Assembly (NCBI GenBank): GCA_023666835.1
Contig: JAMPBJ010000001.1
Coordinates: forward strand, 90,210-134,903
Direction: 5' to 3'
Source: Bacteroides sp.
GTDB taxonomy: Bacteria > Bacteroidota > Bacteroidia > Bacteroidales > Muribaculaceae
Length of the DNA: 44,694 nt
Shown here: one piece after another, positions 1-44,694 of the stretch
Layout of the letters: every line of letters begins with the position of its first letter
Numbering within the stretch: position 1 is the stretch's first letter
Translations under genes and position numbers: made by a program
Notes under the pieces: generated by a model
Seen by the model: the letters and a program-made list of their open reading frames with translations, nothing else
Told to the model about the DNA's origin: nothing
Databases searched by the model: none

Positions 1-145
1 GCGAACGAGGGGTTTGAGCCCAAAATAGCGAAAAAACGACTTATATGATTTACAAGATTTATAAGTCGTTTAGAGCGGATCGGTCGTGTGGGTCGATGGG
101 CTTGAATAAAAATCGGGACAGATCTCACGATTTGTCCCGATCTCC
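1..145. repeat. Noncoding left edge with nested inverted repeats
   Basis: No gene is visible in the first 600 bases. CGACTTATA (37-45) pairs with TATAAGTCG (60-68) as a 9-bp stem. It is enclosed by a weaker outer pair, TTTGAGCCCA near 12-21 and TGGGCTTGAA near 97-106. A separate terminator-like hairpin follows at 112-141. The GATTTA/TATAAG words resemble those in the two ~93-bp repeats at 41797 and 44417, so this may be a diverged relative; that is inference. Confidence 0.4.
112..141. terminator. Hairpin, probable intrinsic terminator
   Basis: ATCGGGACA (about 112-120) pairs with TGTCCCGAT (133-141) across a 12-nt loop. The plus side is followed by a moderately T-rich run (TCTCCTTTTA), and the minus side by TTTTTATTC. 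It most likely ends a transcript that enters from left of the window. Confidence 0.5.
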
Positions 146-474
146 TTTTACGGATTAAAACCATAAAAACCTAACATAATTCACATTACTATTATTGCAC
201 TTCTTTCTCAAATGCGCTGTAATGCTCAGCGCGGTTTTTGGTTTTGTTCTGCAAAGTTAACTCTACTTTTTGCCGATTCGACAGGTCAAAATGGCCGATA
301 AGGTGTAAATTGAGATTTTTGATCTGTTAATTCGCGATAAATCAATGATGTAACTAATGTTAATTATAGAAAATATCAAGAAAAATTTGCTGAAAAAGGC
401 CAATATTTTACCTATTTTGACTATTAATTTATATATTTATTCATTTTTTTTTCGTTTTATCAAAAAACTTTATT

Positions 475-482
475 TATCTTTG
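475..482 (+). promoter_or_regulatory. -7 element TATCTTTG upstream of the HTH membrane protein
   Basis: TATCTTTG matches the Bacteroidetes -7 consensus TAnnTTTG. The -33 region at about 444-455 is T-rich but has no clean TTG. It would give a leader of about 120 nt before the ATG at 610, which contains a small GGCG/CGCC hairpin near 567-579. Confidence 0.5.
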
Positions 483-609
483 TCAGGACTACAAGATATT
501 GATATTTATATTGATACACGTTCAGTCAGTTTTAGTCCACTTATTTAATCAAGCCTGGGAGCTTAGGCGACCATCGCCTTTTACCTCCTTTAAAAACCGC
601 CATTATTAC

Positions 610-1224
610 ATGACTACACCTTTTCTTCTCCTCATTTGCCTTCTCGCAGTGTCTGTCATCGTTTCGATTGTCTTATCGGTGATTCTTATCCGCAATTACA
701 GCAGGATCATCAAGCATGATGACAATACTGCGCCTACAACGGTCAATGTTGTAGCAATTGACACCAACAGAAGGGAACTGACCGTTGAGTTTCTAAATCT
801 TCATGCCCACACCCTCAATAATTTTGACAAGACTATTTCGACCATTCGTCGGAAAGTGTCGGCCGGGCAACTCCAGGATGTGAAACTCATGTTGACCAAT
901 GAATCGATGATCGCAGATCATGTCAAGAGGTTCAATCAGGTCTTTGATCGTTTGATCTTCACGTTGTATCCTGATTTTATCGATTTGATCAACGATCTGT
1001 TGGCTGATGAACACCAGGTGAATCTGACCGATCCGACTCGACTGACTACGGAGCTTCGCGTGCTTGCATTCTCATGCATCGGTCTTGACGACACCACCAC
1101 CATCTCGCGCTTTTTGCGCTTGAGTCCCAACACCATTTATACTTATCGCAACCGCATGCGCAGCCATGCCAAGGATCGCGACAGTTTCGACGGCGAGATT
1201 GAGCGTATAGCCCGCCGTGGCTGA
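610..1224 (+). CDS. Membrane-anchored protein with C-terminal LuxR-like HTH (DUF6377-like)
   Basis: A 204-residue protein. Residues about 4-27 form one strongly hydrophobic helix followed by basic residues (RNYSR), so it is an inner-membrane anchor with a cytosolic body. The C-terminus (about 145-190) has a helix-turn-helix look: FLRLSPNTIYTYRNRMR, the pattern that ends the Bacteroidetes DUF6377 proteins. Those are usually over 500 residues with a signal peptide and TPR repeats; this one keeps only the membrane helix and the HTH-bearing end, so it is a short relative. The open frame extends to 499, but the ATG at 610 starts directly at the membrane helix and is preferred. It probably regulates transcription from the membrane; the signal and targets are unknown. 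Confidence 0.6.
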   Translation: MTTPFLLLICLLAVSVIVSIVLSVILIRNYSRIIKHDDNTAPTTVNVVAIDTNRRELTVEFLNLHAHTLNNFDKTISTIRRKVSAGQLQDVKLMLTNESMIADHVKRFNQVFDRLIFTLYPDFIDLINDLLADEHQVNLTDPTRLTTELRVLAFSCIGLDDTTTISRFLRLSPNTIYTYRNRMRSHAKDRDSFDGEIERIARRG

Positions 1225-1334
1225 CCACCGCCCAAGCAAAACAGCAATCCTATAATCGATATATATAATATAATAAGGAGACCGCATCATGATTGACGCG
1301 ATCTCCAAATCTTTATGACGCTGATAACGAAATG

Positions 1335-2333
1335 TTATTCGGCTTTGCCGTTGCTGCCAAGCACGTTGACGATTTTGTGCTTGTAGAGGCGTTCCATTTC
1401 GTCGCGAGCCGGGCCGAGGTATTTGCGCGGGTCGAATTCGCCGGGTTTGGTAGCGAATACTTCGCGAACGGCTGCTGTCATGGCAAGGCGGCTGTCGGAG
1501 TCAATGTTGATTTTGCAAACGGCGCTCTTGGCAGCTTTGCGGAGCTCTTCTTCGGGGATACCGATAGCGTCGGGAAGTTTGCCACCAAATTTGTTGATGG
1601 TGTCGACATATTCCTGAGGAACGGAAGAAGATCCGTGGAGCACGATGGGGAAGCCGGGGAGTTTTTCCATAACGGCGTCGAGCACGTTGAATGCCAAAGG
1701 CGGCGGAACGAGCTTGCCTTCTGCGTTGCGGGTGCACTGTTCGGGAGTGAACTTGTAGGCACCGTGCGAAGTGCCGATAGAGATAGCGAGGCTGTCGCAA
1801 CCGGTGCGGGTGGCGAAGTCGATCACTTCTTCGGGATCGGTGTATGTGTGGTGGTCGGAAGAAACTTCGTCTTCAACGCCGGCGAGAACGCCGAGCTCAC
1901 CCTCAACTGTTACGTCGAACTGGTGTGCGTAGTCAACCACTTTCTTGGTCAGGGCCACGTTTTCTTCGTAGGGAAGGTGTGAACCGTCGATCATAACGGA
2001 AGAGAAACCGTTGTCGATGCAGGATTTGCAGAGTTCGAAGCTGTCACCGTGGTCGAGGTGGAGGCAGATCTGGGGATTTTCCCAGCCGAGCTCTTTGGCA
2101 TATTCAACGGCACCCTGAGCCATGTAGCGGAGAAGGGTAGCGTTGGCATAGTTGCGAGCACCTTTCGATACCTGGAGGATCACGGGCGATTTTTCTTCAG
2201 CTGCGGCTTTGATGATGGCCTGGAGCTGCTCCATGTTGTTGAAGTTGAAGGCGGGAATGGCATATCCACCTTTGATGGCTTTGGCAAACATCTCACGGGT
2301 GTTTACGAGGCCTAAGTCTTTGTAGCTTACCAT
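1335..2333 (-). CDS. fba: Class II fructose-bisphosphate aldolase
   Basis: Splits fructose 1,6-bisphosphate into dihydroxyacetone phosphate and glyceraldehyde 3-phosphate in glycolysis, and runs the reverse in gluconeogenesis; cytosolic and metal-dependent. At 332 residues it has the class II size. Visible signatures are LHLDHGD (91-97, with zinc-ligand and catalytic His/Asp), VEGELG (143-148), GTSHG (187-191) and VLHGSSS (231-237), which carry the remaining metal ligands and phosphate loops. The start ATG at 2333 gives the expected N-terminus. It is monocistronic, with its own -7 element at 2383-2390. Nothing odd is seen. Confidence 0.95.
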   Translation of the reverse strand: MVSYKDLGLVNTREMFAKAIKGGYAIPAFNFNNMEQLQAIIKAAAEEKSPVILQVSKGARNYANATLLRYMAQGAVEYAKELGWENPQICLHLDHGDSFELCKSCIDNGFSSVMIDGSHLPYEENVALTKKVVDYAHQFDVTVEGELGVLAGVEDEVSSDHHTYTDPEEVIDFATRTGCDSLAISIGTSHGAYKFTPEQCTRNAEGKLVPPPLAFNVLDAVMEKLPGFPIVLHGSSSVPQEYVDTINKFGGKLPDAIGIPEEELRKAAKSAVCKINIDSDSRLAMTAAVREVFATKPGEFDPRKYLGPARDEMERLYKHKIVNVLGSNGKAE

Positions 2334-2382
2334 TTTTATTGATTATTTTGGGTTTATAAGTTGGTCTTGGTCATATTTTTTG

Positions 2383-2390
2383 CAAAGATA
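2383..2390 (-). promoter_or_regulatory. -7 element TATCTTTG for fba
   Basis: On the minus strand TATCTTTG lies about 50 bases before the fba start, in the 80-bp gap after the channel gene. No good -33 box is visible, so this is a partial match. Confidence 0.5.
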
Positions 2391-2413
2391 CAAAAAATAG
2401 TCGTAACCGATAA

Positions 2414-3214
2414 TCAGTCATCGTTTTTTTTTAGTTCGTTGATGTGGATCCAGGCGTTGATGCATCCTACGAAAAGCGCTCCGCCAATGATGTTGCCTAT
2501 AGTGGCCGGTATCAGATTGTTGGCTATGAACGAACCGACAGACACCGATGCGCCTTCCATCATGCCGAGCGGTATGAAAAACATGTTGGCCACGCAGTGC
2601 TCATAACCGAGGGCCACGAAAGCCATCACCGGTAAAAAGCATCCGAGCGCTTTCTCGACCAGCGTGTGGCCCGCAAGCGCAAGCCAAACGGCCAGGCAAA
2701 CGCACCAGTTGGCTCCAATGCCTTTGACGATCACCACCATCCACGGCAAAGATGTCTTGGCCTCGGCCATAGACTTGATGGCGCCGTGCCATGGCTCGGC
2801 CGACGTCAGACCTGCCAGATAGACGAGGAAATAGGCAAAGGCCAGGGCTCCGACGAAGTTGCCCAGATAGACCAATGTCCAGTTGCAGGCCACGTCGGCG
2901 GCTCCAAACCGGCGTCCAATCAGGCCGGGCATAAGCACGGCATTGTTGCCGGTGAACAGTTCGGCGCCGAGCACTACGACCAGAATCAGACCGATCGGAA
3001 ACATTGCTCCGCTCAGAAGCTTCTGCAATGATGGATTGGACGCAGTGATGTCGGGGAAACCGAATCCGACGATCAGCGACAAAGCACCGCCAAAGGCTAT
3101 GAACGCTCCTGCCTGGATGGACTGAACGAGCATGCGGCCGCCGGAGAGTCCGACCTTGTTGCTGCCGGCATCGAGGGTGGCGATGGTGATTTCTTTGGGT
3201 GTGCGCAGTTTCAT
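2414..3214 (-). CDS. Formate/nitrite transporter family channel (FocA/NirC type)
   Basis: A 266-residue inner-membrane protein with six hydrophobic segments, the size of FNT pentameric channels that pass formate, nitrite or other small monovalent anions. Family signatures are GAELFTGNN (about 83-91), KGIGANWCVCLA (about 164-175) and GYEHCVANMFF (about 203-213), which contains the pore histidine. Sequence alone does not tell formate from nitrite. In a fermenting anaerobe formate is the more likely substrate, which is inference. It starts 18 nt after the glycine-lipid gene ahead of it and is probably the last gene of that operon. Confidence 0.9.
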   Translation of the reverse strand: MKLRTPKEITIATLDAGSNKVGLSGGRMLVQSIQAGAFIAFGGALSLIVGFGFPDITASNPSLQKLLSGAMFPIGLILVVVLGAELFTGNNAVLMPGLIGRRFGAADVACNWTLVYLGNFVGALAFAYFLVYLAGLTSAEPWHGAIKSMAEAKTSLPWMVVIVKGIGANWCVCLAVWLALAGHTLVEKALGCFLPVMAFVALGYEHCVANMFFIPLGMMEGASVSVGSFIANNLIPATIGNIIGGALFVGCINAWIHINELKKNDD

Positions 3215-3232
3215 TTGCGTTAGTGGATGTGT

Positions 3233-4177
3233 TTACTTTTGCTGCTTGAAGGTGCCTATGTGGCGTTTCTTTTTCTCTTCGAGTATTTCGTCGATGGTCA
3301 GCAGTATGCCGGTCTCCTCAACGTCGCCGAATTCGGTGTTGATGGCTGTGCCGAACACTCTCATGGTGGGCGAAAGGCTCATGTAGGCGTTGACAAGCGG
3401 CGGTATGTTGAAGCCTTGGGCACGGATGGCCTTGTTGAGTATCTTGTAATCGTCGGTGTAGCCGGTGCCTGTGAACCGTTCGGCCATCGACTTGAGGTCG
3501 GTGTGGGTGTCGAGCGGCGTGATCGGCTCAATGAGGCGGTCGCGGTCGATGAAGTGCTTGTTGAGAAAATAAAGGATCATGTTGCGGCACTCTTTGTTGT
3601 ACGACGGATACATCGTGACTTTGCCGAATAGATAGCGGATTTCGGGGTGTATGACTGTCAGGGCTCCCAGACCGTCCCAGAGATTGTCGAGCGCAAAGAG
3701 AGCTTTGGCTCCGGCCTTCGACGACTGATATTCCAGACGCACAAACGAGCGGCCGAGTTCGATGGTGTGCGGCAGATAGTCGCGTATAAATTCGGGCGAG
3801 AATCTGAACATGTGGGCTGTGGCAATGCGGGGTGTACCGTCGTCGTTGATTTTGATATCCTTTCCGCATATGAAGCGGTAGCCGCCGAGAATCAGACGGG
3901 CGTCGGGATCCCATACGATCAACTGCTGGCAGGCCGGCGTCATGGTGTCGAACATGTCGATGTCGCACGATTTGCCTGTGCCGCCTCCGGCATTTCGGAA
4001 GGCCACTTCGCGAAGTCGCCCTATCTCCCTCATGGTGTTGGGCGCCTTGTGCGGGTCGATGACAAATATCTTGTTTTCGCCCTTGTTGGTATTGCGTAGA
4101 AATGTGTCGGGGGTGAGCTCGGCTTCGATCAGCTCTGTGGCCACCGGTTCGATAATTTCATCCATTGTCTCTTTCAT
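3233..4177 (-). CDS. glsB: GNAT-fold N-acyltransferase, probable glycine N-acyltransferase of glycine-lipid synthesis
   Basis: A 314-residue OlsB-like (PF13444) acyltransferase. In Bacteroides the equivalent enzyme transfers a 3-hydroxy fatty acyl group from acyl-ACP to glycine, the first step to N-acyl-3-acyloxyacyl glycine, the glycine lipids needed for bile and stress fitness. The GNAT core is at about 50-110: REIGRLREVAFRNAGGGTGK, then LIVWDPDARLILGGYR, with ELGRSFVRLEY further on. The start ATG overlaps the stop of the O-acyltransferase gene upstream by 4 nt (ATGA), which implies coupled translation. The amino-acid substrate is taken from the family and the lineage; ornithine would be the alternative. 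Confidence 0.8.
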   Translation of the reverse strand: MKETMDEIIEPVATELIEAELTPDTFLRNTNKGENKIFVIDPHKAPNTMREIGRLREVAFRNAGGGTGKSCDIDMFDTMTPACQQLIVWDPDARLILGGYRFICGKDIKINDDGTPRIATAHMFRFSPEFIRDYLPHTIELGRSFVRLEYQSSKAGAKALFALDNLWDGLGALTVIHPEIRYLFGKVTMYPSYNKECRNMILYFLNKHFIDRDRLIEPITPLDTHTDLKSMAERFTGTGYTDDYKILNKAIRAQGFNIPPLVNAYMSLSPTMRVFGTAINTEFGDVEETGILLTIDEILEEKKKRHIGTFKQQK

Positions 4178-5046
4178 TCTTCTGCTCCGGGAGCGTGATG
4201 TGTGATTGGCGGAGAGGGTTGGCCGAAGGCCAGATTATAGACTGCGCGGCGAATCTCGTCGGCCGTCTGCTGCGCTTTTGCGCCACCTTTGAGGTCGGTC
4301 CATGGGATCGGTTGACCTATGCGAAGAGTGAAATTGGATCCACGGGCGCGAAACACTTCTTTGGGCAGGCGAGCCATCTCGATGTTGAGCTTCAGGCCGA
4401 TTTTGCTGCGCAACTTTGCAAAATTATAAAAAAACTTTGAGTTTTGACCGCTAAAATACAATGGAATTATGTCGCGATGATAGGTGATGGCTTTGTTGAC
4501 GAAACTTTTCTGCCATTGCAGGTCGGCAATGGTGCCATCGGCGCCCTTTCGCGAGCACAGTCCGGCAGGGAATATCACTATCGGATCGTCGGACTCCATA
4601 GCGCGGTCGATGGCAGCGAATGCGTCGCGCGACTGGCGTCCGTGTTTGTTGATGGGCAGGAATACACCGCTCAGCGGCTCGATGGCCATCAGCAGATCGT
4701 TGACTATGAATTTGATATGTCCACCATATGTGCGGCTGATATAGTCGATCAGGATCATGCCGTCGAGACCTCCGAGGGGATGGTTAGAGGCTATGATGAC
4801 GCGTCGGTTGGTGGTGTTGATAGAGCCTTCTACGGCGTAGGTGATGTCGAGGTGATCAAGGACTCCACGGCAGAATTCGTCGTCGCGCTTGCCGTTGCAC
4901 ACCCTCAGCATCTCGTTGAGCTGATCCTGACAGATTGCATTTGCAATCCCCCGAATCATGAACTTGGGGATGTAGCGATAGTGTCGTGGCAGACGAGCCT
5001 TAATTATGGAATCTATGTCGATCTGTATCGGTTGGTCGGTTGACAT
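4174..5046 (-). CDS. glsA: PlsC-like O-acyltransferase, probable second enzyme of glycine-lipid synthesis
   Basis: A 290-residue lysophospholipid-acyltransferase-type protein (OlsA/GlsA group). It would esterify the 3-hydroxyl of the N-acyl glycine made by the partner gene. The acceptor motif SNHPLGGLDG (88-97) holds the catalytic His89 and Asp95. VIFPAGLCSRKG is the second block, and PLYFSGQNS the third. It is first in a three-gene minus-strand run with the N-acyltransferase (4-nt overlap) and the FNT channel. A TATCTTTG box sits only 5 bases before the ATG, so transcription might start at or next to the start codon. It faces a divergent DUF115-like gene. Confidence 0.8.
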   Translation of the reverse strand: MSTDQPIQIDIDSIIKARLPRHYRYIPKFMIRGIANAICQDQLNEMLRVCNGKRDDEFCRGVLDHLDITYAVEGSINTTNRRVIIASNHPLGGLDGMILIDYISRTYGGHIKFIVNDLLMAIEPLSGVFLPINKHGRQSRDAFAAIDRAMESDDPIVIFPAGLCSRKGADGTIADLQWQKSFVNKAITYHRDIIPLYFSGQNSKFFYNFAKLRSKIGLKLNIEMARLPKEVFRARGSNFTLRIGQPIPWTDLKGGAKAQQTADEIRRAVYNLAFGQPSPPITHHAPGAEE

Positions 5047-5050
5047 GATG

Positions 5051-5058
5051 CAAAGATA
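5051..5058 (-). promoter_or_regulatory. Possible -7 element very close to the glsA start
   Basis: Minus-strand TATCTTTG ends 5 bases before the ATG. A TTG lies upstream but at 22 bp rather than 19-20. If it is used the mRNA would be leaderless; otherwise the match is chance. Confidence 0.3.
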
Positions 5059-5114
5059 CTATTTTGAGTGCGATGTGTGGCAATCTTTGCACATATTATA
5101 GTCTGAATGTGCAG

Positions 5115-5146
5115 TTTTGGAATGTCAAAACTGTTTCTTAATTTTG
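5115..5146 (+). promoter_or_regulatory. Promoter TTTTG-N19-TAATTTTG
   Basis: TTTTG at 5115-5119 and TAATTTTG at 5139-5146 with 19 bp between, a full Bacteroidetes consensus. It fixes the downstream start at 5170, because the earlier in-frame ATG at 5107 lies inside or ahead of this promoter. Confidence 0.65.
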
Positions 5147-5169
5147 TCGCTAAACTACAAGAAAAGAAT

Positions 5170-6027
5170 ATGGGCGCATATAAATCGATATCAGAATTTT
5201 TTGGTAAGCTGACGTTGTCGGCAAAAAGCGTTGTGAAACTGGCAGTTGAGAGCCGCCGGTGCGGTATATCTACCGTCGATGATCCTGATCGTCCGCTTGT
5301 GATCATGGGCAACGGGCCCTCGCTTGCCGACACCATGCGCCAATATCCCGATGTGTTGCATCGGCTCCCGACGATGGCCGTGAATTTTGCAGCAAATGCC
5401 GACGAGTTTTACCAGTTCAAACCGGACTATTATGTGCTTGCCGATCCGGCATTTTTTGCCGACGAACCGTATGAAAATGTCGTGACCCTATGGGAGAATA
5501 TCACAGGGCGAATCGATTGGCCAATGGTGCTTTATGTGCCGGTCAAGTATGTTTCGAAGATCAAGCAGAGCCTTGGTGATGGCAGTCTGATCCGAGTTGA
5601 AGGTTTTAACATGGTTGGTGTGGAAGGATTTGACTGGCTGGAGAACGCAGCCTTCAGATCGGGCAGAGGTATGGCACGTCCGCGCAACGTGCTGATAGTA
5701 GCTTTGATGGTTGCGATGAAGATGGGTTTTCGCACGATTTATATCACCGGAGCCGACCACAGCTGGACGCGCACGCTTGAGGTCAGTGAGGAAAATCTGG
5801 TGGTCACCGTGCAGCCGCATTTCTACAAAGACAATCAGGCCGAACATGCACGCGTGGCCTCGGTCTACAAGGATATCCGTCTGCATCAGATACTCCATAG
5901 TTTTTATGTGGCCTTCAAAGCTTATTTTTCCATCCGGCGGTATGCCGACAGTCATGGCATACGGATCTACAATGCCACACCGGGAAGTTTCATCGATGCA
6001 TTTGAACGCCGATCGCTGCCTGAGTAG
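5170..6027 (+). CDS. DUF115/MptE-like protein, function uncertain
   Basis: A 285-residue cytosolic protein. After a helical N-terminus comes a Rossmann-like part: DRPLVIMGNGPSLADTM (the GNGPS loop, residues about 40-60), then FKPDYYVLADPAFF, then NVLIVALMVAMKMGFRTIYI followed by GADHSW. This is the look of PF01973 (DUF115/MptE-like), a fold shared by archaeal hydroxymethylpterin diphosphokinase and by flagellin- or polysaccharide-linked glycosyltransferases. A role in surface glycan synthesis is more likely here than pterin synthesis, but that is inference. The start follows the promoter at 5115-5146. It ends one base before the convergent steroid dehydrogenase gene. Confidence 0.55.
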   Translation: MGAYKSISEFFGKLTLSAKSVVKLAVESRRCGISTVDDPDRPLVIMGNGPSLADTMRQYPDVLHRLPTMAVNFAANADEFYQFKPDYYVLADPAFFADEPYENVVTLWENITGRIDWPMVLYVPVKYVSKIKQSLGDGSLIRVEGFNMVGVEGFDWLENAAFRSGRGMARPRNVLIVALMVAMKMGFRTIYITGADHSWTRTLEVSEENLVVTVQPHFYKDNQAEHARVASVYKDIRLHQILHSFYVAFKAYFSIRRYADSHGIRIYNATPGSFIDAFERRSLPE

Positions 6028-6028
6028 T

Positions 6029-6802
6029 CTATAACGTCTGGACTCCGCCTCCGTTGACCATCAGGGTCTGGCCGCTTACCCATGATGATATCGGCGCGGC
6101 GAAATAGAGAACGGCGCCTGCTATGTCGGACACTTCGCCAAGTCGACGGATGGGCGTGTGCGCGAGCATTTTAGTCTCTATTTCCGGGGTTAGAACCGTC
6201 TGTAAAGCGTGGGTGCGGGTGGCTCCCGGACCGACACAGTTGATGCGGATGCCCATAGGGCCGTAGTCGTAGGCAAGATTCGATGTCATGTGGTTGAGTG
6301 CAGCTTTGGAGGAGCCGTAGATTGCCATAGCAGGATCGTTGTTGATGCTGCTCATCGATGTGATGTTGATGATGCTGCCATAGCCCGATTCCTTCATCAG
6401 GGGTGCAACAAGTTTGCAGAGCAACCAGGGAGCAAAAACATTTATCGAAAAAATGCGCTCGACGTAGGTTTTGTCGATATTGAACGGATTTTCACGTCCG
6501 CCACCACCCATGCCGGCGTTGTTGACCAGGATGTTGACGGTGCCGAACTCGCGCCGCGCCGTCTCGACAAGACGGGTGAGATCATCGTCGACCGTTACGT
6601 CGCACTGTGTGGCTATGGCCCGGCCACCCCGGGCGTTGATCTCATCGGCCACTGCAGCGGCCTTGTCGAGGTGAAGATTGCTGACTACCACACTTGCGCC
6701 TGCCGCCGCGAGAATCTCACAACAGCCCCGGCCGATGCCGTCGCCACCACCGGTCACAACGGCCACTTTCCCTGTCAAATCAAACAAATCAGTCGTTTTC
6801 AT
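6029..6802 (-). CDS. hdhA: Short-chain dehydrogenase, probable 7-alpha-hydroxysteroid dehydrogenase
   Basis: A 257-residue NAD(P)-dependent SDR. TGGGDGIG (17-24) binds the cofactor, NNAG is at 94-97, and the Ser149-Tyr162-Lys166 triad is intact. The C-terminal half reads very like E. coli HdhA: TPEIETKMLAHTPIRRLG, then SWVSGQTLMVNGGGVQ. HdhA oxidises the 7-alpha-hydroxyl of bile acids such as cholate to the 7-oxo form. The frame runs open to 6877, but the ATG at 6802 gives the family N-terminus and length. It is a single gene between two plus-strand genes; no clear promoter was found. It could act on another alcohol, since SDR specificity is hard to read. Confidence 0.75.
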   Translation of the reverse strand: MKTTDLFDLTGKVAVVTGGGDGIGRGCCEILAAAGASVVVSNLHLDKAAAVADEINARGGRAIATQCDVTVDDDLTRLVETARREFGTVNILVNNAGMGGGGRENPFNIDKTYVERIFSINVFAPWLLCKLVAPLMKESGYGSIINITSMSSINNDPAMAIYGSSKAALNHMTSNLAYDYGPMGIRINCVGPGATRTHALQTVLTPEIETKMLAHTPIRRLGEVSDIAGAVLYFAAPISSWVSGQTLMVNGGGVQTL

Positions 6803-6888
6803 ACCATCAAAACGTCTGTCAAGGTCGATGGGTTCTAGCGGGACATGCAAATGTTGAGAATTTGTCGATAAAATCAAACGGTTTCATG

Positions 6889-6918
6889 TTGTCAATTAGA
6901 AAATTATAGCTATCTTTG
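6889..6918 (+). promoter_or_regulatory. rpsA promoter TTG-N19-TATCTTTG
   Basis: TTG at 6889-6891 and TATCTTTG at 6911-6918 with exactly 19 bp between. It predicts a leader of about 70 nt before the S1 start at 6995. That leader is A/T-rich just ahead of the ATG and has no Shine-Dalgarno sequence. Confidence 0.75.
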
Positions 6919-6994
6919 CAACCTGAATGGGAAAAGTGCGTTTTGTCGTGCCTATCCCGATGATTTAATTAACCTTATTTATTAACTTATTTAA

Positions 6995-8788
6995 ATGACT
7001 GAAGAAGTAAAAAATTCACCCATCGAAGATTTCGACTGGGAAGCCTATGAGAACGGAGATGCTCAGGGCGAAAAGACTCGTGAAGAGCTCACCAAGACTT
7101 ACGACGAGTCGCTCAACACCGTCAAAGACAAAGAAGTAATCGAAGGTACCATCATCGCCCTCAACAAACGCGAAGCAGTGGTTAACATCGGCTACAAATC
7201 GGACGGTATCATCCCCATGAATGAATTCCGCTACAATCCCGACCTGAAAGTCGGCGACACTGTTGAGGTGTTCATCGAAAACCAGGAGGATAAGAAAGGT
7301 CAGCTTATTCTCTCACACCGTAAAGCTCGCGCAGCCCGCTCTTGGGATCGCATCAATGAAGCTTTGGAAAAAGACGAAATCATCAAGGGCTACATCAAAT
7401 GCCGCACCAAAGGTGGCATGATCGTCGATGTGTTCGGAATCGAGGCCTTCCTTCCCGGTTCGCAGATCGATGTTCGCCCGATCCGCGACTACGATGTTTA
7501 CGTTGGCAAGACCATGGAATTCAAGGTTGTGAAAATCAATCAAGAATTCAAAAACGTTGTTGTGTCGCATAAAGCACTCATCGAGGCTGAGCTCGAGCAG
7601 CAGAAACGCGAAATCATCGCCAAGCTCGAAAAGGGTCAGATCCTTGAAGGTACTGTTAAAAACATCACTTCCTACGGTGTGTTTATCGACCTCGGCGGTG
7701 TCGACGGTCTTATCCACATCACCGACCTCTCTTGGGGCCGCGTAAGCCATCCGCAGGAAATCCTTGAACTCGACCAGAAGCTCAACGTGGTTATCCTCGA
7801 CTTCGACGACGAAAAGAAACGTATCGCCCTCGGTCTCAAGCAGCTCATGCCCCATCCTTGGGATGCTCTTGATCCCAACCTCAAAGTTGGCGACAAGGTT
7901 AAAGGCCGCGTAGTGGTTATGGCCGACTACGGTGCATTCATCGAAATCGCTCCCGGAGTTGAAGGTCTTATCCACGTCAGCGAAATGTCGTGGAGCGCAC
8001 ACCTCCGCTCGGCCCAGGACTTCATGAAGGTCGGCGACGAAATTGAAGCCGTCATCCTGACACTCGACCGCGAAGAACGCAAGATGAGCCTCGGCATCAA
8101 GCAGCTCAAAAACGATCCTTGGGAAAACATCGAAACCAAATATCCCGTTGGTTCGAAACACACTGCCAAAGTTCGCAACTTCACCAACTTCGGTGTGTTT
8201 GTTGAAATCGAAGAAGGCGTCGATGGTCTTATCCACATCTCCGACCTTTCCTGGACCAAGAAGATCAAACACCCCAGCGAATTCACTCAGATCGGTGCCG
8301 ACATCGATGTTCAGGTTCTTGAAATCGACAAGGAAAACCGCCGTCTGTCGCTCGGACATAAACAGCTCGAGGAAAATCCCTGGGACGTATTTGAAACCAT
8401 CTTCACCAATGGTTCGATCCACGAAGGCACTATCGTTGAAATGGTAGACAAGGGTGCAGTTATCGCTCTTCCCTACGGTGTTGAAGGCTTTGCCACTCCC
8501 AAACATCTCGTTAAGGAAGATGGAACTCAGGCTAAGGTTGACGAAAAACTCAACTTCAAAGTCATCGAGTTTAACAAAGACAGCAAACGCATCATTCTTT
8601 CTCACAGCCGCATCTTCGAAGATGAAGCAAAGGCCGAACGCAACGAAGCCCGCAAGGCAAAACGCGCTGCTTCTGCAAGCAAACGTGCCGAAGAAACTCC
8701 GATGCTCAACCAGCCCATCGAGAAAACCACTCTCGGCGATCTCGAAGCTCTCGCTGCTCTGAAGGAGAAACTCTCCGACAACAAGTAA
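6995..8788 (+). CDS. rpsA: 30S ribosomal protein S1
   Basis: A 597-residue RNA-binding ribosomal protein that helps the 30S subunit load and unfold mRNA leaders, which matters in a lineage that rarely uses Shine-Dalgarno pairing. Six S1 (OB-fold) repeats run from about residue 45 to 540; typical pieces are GVFIDLGGVDGLIHITDLSW, GAFIEIAPGVEGLIHVSEMS and GVFVEIEEGVDGLIHISDLS. After them comes a basic, Ala-rich tail (about 545-575) and a short conserved end with TTLGDLEALAALKEKL. It is longer than E. coli S1 (557) because of that tail. It is monocistronic, with a strong promoter before it and a strong terminator at 8815-8848. The codon use is that of a highly expressed gene. Confidence 0.97.
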   Translation: MTEEVKNSPIEDFDWEAYENGDAQGEKTREELTKTYDESLNTVKDKEVIEGTIIALNKREAVVNIGYKSDGIIPMNEFRYNPDLKVGDTVEVFIENQEDKKGQLILSHRKARAARSWDRINEALEKDEIIKGYIKCRTKGGMIVDVFGIEAFLPGSQIDVRPIRDYDVYVGKTMEFKVVKINQEFKNVVVSHKALIEAELEQQKREIIAKLEKGQILEGTVKNITSYGVFIDLGGVDGLIHITDLSWGRVSHPQEILELDQKLNVVILDFDDEKKRIALGLKQLMPHPWDALDPNLKVGDKVKGRVVVMADYGAFIEIAPGVEGLIHVSEMSWSAHLRSAQDFMKVGDEIEAVILTLDREERKMSLGIKQLKNDPWENIETKYPVGSKHTAKVRNFTNFGVFVEIEEGVDGLIHISDLSWTKKIKHPSEFTQIGADIDVQVLEIDKENRRLSLGHKQLEENPWDVFETIFTNGSIHEGTIVEMVDKGAVIALPYGVEGFATPKHLVKEDGTQAKVDEKLNFKVIEFNKDSKRIILSHSRIFEDEAKAERNEARKAKRAASASKRAEETPMLNQPIEKTTLGDLEALAALKEKLSDNK

Positions 8789-8814
8789 TCGAATTTCAAT
8801 CTTTTTTACTCAAT

Positions 8815-8850
8815 AAGAGGCCGCGTCGAATTCCGACGCGGCCTCTTTGC
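8815..8850 (+). terminator. Intrinsic terminator of rpsA
   Basis: AAGAGGCCGCGTCG (8815-8828) pairs perfectly with CGACGCGGCCTCTT (8834-8847) over an AATTC loop, a 14-bp GC-rich stem ending in T residues. Because it is symmetric it may also serve the convergent DUF4136 gene. Confidence 0.85.
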
Positions 8851-8869
8851 GCATTGATATTTGAGTTCT

Positions 8870-9511
8870 TTATTTGCGGACGGGGACAGGGAATTTGGAG
8901 AAGAGGGTCTGGACGGCTTCGGCTATTCCCTTGAGGTCGCGCAGCTGGCTGTCGCCGTTGTCGAGTATGGTGGCCACGCTGGCTGAATAGATGGGTGAGT
9001 GGTTGGTCATGTCGACGAGGTCCATCGTCAGAACGCCTTCACGATACAGACTGGGAACCCACTGGGTGACCGTAGTGTAGTTGGGCCAATAGTAGGCACG
9101 TGGATAAATGAAATAGGGCACTACGCCATTGACAGGTGCTCCGGGCGATGGCGGCGGTGGCAGGAGTGCAGGCACGGGAGCCGGTACGGGTGTTTGCACG
9201 GTGGTGGTGTAGGGAGTGTTGACCAGCTCTTTGCGCACGGTCAGACCGAAATTGACAAGCATGTTGGAGTTTGGATCTTCGACGTAGCCTCGTTCCACCA
9301 TCTGTTCGCGAATGGCGGCGGCTATGTTGTAGTAGCTGACCATCGTCATGCCGGGCGGTAGAGATCCCTCGTCGGGTGTCACGATGCGGAAAGTGTTGAA
9401 CTGCTGTAGCTCGGAGGCATTGTATGTTTCGCTGAATGTCAGTGAATACGGGCTGCATTGCGTCAGCAACAGGGCAATTGAGCCGAGAAATATTGAAAAA
9501 ATCCTCTTCAT
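8870..9511 (-). CDS. DUF4136 family lipoprotein
   Basis: A 213-residue exported protein. Residues 1-18 are a lipoprotein signal and LLTQC supplies the lipidated Cys19. The body has the DUF4136 pattern: a conserved start (FNTFRIV), NMLVNFGLTVRKE in the middle, and GVLTMDLVDMTNHSPIYSAS near the end. A Pro-rich stretch (TPVPAPVPALLPPPPSPGAP, about 107-126) splits the domain and is probably a flexible loop. Its function is unknown; such proteins sit on the periplasmic or outer face. It stands alone and converges with rpsA. Confidence 0.8.
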   Translation of the reverse strand: MKRIFSIFLGSIALLLTQCSPYSLTFSETYNASELQQFNTFRIVTPDEGSLPPGMTMVSYYNIAAAIREQMVERGYVEDPNSNMLVNFGLTVRKELVNTPYTTTVQTPVPAPVPALLPPPPSPGAPVNGVVPYFIYPRAYYWPNYTTVTQWVPSLYREGVLTMDLVDMTNHSPIYSASVATILDNGDSQLRDLKGIAEAVQTLFSKFPVPVRK

Positions 9512-9593
9512 AGTGGTAGTTGTTAGTCACACATTTATAACGAATCAACCACTTGAAAGGTTTTTGCCGTAGGGTAGCGCGGCTATAGCCGGC

Positions 9594-10265
9594 CTATTCG
9601 TCGATGGTGTAGTTGAGGAAGCGGATGAAGGGATAGAGTGTGCTGTAGGCCTCGGCTGATTTTTCGGGCCATGCCGGATCAAGAAACCATTGGCGGTCGC
9701 AGGGGCGGAAACGTCCGTAGTTTGTCATGCGCAGATATTCGGCTTGTGGATGATTGCGATCCCAGCCTTTGGGGATGGTCTTGAGGGTGGAGCAACACCA
9801 TTGAGGAAAATTTTGCATCATCTGAGGCGAGTTGACAATCTCTTCCCATTCCTCGATGTTGTCGACTATAGCATTGCGCATTTTGCGAAGCAACTGAGGC
9901 TCGACACACCACAATCCGCCATAGAGACCCTGATCGTAGGTGCGGGCAATGCCAAGCTCTATATAGTAGCCGGCATATCGGCTCTTGCGTCCGCCTTGAC
10001 ACACGGAGGCGGAGAAGTGGGTTTTGTAGGGCGTTTTGTCTTTTGAAAAGCGGGTGTCGCGATAGATTCTGTAGGCGGCGCTTTTGCCTGTCTGATTGGC
10101 CACCGTGGGGTCGAACTGTGCCATCAGTGCTATCATTCGGTCGAGATCTTCGAGCCATGATGCGCGAAGCGTTTCATACTCGGTGCGGTGGGCTTCAAAC
10201 CAGGGGCGGTTGTTGTTTGCGGCCAATTGGTCGAACCATTTGTAAAGTCGCTCTACGTAGTACAT
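9594..10265 (-). CDS. DUF2461 family protein
   Basis: A 223-residue cytosolic protein of the DUF2461 (TIGR02453) family. The signs are NNNRPWFEAHRTEYE near the N-terminus, YRIYRDTRFSKDKTPYKTHF at about 66-85, and GYYIELG with GGLWCVEPQLLRKMR afterwards. The family is widespread and has no established reaction. It is last in the minus-strand psd-pssA-DUF4834-DUF2461 run, 18 nt after the DUF4834 gene, so it is co-transcribed with phosphatidylethanolamine synthesis genes; a link to membrane work is only suggested by position. Confidence 0.85.
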   Translation of the reverse strand: MYYVERLYKWFDQLAANNNRPWFEAHRTEYETLRASWLEDLDRMIALMAQFDPTVANQTGKSAAYRIYRDTRFSKDKTPYKTHFSASVCQGGRKSRYAGYYIELGIARTYDQGLYGGLWCVEPQLLRKMRNAIVDNIEEWEEIVNSPQMMQNFPQWCCSTLKTIPKGWDRNHPQAEYLRMTNYGRFRPCDRQWFLDPAWPEKSAEAYSTLYPFIRFLNYTIDE

Positions 10266-10283
10266 GCTTGTCGGTTGTGTCGG

Positions 10284-10643
10284 TTATTTGATGTCTTCCC
10301 ATTCCACGTCGACGATCTGCTGTTCGACTTGGGTAGTGGTGTGAGTCGAGGTGTCGCCGGATTTGGAAGACGAGTCGGCCTCAACAGAGATTTCCTCGTA
10401 TTTCACATATTCGCCTGTGGAGCTGTCGAAGATTTTTTTGTGTGGGGCGCGGTGCCATCCTGCGGCGCGGCGGTTGTCGGAGTGACGGGTCTGATGTGAC
10501 GGGTCGGGGCCGTCCGACATCGGTGAGCCGCCAAACATCTGTTCGTACATTTGGCGTGCATTGTTTTGCATTTTGCGGATTAGCCACCATTTTAGTAGTT
10601 TCCATCCCAGAATGATGCACACTATGAATATCAGAAATCCCAT
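10284..10643 (-). CDS. DUF4834 family small membrane protein
   Basis: A 119-residue protein. Residues 1-17 are one membrane helix (GFLIFIVCIILGWKLLKWW) followed by a basic patch, and the rest is polar and low in structure, ending in an acidic segment (VEQQIVDVEWEDIK). This matches the Bacteroidetes DUF4834 family. It has no known function. It lies between pssA and the DUF2461 gene, 92 nt after pssA. Confidence 0.75.
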   Translation of the reverse strand: MGFLIFIVCIILGWKLLKWWLIRKMQNNARQMYEQMFGGSPMSDGPDPSHQTRHSDNRRAAGWHRAPHKKIFDSSTGEYVKYEEISVEADSSSKSGDTSTHTTTQVEQQIVDVEWEDIK

Positions 10644-10735
10644 TAAGATAAAGATAATTGAGTTACAAATTCTTGTCTTTTTAATCAGTGACAGGAATCA
10701 TCGAGTAGAACAATAATTGGGCTGACGTGGTTTGG

Positions 10736-11491
10736 TCAAATATCTTTTTTGTTGTCTTCGATCTCCACTTTGATCTTGACTGTGGAGAGGAAGATGTAGG
10801 CAACGATGGTCCACATCAGTCCTTCGAGGCCGAAGATGGCAACGAGTGCAATGGCAATGACAATGATCAGATAGCGCTGAATGTTTTCCCAGATGCGGAA
10901 GTTTTTAAACTTGAGAGAAAAGAGGTGAATGTTGCTAACCATCAGCAGTGATACGCCCACTATGATCACGGCAGTAGCCCAGTTGGGAAGGGGAGTGAGG
11001 TATAACCGCGTGCCTTCAATAGTTGGGTGGAACCATGCTATGAGACCAATCCAGAAGATGGCGCCGGCAGGGATCGGAAGGCCGATGAATGAAGTGGTCT
11101 GGCGATCATCGATGTTGAAGCGTGCCAGACGCAGGGCACCCATGGCAGGGATGAAGAGGGCGACGAAAGCCCATGGCGACATTTCATTAGTGTTGGCGAG
11201 GCATATGCAGTTGAACAAAAGCAATGCCGGAGCCACACCGAAACTGACAAGGTCGGCCAGCGAGTCGAGCTCTTTGCCCAGGGGCGAGTAGGCTTTGAGC
11301 AGACGGGCGGCGGCGCCATCGCAGAAATCGAACACGGCGGCAGCTCCGATGCAGATGAAGGCCCATTGGTAGCCATAGAGCGATCCGTAGAGTTCGCAAA
11401 AACGGAATGCGAATATGCATGCCATCACTCCCGACAGGAGGTTGAGGCATGTGATGGTGTTGGGTATGCTTTTTCTAATAGCGTCGAACAT
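10736..11491 (-). CDS. pssA: CDP-diacylglycerol-serine O-phosphatidyltransferase
   Basis: Joins CDP-diacylglycerol and L-serine into phosphatidylserine at the inner membrane, the step before Psd. The protein has 251 residues and several membrane helices. The CDP-alcohol phosphotransferase motif is complete: DFCDGAAARLLKAYSPLGKE followed by LDSLADL (about 70-97), with the aspartates that bind Mg and CMP. The frame opens at 11560 inside psd, but the ATG at 11491 (MFDAIRKSIPNTITCLN) gives the family N-terminus and leaves a 49-nt gap after psd. It is the second gene of the operon. Confidence 0.92.
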   Translation of the reverse strand: MFDAIRKSIPNTITCLNLLSGVMACIFAFRFCELYGSLYGYQWAFICIGAAAVFDFCDGAAARLLKAYSPLGKELDSLADLVSFGVAPALLLFNCICLANTNEMSPWAFVALFIPAMGALRLARFNIDDRQTTSFIGLPIPAGAIFWIGLIAWFHPTIEGTRLYLTPLPNWATAVIIVGVSLLMVSNIHLFSLKFKNFRIWENIQRYLIIVIAIALVAIFGLEGLMWTIVAYIFLSTVKIKVEIEDNKKDI

Positions 11492-11540
11492 GATGTGAAT
11501 TTTTTTGTATGGCATGAGGTTTGAAGTGCAACGCAGGCGA

Positions 11541-12203
11541 CTAGGGCGCCAGACGTCCAACTTCGGTCACGCCGCCGATGGTTTTGTCGCCGATTTTCAC
11601 GAAAATTTCTGTGTCGAGCGGGAGATAGATGTCGACACGCGAGCCGAATTTTATGAATCCCATGTGCTCTTCGATGTTGGCTTTTTCGCCGGGTTCGGCA
11701 TAGGTGACGATGCGTCGTGCAATGGCACCGGCCACCTGACGCACCAGCACTTCCTTGCCGTCAGTGGTGCGGATCACGATTGTGCTTCGTTCGTTTTCGG
11801 TGCTCGATTTGGGCAGATAGGCCGAATAGAATCGTCCGGCATGATGGCGCACAAGTTCAACGGTGCCATCGACCGGGAACCAGTTGGCATGGACGTTGAG
11901 GATGGTCATAAACACCGAAAGCTGAATCACCTCGCGATTGAGGTATTCGCTCTCGAATGTTTTTTCCAAGGCCACGACCGTGCCGTCGACCGACGAAACG
12001 ACCACGCGGTCGCGATTGCCGGGGAAATGGCGTCGGGGCGAGCGGAAGAAATTGAGCACCAGCAAAAAGAGAATTGCCGATACGGATGTAAAGACAATGG
12101 GTATGATCCGCTGGCCGATAAACATCCATGCCAATAGATTTATCACTATCAGCATGATGACCAGTATGACAAGTATGTTGGTTCCTTCTCTGTGGATCTT
12201 CAT
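11541..12203 (-). CDS. psd: Phosphatidylserine decarboxylase proenzyme
   Basis: Decarboxylates phosphatidylserine to phosphatidylethanolamine. At 220 residues it belongs to the short (PSD-A/archaetidylserine-like) class. Two hydrophobic helices fill residues about 9-50. The body has NFFRSPRRHFPG, then SVDGTVV, then FMTILNVHANWFPVDGTV with the catalytic His. Self-cleavage would occur at Gly187-Ser188 in MGFIKFGSRVD, making the pyruvoyl cofactor from Ser188. It is first in the operon, with a TATCTTTG box 53 bases upstream. Confidence 0.93.
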   Translation of the reverse strand: MKIHREGTNILVILVIMLIVINLLAWMFIGQRIIPIVFTSVSAILFLLVLNFFRSPRRHFPGNRDRVVVSSVDGTVVALEKTFESEYLNREVIQLSVFMTILNVHANWFPVDGTVELVRHHAGRFYSAYLPKSSTENERSTIVIRTTDGKEVLVRQVAGAIARRIVTYAEPGEKANIEEHMGFIKFGSRVDIYLPLDTEIFVKIGDKTIGGVTEVGRLAP

Positions 12204-12255
12204 TGTCGGTATTGCTGTAATCCGGTCAGCGATCGGATATAATTCTTCCTGTCTG

Positions 12256-12263
12256 CAAAGATA
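12256..12263 (-). promoter_or_regulatory. -7 element TATCTTTG for the psd operon
   Basis: A minus-strand TATCTTTG that gives a leader of about 45-50 nt to psd. No convincing -33 box was seen at 19-20 bp. Confidence 0.5.
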
Positions 12264-12348
12264 ATGTTTTTTTTATAATAATTCGGATTTTGCCCGTTTT
12301 TTTCAAACATGTGGCCGTATTGGGTACATGTGTGTGCCGTCCGGAGTG

Positions 12349-14034
12349 TTATTCCATCAGTTTGCGGTAGCGGCGACGCGGCGGTTCTTTTCCTCCGTTT
12401 TTGGTCTTTTTATACTCCTCGTAGTCGGAATACGAACCTTCGTAGAACACCACCTGTCCGTCGCCTTCAAACGAAAGGATGTGGGTGCAGATGCGGTCGA
12501 GGAACCAGCGGTCGTGGCTGACAACCACCGCACATCCGGCAAAATCTTCGAGGCCCTCTTCGAGTGCACGCAAAGTGTTGACGTCGATGTCGTTGGTGGG
12601 TTCGTCGAGCAGGAGCACGTTGCCCTCTTCTTTCAGAGCCATGGCAAGATGCAGGCGGTTGCGTTCGCCTCCCGACAGCACTCCGATCTTCTTCTCCTGG
12701 TCGGCTCCCGAGAAATTGAATTTCGAGAGATATGCGCGAGCGTTGACATCGCGGCCTCCCATGCGGAACGATTCCACACCTTGCGAAATCACTTCATAGA
12801 CCGATTTTTCGGGCAAAAGGTCGTGGTGGGTCTGGTCGACATAGGCAATCTTGACTGTTTCGCCCACGTCGAATGTGCCGGCATCGGGTTGCATCTGCTT
12901 CATGATCAGCCGGAAGAGTGTGGTTTTGCCGGCGCCGTTTGGCCCGATCACTCCGACAATACCGTTGGGCGGCAGCATGAAGTTGAGATTTTCAAACAGT
13001 TTCTTGTTGCCGAACGATTTGGAGAGTCCGGTGGCCTCGATCACCTTCTGACCCAGACGCGGGCCGTTGGGGATGAATATTTCAAGACGCTCTTCGCGTT
13101 GCTTCTGGTCTTCGTTGAGCAAGCGGTCGTAGCTCGACAGACGGGCTTTGCCCTTGGCCTGACGCGCTTTCGGAGCCATTCTGACCCATTCGAGTTCGCG
13201 CTCGAGAGTCTTGCGGCGTTTGCTTGCCTGCTTTTCCTCCATGGCCATGCGTTTGGTCTTCTGGTCGAGCCATGAAGAATAGTTGCCTTTCCAGGGGATG
13301 CCTTCGCCACGGTCGAGTTCGAGAATCCAACCGGCCACGTGGTCAAGGAAGTAGCGGTCGTGGGTGATTGCAATCACCGTGCCGGGATACTGCTGTAGGT
13401 GCTGTTCGAGCCAGTCGATCGATTCGGCGTCGAGGTGGTTGGTGGGTTCGTCGAGCAGAAGTACGTCGGGCTGCTGAAGAAGCAGTCGGCACAAGGCCAC
13501 GCGGCGACGTTCGCCTCCCGACAGGGTGTTGACGGGCTGGTCGTCGGGCGGACACTGGAGGGCGTCCATTGCGCGCTCGAGTTTGCTGTCGATGTTCCAT
13601 GCGTCGGCGGCGTCGAGGGCATCCTGGAGCTCGGCTTGTCGGGCGATCAATGCGTCCATTTTGTCGGGATCTTCAAGAACATCCGGGTCGGCAAAAGCTT
13701 CGTTGACGCGATCGAATTCGGCCAGAAGATCCATGATGGGCTGAACGCCTTCGCGCACGCATTCGATCACGGTCTTGTCGGGGTCGAGTTGCGGATCCTG
13801 TTCGAGATACCCAACGGTGTAGCCCGGAGAGAACACCACTTCTCCCTGGTAGCTCTTGTCTATGCCGGCGATGATTTTGAGCAATGATGATTTGCCGGAA
13901 CCGTTGAGACCTATGATGCCGATTTTGGCTCCATAGAAGAATGACAGGTATATGTTTTTAAGTACTTGTTTTTGGGGAGGGTAGGTTTTGGATACGCCTA
14001 CCATTGAGAATATGATCTTTTTGTCGTCGGCCAT
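12349..14034 (-). CDS. ettA: ABC-F ATPase, energy-dependent translational throttle protein EttA
   Basis: A 561-residue soluble protein with two ABC ATPase domains and no membrane segment. EttA binds the ribosomal E site and gates the first elongation steps according to ATP/ADP. Walker A motifs are GLNGSGKSS (42-50) and GPNGAGKTT; the signatures are LSGGERRRVALCRL and LSGGERNRLHLA; the Walker B motifs are VLLLDEPTNHLD and VLLLDEPTNDID. The arm and linker between the domains are present (about 240-310). The start ATG at 14034 (MADDKKIIFSM) is preferred over an upstream extension that runs into def. It begins 32 nt after def and ends the PF07929-ruvX-def-ettA run. Confidence 0.93.
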   Translation of the reverse strand: MADDKKIIFSMVGVSKTYPPQKQVLKNIYLSFFYGAKIGIIGLNGSGKSSLLKIIAGIDKSYQGEVVFSPGYTVGYLEQDPQLDPDKTVIECVREGVQPIMDLLAEFDRVNEAFADPDVLEDPDKMDALIARQAELQDALDAADAWNIDSKLERAMDALQCPPDDQPVNTLSGGERRRVALCRLLLQQPDVLLLDEPTNHLDAESIDWLEQHLQQYPGTVIAITHDRYFLDHVAGWILELDRGEGIPWKGNYSSWLDQKTKRMAMEEKQASKRRKTLERELEWVRMAPKARQAKGKARLSSYDRLLNEDQKQREERLEIFIPNGPRLGQKVIEATGLSKSFGNKKLFENLNFMLPPNGIVGVIGPNGAGKTTLFRLIMKQMQPDAGTFDVGETVKIAYVDQTHHDLLPEKSVYEVISQGVESFRMGGRDVNARAYLSKFNFSGADQEKKIGVLSGGERNRLHLAMALKEEGNVLLLDEPTNDIDVNTLRALEEGLEDFAGCAVVVSHDRWFLDRICTHILSFEGDGQVVFYEGSYSDYEEYKKTKNGGKEPPRRRYRKLME

Positions 14035-14066
14035 TGCGATGTGATGTTTTGTTAGAAGATGGGGTC

Positions 14067-14636
14067 TTATTTGCGTCCGGGGCGAGGAGCATAGCGCACG
14101 GCATAGTCGCATCGGATGCGTGCGTTGGCTATGTCGGAGAGTTTGCCTTTGATCAGCTGTTTGCGGATCGGCGAGATGTGGTCGATATACATTTTGCCTT
14201 CGAGGTGGTCACATTCGTGCTGGACGATGCGGGCAAGGAAGCCGCCGATCACTTCTTCGTGGGGCTGAAAGTCTTCGTCGACCCATTTGAGGCGAATGTT
14301 GTGGACGCGTTTCACTTTCTCTGATAGTCCGGGCAGACTGAGGCAACCTTCGAAACAGGTCTCCGGGTCGCCGTCGAGAATTTCGATTTCGGGGTTGATC
14401 AGGGTGAGTTTGCGGCCTGCACATTCGGGGTGGGAATCGCCGACCGGGTCAGCATCGATGACCACAATGCGGTCGTTGCGCCCTATCTGGGGAGCGGCAA
14501 GTCCGACGCCCTCGCTGTCGTACATCGTTTCATACATGTCGGCCACGAGTTTTTTCAGATCGGGATAGTCGGGGCCAACGGGTTGTGAAATTTTACGGAG
14601 CACGGGATGACCGTAGAGATATATGGGAAGTTTCAT
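14067..14636 (-). CDS. def: Peptide deformylase
   Basis: Removes the formyl group from the N-terminal methionine of new proteins. At 189 residues it has all three motifs: GVGLAAPQ (43-50), EGCLSLPG (96-103, Cys98 metal ligand) and QHECDHLEG (139-147, the HExxH metal site with Glu141). The start overlaps the stop of ruvX by one base (TAATG), so translation is probably coupled. Confidence 0.95.
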
Positions 14637-15064
14637 TATAGCGTTTGTTTGTATTGGTTGCTTTGGATGTAGTCGTTGAGAATGATGGCGGCGGCAATGG
14701 TGTCGACGGCGGCTTTGTCGCGTCGTTGCATCTTCTTCATACCCATGTCGATCATCGACCGATGGGCAATGACCGAGGTGAATCTTTCGTCGAAAAATTC
14801 CACCGGCAAGTCGGGAAGTGCTTTGCGCAACCGGGCTATTCCGGGGGTGATATAGTTCATCGATTCGCTTGGTGTGCCGGCCGTGGTGGTAGGCAGCCCG
14901 ACGATGATTCGATCGACCTGTTCGGAGGTGGTGTATTGTTTGATGAATTCGATAAGATCGGATGTGGCCACGGTGGTCAGCCCGTTGGCCACAATGCGCA
15001 TAGGATCAGTGACTGCAATGCCGCACCGGCGGCGTCCGTAGTCAATGGCCATCAAGCGTCCCAA
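14636..15064 (-). CDS. ruvX: Putative pre-16S rRNA nuclease / Holliday junction resolvase (YqgF/RuvX)
   Basis: A protein of about 142 residues with an RNase-H-like fold. Motifs are [17 protein letters not shown] (first catalytic Asp), IIVGLPTT, then FFDERFTSV and the final [15 protein letters not shown]. coli YqgF trims the 16S rRNA 5' end. The first in-frame ATG gives MAIDYG at 15052, but the family normally begins M-x-R-[IL]-x-AIDYG. A TTG at 15064, 4 nt after the upstream stop, restores exactly that (GRLMAIDYG), so a TTG start is chosen. A longer frame to 15220 lies inside the upstream gene and is not real. Confidence 0.85.
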
Positions 15065-15068
15065 TGGC

Positions 15069-15620
15069 TTAAAGGTTTTCGTCGGACAATTCGCCGTAGC
15101 TGTCGGCGTCGAATTCTTCGGGGTTGTATTCGTCGGAGCCGTAAAAGTCTTCGTCGAAGTCAAGGCCGGAGTTGGAGGCTTTGGTGTCGATGGCTGTTTC
15201 GAATTCGTCGAGATCGACAAACTGTGCCGGGGCCTGACCCATTGACAATGAGCAGACGGGATCCTGAAGAGTCTTGCCGGGCTCGCTGCGCTTGAGTTCC
15301 ATGAAGAAAGCGCGGTCGGTCATGTAGTCAAACACGAAGATGAGACGCTGGCCTTCGTCCTCGATGAAGTCGCTGATGATGCATTCTTCCATGATCAGGG
15401 CGTCTTCCGATGAGTCGCTGCCCATGTCTTCGAGGGTGATTTCTTTTTCTTTCTCCCATCCGTCGTCGCAAAGGAAGAAAGAGCTCATCTGGTTTTTGTC
15501 GTAGCCGACCGAGTCGCAAATGGCGTTGCGCAAAGTGAGAAATGAGGCATCGGCATCGATATCGATTTCACGTCGGAAATTGTCGACTTCGTCTGAAACT
15601 AATCTGAATCTGTAGACCAT
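15069..15620 (-). CDS. PF07929 (pRiA4b ORF-3 / IS1096 passenger-like) protein
   Basis: A 183-residue acidic protein. The first 60 residues match the pRiA4b ORF-3 pattern: VYRFRLVSDEVDNFRREIDI, then FLTLRNAICDSVGY, then SSFFLCDDGWEKEKEI; RLIFVFDYMTDRAFFMEL follows. The last 50 residues are very acidic and probably disordered. The family was first noted beside transposons but is a common chromosomal gene in Bacteroidetes, and no transposon is near here. Its function is unknown. The start ATG at 15620 is preferred to an AT-rich upstream extension. It leads the ruvX-def-ettA run. Confidence 0.8.
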   Translation of the reverse strand: MVYRFRLVSDEVDNFRREIDIDADASFLTLRNAICDSVGYDKNQMSSFFLCDDGWEKEKEITLEDMGSDSSEDALIMEECIISDFIEDEGQRLIFVFDYMTDRAFFMELKRSEPGKTLQDPVCSLSMGQAPAQFVDLDEFETAIDTKASNSGLDFDEDFYGSDEYNPEEFDADSYGELSDENL

Positions 15621-15732
15621 AATATGTATAGGGTGTGGTTTGCAATTGGTGAGATTTTCTGCGAATTTAATAAAAAGTCCGTGTAATGAAAAAATAAGAA
15701 ATAAAAAAAGAAATAAGAATATATAAAAATAA

Positions 15733-15762
15733 GAAAGCTCTGCGTTTTTTCGCAGAGCTTTC
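15733..15762 (-). terminator. Intrinsic terminator of the serine palmitoyltransferase gene
   Basis: GAAAGCTCTGCG (15733-15744) pairs with CGCAGAGCTTTC (15751-15762) over a 6-nt loop. On the minus strand it is followed by TTATTTTTATA. It separates spt from the PF07929 operon. Confidence 0.8.
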
Positions 15763-15795
15763 AGGCAAGTTATGAAGCAAATTTGATTGTCTCTC

Positions 15796-16983
15796 TTATT
15801 TGATGATACCGTGGCGCTTGAACACTTTTTCGATTTTTTCGAGTGCATACGACACCTGTTCTTTGGTGTGGGTGGCCATCAGCGAGAAGCGGATGAGTGT
15901 GTCGTGGGGAGCAACCGCGGGCGAAACCACCGGATTGACGAAGATGCCTTCTTCCTGAAGTTCGTGGGTGATGGCAAACGTTTTGAGGTTGTCGCGGATG
16001 AAGAGCGGGATGATCGGGGTGGAAGTGTTGCCGATCTCGGCACCCATTTGGCGGAAGCCTTCGAGGGCGAAGTTGGTGACTTCCCATAGTGCTTGTTGGC
16101 GTTCGGGCTCCTTCTCCATGATTTCGAGTGCGGTAAGGGCTGCGGCGGTTGATGCCGGAGTGATACTTGCAGTGAAGATATAGGAGCGGGAGTGGTGGCG
16201 CAGATAGTTGGTGATTTCTTTGTCGGTGGCAATGAAACCGCCCAGCGAGGCAAACGATTTTGAGAATGTGCCCATGATGAGGTCGACATCCTTGGCAACG
16301 CCTTGAGCGTGGCATACGCCGCGGCCGCCTTCGCCAAACACGCCGATGCCGTGGGCTTCGTCGACCATGACCGAAGCGTTGTATTTCTTGGCAAGCTCGG
16401 TGATGGCTTTCACGTTGGCCACGTCGCCTTCCATAGAGAAGACGCTGTCGGTCACGATGAGTTTCACTTTATCGGGGTCGCACTTTTGGAGCTGCTTTTC
16501 GAGCGACTCCATATCGTTGTGCTTGTATTTGAGCGACTGTGAGAAAGAAAGGCGACGTCCTTCGATGATGGATGCGTGGTCCTGTTCGTCCCAGAGTATG
16601 TAGTCTTCGCGTCCGGTGAGGGTCGAAACAACGCCGAGGTTCACTTCGAAACCTGTGGAGTAGATCATGACGTCCTCTTTGCCGATGTATTCGGCTATGC
16701 GGTGCTCGAGTTTCTTGTGAAGATCAAGCGTGCCGTTGAGGAATGGCGAACCGGCGCAACCGGTGCCGTATTTTTTTGTGGCTTCGATGGCTGCTTCTTT
16801 GATGCGGGGGTCGTTGACCAGGCCGGTGTAGCAGTTCGAACCAAACATCAGCACCCGTTTGCCATCGATAATGACTTCGGGATCCTGCTCACTGGATATG
16901 GCACGGAAGTAGGGATAGATGCCTGCGGCCTTTATTTCCTGCGGGAGAGTGTACTTGGATAATTTTTCTTGTAATAGCTTCAT
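15796..16983 (-). CDS. spt: Serine palmitoyltransferase (PLP alpha-oxoamine synthase)
   Basis: Condenses L-serine with a long-chain acyl-CoA or acyl-ACP to 3-ketosphinganine, the committed step of sphingolipid synthesis; soluble. The 395-residue sequence runs closely with what I recall of the B. thetaiotaomicron enzyme: LLQEKLSKY at the start, then YFRAI, VLMFGSN, KYGTGCAGS and SLKYKHNDMESLEK. PLP sites are His136 (DHAS), DEAHG (208-212) and the Schiff-base Lys242 in GTFSKSFASLGG. 2-Amino-3-ketobutyrate CoA ligase is a paralogue, but the SPT-like N-terminus and the SYIFTAS and LIRFSLMATHTKEQ blocks favour SPT. Monocistronic, between a terminator and its own -7 box. Confidence 0.9.
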   Translation of the reverse strand: MKLLQEKLSKYTLPQEIKAAGIYPYFRAISSEQDPEVIIDGKRVLMFGSNCYTGLVNDPRIKEAAIEATKKYGTGCAGSPFLNGTLDLHKKLEHRIAEYIGKEDVMIYSTGFEVNLGVVSTLTGREDYILWDEQDHASIIEGRRLSFSQSLKYKHNDMESLEKQLQKCDPDKVKLIVTDSVFSMEGDVANVKAITELAKKYNASVMVDEAHGIGVFGEGGRGVCHAQGVAKDVDLIMGTFSKSFASLGGFIATDKEITNYLRHHSRSYIFTASITPASTAAALTALEIMEKEPERQQALWEVTNFALEGFRQMGAEIGNTSTPIIPLFIRDNLKTFAITHELQEEGIFVNPVVSPAVAPHDTLIRFSLMATHTKEQVSYALEKIEKVFKRHGIIK

Positions 16984-17057
16984 AGTTAAAGATATATCGT
17001 ACTTTTTAACTATCTGTCAGGGAGAATGCACTGTGTAGCTCGCTTCTGAACAGGCTG

Positions 17058-17065
17058 CAAATTTA
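17058..17065 (-). promoter_or_regulatory. -7 element TAAATTTG for spt
   Basis: A minus-strand TAAATTTG that implies a leader of about 70 nt. The -33 box is not obvious. A one-mismatch version (TAAATTCG) lies ahead of the PF07929 gene at 15662-15669. Confidence 0.5.
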
Positions 17066-17147
17066 ATAAAAATTAGCGAAATGTGATATTAAATTGCAAT
17101 TTTTTTATTCAATTTGCTTTCGAAACAGCCGCGCTTTTTGCATATGC

Positions 17148-17178
17148 TTGCGAAAGTGGGGCAAATGGCGTAAATTCG
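17148..17178 (+). promoter_or_regulatory. Weak promoter TTG-N20-TAAATTCG
   Basis: TTG at 17148-17150 and TAAATTCG at 17171-17178, one mismatch from consensus, 20 bases ahead of the coiled-coil protein start. Confidence 0.35.
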
Positions 17179-17197
17179 CAACATTATTTCAATTGCA

Positions 17198-17962
17198 ATG
17201 GATAGATCAAAATACAATGGCAACCGATCTGACGATACACGGGTGATCGGCAACATCAATAGAGGAAATGTCGCCCCACAGCCGGGATATCCCGGTGGAG
17301 ACTACGAACCCAAGTCGGGTGGTGGCGGGAAAACGTGGATATGGATTGTTGTGATTCTGGTGGTCATTGCTACCGGGGCCGGCATTGGATACTATATTGC
17401 TGATCAGGAAAATCAACAGCGACAGCAGGCAAAGGCTGAGGCTGAAGCGCGACACGACTCCATAGAGCAGGCACGCATAGAAGCTGAAGCCGCCATGGTC
17501 AGGGAACAACAGCGCATGGATTCGATCAATCTCGCCATGGAGGAAGCAGCCAACCGCATAAGCGTGTTGACCTTCTGCTCTTTGGATCCGAGCGAAAATG
17601 TGATGGCGATGTTTTCGTCCGATAAGATTCGCGATAAACTACTCGAGTTGGGATTTCGTCAGGTCAGTGAGACATATGAAACAGACTATGATGATTTCGG
17701 ACAAACCACTGAGACTGTCAGGTCATTTGAACGCGAGAAATACGGATATTACGTAAAGGTTCTTGTCAAGGCATACATGGTGGAAATATCTTTCTCTAAT
17801 TCAGAGAAACGTGATCAATTCCTTGCATCCGCACTCGACAATCATTACCGACGCACCGATACCGGCACATACGAGGGTCCCAATCCGAATTGCTATTGGT
17901 ATGGGTCAGACATCCAGGTCAATGGAAACACCGTAACCGCAATCAGACGCTTCGAGCCTTAG
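17198..17962 (+). CDS. Single-pass membrane protein with coiled coil, unknown function
   Basis: A 254-residue protein that I do not recognise. The first 44 residues are polar and Gly-rich. Residues about 46-68 (WIWIVVILVVIATGAGIGYY) form one membrane helix. Residues about 70-122 are rich in Gln, Ala, Glu and Arg with heptad spacing and should form a coiled coil. The remainder (about 125-254) is a soluble domain with Phe/Tyr-rich strands (VRSFEREKYGYYVKVLVKAY). The positive-inside rule places the C-terminal part in the periplasm. It ends by overlapping the convergent pgeF gene by 4 bases. Confidence 0.7.
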   Translation: MDRSKYNGNRSDDTRVIGNINRGNVAPQPGYPGGDYEPKSGGGGKTWIWIVVILVVIATGAGIGYYIADQENQQRQQAKAEAEARHDSIEQARIEAEAAMVREQQRMDSINLAMEEAANRISVLTFCSLDPSENVMAMFSSDKIRDKLLELGFRQVSETYETDYDDFGQTTETVRSFEREKYGYYVKVLVKAYMVEISFSNSEKRDQFLASALDNHYRRTDTGTYEGPNPNCYWYGSDIQVNGNTVTAIRRFEP

Positions 17963-18714
17963 GATTGACGCATTGCTACGGTGAGCGTTCGGCCGGATGC
18001 TATGCCCGATCGGCGTGCTGAGAAATAGATGTCGCTCAGGCATCGGGAGCAGGCGTAGGAGATGTGGATCCGATCGGGCGCGATGCCGGAAAGAATCAGT
18101 GTGCTTTTGATCGCTTTTTTTAGGTCGACGTGCGGTTTGTCGTGCGAATCGTCGACTGTGTCTTTGGGAAAGGAGTCGCGGAATATCCGGGCCACTTCTT
18201 CGCCTACTTCAAAACAGTCGCAGCAAATCGATGGGCCCATGGCTACGTGTATGCGGTCTAGACTTGCACCGCAACTGACCATGGCATTGATGGTTGAAGC
18301 GGCTATGCTCCCGACAGTGCCGCGCCAGCCCGAGTGGGCCACGGCAATCACGCCGGCATCGCTGTCGGCCATGACCAGCGGCACGCAGTCGGCAGTGTTG
18401 ATGCAGAGAGCCGTGCCTGATTCGGCAGTGACAAGGGCGTCAACCGAATTGAGGTCGATGGAGTGAAAATTAAAACGGTCAATCACAGCGACATTGCACG
18501 AATGGGTCTGCCGCGGCACAATCAAATGGTCGTCGGCTATGTCGAGACGGGCGCATAAAGCGCGGCGACACGCGTCGATGTGTTCGGCTGTATCGCCTGT
18601 GTAGTTGCAGATGCTGAAGCCGTCGTAGGGATTGTCGATGTCGGTGGCCGAGCGGAGTGTGGAGAAAGCCACGACGTCGGTCATGCGCAGCAGAGGTATG
18701 CTTTCAATCTTCAT
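17959..18714 (-). CDS. pgeF: Peptidoglycan editing factor / polyphenol oxidase-type purine nucleoside phosphorylase (YfiH)
   Basis: A 251-residue multicopper-like family protein. Motifs are [13 protein letters not shown] (metal-ligand His), [12 protein letters not shown] (Cys ligand) and [14 protein letters not shown] (His ligand). Members cleave adenosine and inosine by phosphorolysis; in E. coli the gene product also keeps L-Ser from misincorporation into peptidoglycan. The start at 18714 overlaps the end of obg by 11 bases, which points to coupled translation. An upstream extension to 18801 runs inside obg and is not used. Confidence 0.9.
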
Positions 18715-19879
18715 CTGCCGGATATTCGAAGTCCCAGCTTTCGTCCCAGTCTTCGGGGAATTCTTCATCTTCTTCTTCGTCGTCGACCGCGGGAGCGGCA
18801 TCGAATATAAACTCGTCCTCTTCGCGCACGCGGTGGTGCACGTCGAGCGGGCGGTGGGTGATCGATGGCGTAGCTATCTGGTTGCGCTCGTCGGTGATGG
18901 CTCCCCACAGGATATCCTTAAGGTCCGACAGACCTTGGCCGGTGACTGACGATATAAACACGTGGGGCAGATCGGCGGGCAGAGTTTTTTCGATTTCAGC
19001 CATCAGTTCGTCGTCGAGCATGTCGCTTTTGGATATGGCGAGCACTCGCTCCTTGTCCATGAGCTGGGGGTTGAATTTTTCGAGTTCGCCAAGCAGGATC
19101 TGATACTCGCGGCTGATGTCCTCGGCGTCGGCCGGGACCATAAACAGCAGCACGGCGTTTCGTTCGATATGTCGCAGGAATCTGAGACCCAGTCCTTTGC
19201 CTTCGCTGGCGCCTTCGATAATTCCGGGGATGTCGGCCATGACAAACGAGCGGTTGTCGCGATAGGACACGATGCCCAGCTGCGGCTCCATGGTGGTGAA
19301 GGGATAGTCGGCGATTTTCGGGCGTGCGGCAGAGAGAGCTGAGAGCAGAGTGGATTTGCCGGCATTGGGAAATCCGACAAGCCCCACATCGGCAAGGAGT
19401 TTAAGCTCTAGGATCACGGTCTTTTCAATGGCCGGTTCACCCGGTTGTGCATAGCGCGGGGTGCGGTTTGTGGCACTTTTGAAATGGAAGTTTCCAAGTC
19501 CACCGCGGCCACCGCGAAGCAACTTCACTTCCTCGCCATCCTCGTTGACCTCGCAAAGGAATTCGCCTGTTTCGGCGTCGAACACCACGGTGCCTGTGGG
19601 CACGTTGACGATGACATCGTCGCCGTCCTTGCCGAAGCTGCGACCGCCGCTGCCGCTCTGTCCGTTGCCGGCAAAGATATGGCGGTTGTATTTGAGGGGG
19701 AGCAAGGTCCACATTTGTTTGTCGCCACGGAGTATGATGTGTCCGCCGCGACCGCCATCACCGCCGTCGGGTCCACCCTTGGGCACGTATTTGGCTCTGT
19801 GGAAATGGCGCGATCCGGCACCGCCTTTGCCCGAGCGGCAATGGATCTTCACGTAGTCTATGAAATTTGAGTCTGCCAT
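18704..19879 (-). CDS. obg: GTPase Obg (CgtA)
   Basis: A 391-residue essential GTPase for 50S ribosome assembly and stress control. The Gly-rich Obg fold fills residues 1-158 ([42 protein letters not shown]). The G domain follows: GFPNAGKST (169-177), [10 protein letters not shown], and SKSD (the NKxD variant). The last 50 residues are strongly acidic ([20 protein letters not shown]), as in many Obg proteins. It sits 29 nt after neuA and overlaps pgeF. Confidence 0.96.
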
Positions 19880-19908
19880 TGTAGTTTAAGAGTGTGTCGG
19901 ATAATAGA

Positions 19909-20628
19909 TTATTTGTCGGCTTTCCGGCTCAGACGGAGCACGGTTTCGGCAATGGCCCAGTCGAGGGGAGTGTCGAGGTCGACGCTGCGGCAACTGTCGA
20001 CCAGGCATGGCCGACGGCGATCCATGTCGCCAAGCCGCTTTTCGCGCAACGCTGTGGGATTGAACACGTAGACCGAGCCTGACGTCTGCACCACTTGGGG
20101 AGCATCCTGGCGGCGAGTATACAAGCCGTGGCCTTTTGAAATGCGCATGAATCCGTTTTCGGGATCCGGCTCGAAGCAGTCGTAGTAGGGGTTGGCGGCA
20201 GCTTCGACGACGGTCGTCACCATGTCGACGTCGGGGGTGTACATGTCGAGACAGGCTTGCACGTCCTCTTCCGATCGCAGCGGCGATGTGGGTTGGAGAA
20301 GACACACCTTGTCGTATTTCAGGCCTTTGCGGTCGGCCCAATCCATCACATCGAGAATCACTTCGCGCGAACCGACGGTGTCGCCTGCAAGCGACATCGG
20401 TCGCATGTATTCGACCGGCAGGCCGGTGGATCGCGAAATGTCGGCGATCTCCTCGTCCTCGGTCGAAACTATTACGTATTCGTCGGGAACAAAACGACGT
20501 GCCATTTCAATGGAGTAGACGATGAGGGGTTTCCCTCCAAGCGGTTTGATGTTTTTGCGTGGGATGCCTTTGCTTCCGCCACGGGCAGTGATGACAAACA
20601 GAGTGTCCTTGATATTTCGGTTGTTCAT
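19909..20628 (-). CDS. neuA: Acylneuraminate (CMP-sialic acid) cytidylyltransferase family protein
   Basis: A 239-residue cytosolic nucleotidyltransferase that activates a nonulosonic acid with CTP. The CTP-binding start is FVITARGGSKGIPRKNIKPL (about 10-29), followed by YVIVSTEDEEIA, CLLQPTSPLRSEEDV and the acidic DLDTPLDW near the end. The substrate could be N-acetylneuraminate, Kdn, legionaminate or pseudaminate; sequence reading does not decide. No other sialic-acid gene is in the window, so it is an orphan, in an operon with obg. The start ATG at 20628 is preferred; the upstream extension to 20730 covers the promoter. Confidence 0.85.
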   Translation of the reverse strand: MNNRNIKDTLFVITARGGSKGIPRKNIKPLGGKPLIVYSIEMARRFVPDEYVIVSTEDEEIADISRSTGLPVEYMRPMSLAGDTVGSREVILDVMDWADRKGLKYDKVCLLQPTSPLRSEEDVQACLDMYTPDVDMVTTVVEAAANPYYDCFEPDPENGFMRISKGHGLYTRRQDAPQVVQTSGSVYVFNPTALREKRLGDMDRRRPCLVDSCRSVDLDTPLDWAIAETVLRLSRKADK

Positions 20629-20681
20629 AATGCGCTTTTTTTGACAAGATGATCTACGTTTGTATAACAAACTACGACCTA

Positions 20682-20713
20682 CAAAAGTAGCTAAAATATA
20701 TATCGCCACCAAA
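20682..20713 (-). promoter_or_regulatory. Promoter TTTG-N20-TACTTTTG for neuA-obg-pgeF
   Basis: Minus-strand TTTG (20710-20713) and TACTTTTG (20682-20689) with 20 bp between. It stands back to back with the plus-strand promoter whose -33 box begins at 20718, so both transcripts share a compact control region. Confidence 0.65.
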
Positions 20714-20717
20714 TCTA

Positions 20718-20747
20718 TTGCAGTAAACAAATAATACCGTAAATTTG
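20718..20747 (+). promoter_or_regulatory. Promoter TTG-N19-TAAATTTG for the antiporter-rpoN operon
   Basis: TTG at 20718-20720 and TAAATTTG at 20740-20747 with 19 bp between. It predicts a leader of about 30 nt before 20782. Confidence 0.7.
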
Positions 20748-20781
20748 TCAGATAATTGTAAACTGCAAATCAGATATTATC

Positions 20782-21774
20782 ATGTCAATAATTTTAAGTA
20801 TAGTTTATCTGGTGGTGGGGTTGGTGCTTATACTGGTGGGTGCCAATGCCTTGACCGATGGTTCGGCTTCGATAGCCCGACGAATGGGCATTTCCGATCT
20901 TGTGGTCGGGTTGACGGTTGTTGCGTTTGGCACATCGGCCCCGGAGCTGGTGATAAGCGTCATTTCCGCCATCAACGGCAGCAGCGAACTTGCTGTGGGC
21001 AACGTGGTGGGCAGCAATATTTTCAATATACTGGTGATAGTGGGCGTAACGGCTCTGGTTGTGCCGATCAAAGTCGGGAAAAGTGTAATGTCGAATGAGA
21101 TACCTTTGGTGCTTCTTTCGTCGGTGGTGCTTCTTGTCATGGCCAATTCGCCATTGCTCGACGGCACGACTGACTCTGTGGTGACACGAGTCGATGGACT
21201 TGTGCTGCTGCTGTTCTTCGCTGTGTTCATGCGCTACACGTTTTCACAGGCCAAGCAACCGGAGCCTGAGATTGCCGAGCAGGATCCCGCCGCCGAGGAT
21301 GCTTCGTCGCGCCCGGAAATGAAGACGTGGAAGGCGGTGCTCTATGTGGTTGGAGGTCTTGCATTTTTGATTTTTGGAGGCGACCGGTTTGTGGCCGGTG
21401 CCTCGGAGATTGCTCTCTCGGTCGGTGTCAGTCAGGCCGTGGTCGGTCTGACCATAGTAGCTGCAGGCACATCGTTGCCCGAACTCGCCACGTCGGTCAC
21501 AGCCGCGATTAAAGGTCGCACAGGCATCGCTATAGGCAATGCCATAGGCAGTTGCATATTCAATGTGTTTATGGTGCTTGGATTGTCGGCCACTATCTCG
21601 CCACTTCCACTCGGCTCGATCGGGAATGTCGACCTGCTTCTTCTGACGGGATCGGCCATCTTGTTCTGGATCTTCGGCTGGTTCTACGGTCACCGCACCA
21701 TCACTCGCGTGGAGGGAGCATTGCTGTTGCTGTGCTATATAGGGTATGTGTCGTGGCTTGTTGTCAATGCCTGA
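20782..21774 (+). CDS. Calcium/sodium antiporter (CaCA family, YrbG-like)
   Basis: A 330-residue inner-membrane protein with about ten helices in two inverted halves. Each half has the alpha-repeat: GTSAPELVISVISA with GNVVGSNIFN (about 54-80), and GTSLPELATSVTAA with GNAIGSCIFN (about 229-256). These repeats hold the ion-binding acidic residues. It would export Ca2+ in exchange for Na+ or H+. A charged loop (about 155-185) separates the halves. It is first in a plus-strand run with rpoN 41 nt downstream. Confidence 0.92.
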   Translation: MSIILSIVYLVVGLVLILVGANALTDGSASIARRMGISDLVVGLTVVAFGTSAPELVISVISAINGSSELAVGNVVGSNIFNILVIVGVTALVVPIKVGKSVMSNEIPLVLLSSVVLLVMANSPLLDGTTDSVVTRVDGLVLLLFFAVFMRYTFSQAKQPEPEIAEQDPAAEDASSRPEMKTWKAVLYVVGGLAFLIFGGDRFVAGASEIALSVGVSQAVVGLTIVAAGTSLPELATSVTAAIKGRTGIAIGNAIGSCIFNVFMVLGLSATISPLPLGSIGNVDLLLLTGSAILFWIFGWFYGHRTITRVEGALLLLCYIGYVSWLVVNA

Positions 21775-21815
21775 AAAAAGTTGTAACTTTACGGTCGGAA
21801 ACCGCACCTTAAACT

Positions 21816-23246
21816 ATGGACGAACGACTCAATTTATCACTGACCCAGAAGCAGCAGCAAACGCTTGCGCCGATGCAATTGCAGTTTGTCAGAATGCTGG
21901 AGATGAACAGTGCCGAAATTGAGGATGAGGTGGCCCGAGCTCTCGACGACAATCCTGCCCTTGAAGCTGTTAGCGAACCGGCTGAGACGATGGCCGGCAA
22001 TGATGAATTCGGTGAGACGGCCGAGCAGTTGCAGCGGGCCGATTACGGGTCGGCCGACGATATACCCTCTTATCGTCTGGGAGGAAGCAATCGCAGTTCT
22101 GATGACGATTACTACGAACCGGTGGCTGTGGCCGGCGGTCAGTCGCTGTATGAATACCTTGTCAATCAGCTCGATCAGGAGCCGTCGCTCACCGACCGCG
22201 ACCGACGTATAGCCGAATATATTGTGGGCAATATCGACAACAACGGATATATGGAGCGCACCCTCGATGCCATAATAGATGATCTGGCCATCGACGCCGG
22301 AATCGATACGGATCGCAGCGAGGTGGGCCGTGTCTGGGATGTGGTTCGTTCGCTCGAGCCGGCCGGAATCGGGGCTGTTGATTTGCGCGACAGTCTATTG
22401 CTCCAGTTGCACCGCAAGGAATCGACGCCGCAAGTTCGCCTGGCCATCGAAATTGTTGACCACTATTTCGATCTGTTCTCACTGATGCATTTTGAGCGCA
22501 TTGCTTCGCTGACTGGATCGACCCGCGAGCAGATCCGCGAGGCCATGGACACCATACGCACTTTGAATCCCAAACCCGGAAGCCTGATAGCCGGCGACGA
22601 TGATGATCGCACGCGCCACATCACTCCCGATTTTTATATTGAGGCCGACGACGATCGTCTGAGTCTGACCATGACAAGCCGGTTGCCGCGGTTGCAGATC
22701 GAGCAGTCGTTTGCATCGGACACGGCAGTTGGCAGTCGAAACACGGTCGCTTCCAATGCTGCCAACCTGTTCATCAGTCAGCGGCGCGATGATGCTGCCA
22801 TGTTCATCAAGGCATTGGAGATGCGACGGGCCACCCTTTTTCGGGTCATGTCGGCCATAATGCAATGGCAGCGCGAATTTTTCATCACCGGCGACCGCCT
22901 TCGACTTCGCCCCATGGTTTTAAAAGATATCGCCTCGGTCACCGGCGACGATATATCGGTGATTTCACGTGCCACCACAGGAAAGTATGTGGCTACGCCC
23001 CACGGGGTCTATTCACTCAAGTCGCTCTTCAACGAGCGCCGGCGCGACGACAGCGAAGCATCATCGGAAACCGTGATGCATATGATACGCGAAGCCATTG
23101 ACAACGAAGACAAAAAGCACCCTCTCAGCGATGCCGACATCACCGATATTCTCACGGGCCGTGGACTGGACATAGCCCGTCGAACAGTGGCCAAATACCG
23201 TGAACGATTGTCGATACCGGTGGCCCGGCTCCGGCGAACTGTTTGA
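21816..23246 (+). CDS. rpoN: RNA polymerase sigma-54 factor
   Basis: A 476-residue alternative sigma factor that recognises -24/-12 promoters and needs an AAA+ activator. Region I is Gln-rich and Leu-rich at the N-terminus (LSLTQKQQQTLAPMQLQF, residues 5-22). The core-binding domain is in the middle, and the RpoN box ARRTVAKYR lies at about 454-462, followed by a short end. No sigma-54 activator gene lies in this window. It is the second gene of the antiporter-rpoN-purE-ispG-ribD run, with gaps of 41, 35 and 7 nt and then a 10-nt overlap. Confidence 0.96.
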   Translation: MDERLNLSLTQKQQQTLAPMQLQFVRMLEMNSAEIEDEVARALDDNPALEAVSEPAETMAGNDEFGETAEQLQRADYGSADDIPSYRLGGSNRSSDDDYYEPVAVAGGQSLYEYLVNQLDQEPSLTDRDRRIAEYIVGNIDNNGYMERTLDAIIDDLAIDAGIDTDRSEVGRVWDVVRSLEPAGIGAVDLRDSLLLQLHRKESTPQVRLAIEIVDHYFDLFSLMHFERIASLTGSTREQIREAMDTIRTLNPKPGSLIAGDDDDRTRHITPDFYIEADDDRLSLTMTSRLPRLQIEQSFASDTAVGSRNTVASNAANLFISQRRDDAAMFIKALEMRRATLFRVMSAIMQWQREFFITGDRLRLRPMVLKDIASVTGDDISVISRATTGKYVATPHGVYSLKSLFNERRRDDSEASSETVMHMIREAIDNEDKKHPLSDADITDILTGRGLDIARRTVAKYRERLSIPVARLRRTV

Positions 23247-23281
23247 TATACATATATATAACGATATAAAACCAACACATC

Positions 23282-23788
23282 ATGCAACCACTCGTCAGTA
23301 TCATCATGGGCAGCATCTCTGATCTGCCGGTAATGGAAAAAGCAGCCAAATTTCTCGACTCAATGCAAGTGCCGTTTGAAATGAACGCACTGTCGGCCCA
23401 CCGCACTCCGTCGGAGGTCGAAACATTTGCCCGCGCGGCTGAAGGCCGTGGCATCAAGGTGATCATAGCCGGAGCCGGCATGGCCGCTGCTTTGCCCGGT
23501 GTGATAGCCGCTTTGACTCCCGTGCCGGTGATCGGTGTCCCCATTAGCTCGTCGCTCGATGGTCGCGATGCGTTGCTTTCGATCGTGCAGATGCCTCCGG
23601 GTATTGCTGTGGCTACAGTCGGCATCGACGGCGGTATGAATGCCGGCGTACTTGCCATGCAGATTCTGGCTCTCTCCGATCAGGAGATCAACAAGCGCTT
23701 CTATGAATATCGTTCGAAACTCGTGGAGAAGATTGTCAAGGTCAATTCCGAACTGAAAAATGTCAAATACAAACACAAAACCAACTGA
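23282..23788 (+). CDS. purE: N5-carboxyaminoimidazole ribonucleotide mutase
   Basis: Rearranges N5-CAIR to CAIR in purine synthesis. The 168-residue sequence is class I PurE: IMGSISDLPVMEKA at the start, LSAHRTPSEV (about 38-47, with the catalytic His), and AGAGMAAALPGVIAAL. It is an octameric cytosolic enzyme. It lies 35 nt after rpoN and just ahead of ispG. Confidence 0.96.
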   Translation: MQPLVSIIMGSISDLPVMEKAAKFLDSMQVPFEMNALSAHRTPSEVETFARAAEGRGIKVIIAGAGMAAALPGVIAALTPVPVIGVPISSSLDGRDALLSIVQMPPGIAVATVGIDGGMNAGVLAMQILALSDQEINKRFYEYRSKLVEKIVKVNSELKNVKYKHKTN

Positions 23789-23795
23789 TATATCA

Positions 23796-25493
23796 ATGTC
23801 GGCATTTGATTACAAGCGCCGCCGGTCGTCGACGGTAAATGTCGGTGGCCTGACCATCGGCGGCGACGCACCTGTCAGAATCCAATCGATGGCCTCGACC
23901 CCCACTCTCGACACCGACGCATGTGTGGCGCAGGCCAAACGCATCATCGGAGCCGGAGCCGAACTGCTTCGCTTCACGGCCCAGGGCGTAAGAGAGGCTG
24001 CTAATCTGGCTTCGATAAGCGACAGATTGAACCAAGAGGGGTATCATGTGCCTCTCGTGGCCGATATCCATTTCAACCCGCGGGCAGCTTTCGAGGCCGC
24101 TCTCCACGTGGAAAAGGTCAGAATCAACCCGGGAAATTTCGTCGACCCGGGCCGCACGTTCCGCAAGATAGAGTTCACCGATGAAGAATATGCTCTCGAG
24201 CTCGAAAAGATACGCAATGCGTTGGTGCCCTTCCTGAAGTTGTGCCGAGAAAATTCAACGGCCATCCGCATCGGCGTAAACCATGGCTCGCTTTCGGATC
24301 GCATCATGAGCCGCTACGGCGACACTCCGGCCGGCATGGTGGAGAGCGCCATGGAATTTCTGAGAGTATGCCGGGATGAGAATTTCAGCAATGTCGTGAT
24401 ATCGATCAAGGCCTCCAACGTCACTGTGATGGTGGAGACCGTTCGTCGACTGGTCGCTGCCATGGGTAGTGAGGGAATGAGCTATCCGTTGCATCTCGGT
24501 GTGACCGAAGCCGGCGACGGCGAAGATGGGCGCATAAAATCGGCCGTCGGCATCGGCGCTCTGCTGGCTGAGGGCATTGGCGACACTATCCGCGTGTCGC
24601 TCAGTGAGGAGCCCGAATGTGAAATCCCGGTCGCACGCTCCATTGTCAACTATATCGGGCAGAGAGTTGATGCCGGTTCGATCATTGGCGAATTTTATGC
24701 CGGCTATGACAAGGTGGCTCCTGTCAGACGCCGAGGTCGCCAAGTGGCCGGAATGCCCGAATCGGGTGTGCCGGTGGTTATTGCCGCAAAGGCTTCAGAT
24801 TATGAGTCGACAGATCCAGCGACGCGTCCCGATCTATTCGCCGATACCGATTCGGAGTTGCTGATGCGCTTTGATGCCTCTGTTATTCTTGGAGGCGAAC
24901 TGCCGGATTTCGGCGATAAAATTGTGGTGCTCCGTTCGTCGCACGTCAATCAGTCGGGCGAGATTCTCGCCGCGTTCCATCGTCTTGTCGATGCCGGAGT
25001 TGACAATCCGGTGGTTGTTGAGCTTCGCTACGATGGTGTCGACCCATCGGAAGCCACCATCCGGGCATCGGTCGATGCAGGCTCAATACTGTTGGCCGGA
25101 TTTGGCGATGGTCTGATGATCTCCGGCGACGCTCTTGCGGCCGCAGATGCTGCCAGAGTGGCTTTTGCTATATTGCAATCGGCAAGATTGCGTTTCTCTC
25201 ACACCGAATTCATATCATGTCCCGGATGTGGACGCACGCTGTTTGACCTGCAGTCGACAGTTGCCTCTGTCAAGACAGCAACGGCGCATCTCAAGGGTTT
25301 GAAAATAGGCGTGATGGGATGCATAGTCAACGGCCCTGGCGAAATGGCCGACGCAGATTATGGATATGTCGGTGCAGGTGTGGGACGCGTCAGCCTTTAT
25401 CGCGGCAAGGAGTGTGTTGAAAAAAATATCCCTACCGAAGAGGCTGTTGATCATCTGGTTGAATTGATTAAAGCCGACGGCCTTTGGAAATAG
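23796..25493 (+). CDS. ispG: 4-hydroxy-3-methylbut-2-en-1-yl diphosphate synthase
   Basis: Makes HMBPP from MEcPP in the MEP isoprenoid pathway, using a [4Fe-4S] cluster. The protein has 565 residues, of the long type with an inserted domain between the TIM barrel and the cluster domain, as in plants and Bacteroidetes. The barrel has VRIQSMASTPT, LVADIHFNPRAAF and VRINPGNF. The cluster domain has CPGCGRTLFDL and GCIVNGPGEMADADYG, which give the three Cys ligands. The ATG at 23796 is preferred to one at 23760 that lies inside purE. It feeds UppS, encoded 4 kb further on. Confidence 0.94.
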   Translation: MSAFDYKRRRSSTVNVGGLTIGGDAPVRIQSMASTPTLDTDACVAQAKRIIGAGAELLRFTAQGVREAANLASISDRLNQEGYHVPLVADIHFNPRAAFEAALHVEKVRINPGNFVDPGRTFRKIEFTDEEYALELEKIRNALVPFLKLCRENSTAIRIGVNHGSLSDRIMSRYGDTPAGMVESAMEFLRVCRDENFSNVVISIKASNVTVMVETVRRLVAAMGSEGMSYPLHLGVTEAGDGEDGRIKSAVGIGALLAEGIGDTIRVSLSEEPECEIPVARSIVNYIGQRVDAGSIIGEFYAGYDKVAPVRRRGRQVAGMPESGVPVVIAAKASDYESTDPATRPDLFADTDSELLMRFDASVILGGELPDFGDKIVVLRSSHVNQSGEILAAFHRLVDAGVDNPVVVELRYDGVDPSEATIRASVDAGSILLAGFGDGLMISGDALAAADAARVAFAILQSARLRFSHTEFISCPGCGRTLFDLQSTVASVKTATAHLKGLKIGVMGCIVNGPGEMADADYGYVGAGVGRVSLYRGKECVEKNIPTEEAVDHLVELIKADGLWK

Positions 25494-26521
25494 ATCCGAA
25501 ATACATGCAACGCGCCATCCAATTGGCACGCAACGGGAGCGGCTTCACCTCACCCAACCCTATGGTGGGAGCGGTGATAGTGGTGGGCGACCGGATTATA
25601 GGCGAGGGGTGGCATCGGCGTTGCGGAGGTCCGCATGCCGAGGTCAACGCTGTGGCTATGGCTAAAGCGGTTGATCCCGGGGCTCTGAAGGACAGCACGA
25701 TATATGTAACGCTCGAACCATGCTCCCATTATGGAAAAACGCCTCCATGCGCCAAACTCCTGACCGAAAATCGTATCCCCCGCGTAGTTGTCGGGTCGGT
25801 TGATCCCAACGACAAGGTGTCGGGCAGAGGCATACAGATGCTTCGCGAAAGCGGTGTGGAGGTGGCTGTAGGAGTTCTCGAGGAGGAATGTCGATCGCTC
25901 AATCCCGCCTTCATGACCGCACATTCTCTTCACCGGCCTTACGTCCTGCTCAAATGGGCATGCAGTGCCGACGGCTTTCTCGATTGCGACCGTGCGGCAG
26001 GAGAAGCTGCTCCCCGATTTTCCAATTCACTGTCAATGATGGCCATGCACAGGCTTCGCCGTCAGTTCGATGCCATAATGGTGGGAAGCAACACGGCGAT
26101 CAACGACGATCCCCGTCTCGACGTTAGATTATGGCCCGGACGCTCTCCCCGGCGTGTGGTTGTCGATCGTCGAGGTCGCATCCGGACCGGATTGAAATTG
26201 CTGTCAGGTGCAGAAACGTGGATATATGGCTTAGAGAACAAGACTATTGAGGGCGCTAAGTCGATTGAGGTCGGTCCTGAAAGTGATGTAGCAACCATAC
26301 TTGACGATCTCTATCAGCGAGGCATCACTTCGGTGATGGTCGAAGGTGGCGCTACTTTGCTCCGATCGTTCATTGCCGAAGGATTGTGGGACGTTGCCCG
26401 CGTTGAGATCTCTCCCGTGGTTCTTGGCGCCGCGGGTCGATGTCCCATGACAATTCCGACCGGGCGCACCACGGTTGAAACCATTGGCGAAAACCGCATC
26501 CTGTCGATCAATCACCAATGA
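25484..26521 (+). CDS. ribD: Bifunctional riboflavin deaminase/reductase RibD
   Basis: Carries out the second and third steps of riboflavin synthesis: deamination of diaminohydroxyphosphoribosylaminopyrimidine, then reduction of the ribosyl group. A 345-residue protein. The zinc deaminase domain (1-145) has SPNPMVGAV, HAEVNA (His51, Glu53) and PCSHYGKTPPC (Cys80, Cys89). The reductase domain (about 150-345) has LKWACSADG, DAIMVGSNTAINDDP and VMVEGGATLLRSF. It starts 10 bases inside the end of ispG. Its 3' end overlaps the convergent unknown gene by 14 bases. Confidence 0.94.
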   Translation: MEIDPKYMQRAIQLARNGSGFTSPNPMVGAVIVVGDRIIGEGWHRRCGGPHAEVNAVAMAKAVDPGALKDSTIYVTLEPCSHYGKTPPCAKLLTENRIPRVVVGSVDPNDKVSGRGIQMLRESGVEVAVGVLEEECRSLNPAFMTAHSLHRPYVLLKWACSADGFLDCDRAAGEAAPRFSNSLSMMAMHRLRRQFDAIMVGSNTAINDDPRLDVRLWPGRSPRRVVVDRRGRIRTGLKLLSGAETWIYGLENKTIEGAKSIEVGPESDVATILDDLYQRGITSVMVEGGATLLRSFIAEGLWDVARVEISPVVLGAAGRCPMTIPTGRTTVETIGENRILSINHQ

Positions 26522-27209
26522 TATCCTTGACGCCAAAGGCATGGCAGCACTCTTTGCGGAGCTCCTCGACACGCTGCCGATAGTTGTCTCCGCGCAAGCG
26601 GATCACTACATCCTCAAGGCTATAAACTTTTGAGCGTTTTTTGGCTTTGGCAAAGCCTGTATTCACTGTCATAAAGCTTTGCCATATCTCTTTAAACGGC
26701 CCCTTAGGAGCAATGTCAACAATATCGCCCTTCGGTGTGACGCATTTGCTGTAGTTGCTTCCGCCAATCAGTCCGGATATGATGAATGCGAGGTTGCCTT
26801 GGGTGTCGCGCGTTGTCTCGGGAAAGTCGAGCCACCATTTAAGATAGACCCCTAATGTCGCATCGCGGAAGCCATAGCTGCCCAAATAAGACACGCTGTT
26901 GTGGATGTGCACCGGCGCCATTGCCATCTTGCTGTCAGATAGGATGGTGGCTGCATTGTCGAGCAGTAGCCATGCATTCTCTGCAAACAGCAGTTTATGG
27001 AACTTGTCGCGCGCTTTTTCGAGATTTTCGATCGATTGTTTGTGGGCGATTTCGTCTTGTGTCAGGTGGGTTGTCGGACGCATCAGTTCGTCAGGATCGA
27101 ACGGTAGCTTTTGTTTTAGCACACGATGCATCATCCGGTCTTTTAGCTGCTTTACTAAAGGTAGCTGACCGATGTTGAAACTTTTTGAAGAAAATTGGAT
27201 TTTACTCAT
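26508..27209 (-). CDS. Conserved hypothetical protein
   Basis: A 233-residue protein with no signal peptide or membrane helix; I do not recognise the family. Visible parts are a basic N-terminus (residues 1-35), a helical stretch (LTQDEIAHKQSIENLEKARD, about 50-69), a more hydrophobic core with HIHNSVSYLGSYGFRDATLG, and a conserved-looking GLIGGSNYSKCV. The C-terminus is basic (KAKKRSKVYSLEDVVIRLRG). The base composition matches the neighbours. It has a good promoter and a leader of about 140 nt, so it is probably a real regulated gene. It converges on ribD. Confidence 0.65.
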   Translation of the reverse strand: MSKIQFSSKSFNIGQLPLVKQLKDRMMHRVLKQKLPFDPDELMRPTTHLTQDEIAHKQSIENLEKARDKFHKLLFAENAWLLLDNAATILSDSKMAMAPVHIHNSVSYLGSYGFRDATLGVYLKWWLDFPETTRDTQGNLAFIISGLIGGSNYSKCVTPKGDIVDIAPKGPFKEIWQSFMTVNTGFAKAKKRSKVYSLEDVVIRLRGDNYRQRVEELRKECCHAFGVKDIIGD

Positions 27210-27352
27210 AACTATTTGTTTTTAAGGGTTAGCCTTCGTATCATTTTCCCACCGTGCGTCAGTTATGATAAATAAATCAACGTCGGTTGGGGGCAGTCAT
27301 GCTGCGCTCTGGATATTTTTATGAAATAAATGAATGTTCGCTTTTCGATGGC

Positions 27353-27384
27353 AAAGCTAATAATTTTCAAAATATCCTCCAAAA
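27353..27384 (-). promoter_or_regulatory. Promoter TTTG-N20-TAGCTTTG for the unknown gene at 26508-27209
   Basis: Minus-strand TTTG (27381-27384) and TAGCTTTG (27353-27360). It leaves an untranslated leader of about 140 nt to the ATG at 27209. The 336-bp gap 27210-27545 holds only this promoter and the plus-strand one at 27517. Confidence 0.6.
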
Positions 27385-27516
27385 AAATCTTCGAAAACTT
27401 TTTATGCAATTCGTGTTTGATGTATGAAGTTTAAAGCTCGGGCGAAGGCGGATCTAAAATCTATATTTTGTTACGTATTTTAACTAATAGAAAGCAATAG
27501 TTAATGAAAATGTTGT

Positions 27517-27524
27517 TAACTTTG
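27517..27524 (+). promoter_or_regulatory. -7 element TAACTTTG for the DUF6242-bamA run
   Basis: TAACTTTG 21 bases before the ATG at 27546. No clear -33 box lies 19-20 bp upstream. Confidence 0.5.
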
Positions 27525-27545
27525 CAAGTTGAAAAATAACACCTT

Positions 27546-29060
27546 ATGAAAAGAAGATTTCCGCTCTATATACTGATGGCCATGCTGATGGCATCGTTTA
27601 CTGTGGCATGTAACGACGACGATGATGATGTTGTTGATCTCGATGACATCTCCGGCAATGCTTTGATGATCAATACATTCAAGCTTCGTGCCGACGATAG
27701 TGTGCTTGTCAATCTCGACTCGGTGTTCTTCTCCATTGACCTGAACAACGCCGTTGTGTTCAACGCCGATTCTCTTCCGAAAGGTACGAAGGTCGACCGC
27801 TTGATTGTGGATATGACAACGTCGGCTGCTCGCAAAGCGGAGATTACAATGCCCGGAAGCACCGGTGCCGACACCGTAGTCAACTACCTGACCAATCCTA
27901 CCGACTCCATTAACTTCAGCCGCGGATCTGTGAAACTGCATCTCGAATCGGCCAATGGCGAATATACCCGCGACTATACGATATATGTCAACGTTCATAA
28001 GATGGATCCGGATATGATGGTGTGGAGCGAACTCTCATCAACAGACCTCCCCACCAGCCTTTCAGCCCCGGAAAGCCAGCGCACTGTCGAACTCGGAGGC
28101 AAAGTGCTATGCTTCACGCAACAGGGATCGGATTTTTGCCGTGCAACGGCCGATGATCCTTCCGGTTCGTGGACCAAAACGAGCGTTCAGCTTCCGTCAG
28201 GTGCCGATTTGTCAACCATGGCCGCAGGCGAGAATTCGCTTTACGTCGTTGCTTCGGGTCAACTCTACACATCAACTGACGCCGGATCTTCCTGGACATC
28301 GCTCGCTACAGCTATGACACACATCTATGGTGTGGTCAATGGTAAAGTTATAGGTGTCAACCGCTCGGGCAACGATTACCAATATGTCACATATCCCGCC
28401 AAAGCCTCTGGGGCTGTTGAACCCGGTTGTCCGGTCAAGGCTACCAGCCCTGCTATTGTGTACACTACTGAGTGGTCCGACAATGCGATGCTGATCGTGG
28501 GTGGCGGCCTCGATGCTTCCGGCAATCCTGTCGGTGCGCTTTGGGCCTACGACGGTGGCTCTTGGGCACAGATTTCGGTCAATAAATTGCCCGAAACTGA
28601 AGCTCCGATGGTGGTGCCCTATTATGCTTACAAGACGGCTACTAACTGGAAGGTGACCCGCATGTCGGTGCTCCTCTATTTCGGTGGTCGCGATGCCAAC
28701 GGGATCTCCAACAAAGAAGTCTATATTTCCTACGATCTTGGTATCCACTGGTCAAAGGCATCCGACACCATGCAGCTGCCGGCAACGTATTCTCCCGGTG
28801 CTTATGCTCAAGCCGTGGTCTACAATCGTGAACTGACCGCCGACAGTCGGGCGGCGTCGCGATGGATAGCGGGTCCTTTCGTGGAATATCCCGCATTCTA
28901 CCGCATAGTTCCGACGGTTGCAAGCCGTGCCACCACGCCGATCACAAGCTGGGATTGCCCATATATATATGTGTTTGGCGGTATAGATAAAAACGATGCG
29001 CTCAACCAACGCATATGGCGTGGCGTGTTGAATCGCTTGACATTCAAACCACTTCAGTGA
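27546..29060 (+). CDS. DUF6242 family lipoprotein with Asp-box repeats
   Basis: A 504-residue exported protein. Residues 1-21 are a lipoprotein signal and FTVAC supplies Cys22. The next residues, NDDDDD, are the acidic tail that in Bacteroidetes marks lipoproteins for the cell surface. An N-terminal strand-rich domain (about 35-155) is followed by a beta-propeller-like region with two Asp-boxes (STDAGSSWTSL and SYDLGIHWSKA) and kelch-like segments such as LYFGGRDANGIS. This fits DUF6242. The ligand is unknown. It leads the DUF6089-uppS-bamA-ompH run, 22 nt before the next gene. Confidence 0.75.
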   Translation: MKRRFPLYILMAMLMASFTVACNDDDDDVVDLDDISGNALMINTFKLRADDSVLVNLDSVFFSIDLNNAVVFNADSLPKGTKVDRLIVDMTTSAARKAEITMPGSTGADTVVNYLTNPTDSINFSRGSVKLHLESANGEYTRDYTIYVNVHKMDPDMMVWSELSSTDLPTSLSAPESQRTVELGGKVLCFTQQGSDFCRATADDPSGSWTKTSVQLPSGADLSTMAAGENSLYVVASGQLYTSTDAGSSWTSLATAMTHIYGVVNGKVIGVNRSGNDYQYVTYPAKASGAVEPGCPVKATSPAIVYTTEWSDNAMLIVGGGLDASGNPVGALWAYDGGSWAQISVNKLPETEAPMVVPYYAYKTATNWKVTRMSVLLYFGGRDANGISNKEVYISYDLGIHWSKASDTMQLPATYSPGAYAQAVVYNRELTADSRAASRWIAGPFVEYPAFYRIVPTVASRATTPITSWDCPYIYVFGGIDKNDALNQRIWRGVLNRLTFKPLQ

Positions 29061-29082
29061 TAATTCTTTATAGCATTTTGAG

Positions 29083-29784
29083 ATGAGAGTATTGAACCGA
29101 ATAAACCGTGTGCTGGTTGCAATGACTTTTGCAATCCTGGCTTGTGGTGTTTCGGCTCAGGACATTGTCGAAAGCTATAAATATGATATAGGCGTGGGCC
29201 TTGGCATGAGTGGTTATCTTGGCGATGCCAATGGGAGTAATCTCTTCAAGCATCCCGGATTTGCAGCCAATGCAGGAGTGCGCTATCTGTTCAACAGTCG
29301 TTGGGCCGCCAAAGCTCAGATTGGAATGGCCACCTTGAGCGGCAATACTGCCGACTTCGAGAACTGCCTGCCCGACGGCGCTCAATATTCATTCAAATCC
29401 ACGGCCTATGATCTGACAGTCAAAGGCGAAGCTAACTTCTTTGCCTACGGTATAGGCGAGACCTACAAGCGTCTTCGCCGATGGACACCATTTGTGTCGG
29501 TTGGCCTCGGTGTCACAATGGCATCATCGGCCGGCAACACCTCCGCTGCCTTTTCATTGCCGCTCGGTGTGGGTGTAAAATTCAAAATCTCTCAACGTCT
29601 CAATTTAAATGCAGAATTCACGATGACCAAAGTGTTCGGCGATAAAGTCGACAGCAAGGAGTTGACCGATCTCTATCAGATCAAGAGCTCCTGGCTGAAA
29701 AACACTGACTGGTATTCGACCTTCACCATAGGCATCAGTTATGAATTCGGACCCAGGTGCGTCACCTGCCATAGGGTCGACTGA
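29083..29784 (+). CDS. DUF6089 family outer-membrane beta-barrel protein
   Basis: A 233-residue exported protein with a signal peptide ending near VSAQ (about 1-25). The body alternates hydrophobic and polar residues in strands typical of a small barrel: YDIGVGLGMSGYLGDANGS near the start, then GVRYLFNSRWAAKAQIGMAT, then TPFVSVGLGVTMA. It fits the DUF6089 family that I recall directly ahead of uppS and bamA in Bacteroidales. A role in outer-membrane assembly is inferred from position. The final 10 residues contain two Cys (CVTCHRVD) with no clear purpose. Confidence 0.8.
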   Translation: MRVLNRINRVLVAMTFAILACGVSAQDIVESYKYDIGVGLGMSGYLGDANGSNLFKHPGFAANAGVRYLFNSRWAAKAQIGMATLSGNTADFENCLPDGAQYSFKSTAYDLTVKGEANFFAYGIGETYKRLRRWTPFVSVGLGVTMASSAGNTSAAFSLPLGVGVKFKISQRLNLNAEFTMTKVFGDKVDSKELTDLYQIKSSWLKNTDWYSTFTIGISYEFGPRCVTCHRVD

Positions 29785-29836
29785 CAACAACACATTATTA
29801 TATATAAGACCAATCAACCAATCATAATCACTGCCA

Positions 29837-30589
29837 ATGAATCCGCTACTCGAAAAGATCGACATGTCACGCTTGCCACAGCACATAGCTGTGATAATGG
29901 ACGGCAATGGTCGCTGGGCAAAAAACCGCGGCAACCGTCGCTCGGATGGCCATATAGCAGGTGTGTCGGCAGTGAGAGAAACCATCGAAACAGCTTCTCA
30001 GTTGGGCATCAGATATCTGACCCTCTATACTTTTTCGACCGAGAATTGGAATCGTCCTAAGGAAGAGGTCGATATGCTTCTCGCACTGATAGTCAGCGTG
30101 CTTGCCGATGAAACTGAGAATCTGATAAGAAACAATGTGCGCCTGACGATGATCGGCGACATGCAGCGACTGCCTGATGCGACGAAAACGAAGCTGCTTG
30201 AGTCCATTGAACAGACATCGTCGTCGACCGGCTTGACTGTCATCCTTGCCCTGAGCTATTCTTCCCGTTGGGAACTGACCGAAGCCGCGCGCGCGATTGC
30301 CCTCGAGGTGAAACGCGGTATACTCGAAGCAGACCAAATCGATGAGTCAACTGTTGCCGACCACCTCACCACCGCCTCCATCCCCGATCCGGATCTGATG
30401 ATCCGCACCGGTGGTGATGAGCGCGTTAGTAATTTTCTGCTTTGGCAGATTGCATATTCCGAACTGTATTTTTGCAATGTCTTCTGGCCTGATTTTGACG
30501 CTGAGCGACTCTACGAGGCGATACTCGACTTCCAGTCGCGCGAACGGCGTTTCGGCAAGACATCCGAACAAATCATAAATCAAAAATAG
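29837..30589 (+). CDS. uppS: Isoprenyl transferase (undecaprenyl diphosphate synthase)
   Basis: Adds isopentenyl units in cis to make undecaprenyl diphosphate, the lipid carrier for peptidoglycan and surface glycans. The 250-residue sequence has VIMDGNGRWAKNRG (19-32, catalytic Asp22), YTFSTENWNRPKEEV (about 67-81) and LMIRTGGDERVSNFLLWQ (about 190-207). It lies 6 bases before bamA, so both are in one transcript. Confidence 0.96.
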   Translation: MNPLLEKIDMSRLPQHIAVIMDGNGRWAKNRGNRRSDGHIAGVSAVRETIETASQLGIRYLTLYTFSTENWNRPKEEVDMLLALIVSVLADETENLIRNNVRLTMIGDMQRLPDATKTKLLESIEQTSSSTGLTVILALSYSSRWELTEAARAIALEVKRGILEADQIDESTVADHLTTASIPDPDLMIRTGGDERVSNFLLWQIAYSELYFCNVFWPDFDAERLYEAILDFQSRERRFGKTSEQIINQK

Positions 30590-30595
30590 TACTTA

Positions 30596-33220
30596 ATGAC
30601 TATGTGTAAAAAGTTTCTTTTCATCATATTATGCATCATAACCGCCTCTTCGGCTTCTTTTGCCCAGTCTGAGGCCGACACAGTGTTCACTCCGACTGTG
30701 ATCTTCACCGGCATTCCGCGTGTCTACGAGCTTGCCGGGATAGAAGTTGAAGGAGCCGACAACTATGAAGATGCCACGATCATCGGATTTTCCGGACTTC
30801 GTGTGGGTGAAAAAGTCGACATTCCGGGTTCGGAACTGACCGCTGCCGCAAAGCGTCTGTGGCGTCAGGGGCTGTTTAGCAACGTTCAGATCATTGTCGA
30901 CAAAACCTCCGGTGAAAAGGCTTGGCTCACAATCAAACTCCGTCAGCAGCCCCGCATTTCCGACGTTAATTACTACGGTGTGAAGAAAGGTGAGCGCGAT
31001 GATCTTCAAGAGCGCCTGCAATTCCATAAAGGCAACCAGATCACGCAAAACATCGTGAATCGCGCTGAAGCCGTAATCCGAAAATATTATGCCGACAAGG
31101 GATTCGGCAATGCAACGGTCAAGATAACTCTTCGCGAAGATCTCTCGGCCAAAAATGAGGTGATTGTCGACATCGTGGTCAACAAGAATTCCAAGGTCAA
31201 GGTTCACAAAATCTATATCGATGGCAATGAGGTGATGAGCGATAATGCCCTGCAGCGCGTCATGAAGAAGACCAACGAAAACGGCAAGCTGCTCAACCTG
31301 TTCAAGCAGAAGAAATTCGTGGAAAGCGACTACCAGGACGACCTCAAGCGCATCATTGACAAGTACAACGAAAAAGGCTATCGCGATGCCAAGATCGTGG
31401 CCGACAGCGTTGTGCCTTACAACGAAAAGATGGTCGACGTCTACATCACTGTCGACGAAGGCAAGAAATACTACATCAACGACATATCGTGGGTAGGCAA
31501 CACGGTGTTCCCCACCGATCTGCTCAACGACATTCTTGGTATCAAGCCCGGCGATGTCTATAACCAGAAGCTTCTCAACAAGCGAATGACTGAGGACGAC
31601 GATGCCGTGGCCAACCTCTACATGAACCGCGGTTATCTCTTCTACAATCTTGTTCCCATCGAACGCAATGTCAACGGCGATTCGATTGACCTTGAAATGC
31701 GAATGGTCGAAGGTCCGCAAGCCCGTATCAACAAGGTTGTGATCAACGGCAACGACCGTCTGTATGAAAAGGTGATCCGGCGCGAACTTCGCGTTAAGCC
31801 CGGTGAACTCTTCAGCAAAGACGACCTGATGCGTTCGGCTCGTGAAATTGCCCAGACCGGCCACTTTGACCCGGAAAATATGGACATCCGCCCCGAGCCT
31901 AACGAAGAAAACGGCACCGTCGACATAATATTCAATCTGACATCGAAAGCCAACGACCAGGTGGAATTCTCGCTTGGTTGGGGACAGACCGGTGTCATCG
32001 GTAAACTCGCTCTGAAGTTTACCAACTTCTCCATCAAGAACCTGTTCCACCCAAGTTCCTACAAGGGTCTGATACCACAAGGCGAAGGCCAGACATTCAC
32101 GATCTCGGCGCAGACCAATGCCCGCTACTATCAGTCGTATGCCATCTCGTTCCTCGATCCGTGGTTTGGAGGCAAACGCCCCAACTCGCTCTCTGTTTCG
32201 GCCTACTATAGCCGACAGACAGGTGTCAACTCCTCATACTACAACTCCAACTGGTCAAATCCCTGGCTGTATAACAACTACGGCTATGGCTACAGCTACG
32301 GTTATGGATCGGACTACTACCAAAACAGCATCAACAATGCCTACGACCCCAACAAGGTGCTCCAGATGGTGGGCATCACCGTGGGCTTCGGCAAGCGTCT
32401 GAGCTGGCCCGACGACTATTTCACATTCCAGGCCGATCTGTCGTACAACTGGTACTACCTCAAGAACTGGGAATATCTCTACTATATGAACAACGGTACG
32501 TCGAACTCGCTTGTGCTCGGACTGACGCTGGCCCGCAACTCGATCGACAATCCGCTCTATACGCGCCGCGGTTCACAGTTCTCCCTCTCGTTGCAGTTGA
32601 CACCTCCGGCATCGCTCTTCGGAAAGAAAAACTGGAAGAAACTCTACGACGAAAACACCACCGAGAGCAAGAAGCAGCTCTACAAATGGATCGAATACTG
32701 GAAACTAAAATTCAAATCACGCACCTATACTCCGCTCACCGATCCCAATGGACAGTATACACTCGTGTTGATGACCCGTGCCGATTTCGGTCTGCTCGGC
32801 AGCTATAACAGCTATCTCAAGTCGCCGTTCGAAACATTCTATGTCGGTGGCGACGGCATGTCAGGCTCCTATACCTATGCCACCGAAACGATCGGTCTGC
32901 GAGGCTACGACAACGGTGCTCTCACACCGTGGGGCCGCGAAGGTTATGCCTATGCCCGCTTCGGTGTCGAGCTCCACTTCCCCTTCCTGTTGCAGACATC
33001 GACCACCATCTATGGTCTTGCATTCCTCGAAGGTGGCAACGCCTGGACAAAGGTCGGCGATTTCAATCCGTTCAACCTCAAACGCTCGGCCGGTTTCGGT
33101 CTGCGCATATTCCTCCCCATGGTCGGCATGATGGGTATCGATTGGGCCTACGGCTTCGACACCGTGTTCGGTCAGCGTGGTGGCAGCCACTTCCATTTCA
33201 TTCTCGGACAGGAATTCTAA
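30596..33220 (+). CDS. bamA: Outer-membrane protein assembly factor BamA
   Basis: The central subunit of the BAM machine, which folds beta-barrel proteins into the outer membrane. An 874-residue protein with a signal peptide (about 1-23, ending SFAQ). Five POTRA domains fill about 40-450, and the 16-strand barrel fills the rest. The barrel carries the lid-loop motif GLRGYD (VRGY type) and ends in a terminal Phe (LGQEF), the usual outer-membrane signal. A stretch very rich in Tyr, Gly and Asn (about 555-585) interrupts the barrel and must be an outside loop. It is followed by three ompH/skp genes for its chaperones. Confidence 0.96.
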   Translation: MTMCKKFLFIILCIITASSASFAQSEADTVFTPTVIFTGIPRVYELAGIEVEGADNYEDATIIGFSGLRVGEKVDIPGSELTAAAKRLWRQGLFSNVQIIVDKTSGEKAWLTIKLRQQPRISDVNYYGVKKGERDDLQERLQFHKGNQITQNIVNRAEAVIRKYYADKGFGNATVKITLREDLSAKNEVIVDIVVNKNSKVKVHKIYIDGNEVMSDNALQRVMKKTNENGKLLNLFKQKKFVESDYQDDLKRIIDKYNEKGYRDAKIVADSVVPYNEKMVDVYITVDEGKKYYINDISWVGNTVFPTDLLNDILGIKPGDVYNQKLLNKRMTEDDDAVANLYMNRGYLFYNLVPIERNVNGDSIDLEMRMVEGPQARINKVVINGNDRLYEKVIRRELRVKPGELFSKDDLMRSAREIAQTGHFDPENMDIRPEPNEENGTVDIIFNLTSKANDQVEFSLGWGQTGVIGKLALKFTNFSIKNLFHPSSYKGLIPQGEGQTFTISAQTNARYYQSYAISFLDPWFGGKRPNSLSVSAYYSRQTGVNSSYYNSNWSNPWLYNNYGYGYSYGYGSDYYQNSINNAYDPNKVLQMVGITVGFGKRLSWPDDYFTFQADLSYNWYYLKNWEYLYYMNNGTSNSLVLGLTLARNSIDNPLYTRRGSQFSLSLQLTPPASLFGKKNWKKLYDENTTESKKQLYKWIEYWKLKFKSRTYTPLTDPNGQYTLVLMTRADFGLLGSYNSYLKSPFETFYVGGDGMSGSYTYATETIGLRGYDNGALTPWGREGYAYARFGVELHFPFLLQTSTTIYGLAFLEGGNAWTKVGDFNPFNLKRSAGFGLRIFLPMVGMMGIDWAYGFDTVFGQRGGSHFHFILGQEF

Positions 33221-33293
33221 AGCATAGAATAAACCTTTTGGCTATTGAATTGTCATATATATCAAATGTGAAATCCAAAAAATCGATACGTAT

Positions 33294-33809
33294 ATGAAGA
33301 AACTATTATTGGCCTTTGTGGCTGTCATAGCATCGGCGTTGGCTGCCAACGCTCAGAAATTCGCTCTTGTCGACATGGAATACGTGCTTAGCAACATAGC
33401 AGCCTACGAAGTGGCCAACAATCAGCTTGAGCAACTTTCGCAGCGCTATCAGAAAGAAGTTGAAAACATTTCGCGCGAAGCCGAAACCATGTACAACAAC
33501 TATAAATCCCAAATGCCCTTCCTGACCGACGAACAAAAGAAGAAGCAGGAAGAAGAGATCGTGGCCAAAGAAAAAGAGGCTGCCGAACTTCGCAACAAAT
33601 ATTTCGGTCCTGAAGGTGAGTTGGCAAAGAAACGTCAGACCCTTATGAAACCTATTCAGGAAGAGGTTTACAATGCCGTCAAGAAGGTGGCTGAGGAACG
33701 TGGCTATATGTGCATATTCGATCGAGCATCGTCGGCCGACATCATATTTGCATCGCCGCGTATCGATATATCCAACGAGGTGCTTGCCAAGTTAGGTTAT
33801 TCAAAATAA
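33294..33809 (+). CDS. OmpH/Skp family periplasmic chaperone, copy 1
   Basis: A 171-residue periplasmic chaperone that holds unfolded outer-membrane proteins for BamA. A signal peptide (1-20, ending NAQ) is followed by KFALVDMEYVLSN, the conserved Skp start, then a long charged coiled coil (about 45-115, EKEAAELRNKYF) and the C-terminal strand (YMCIFDRAS). It is the most diverged of the three copies. It lies 73 nt after bamA. Confidence 0.9.
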   Translation: MKKLLLAFVAVIASALAANAQKFALVDMEYVLSNIAAYEVANNQLEQLSQRYQKEVENISREAETMYNNYKSQMPFLTDEQKKKQEEEIVAKEKEAAELRNKYFGPEGELAKKRQTLMKPIQEEVYNAVKKVAEERGYMCIFDRASSADIIFASPRIDISNEVLAKLGYSK

Positions 33810-33815
33810 AAAGAG

Positions 33816-33823
33816 TATATTTG
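33816..33823 (+). promoter_or_regulatory. -7 element TATATTTG ahead of ompH copy 2
   Basis: TATATTTG, 77 bases before the second ompH start. The -33 match is weak. The leader carries a 10-bp direct repeat, ACCGGTAAGC, at 33833-33842 and 33850-33859, whose ACCGGT palindromes can pair with each other. Confidence 0.45.
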
Positions 33824-33899
33824 CAGCCGCATACCGGTAAGCCCGTCTGACCGGTAAGCATATGAAAATTTTAAAAACAAATACATTTTAAATATCACT

Positions 33900-34394
33900 A
33901 TGATCAAGAAACTTTTGCTCGCAATCATGATTGCGCTCCCGTCGATGGCGTTTGCCCAGAAATTTGGCATGGTCGACACTCAGACTCTCATGCAGTCGCT
34001 CCCCGAAGTTAAGGAAGTGCAGACTCAGCTTGAAGCCTCTGTGAAAAAATACAACGACGAAGAAACCAAGCTTCGCACCGAATACGAAAAGAAAATCAAG
34101 GAGTTCCAGGAAATGGATCAGAACACTCCCGAAGCCATCCAAAAACGTCGCATCGAGGAAATTCAGGCTCTCGAACAGAAAATCGGTGAATTCCGTCAGA
34201 CTGCCAACAACGACCTTCAGCGTCAGCAGGAACAGCTCCTTCAGCCTATCCAGAAGAAAATCATGGACGCCATTCAGAGCGTAGGCACCGAAGGCGGATA
34301 TACGTTTATTTTCGAAAACGGCATTTCGCTGTTCCAGGGAAAGGACGTGATTGATGTAACACCGATGGTCAAAGCAAAACTTGGAGTTAAATAA
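33900..34394 (+). CDS. OmpH/Skp family periplasmic chaperone, copy 2
   Basis: A 164-residue Skp-like protein. The signal peptide ends at FAQ (about residue 19). KFGMVDTQTLMQSLPEVKEV follows, then a coiled coil rich in Glu, Gln and Lys (about 40-110) and YTFIFENG near the end. It is clearly closer to copy 3 (SLPEVK and RQTA blocks shared) than to copy 1. A strong terminator lies 36 bases past its stop. Confidence 0.92.
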   Translation: MIKKLLLAIMIALPSMAFAQKFGMVDTQTLMQSLPEVKEVQTQLEASVKKYNDEETKLRTEYEKKIKEFQEMDQNTPEAIQKRRIEEIQALEQKIGEFRQTANNDLQRQQEQLLQPIQKKIMDAIQSVGTEGGYTFIFENGISLFQGKDVIDVTPMVKAKLGVK

Positions 34395-34430
34395 CCATTT
34401 GCAGAATTAAATTTTACTTATATTTGTATT

Positions 34431-34462
34431 AAGACTGCGCCGAGGAGGCGCAGTCTTTTTTT
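34431..34462 (+). terminator. Intrinsic terminator after ompH copy 2
   Basis: AAGACTGCGCC (34431-34441) pairs perfectly with GGCGCAGTCTT (34447-34457) over a 5-nt loop and runs into seven T residues. It closes the bamA transcript before copy 3. Confidence 0.9.
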
Positions 34463-34477
34463 GTGAAGGGGGTAGAT

Positions 34478-34503
34478 GTCGGACTTGTCGGACTTGTCTG
34501 ACG
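34478..34503 (+). repeat. Short tandem repeat of TCGGACTTG
   Basis: The unit GTCGGACTT is repeated about 2.5 times, the last copy with a G-to-T change (TCTGAC). It lies between the terminator and the promoter of ompH copy 3. Confidence 0.5.
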
Positions 34504-34525
34504 ATGGATGCTTGGTCGATAGCTA

Positions 34526-34557
34526 TTTGTTAATGTGAAATAAAAAGATTATTTTTG
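34526..34557 (+). promoter_or_regulatory. Promoter TTTG-N20-TATTTTTG for ompH copy 3
   Basis: TTTG at 34526-34529 and TATTTTTG at 34550-34557 with 20 bp between. It gives a leader of about 30 nt and makes copy 3 independent of the bamA transcript. Confidence 0.65.
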
Positions 34558-34591
34558 TGGCTATTATACAAGATCCAAGATTTACGACATT

Positions 34592-35089
34592 ATGCTGAAA
34601 AAGACAATTCTTCTGTTTTTGATCATGTTTCCGGCCATAGCTATGGCCGATAAGTTTGGGGTGATAGATACTGACCGCCTTCTCCAATCGCTTCCCGAAG
34701 TGAAAGCCGTCGAACTCCAACTTCAGAATTTCAGCGAGCAGTATGAGGAGGATTTCAATGCCCTCAAGCGCGACATGAATCGAAAATACACCGAATTGCA
34801 GCGTCTGCCTCAGGGTACGATGGACGAGATCGTGAAGCGTCGCGTGCAGGAAATCCAGGAACTCGATCAGAAAATCAACCAGTTCCGCCAGACTGCCGAT
34901 ACAGATCTTCGCAACCATGAGACCGCACTGATGGCTCCGATACGCGAACGCATCGCTGAGGCCATTCGCCAGGTAGGCGATGAGGGCGGTTTCGTGATGA
35001 TTTTCGAGGACACGTCGCCTGTCTATGTTCGCGGCGATGTGGTCGATGTGACGGATCTGGTTTTATCCAAAATGAAAACCGTCAAATGA
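34592..35089 (+). CDS. OmpH/Skp family periplasmic chaperone, copy 3
   Basis: A 165-residue Skp-like protein. The signal peptide (1-18) ends MAD rather than at AQ. KFGVIDTDRLLQSLPEVKAV follows, then the coiled coil (about 40-110, ending QFRQTADTDL) and FVMIFEDTS near the C-terminus. It is a paralogue of copy 2 but separated from it by a terminator and driven by its own promoter, so it could be made at another level or time. Confidence 0.9.
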   Translation: MLKKTILLFLIMFPAIAMADKFGVIDTDRLLQSLPEVKAVELQLQNFSEQYEEDFNALKRDMNRKYTELQRLPQGTMDEIVKRRVQEIQELDQKINQFRQTADTDLRNHETALMAPIRERIAEAIRQVGDEGGFVMIFEDTSPVYVRGDVVDVTDLVLSKMKTVK

Positions 35090-35174
35090 TGACCATTCGG
35101 TCTTTTGACTGACTGCTCATTTCCAATAGGATCCTAATTTACACACATATTTTTTAACAACAAGATTTTTATTT

Positions 35175-36239
35175 ATGATTGAATTGAGAAAGTTTGCAGT
35201 GCTGACTTTGTGTTCAGCGCTGGCCATGGGCTTCGCGGCCTGCTCCGACGATGATTACAACAATGGCGGACCTGTCGTTGACCCGCCAACTTCTGTCGTG
35301 ACTCCTACTGAAGGAGTGACAGTTGAGGGTTATTACAAAGGCGATATCTATGATGCCTCTACGGGCAATCTTTGGATCAACTTCATTTCCGACGATCTGC
35401 AATGGGATGACTTTGACGAAGACTACACAGGCACCGGCAATCTGATCTGCCTTGACTTCAACACCACCCTGGCTTCAAATCCCGACTTTGCCACTTTGGC
35501 CGACGGTGAATACAAGACCGATACCGATGGCAATCACGCAGAATTCACCGTCAACGTTTCCGACGGCGACAGCTATGTGGTGAAATATGTCAACTCCACA
35601 GCTACTGAATATGAAGTGACAGCTGCTGAGCTGACCGTCCTGACCGATGGCGAATATAAAGTGATCAAAGGCAAACTGACCCTCGATGACGGTAGCGTTG
35701 ACGACTTTGAATACGTAGGTGAAATTTCGATCATCAACCGCACAGGCGAAGGCAATATGAGCAATCTTGAAGGCGATGTCACCGTGGCCGGTCTGACTCA
35801 GGGTGTTGCCATCTACTATGGCGAGACATTCACTGAAACTTCTGACCTCTACATGGTAGTTATCGCAGGCGAGGACTATGATCTCGATGAAAACTATGGC
35901 AACGCTCCCTGCGTATGGCTTGCTGTCAACGTAACCCCCGGCAGCAATACAGGTATTCCCACCGGCACATACAATCTTATCGATGCCATGGATGCCGATG
36001 ACTACGAAGTGGGATCGGCACTGAGCGGCGTGTATGAAGAATCGCTCGGCGGCTTCTTCGGCACCTGGTATTTCCACACTCTCGCAGCCCAGGAGGCTTC
36101 GATGCAGTCTGGCACCATCAACGTGGTCAACAACGGCGACGGCACATACAAGATCACCTTCGACCTCAAGGATGGCTACGGCCATAGCGTGAAGGGTACC
36201 TACAACGGCGCTCTCTCGCTCGAAGACTGGTCGGAATAA
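35175..36239 (+). CDS. Surface lipoprotein with two related beta domains, unknown function
   Basis: A 354-residue exported protein. The lipobox GFAAC gives the lipidated Cys23, and SDDDYNN after it resembles the Bacteroidetes surface-export tail. The rest is rich in Asp, Gly, Tyr and Thr. Two halves (about 52-195 and 200-354) share an order of blocks: a Tyr-Gly strand, an acidic loop, a GTY or GEY turn and a final G-T-Y strand, which points to an internal duplication. I do not recognise the family; it has no catalytic motif. It is 85 nt after ompH copy 3 and may share its transcript. Confidence 0.65.
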   Translation: MIELRKFAVLTLCSALAMGFAACSDDDYNNGGPVVDPPTSVVTPTEGVTVEGYYKGDIYDASTGNLWINFISDDLQWDDFDEDYTGTGNLICLDFNTTLASNPDFATLADGEYKTDTDGNHAEFTVNVSDGDSYVVKYVNSTATEYEVTAAELTVLTDGEYKVIKGKLTLDDGSVDDFEYVGEISIINRTGEGNMSNLEGDVTVAGLTQGVAIYYGETFTETSDLYMVVIAGEDYDLDENYGNAPCVWLAVNVTPGSNTGIPTGTYNLIDAMDADDYEVGSALSGVYEESLGGFFGTWYFHTLAAQEASMQSGTINVVNNGDGTYKITFDLKDGYGHSVKGTYNGALSLEDWSE

Positions 36240-36265
36240 TCCGCCCCCCGGTAATAAACGAATAG

Positions 36266-36300
36266 AAGATACGCAATTATTGATTTAATTGCGTATCTTT
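36266..36300 (+). terminator. Hairpin ending the lipoprotein gene and overlapping the murI -7 box
   Basis: AAGATACGCAATTA (36266-36279) pairs with TAATTGCGTATCTT (36286-36299) over a 6-nt loop, a 14-bp stem. The right arm runs into TTTG and holds the first six bases of TATCTTTG (36294-36301), the murI -7 element. The tail is short, so termination may be partial. Confidence 0.55.
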
Positions 36301-36301
36301 G
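36294..36301 (+). promoter_or_regulatory. -7 element TATCTTTG for murI
   Basis: TATCTTTG, 20 bases before the murI ATG. It is embedded in the 3' arm of the hairpin at 36266-36299. Confidence 0.5.
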
Positions 36302-36320
36302 TGTTTAACAATAAGCATCG

Positions 36321-37154
36321 ATGGAAAAATTGCCTTTCAACGGTCCGATCGGAGTTTTTGATTCCGGCTACGGCGGCCTGACGATCCTTAAGGAGATTCG
36401 TCGACGGTTGCCCGACTACAACTATATATATCTGGGCGACAATGCCCGTGCTCCGTATGGACCGCGTTCGTTCGACATGGTCTACCGGTTCACACTTCAG
36501 TCGGTTGAATATCTTTTCCGGCAAGGTTGTCCGCTGGTGATCCTGGCGTGCAACACAGCGTCGGCCAAGGCTCTGCGCACCATTCAGCAGGAAGACCTTC
36601 CACGGCTCGACGCAAGCCGTCGGGTACTTGGGGTGATCCGGCCTACGGTCGAACAGCTTGGTGATTTGAGCATCAACGGACATATCGGTGTGCTTGGAAC
36701 CAGTGGAACGGTGCGCTCACAAAGCTACGACATGGAGATAGCCAAACTCTATCCGCAGTTCACCACCACTTCGCAGGCTTGCCCGATGTGGGTACCGATT
36801 GTTGAAAATCATGAAGCTGTGGGCGAAGGTGCCGACTATTTCGTTAGGAAATATGTCGACGAACTCTTTGGCAAGCGCGACGATATTGACACTGTGCTTC
36901 TGGCTTGCACGCATTTTCCGATTCTTTACGATAAAATCCGACAGGCTGTGCCATCACATGCACGGGTGGTATGTCAGGGTGAAATCGTGGCCGAAAGCCT
37001 TGCCGACTATCTGCACCGGCATCCCGAGATGGAGCGTCGACTCGACCGTGGTGGCAACTGTCGGTTCCTGACAACGGAAAATCCCGCGTCGTTTTCATCG
37101 CTCGCGGCAGTGTTTCTTGACGAGCCGGTCGAGGTTGATCACATCGACCTTTGA
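36321..37154 (+). CDS. murI: Glutamate racemase
   Basis: Makes D-glutamate for peptidoglycan. The 277-residue sequence has GVFDSGYGGLTILKEI (11-26, with Asp14 and Ser15), ILACNTASAKALR with the first catalytic Cys77, and LLACTHFPIL with the second near 193. Both Cys are present. It lies close to the bamA run as it does in other Bacteroidales. The metallopeptidase gene begins 51 nt downstream. Confidence 0.95.
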   Translation: MEKLPFNGPIGVFDSGYGGLTILKEIRRRLPDYNYIYLGDNARAPYGPRSFDMVYRFTLQSVEYLFRQGCPLVILACNTASAKALRTIQQEDLPRLDASRRVLGVIRPTVEQLGDLSINGHIGVLGTSGTVRSQSYDMEIAKLYPQFTTTSQACPMWVPIVENHEAVGEGADYFVRKYVDELFGKRDDIDTVLLACTHFPILYDKIRQAVPSHARVVCQGEIVAESLADYLHRHPEMERRLDRGGNCRFLTTENPASFSSLAAVFLDEPVEVDHIDL

Positions 37155-37205
37155 ACAAACAGGGATACTTCCACATTGTAATTAAACATATCATAATACA
37201 TAACT

Positions 37206-38066
37206 ATGAGACTTGACGGACGACGCAGAAGCACGAATGTCGATGACCGACGCGGAGGTGGCGGTGGTCGCGGAACTCTTGTGGGCGGCGGTATTGTCGG
37301 ACTGATTGTGGCCGTGATCGGTATGTTTTTCGGTGGCGACATCGGCTCGATACTATCACATCTTGATGGCGGATTCACCGACACATCTTATACCGACTCC
37401 AACTATACACCTTCGGCCGAAGAGGAGGAACTTGCCGACTTTTCCAAACAAATACTTGCCGGCACCGAGGATGTGTGGACGAAGATTTTCGAGCAAAACG
37501 GTCTGGAATACGAGCCGCCACGCCTTGTGCTTTTCACCGGAGCCGTCAACAGCGGATGTGGCAATGCCGATGCTTCGGTGGGCCCGTTTTATTGTTCGGC
37601 CGACGAGGCTGTCTATATCGACTTGAGTTTCTTCCAGAATATGCGACGCGACCTTGGTGCCGACGGCGACTTTGCCTACGCCTATGTCATAGCCCACGAG
37701 GTCGGGCATCATGTGCAGCATTTGCTGGGTACGCTCGAGCAGACTCACCAACAGATGCAGAATCTGCCGGAATCGGCTGCCAACCGTCTGAGCGTGGCAC
37801 TTGAACTTCAGGCCGATTTCTATGCCGGTGTATGGGCATATCACGACAACCAGATATTTGGCTCGCTCGAACCGGGCGACGTTGAGGAGGCACTGGATGC
37901 AGCTCAAAAGATCGGCGACGACTATCTCCAGAAAAAAGCCCGCGGATATGCCGTGCCCGAATCGTTCAACCACGGCACTTCGCAGCAACGCAGCTATTGG
38001 CTGAACCGAGGTCTGCAGACCGGCGATCCATCGAAAGGCGACACTTTCTCCGCCTTGGGGCTTTGA
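37206..38066 (+). CDS. Neutral zinc metallopeptidase (YpfJ family)
   Basis: A 286-residue protein of PF04228. A Gly- and Arg-rich head (1-25) leads into one membrane helix (about 26-43), and the rest is a soluble domain. HEVGHH (164-169) is the zinc HExxH site; GCGNADASVGPFYCSADEAV (about 117-136) and ELQADFYAGVWA, which gives the third ligand, are family marks. The substrate is unknown. Its transcript ends at the hairpin at 38091-38124. Confidence 0.9.
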   Translation: MRLDGRRRSTNVDDRRGGGGGRGTLVGGGIVGLIVAVIGMFFGGDIGSILSHLDGGFTDTSYTDSNYTPSAEEEELADFSKQILAGTEDVWTKIFEQNGLEYEPPRLVLFTGAVNSGCGNADASVGPFYCSADEAVYIDLSFFQNMRRDLGADGDFAYAYVIAHEVGHHVQHLLGTLEQTHQQMQNLPESAANRLSVALELQADFYAGVWAYHDNQIFGSLEPGDVEEALDAAQKIGDDYLQKKARGYAVPESFNHGTSQQRSYWLNRGLQTGDPSKGDTFSALGL

Positions 38067-38090
38067 ACTGAATCACAAACAGCAACATAC

Positions 38091-38124
38091 AACAAGAGCC
38101 GCGACTTGAGTTGCGGCTCTTGTT
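38091..38124 (+). terminator. Intrinsic terminator after the metallopeptidase gene
   Basis: AACAAGAGCCGC (38091-38102) pairs with GCGGCTCTTGTT (38113-38124), and the stem can extend by three more pairs. TTGTTTAT follows. Confidence 0.8.
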
Positions 38125-38149
38125 GTTTATATGTGGACGCCCGGTTTAA

Positions 38150-38311
38150 GAGCCTGTTCCATAATATTTGTTAACGATGGGGCGGCCAGTCATTGAGCAG
38201 ATTTGGCAGTGCTCATCAGTCACAATGGAGCCCCATTGCTCCTTCGCGTCAATCCCAAAATCTCTCCACGATATGCGACCCCATCGTTAACAAATATTAT
38301 GGAACAGGCTC
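38150..38311. mobile_element. MITE-like element with 33-bp terminal inverted repeats
   Basis: A 162-bp element starting GAGCCTGTTCC and ending GGAACAGGCTC. The left arm (38149-38182) and the right arm (38279-38312) are perfect reverse complements over 34 bases; the outermost base pair belongs to the 3-bp direct repeat TAA at 38147-38149 and 38312-38314. About 96 bp of non-coding sequence lies between, with a small CAATGG/CCATTG hairpin. GAGCCTG ends and a TNA target duplication resemble IS5-family (IS1031 group) insertions, so it is probably a non-autonomous derivative. The inserted end supplies the last base of the carB stop codon. Confidence 0.8.
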
Positions 38312-41300
38312 TAATATTCCTGCCAGGGGGTGATGGCGATATCTTCGAGGGGTGTGGACAAGAAGGCTTTGACATATGCTCCGGCAAGGCGTGCATTGGT
38401 CAGCAACGGGATGTTGTGGTCCACGCTCCAGCGGCGTATACGGTAGCCGTTGGTCAGCTCACGCTTGGTGTGATTCTTCGGAATGTTGATGACAAGATCC
38501 ACTTTGTGGTCGGTGATGAGGTCGAGCACGTTGCAGTCGCCCTGTTCATCGGGCCAGTGGGCCACGGTGGCGTCAATATCGTTGTCGTTGAGGAATCGCG
38601 CTGTTCCTTCTGTGGCATAGATCTTGTAGCCGGCTTCGTGGAGTAGTCGGCAAGCGTCGAGCATGTCGACCTTGCCTCTGACATCGCCCGAGCTTACCAG
38701 CACCGCACCTTGCGGTATGTGGTGACCTACGGATATCATGGCGTTGAGCAGCGCTTCGTCGAAGTCGCGGCCAAGACAGCCGACTTCACCTGTCGACGAC
38801 ATGTCGACGCCAAGTACCGGGTCGGCCTTGTGCAGACGGGCAAAGGAGAATTGCGAAGCCTTCACGCCGACGTAGTCGATATCGAAAGTCGATGTGTCGA
38901 CCGGTTCGATCTGTTCACCAAGCATGATGCGTGTGGCCGTTTCGATGAAATTCTTCTTGAGCACCTTGCTGACGAAGGGGAACGAACGCGATGCGCGGAG
39001 GTTGCATTCGATCACCTTGACATCGTTGTCCTTGGCCAGATACTGGATATTGAACGGGCCGGAGATGTTGAGCTCTTTGGCTATGCGGGCGCTGATGCGC
39101 TTGATGCGTCGGGCGGTGGCCATATAGATCTTTTGTGCGGGGAACACCAGAGTGGCATCGCCGGAGTGAACGCCGGCAAATTCGATGTGCTCGGAGATGG
39201 CATATTCCACGATTTTACCGTTGCGAGCCACGGCGTCGAATTCGATCTCCTTGGTGTTTTGCATGAATTCAGACACCACAACGGGGTATTCTTTCGACAC
39301 GTTGGCAGCCTGGGCCAGGAAGCGGTGCATCTGCTCGAAGTCGTAGCACACGTTCATTGCGGCTCCGGAGAGTACGTAGCTCGGACGGATGAGAACAGGG
39401 AAACCGACTTCGCGAATGAAGCTTTCGATTTCGTCCTCGGTGGTAAGCTCTCTCCATCGCGGCTGATCGATGCCGAGCTGGTCGAGCATGGCCGAGAATT
39501 TGTGGCGGTTTTCTGCGCGGTCGATCGATACGGGCGATGTGCCAAGCACGGGCACATGGCGGCGGTAGAGCTTCATGGCCAGATTGTTGGGGATCTGCCC
39601 GCCCACGCTGACGATCACTCCGCGGGGTGCTTCGAGATCGATGATGTCGAGCACGCGTTCAAACGACAGTTCATCGAAATAGAGTCGGTCGCACATGTCG
39701 TAGTCGGTCGACACCGTTTCGGGGTTGTAGTTGATCATGATGGAGCGGTAGCCAAGTTTGCGGCATGTGGCTGCGGCATTGACCGAGCACCAGTCGAATT
39801 CGACGGAAGAACCGATGCGGTAGGCACCCGATCCGAGCACTACGATGTTGTTGCCTTGGTTCATACCGTAGGGGATGGAGTGCTCATCGGCGCCGTAGGT
39901 GACGTAAAGATAGTTGGTCAGTTCGGGATATTCGGAGGCCACAGTGTTGATGCGGCGCACTTTGGGCGTGATGTCGAGACGCTTGCGCAGGTCGCGGACG
40001 CGGAGCACGTCCTGCTCCATGTTGCCCGACGGGTTCTCAACAAGTCGCGCTATCTGGAAGTCGGAGAAGCCGAGGCGTTTTGCTTCGGCGAGAGTGGCTG
40101 CATCGAGGCTTTCGATGGTCTCGAATTCGGCAAGCCGAGCGGCATATTTCACGATATTGTCGAGGCGCTCGATAAACCAGCGGTCGATTTTGGTCAGATC
40201 CACTATGCGGTCGATCGAGTAGCCTTCTTCAAGTGCCTTGGCTATGGCAAAGATGCGAAGGTCGGTTGGATTGGACAGCGCGTCGTCGAGATTGTCGAAG
40301 GTGATGTCGTTGTTGCCGACAAAGCCGTGCATTCCCTGGCCGATCATGCGGAGGCCTTTTTGTATGATTTCTTCAAATGATTTGCCGATCGACATGATTT
40401 CGCCCACCGATTTCATCGACGAGCCGATTTCGCGGTCGACGCCGGCAAATTTTGTCAGGTCCCATCGCGGTATCTTTACGATCATGTAGTCGACCGACGG
40501 CGCCACGTAGGCGGAGTTGGGCGTGTTCATCTCGCCGATTTGGTCGAGGGTATAGCCCAGAGCCAGCTTGGCAGCCACGAAGGCGAGGGGATAGCCCGAG
40601 GCTTTGGAGGCAAGAGCCGACGAGCGACTCAGGCGAGCGTTGATCTCGATGATGCGGTAGTCGTTGGTTTCAGCATTGAAAGCATATTGGATGTTGCACT
40701 CGCCCACGATGCCGATGTGGCGCACCACTTTGCGGGCAATGTCCTCGAGCATCGATATCTGTTCCTGAGAGAGCGAAACGATTGGAGCCACAACGATCGA
40801 TTCGCCGGTGTGGATACCCAGTGGGTCGAAGTTTTCCATCGGCACCACGGTGAAGCAGTGGTCGTTGGCATCGCGGATCACTTCAAATTCAATTTCTTTC
40901 CATCCTTTGAGCGACTCTTCGATGAGGATCTGCTGCGAATAGCTCAGGGCGCTTTCGCAGTGGCGGGTGAACTCCTCGTCGTTGTTGCAAATGCCCGACC
41001 CGAGACCGCCCAGGGCGTAGGCTGAGCGCACCATCACCGGGTAGCCGATACGGTGTGCAACTTCTATGGCATCTTCGAGCGTTTCGACAGCTTGTGACAC
41101 CGGGGTCTTGGCTTCGATTTCGTTGAGCTTCTTTACAAAAAGATCCCGGTCTTCGGTGATCATGATAGCTTCAACCGATGTTCCGAGAACTTTGACGCCG
41201 TAGCGGTCGAGGGTGCCGTTGAGATACAATTCTGTGCCGCAGTTGAGGGCGGTCTGGCCTCCGAAAGCGAGGAGTATGCCGTCGGGTCGCTCCTTTTTGA

Positions 41301-41517
41301 TCACTTCTTCGACGAAGTGGGAAGTGATGGGGAGAAAATAAACCTTGTCGGCCACACCTTCCGAAGTCTGGATAGTTGCGATGTTGGGGTTGATTAACAC
41401 TGTAGAGATGCCCTCTTCGCGCATTGCTTTGAGAGCCTGGGAACCCGAATAGTCAAACTCACCGGCCTGACCGATTTTCAGAGCTCCGGAGCCAAGCAGC
41501 AGAACCTTTTTGATCAT
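38311..41517 (-). CDS. carB: Carbamoyl-phosphate synthase large subunit
   Basis: Makes carbamoyl phosphate from bicarbonate, ATP and glutamine-derived ammonia for pyrimidines and arginine. A 1068-residue protein with the full order: N-terminal carboxyphosphate half (KKVLLLGSGALKIGQAGEFD at the start, ATP-grasp about 125-340), oligomerisation part, carbamoyl-phosphate half (IVVLGSGAYRIGSSVEFDWC, second ATP-grasp) and the C-terminal MGS-like regulatory domain (from about 930). The ATG at 41517 gives MIKKVLLLG; an earlier one at 41547 would nearly reach the promoter. No carA lies beside it in the window. Its stop codon TAG includes the first base of the adjacent MITE. Confidence 0.97.
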   Translation of the reverse strand: MIKKVLLLGSGALKIGQAGEFDYSGSQALKAMREEGISTVLINPNIATIQTSEGVADKVYFLPITSHFVEEVIKKERPDGILLAFGGQTALNCGTELYLNGTLDRYGVKVLGTSVEAIMITEDRDLFVKKLNEIEAKTPVSQAVETLEDAIEVAHRIGYPVMVRSAYALGGLGSGICNNDEEFTRHCESALSYSQQILIEESLKGWKEIEFEVIRDANDHCFTVVPMENFDPLGIHTGESIVVAPIVSLSQEQISMLEDIARKVVRHIGIVGECNIQYAFNAETNDYRIIEINARLSRSSALASKASGYPLAFVAAKLALGYTLDQIGEMNTPNSAYVAPSVDYMIVKIPRWDLTKFAGVDREIGSSMKSVGEIMSIGKSFEEIIQKGLRMIGQGMHGFVGNNDITFDNLDDALSNPTDLRIFAIAKALEEGYSIDRIVDLTKIDRWFIERLDNIVKYAARLAEFETIESLDAATLAEAKRLGFSDFQIARLVENPSGNMEQDVLRVRDLRKRLDITPKVRRINTVASEYPELTNYLYVTYGADEHSIPYGMNQGNNIVVLGSGAYRIGSSVEFDWCSVNAAATCRKLGYRSIMINYNPETVSTDYDMCDRLYFDELSFERVLDIIDLEAPRGVIVSVGGQIPNNLAMKLYRRHVPVLGTSPVSIDRAENRHKFSAMLDQLGIDQPRWRELTTEDEIESFIREVGFPVLIRPSYVLSGAAMNVCYDFEQMHRFLAQAANVSKEYPVVVSEFMQNTKEIEFDAVARNGKIVEYAISEHIEFAGVHSGDATLVFPAQKIYMATARRIKRISARIAKELNISGPFNIQYLAKDNDVKVIECNLRASRSFPFVSKVLKKNFIETATRIMLGEQIEPVDTSTFDIDYVGVKASQFSFARLHKADPVLGVDMSSTGEVGCLGRDFDEALLNAMISVGHHIPQGAVLVSSGDVRGKVDMLDACRLLHEAGYKIYATEGTARFLNDNDIDATVAHWPDEQGDCNVLDLITDHKVDLVINIPKNHTKRELTNGYRIRRWSVDHNIPLLTNARLAGAYVKAFLSTPLEDIAITPWQEY

Positions 41518-41558
41518 TGAAGTATATGTGTTGAGTGGGAATGTCAAGCATATCGATA

Positions 41559-41566
41559 CAAAGGTA
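41559..41566 (-). promoter_or_regulatory. -7 element TACCTTTG for carB
   Basis: A minus-strand TACCTTTG that gives a leader of about 37 nt to the ATG at 41517. The -33 region is AT-rich without a clean TTG. Confidence 0.55.
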
Positions 41567-41632
41567 CTAATAATTATTAGATTATCTTACACTATTTTGA
41601 GGGGAATAGTACGGAAGGGTGCAAAAACAAAA

Positions 41633-41661
41633 CGAGGGGTCGTCGTCTCGACGTCTCCTCG
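41633..41661 (-). terminator. Hairpin with a T-rich tail pointing toward carB
   Basis: CGAGGGG (41633-41639) and CGTCG (41641-41645) pair with CGACG (41649-41653) and TCTCCTCG (41654-41661), with one mismatch and one G-U pair, over a 3-nt loop. On the minus strand TTTTGTTTTTGC follows. It lies upstream of the carB -7 box with no minus-strand gene directly before it, so it may stop readthrough from the small-protein operon or act as an attenuator of a longer carB transcript. Confidence 0.5.
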
Positions 41662-41796
41662 CTTAGATAATAAACCAATCATTATCACATTTCTTGCAAT
41701 GGAAAAAGTAATTTTGCTTTTCTGATAGTGAAACGTGGAGATGGAGTGAAAGGTTCGCGGATGGGTGGGGTTTTAACATTGTTTAACACCGGAGCC

Positions 41797-41889
41797 AATT
41801 AGGAATTAGGTGGGCAGAGATAAATCGGCGTCCTGGGCGGACGCTTGACGGGGAGGCGGGAGAATTTTTTGATTTATAATTCTTGTAAG
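41797..41889 (+). repeat. ~93-bp noncoding repeat, copy A
   Basis: It shares with copy B (44417-44508), in the same order and orientation, AATTAGGAATTAGGTGG, TAAATCGGCGTCCTGG, CGGACGCTTG, CGGGA, GATTTATAA and GTAAG. It contains hairpin GCGTCC-TGGGC-GGACGC at 41828-41844. The 500-bp gap between carB and the next gene holds this copy, the carB promoter and hairpin, and the promoter at 42039. Confidence 0.75.
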
Positions 41890-42038
41890 GACGGATAGAG
41901 TGGGCTTAGGTCAACGCGCGTCGGGGAGATGATGCCAATCCAACATGTCGCGGGGAAGATTATGTGTGGTGTATATTATTTTGACGGATGCGTACGGGGC
42001 TTTTACTTTCTTTTGGGGTTTGGTTGTGTGGCAGGTTT

Positions 42039-42046
42039 TATCTTTG
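42039..42046 (+). promoter_or_regulatory. -7 element TATCTTTG for the secreted cysteine-motif protein
   Basis: TATCTTTG, 36 bases before the ATG at 42083. TTTG boxes lie upstream at 16 and 23 bp, neither the usual 19-20. Confidence 0.5.
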
Positions 42047-42082
42047 AGCACATTTAGTCATTCATTTATAAATACAATCATT

Positions 42083-42358
42083 ATGAGCAAAATTAAAACT
42101 ATTTTGACTGCGTGCGCCCTTCTGCTTGTTTGCGGTGGAACTGTGTATGCTTTGAACGAAGATCCTCAGGCAGCTACTGAGCAAGTGAAAATTAAACGCA
42201 AATGTAACACCTGCAATGGTACCGGCCGTGTGCAACAGAAAACTACACACTATTCATGCGGTGGCGCAGGATGCGCAGCCTGCGACTACAACGGATATGT
42301 GATGGAATACGTCACTTGCGGATCCTGCGATGGTGCCGGCTGGATAACGGTAAGATAA
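42083..42358 (+). CDS. Small secreted protein with DnaJ-type CxxCxGxG motifs
   Basis: A 91-residue protein. Residues 1-23 are a signal peptide (ILTACALLLVCGGTVYA). The mature part has seven Cys: CNTCNGTG (41-48), CGGAGCAACDYNG (59-71) and CGSCDGAG (79-86). CxxCxGxG is the zinc-binding module of DnaJ, here with no J domain and in an exported protein. It may bind zinc or form disulphides outside the cytoplasm; the role is unknown. The ATG at 42083 is chosen because the signal peptide begins there; the frame extends to 41945 with no sense. It ends at a bidirectional terminator. Confidence 0.75.
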   Translation: MSKIKTILTACALLLVCGGTVYALNEDPQAATEQVKIKRKCNTCNGTGRVQQKTTHYSCGGAGCAACDYNGYVMEYVTCGSCDGAGWITVR

Positions 42359-42380
42359 TAAATAGGATATATACTTTAAT

Positions 42381-42415
42381 AAAAAAATCTCAGGAGCGAT
42401 CCTGAGATTTTTTTT
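42381..42415. terminator. Bidirectional intrinsic terminator
   Basis: AAAAAAATCTCAGGA (42381-42395) pairs with TCCTGAGATTTTTTT over a GCGA loop. It has T runs on both strands and serves the secreted-protein gene and the convergent small-protein operon. Confidence 0.88.
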
Positions 42416-42435
42416 GTGTGTAGATGTTGTAGGGA

Positions 42436-42750
42436 TTATTTTCTTTCAACAGTGCGGGCGAGCCAGCAGATGTTCATGTAGAGGTGGCCGTTTTCATACC
42501 AGTAAGAGTTGTCAGAACGAGTAATGCCGGTGATTTGATCCTTGACGGTGAAGGTGCCATCGGGGTTTTCCTGTATTACCTGCAGGTTGTGTTTGAGGTT
42601 GCCGGCGCGGTCATATACGTAAATAGTTTTTCCATCACCGGCGACTGAAGCATAGAGAGTATCGCGGCTGTAGTAGTTTCCGGTCGGAACGGCAAGCATG
42701 CTTATGGTGGCTACAAGGCTAAAGAAGATGGCCATTAAACATTTTTTCAT
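42436..42750 (-). CDS. Small exported protein, unknown function
   Basis: A 104-residue protein with a signal peptide (about 1-20, CLMAIFFSLVATISMLA). The mature part is a short beta-rich sequence (YYSRDTLYASVAGDGKTIYV, then NPDGTFTVKDQITG) ending in CWLARTVERK. I do not recognise it. It is the last of four small minus-strand genes for exported proteins (gaps of 21 nt, 11-nt overlap, 42 nt) that seem to form an operon. Confidence 0.6.
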   Translation of the reverse strand: MKKCLMAIFFSLVATISMLAVPTGNYYSRDTLYASVAGDGKTIYVYDRAGNLKHNLQVIQENPDGTFTVKDQITGITRSDNSYWYENGHLYMNICWLARTVERK

Positions 42751-42771
42751 AATTGTGGAGTGTTATTTGTT

Positions 42772-43185
42772 TTAGGTTGTTTTTAATAGTCCTGTTTTCG
42801 AAGCTTTTTGATAGATTCTTGATGCGACACTGTCGTAGAACAATTGCAGACGAATGTCGTTGTTGGTGTTGATGTAAAAGAGGCCGGCGCTGTCTAACTT
42901 CACGCCGTTGCGAGCTAATTCGCGATATTCAGGATCGACAGAGAGATGTTGCTTGACTGAGGCCTTAGTTAATCCACTGTCGATAACACTTAACGCTTTG
43001 TCGTTGATTACTTCGTACATCGAATCCAACGAACGTATTGCAGCACGGCATTGTGCAGCATTCTCTATTTTTCCGTAAGTGTAGAGGTTCTTTGGGGATG
43101 CATCATTGCGGCATCCTGTTGCCAAAAGACAAAGGGATGTTATTAGGACAGTGATCGATAGGGTTGGGTGACGATTAAAGAGCAT
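42772..43185 (-). CDS. Small lipoprotein, unknown function
   Basis: A 137-residue protein with a lipobox (LLATGC, Cys25) after a hydrophobic signal. The mature part is helical and polar (AAQCRAAIRSLDSMYEVIND, then QLFYDSVASRIYQKASKTGL). I do not recognise it. Its ATG lies within the last 11 bases of the 57-residue gene upstream, so the two are probably translated in a coupled way. Confidence 0.6.
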   Translation of the reverse strand: MLFNRHPTLSITVLITSLCLLATGCRNDASPKNLYTYGKIENAAQCRAAIRSLDSMYEVINDKALSVIDSGLTKASVKQHLSVDPEYRELARNGVKLDSAGLFYINTNNDIRLQLFYDSVASRIYQKASKTGLLKTT

Positions 43186-43348
43186 CCATTAACGCACCTA
43201 TGGTATAACCTGCCCGATGGTAGTCGTCATTTGACATAGATGATGAACTGCCGCATGACGAGATGATTACCATGCCGGTGACTGCAATGAACATGGCTAC
43301 AGCAAAATTGAATAAAGCTGCGCGGGAAGTGAGAACTGATTTTTTCAT
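43175..43348 (-). CDS. 57-residue lipoprotein gene, overlapping the next gene
   Basis: A short frame starting ATGAAAAAATCAG. The protein has a basic start (MKKSVLTSR), a hydrophobic stretch (AALFNFAVAMFIAVTGMVII) and a lipobox ISSC (Cys32), leaving only 25 residues: GSSSSMSNDDYHRAGYTIG and then ALMDAL. Its stop is inside the start of the next gene (overlap of 11 bases). It begins 42 nt after the gene upstream. That signal peptide and overlap support it as real. Function unknown; a small anchored peptide of this kind could be a regulator or an immunity-like protein, which is speculation. Confidence 0.6.
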   Translation of the reverse strand: MKKSVLTSRAALFNFAVAMFIAVTGMVIISSCGSSSSMSNDDYHRAGYTIGALMDAL

Positions 43349-43363
43349 TGATGGATTGGTTTA

Positions 43364-43383
43364 TAGTTAATAGTTAATAGTTA
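43364..43383. repeat. Heptamer tandem repeat TAGTTAA
   Basis: TAGTTAA is repeated 2.9 times in the 42-bp gap between two small genes. Such a repeat can change length by slippage and would alter their spacing. Confidence 0.6.
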
Positions 43384-43390
43384 TTGAACA

Positions 43391-43771
43391 TTACTGACAC
43401 TTTCTGCCCGTGATGGACGTAACATCAAATGAGTTGTATTGATAGACATTGTTGCCTACCTTTATTTCTGCCGGAACGGCGACGGTGATATCTGAATAGC
43501 CGTTGGGGGCGGCAAGTGCGCGTCCGGTGTATGTTCGGTTTTCCTTGAAGTTGTTTCGAAGTTGATATTCCACGTTGACGGAAACTTCGATATTGACAGA
43601 TTCATTTGAATCGTTGCTTACTTTAACTGTGACTGCTCCGGCTCCATCATATGATGAACTGATATATACGACCGAATTGTCGCCTCCGGCTATGTTGCAT
43701 ATCGGTGCGGAAGCATTGCCGAAAAATGCCAATGAGAGGACGAGAGAAAAGAACAGAATTACTTTTTTCAT
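43391..43771 (-). CDS. Small secreted beta-rich protein, unknown function
   Basis: A 126-residue protein with a signal peptide ending at NASA (about residue 22). The mature part looks like a single Ig-like beta sandwich: VVYISSSYDGAGAVTVKVSN, then NIEVSVNVEYQL, then SDITVAVPAEIKVGNN. It has two Cys (CNIAGG and the near-terminal KCQ) that could bridge the ends. It is probably first in the small-protein operon. No full promoter was found; GACCTTTG at 43793-43800 on the minus strand is one mismatch from the -7 consensus. Confidence 0.6.
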   Translation of the reverse strand: MKKVILFFSLVLSLAFFGNASAPICNIAGGDNSVVYISSSYDGAGAVTVKVSNDSNESVNIEVSVNVEYQLRNNFKENRTYTGRALAAPNGYSDITVAVPAEIKVGNNVYQYNSFDVTSITGRKCQ

Positions 43772-43894
43772 ATTGTGAGATTTTGTTGACTACAAAGGTC
43801 GTGAGATCTGTGTGTGGATACGGCAAGTGTAGCGTATGCAAAATCGACCGAAGCGTATAAAATGTTTACGCCCATAAGGTGCTATGTCGTCGGT

Positions 43895-44110
43895 TTATTC
43901 TTTTTCCTCGAGCAATTGTTTGGAATATTCGGAGAAGAAATCGCGATTCAATGCTTTGGATATTTTGTAAAGCATGTCGGTGTTGATCGATGGTTGATTG
44001 AAGATATAGTACATATTGGGACGCTGACAAAAGATTTTTTTAGCCAGCCATGCAGGAGTGCGTTCCTGCTTAATGAGTTCCTGGTGAATTAGTTGTCCAA
44101 TATGTATCAT
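43895..44110 (-). CDS. Short XRE-type HTH regulator
   Basis: A 71-residue protein. MIHIGQLIHQELIKQERTPA leads into WLAKKIFCQRPNMYYIFNQP and then SINTDMLYKISKALNRDFF, the layout of the short Bacteroidales helix-turn-helix proteins of the XRE/Cro kind. It should bind DNA as a dimer. The ATG at 44110 gives the family start; the frame is open to 44188. It lies upstream of the small-protein operon on the same strand (123 bp away), and may control it. It has a strong promoter 255 bases upstream. Confidence 0.75.
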   Translation of the reverse strand: MIHIGQLIHQELIKQERTPAWLAKKIFCQRPNMYYIFNQPSINTDMLYKISKALNRDFFSEYSKQLLEEKE

Positions 44111-44364
44111 AAACGACGAGACTGGATTGTTGTCACTTACAGCAACTGCGGCACCGCCAAGCGCCCTGATACAGATAAGTACAATCAATCCAGCCCCTGA
44201 TAGAGCTGAATCTTGATGAACTTATTCACTGTATCACATTGAAATAATTGGCGGTTTTCAGTTGCGATGAATAAGATCTACAAAGATCAAATGTTATGTT
44301 TTTTCGTTAGAGTGTTCTTTTTTTGTTCGAATTGTGTTTAATGGGTTGTGGTTTGAACTATTGG

Positions 44365-44396
44365 CAAAAGTAGTAAATGTGTGTTTTATTTGCAAA
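44365..44396 (-). promoter_or_regulatory. Promoter TTTG-N20-TACTTTTG for the XRE gene
   Basis: Minus-strand TTTG (44393-44396) and TACTTTTG (44365-44372). It implies an untranslated leader of about 245 nt before the ATG at 44110, or about 170 if translation starts at 44188. Confidence 0.65.
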
Positions 44397-44416
44397 TGAG
44401 GGAAGGGGGGGATTGG

Positions 44417-44508
44417 AATTAGGAATTAGGTGGTGGGGTAAATCGGCGTCCTGGTCGGACGCTTGTAGGTGGGTCGGGAAGGATTATACGATTTATAAAT
44501 CGTGTAAG
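44417..44508 (+). repeat. ~93-bp noncoding repeat, copy B
   Basis: The same blocks as copy A in the same order and orientation. Hairpin GCGTCC-TGGTC-GGACGC (44446-44462) keeps the stem of copy A and changes only the loop. CGATTTATAAATCG (about 44489-44502) is a perfect palindrome in this copy. The gap from the XRE promoter to groL (about 44397-44676) holds this repeat and the groL terminator. Confidence 0.75.
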
Positions 44509-44587
44509 TTGTATATGGTCGTATAAGATGTGTCGGTTGTGTGGGGTGTGGGGACTGCACTCGGGGTGGGACTTGAGAGGGTAGACC

Positions 44588-44620
44588 AAAAATCGCCTCC
44601 CGGGTGGGGAGGCGATTTTT
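44588..44620. terminator. Intrinsic terminator after groL
   Basis: AAAAATCGCCTCCC (44588-44601) pairs with GGGAGGCGATTTTT (44607-44620) over a 5-nt loop, with A and T runs on both sides. It lies 57 bases beyond the groL stop on the minus strand. Confidence 0.9.
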
Positions 44621-44676
44621 AGGTGTCTTCGGCGCGATGCGTCGGAGTGTAGGGAAATAGTGGGGGATGATGCTGT

Positions 44677-44694
44677 TTACATCATGCCGCCCAT
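44677..44694 (-). CDS. groL: Probable C-terminus of chaperonin GroEL (partial)
   Basis: Only the last five codons and the stop are inside the window: Met-Gly-Gly-Met-Met-stop on the minus strand. A Gly-Gly-Met tail is the hallmark of GroEL, and the strong terminator just past it fits a highly expressed gene. The rest lies beyond the right edge, so the call rests on five residues. Confidence 0.6.
   Translation of the reverse strand: MGGMM

Follow-up and report, generated by a model that had tools for sequence, protein, structure and literature searches.

Organisation of the locus

The window, a stretch of DNA of 44,694 nucleotides, carries a short regulator-like gene and a group of genes for small exported proteins lying between two direct repeats. 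The features of the locus are as follows.

41797–41889, plus strand: direct repeat copy 1, a dispersed extragenic hairpin repeat, judged incidental
42083–42358, plus strand: CYS, 91 aa from an inner ATG, signal-like N-terminus, DnaJ-like cysteine motifs of the CxxCxGxG type
42384–42418, no strand assigned: hairpin separating E104 from CYS, terminator-like in both directions, visible in the sequence and absent from the hairpin scan listing
42436–42750, minus strand: E104, 104 aa, signal-like N-terminus, predicted all-beta small protein
42772–43185, minus strand: E137, 137 aa, lipoprotein-like
43175–43348, minus strand: E57, 57 aa, transmembrane- or lipoprotein-like, C-terminal GxxxG with G47 and G51 invariant
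43391–43771, minus strand: E126, 126 aa, signal-like N-terminus, predicted beta-strand protein, Cys 25 and Cys 125 invariant
43895–44110, minus strand: HTH-like (XRE-like) gene, operon head, 71 aa from the ATG at 44110
44109–44290, minus strand: leader RNA, matching model R1 over the full length at 122.5 bits, a score that is not independent, the window being among the sequences used to build R1
44118–44197, minus strand: helix T of the leader, state B, arms at about 44181–44197 and 44118–44133, stopping 7 nt short of the start codon
44150–44165, minus strand: H5 hairpin of the leader, state B, competing with the 3' arm of P2
44187–44212, minus strand: P4 hairpin of the leader, state A, from folding and covariation
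44365–44396, minus strand: Bacteroidota-type promoter match, TTTG at 44396–44393, 20-nt spacer, TACTTTTG at 44372–44365
44417–44508, plus strand: direct repeat copy 2, the same dispersed repeat as copy 1

The minus-strand operon runs from the promoter through the leader RNA and the short HTH-like gene to the four small exported proteins. The small reading frames described in the initial annotation, CYS on the plus strand and the exported proteins and HTH-like gene on the minus strand, were upheld as real. If started from a TTG, the HTH-like gene is 97 aa long and extends back into the leader RNA. The initial annotation included neither the leader RNA nor the promoter, nor the genome-wide dispersal of the hairpin. 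CYS is convergent with the operon, and its relatives adjoin HTH genes elsewhere. Against the DnaJ central zinc-finger domain (PF00684) CYS scored 21.2 bits (E 3.6e-4), below the cut-off of 32.7; on this score its likeness to that domain is a resemblance only. No Pfam family over cut-off was found for the small exported proteins among the families scanned, and the predicted structures of E126 (pLDDT 86) and E104 (pLDDT 84) had no PDB match at E ≤ 0.001. A function at the envelope or in the extracellular space is predicted for the cargo. A 'VanZ-like' label for a neighbouring membrane protein family was dropped, there being no Pfam match at E ≤ 0.5.

The proposed groL neighbour could not be confirmed: the window ends (44694) at a 100-N scaffold gap, which leaves only five C-terminal codons in view, together with a terminator-like hairpin. 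The first large ORF past the gap resembles, by eye, an MFS transporter. A carB-like match was present in 30 of 34 same-genus genomes. The genes upstream of carB, compared by eye in 18 of these 30, three of them with short stretches (G033, G029 and G025), differed, a comparison that is uninformative as presence or absence.

The flanking repeats are dispersed palindromes

The two same-orientation repeats were confirmed; they are 81% identical and each carries a conserved hairpin (GGCGTCC..GGACGC). They enclose the genes, and the gene set differs from species to species, both of which fit the initial annotation's proposal that the 2.6-kb unit is lost or exchanged as a block by recombination between them. 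However, the hairpin was found in 15 copies at 0–2 mismatches in this genome, 14 of them outside ORFs of at least 100 codons. Besides the window pair, three pairs of hairpins lie 81–112 nt apart, leaving no space for a gene, and one further pair lies 457 nt apart with a 108-codon ORF between. A scan of the flanks of HTH loci, covering 68 of 72 (four were skipped, their flanks being too short), found same-strand direct repeats at E ≤ 1e-3 in just 7 loci besides the window, with assorted lengths of 24–269 nt. Copies scattered through the genome without cargo, which had been named beforehand as evidence against exchange, were therefore found in large part. The flanking repeats are dispersed extragenic palindromes; given the dispersed copies and the few other loci with direct repeats, they were rejected as cassette borders, and we regard a recombination cassette as highly improbable.

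As short dispersed palindromes the repeats are like the REP elements described in the available text of PMC3733652, and most copies are intergenic, although 15 is a modest number. The unpaired GTAG/CGTC end tag of REP elements was not seen, the CGTC of the flanking repeat lying inside the stem. A RAYT-borne REP element was rejected because no Y1 transposase (RAYT) was found in this genome, which is 79% complete; CGTC-type REPs are said in the same portion of that source to be without a dedicated RAYT.

An HTH-like gene heads a recurrent operon

The gene annotated as a short XRE/HTH regulator is a genuine ORF, and its family label is weak: the match to Pfam HTH_26 (PF13443) reached 12.9 bits (E 0.14), below the cut-off of 22. 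For this reason the label 'HTH-like' is kept as one of resemblance. Close relatives of this protein are encoded at the start of exported-protein operons whose cargo differs. A signal-like N-terminus was found in the gene next to the HTH at 38 of 52 loci, compared with 67 of 297 control genes, indicating that a regulator-like gene with exported proteins is a real recurrent unit, as had been proposed; the 72 HTH loci include near-duplicates (for example L144/L154, L136/L142 and L148/L155/L159). Strong matches of alignments A2 and A3 occurred in 7 and 4 of 297 genomes, respectively. Their linkage to an HTH is built in because both alignments were made from HTH-linked loci; what carries information is the absence of any strong copy without such linkage. 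Weaker matches numbered seven for A2, none of the four inspected adjoining an HTH of this kind, and one for A3 (G038), outside the inspected set.

The HTH-like protein had no match in the phage collection, and matched three plasmid records at 44–49% identity and one viral contig at 44%. CYS had no match in viral contigs, and the leader of locus L278 had no blastn match in plasmids or phages. Phage or plasmid carriage was rejected on these results.

A conserved leader RNA precedes the operon

The fold of the leader (state A) was assessed in 81 aligned model matches, 79 of them distinct (alignment A9, which includes one antisense row and some rows from a genome entered twice). Paired cells made up 95.7%, 33 of 34 pairs showed changes on both sides that kept pairing, and double-sided changes were counted in 631 cells against 166.9 in shuffles; this alignment was fitted to the state-A model, so that its counts favour state A. 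Covariation was 0.677, compared with 0.208 in shuffles and at most 0.083 with the arms slid. For 35 leaders (A8), chosen for a visible core and aligned with MAFFT, RNAalifold returned 34 pairs, 17 of them with compensatory changes. The full leader of the window folded at -55.8 kcal/mol (z -4.07).

Upstream of the leader, TAnnTTTG was found in 59 of 78 cases, whereas mononucleotide shuffles averaged 7.9 and the reverse strand gave 12; 33 of 65 occurrences started 60–79 nt before the model start. This promoter element at a preferred distance speaks against the leader being instead a DNA element, such as a recombination site or protein-binding palindrome, as its nested, palindromic arms might suggest. 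G-U pairs were common among the accepted pairs, and antisense scores were lower (158 versus 29 bits in L120; 154.5 versus 37.6 in L312), which likewise points to RNA rather than DNA. We regard a DNA element as highly improbable.

As an RNA, the leader had no match in Rfam 15, either at positions 41000–44694 of the window at E ≤ 5 or in six loci at E ≤ 1; over 20 loci at the gathering cut-off only tRNA and 5S were matched. No description of it was found in the literature searched, which lay outside subscription papers, preprints and supplements, nor in the available portions of PMC3733652, PMC8040213, PMC10994844, PMC11697453, PMC7366714, PMC12632263 and PMC2864571; a word search of PMC11109978 gave no match. 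A conserved, covarying structure in the 5' UTR, a mark of riboswitches, is present as judged by sequence only. Conservation, covariation, promoter position and gene context of the leader are all established at that same level.

Two mutually exclusive folds are predicted for the leader

Exchanging helix arms between sequences improved pairing in 0.8% of swaps for P1 and P2 together, 7.7% for P3, 11.8% for P4 and 13.3% for helix T (78 sequences), whereas in four control arm pairs 43–51% of swaps were better. P0 (a:a') was weakly supported (32% better, against the same controls), and P3 gave no swap signal in a first, narrower set of 35 leaders (42% better). In H5 pairing reached 95.8%, and double changes numbered 59, compared with 19.4 in shuffles. 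Helix T was 72.4% paired, compared with 41–52% with the arms slid, and is less clean than P1–P4. The 3' half of the window leader alone folded as T and H5 (-38.6, z -3.65). Covariation and folding thus support two mutually exclusive leader folds, one of which would end in a terminator-like helix immediately ahead of the start codon; the role of this alternative fold as an expression platform is putative. Four consecutive U residues were present in the last 12 nt of 55 of 78 leaders and absent in 23, and the U-run of the window's own leader is short and weak.

We read the leader as an attenuator, and possibly a riboswitch. The transcript would start near the promoter and pass through segments in the order a b a' c c' a'' b' c'' to the HTH start codon. 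State A would comprise the pairings b–b' (P1, P2), a'–a'' (P3) and c–c' (P4), so that c'' and the start region stay open. State B would instead have b' folded on itself (H5) and c' paired with c'' as helix T, which ends in a U-run in most homologues and, in the window, 7 nt before the AUG. State B would keep the HTH gene, together with the exported genes downstream, from being transcribed or, given the weak U-run in the window, perhaps from being translated there. State A would be ON and state B OFF, with an effector selecting between them. The HTH and exported genes would share one transcript, and the HTH protein may add feedback on its own operon.

The terminator-like 3' end, with its UUUU in most leaders, could also belong to a free small RNA, a stable terminated product, or to an RNA bound by a protein or antiterminator rather than a ligand-sensing switch. 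Both RbpB-bound sRNA families and UpxY antitermination are known in Bacteroides (available text of PMC11697453 and PMC12632263). Yet the leader does not resemble the FopS consensus given in PMC11697453, which joins a single-stranded 5' stretch to a terminator, and the position before exported-protein genes together with the covariation of two exclusive folds fits cis control. We therefore consider a free or protein-bound RNA unlikely, while a protein effector would be compatible with the leader. The unit is probably an operon of small exported proteins under cis control of a bistable leader RNA.

The leader also precedes other surface protein genes

The leader was present in 70 of 118 relatives, one of which had as many as 23 matches. 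In a wider sample from across Bacteroidota, 27 of 345 genomes had it. The first gene after 40 RNA matches encoded a protein with a signal peptide or transmembrane segment (SP/TM) in 28 cases, an HTH in 2 and another product in 7, with none within 300 nt in 3; among control genes SP/TM accounted for 41 of 109. These calls follow a simple rule based on hydrophobicity, which misses some cases: the products at L279 and L296 have the look of exported proteins and were counted as 'other'. The HTH share is no estimate because the 40 loci were hand-picked from leader matches, mostly at places outside known HTH loci. The CCGCCAA/TTGGCGG core was absent from the 175 nt before the HTH in 14 of 54 close-HTH loci, three of which (L170, L171 and L174) had weaker R1 matches at E < 1e-5. 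R1 had no match in the Bacteroides finegoldii locus L313 or in L231.

Leader copies also precede genes for CsgG, SprB, BACON, T9SS-tail and LRR proteins, which argues against a toxin-immunity, toxin-antitoxin or anti-phage island. Tiny exported proteins and shuffled gene content beside an HTH-like gene would suit such an island, and PADLOC gave one weak match (HTH to PDC-M69A, E 0.021). The other five proteins had no PADLOC match at E ≤ 0.1, however, and phage and viral matches were as sparse as described above. An anti-phage defence component was thus not recognised, no positive evidence emerged for the small toxin-immunity function once suggested, and there is little chance that such an island is present.

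Bacteroidota, one of the major phyla of the gut, encounter host and diet by way of their surface proteins. Tentatively, and with somewhat more doubt than belief, we suggest that the leader represents an undescribed, Bacteroidota-wide riboswitch class that senses an envelope- or host-related signal and switches genes whose products are secreted or lie at the surface, with a regulon that would extend from tiny exported cassettes behind the HTH-like gene to SusC-like receptors, CsgG, SprB and T9SS cargo. A leader shared ahead of surface genes would offer a direct handle on their switching, and it may represent an orphan riboswitch. The operons headed by the HTH also delimit a pool of small exported families without a Pfam match over cut-off among the families scanned.

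Comparison with known systems

An earlier RNA survey lists the structured Bacteroidetes motifs Bacteroidales-1, Bacteroides-1, Bacteroid-trp and Flavo-1 (available text of PMC2864571). Surveyed motifs with Rfam numbers were in the scanned library and did not match the leader; Bacteroides-2 and GUCCY-hairpin have no Rfam number in the table of that text and hence fall outside the comparison.

Like the leader, the FopS/GibS sRNAs of Bacteroides thetaiotaomicron (available text of PMC11697453) form a multicopy RNA family with a terminator. Those RNAs consist of a single-stranded seed and one hairpin and act in trans, whereas the leader is a long fold before genes. In the UpxY-antiterminated capsule loci of Bacteroides (available text of PMC12632263), the product of the leading gene controls surface functions, as the HTH-like protein may do here. 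The first gene here is short and HTH-like.

Riboswitches and 5' leader attenuators differ from the leader in that it had no Rfam 15 match in the stretches scanned, its ligand sensing is putative, and it serves exported and surface protein genes rather than one metabolic pathway. With them it shares a position in the 5' UTR, a covarying sensor-like domain, an exclusive terminator-like helix, and several copies per genome ahead of related genes.

A proposed leader-controlled operon in the window and its surroundings

Judged from its sequence, the window appears to hold an example of an exported-protein operon under leader control, headed by a short HTH-like regulator. Behind the regulator lie the exported proteins E126, E57, E137 and E104, and a convergent gene encodes a cysteine-motif protein, CYS.

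44396-44365, minus strand: promoter match, TTTG-N20-TACTTTTG
44109-44290, minus strand: leader RNA, among the sequences from which the covariance model R1 was built
43895-44110, minus strand: HTH-like gene, 71 aa

The six ORFs of the initial annotation were confirmed. Its groL label was a guess from five visible codons, because the window stops there, closed at 44694 by a 100-N scaffold gap (L036:4105-4204); groL, if present, sits within this assembly gap of unknown size. Of 34 same-genus genomes, 30 contain a match to the neighbouring gene, identified by eye as carB. In the 18 same-genus genomes fetched, the genes upstream of the closest carB copy differ, and thus the window's unit was not seen upstream of carB elsewhere in this set. 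Parts of the unit occur at other genomic places in relatives.

The two direct repeats said to flank the unit are present. Their hairpin core occurs in the window's own genome at six exact sites, eight with one mismatch, one with two and two with three, and the reversed control pattern has four sites at ≤3 mismatches. Fourteen of the 15 copies with 0-2 mismatches are extragenic with respect to called ORFs of ≥100 codons. A 108-codon ORF lies within one pair (spacing 457 nt); three further pairs besides that of the window are spaced 81-112 nt, too tight for a gene. Other short motifs are mixed in at the hairpin sites, in varying combinations. Because of these multiple, mostly extragenic copies, gene-less close pairs and mixed motifs, the flanking repeat is read as a dispersed extragenic palindrome family, and the bracketing of genes by two copies as chance. 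Intergenic DNA of this genome (the 41797-41889 region, L009, L014 and L018) has a mosaic look, with AATTAGG repeats, two kinds of hairpin and TATATGATTTATA blocks.

Relatives of the HTH-like gene and their cargo

Relatives of the 71-aa protein were found in 48 of 118 genomes, its own counted. The eight that are 66-71% identical all adjoin other exported-protein genes, small in seven and larger in genome G038. Gene orders in three relatives were as follows.

G029: HTH, E104-like, E126, E57, E137
G046: HTH, 131-aa multi-TM protein (family A5), 78-aa TM protein, E104, E126
G053: HTH, CYS, A5 protein, 84-aa TM protein, 113-aa protein, E104-like protein

A scan with the HTH alignment, one genome per species, gave 70 loci, every one from a MAG whose title names Bacteroidales or a related taxon; ruminant gut samples are the source of many. 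Once the window and a further locus are included (52 close, 20 distant), the gene following HTH was on its strand and had a signal-like N-terminus in 38/52 close and 5/20 distant relatives, compared with 67/297 control genes at the same 72 loci (close relatives versus control, Fisher p 3.4e-12, the loci not all being independent). The cargo ranges from the window's tiny families up to larger lipoprotein-like and barrel-like proteins. A Bacteroides finegoldii record has a similar layout (78-aa hypothetical protein related to HTH, hypothetical protein, outer membrane beta-barrel protein, lipocalin family protein); R1 detects no leader at this locus.

Both groL and groES lie near HTH in eight of the 72 loci (L161, L174, L188, L191, L193, L194, L195 and L198), six of which carry an HTH relative from the distant group (44-47% identity). 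Amid phage-like genes of another genome lies a small exported protein with a weak resemblance to E126 (L228:4410-4775).

Predicted structure, promoter element and distribution of the leader RNA

Sequence comparison gives good support to the prediction that the leader acts in cis as a structured regulatory RNA. A MAFFT alignment of 35 core-bearing leaders, free of model-fit bias, gave nested helices of 34 pairs, 17 with compensatory changes. Among 81 aligned R1 matches (79 distinct), 33/34 pairs changed on both sides, with 631 both-side-change cells against 166.9 in shuffles, in an alignment fitted to the model and so flattering to state A (helices P1-P4); the signal was lost once the arms were slid. 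G-U is frequent among accepted pairs. The window's leader has a folding energy of -55.8 kcal/mol (z -4.07).

TAnnTTTG, the -7 consensus as quoted in PMC7366714, occurs upstream of 59/78 leaders (shuffles, mean 7.9; reverse strand, 12), starting 60-79 nt before the model start in 33 of 65 occurrences. The full TTTG-N18..22-TAnnTTTG was found for 20 leaders versus 0 reversed.

The core CCGCCAA...TTGGCGG lies within 175 nt before the HTH start in 40/54 close loci. R1 matched in 70/118 relatives (E <= 0.1) and in 27/345 genomes sampled across the phylum, the window's own counted (E <= 0.001), in surveys whose filters lose weak matches. One genome, G086, has 23 matches, several close to contig ends, and a Phocaeicola massiliensis copy scored 154.5 bits. 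The window's genome has two R1 places; the second (L302:962-1140) lies 31 nt upstream of an ORF set resembling three small membrane proteins, two of which were scanned with no Pfam match at E<=0.001.

By eye, a different leader precedes HTH at L141, L145, L153, L160, L161, L172, L180 and L313, retaining the GCGTGG...CC(C)ACGC/CCGCGC-plus-U-run ending but differing in the part upstream of it, as though a single terminator platform were combined with different sensor domains.

Of 40 leader loci hand-picked from among the RNA matches, 28 have as their next downstream gene one with a signal or membrane N-terminus, two have HTH and seven another gene; in three no gene was called within 300 nt. Control genes at these loci had such an N-terminus in 41/109. 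Six of 20 scanned downstream proteins passed the Pfam cut-off: CsgG (two), SprB repeats, BACON, Laminin_G_3 with a T9SS sorting tail, and BspA-type LRR. PEGA fell slightly under it, and 11/20 had nothing at E<=0.001. At four of nine new phylum-search loci the next ORF, 223-276 nt on, resembled by eye a SusC-type receptor start.

Two predicted folds of the leader

The leader segments run a b a' c c' a'' b' c''. The arm after P4, c', has two possible partners: the 5' arm of P4, or c'' just before the start codon, forming helix T, which in the window ends 7 nt before that codon. Exchanging arms between sequences bettered pairing in 11.8% (P4) and 13.3% (T), compared with 43-51% for control pairs. 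The 3' arm of P2 alternatively forms hairpin H5, whose pairs covary, and the 3' half of the window's leader, folded alone, gave T plus H5 (state B). In the narrower leader set, arm swapping gave no signal for P3, and an upstream alternative, P0 (a:a'), was weakly supported. Covariation supports the prediction that the leader is bistable. UUUU occurs in the last 12 nt of 55/78 leaders, and the predicted layout is that of an attenuator.
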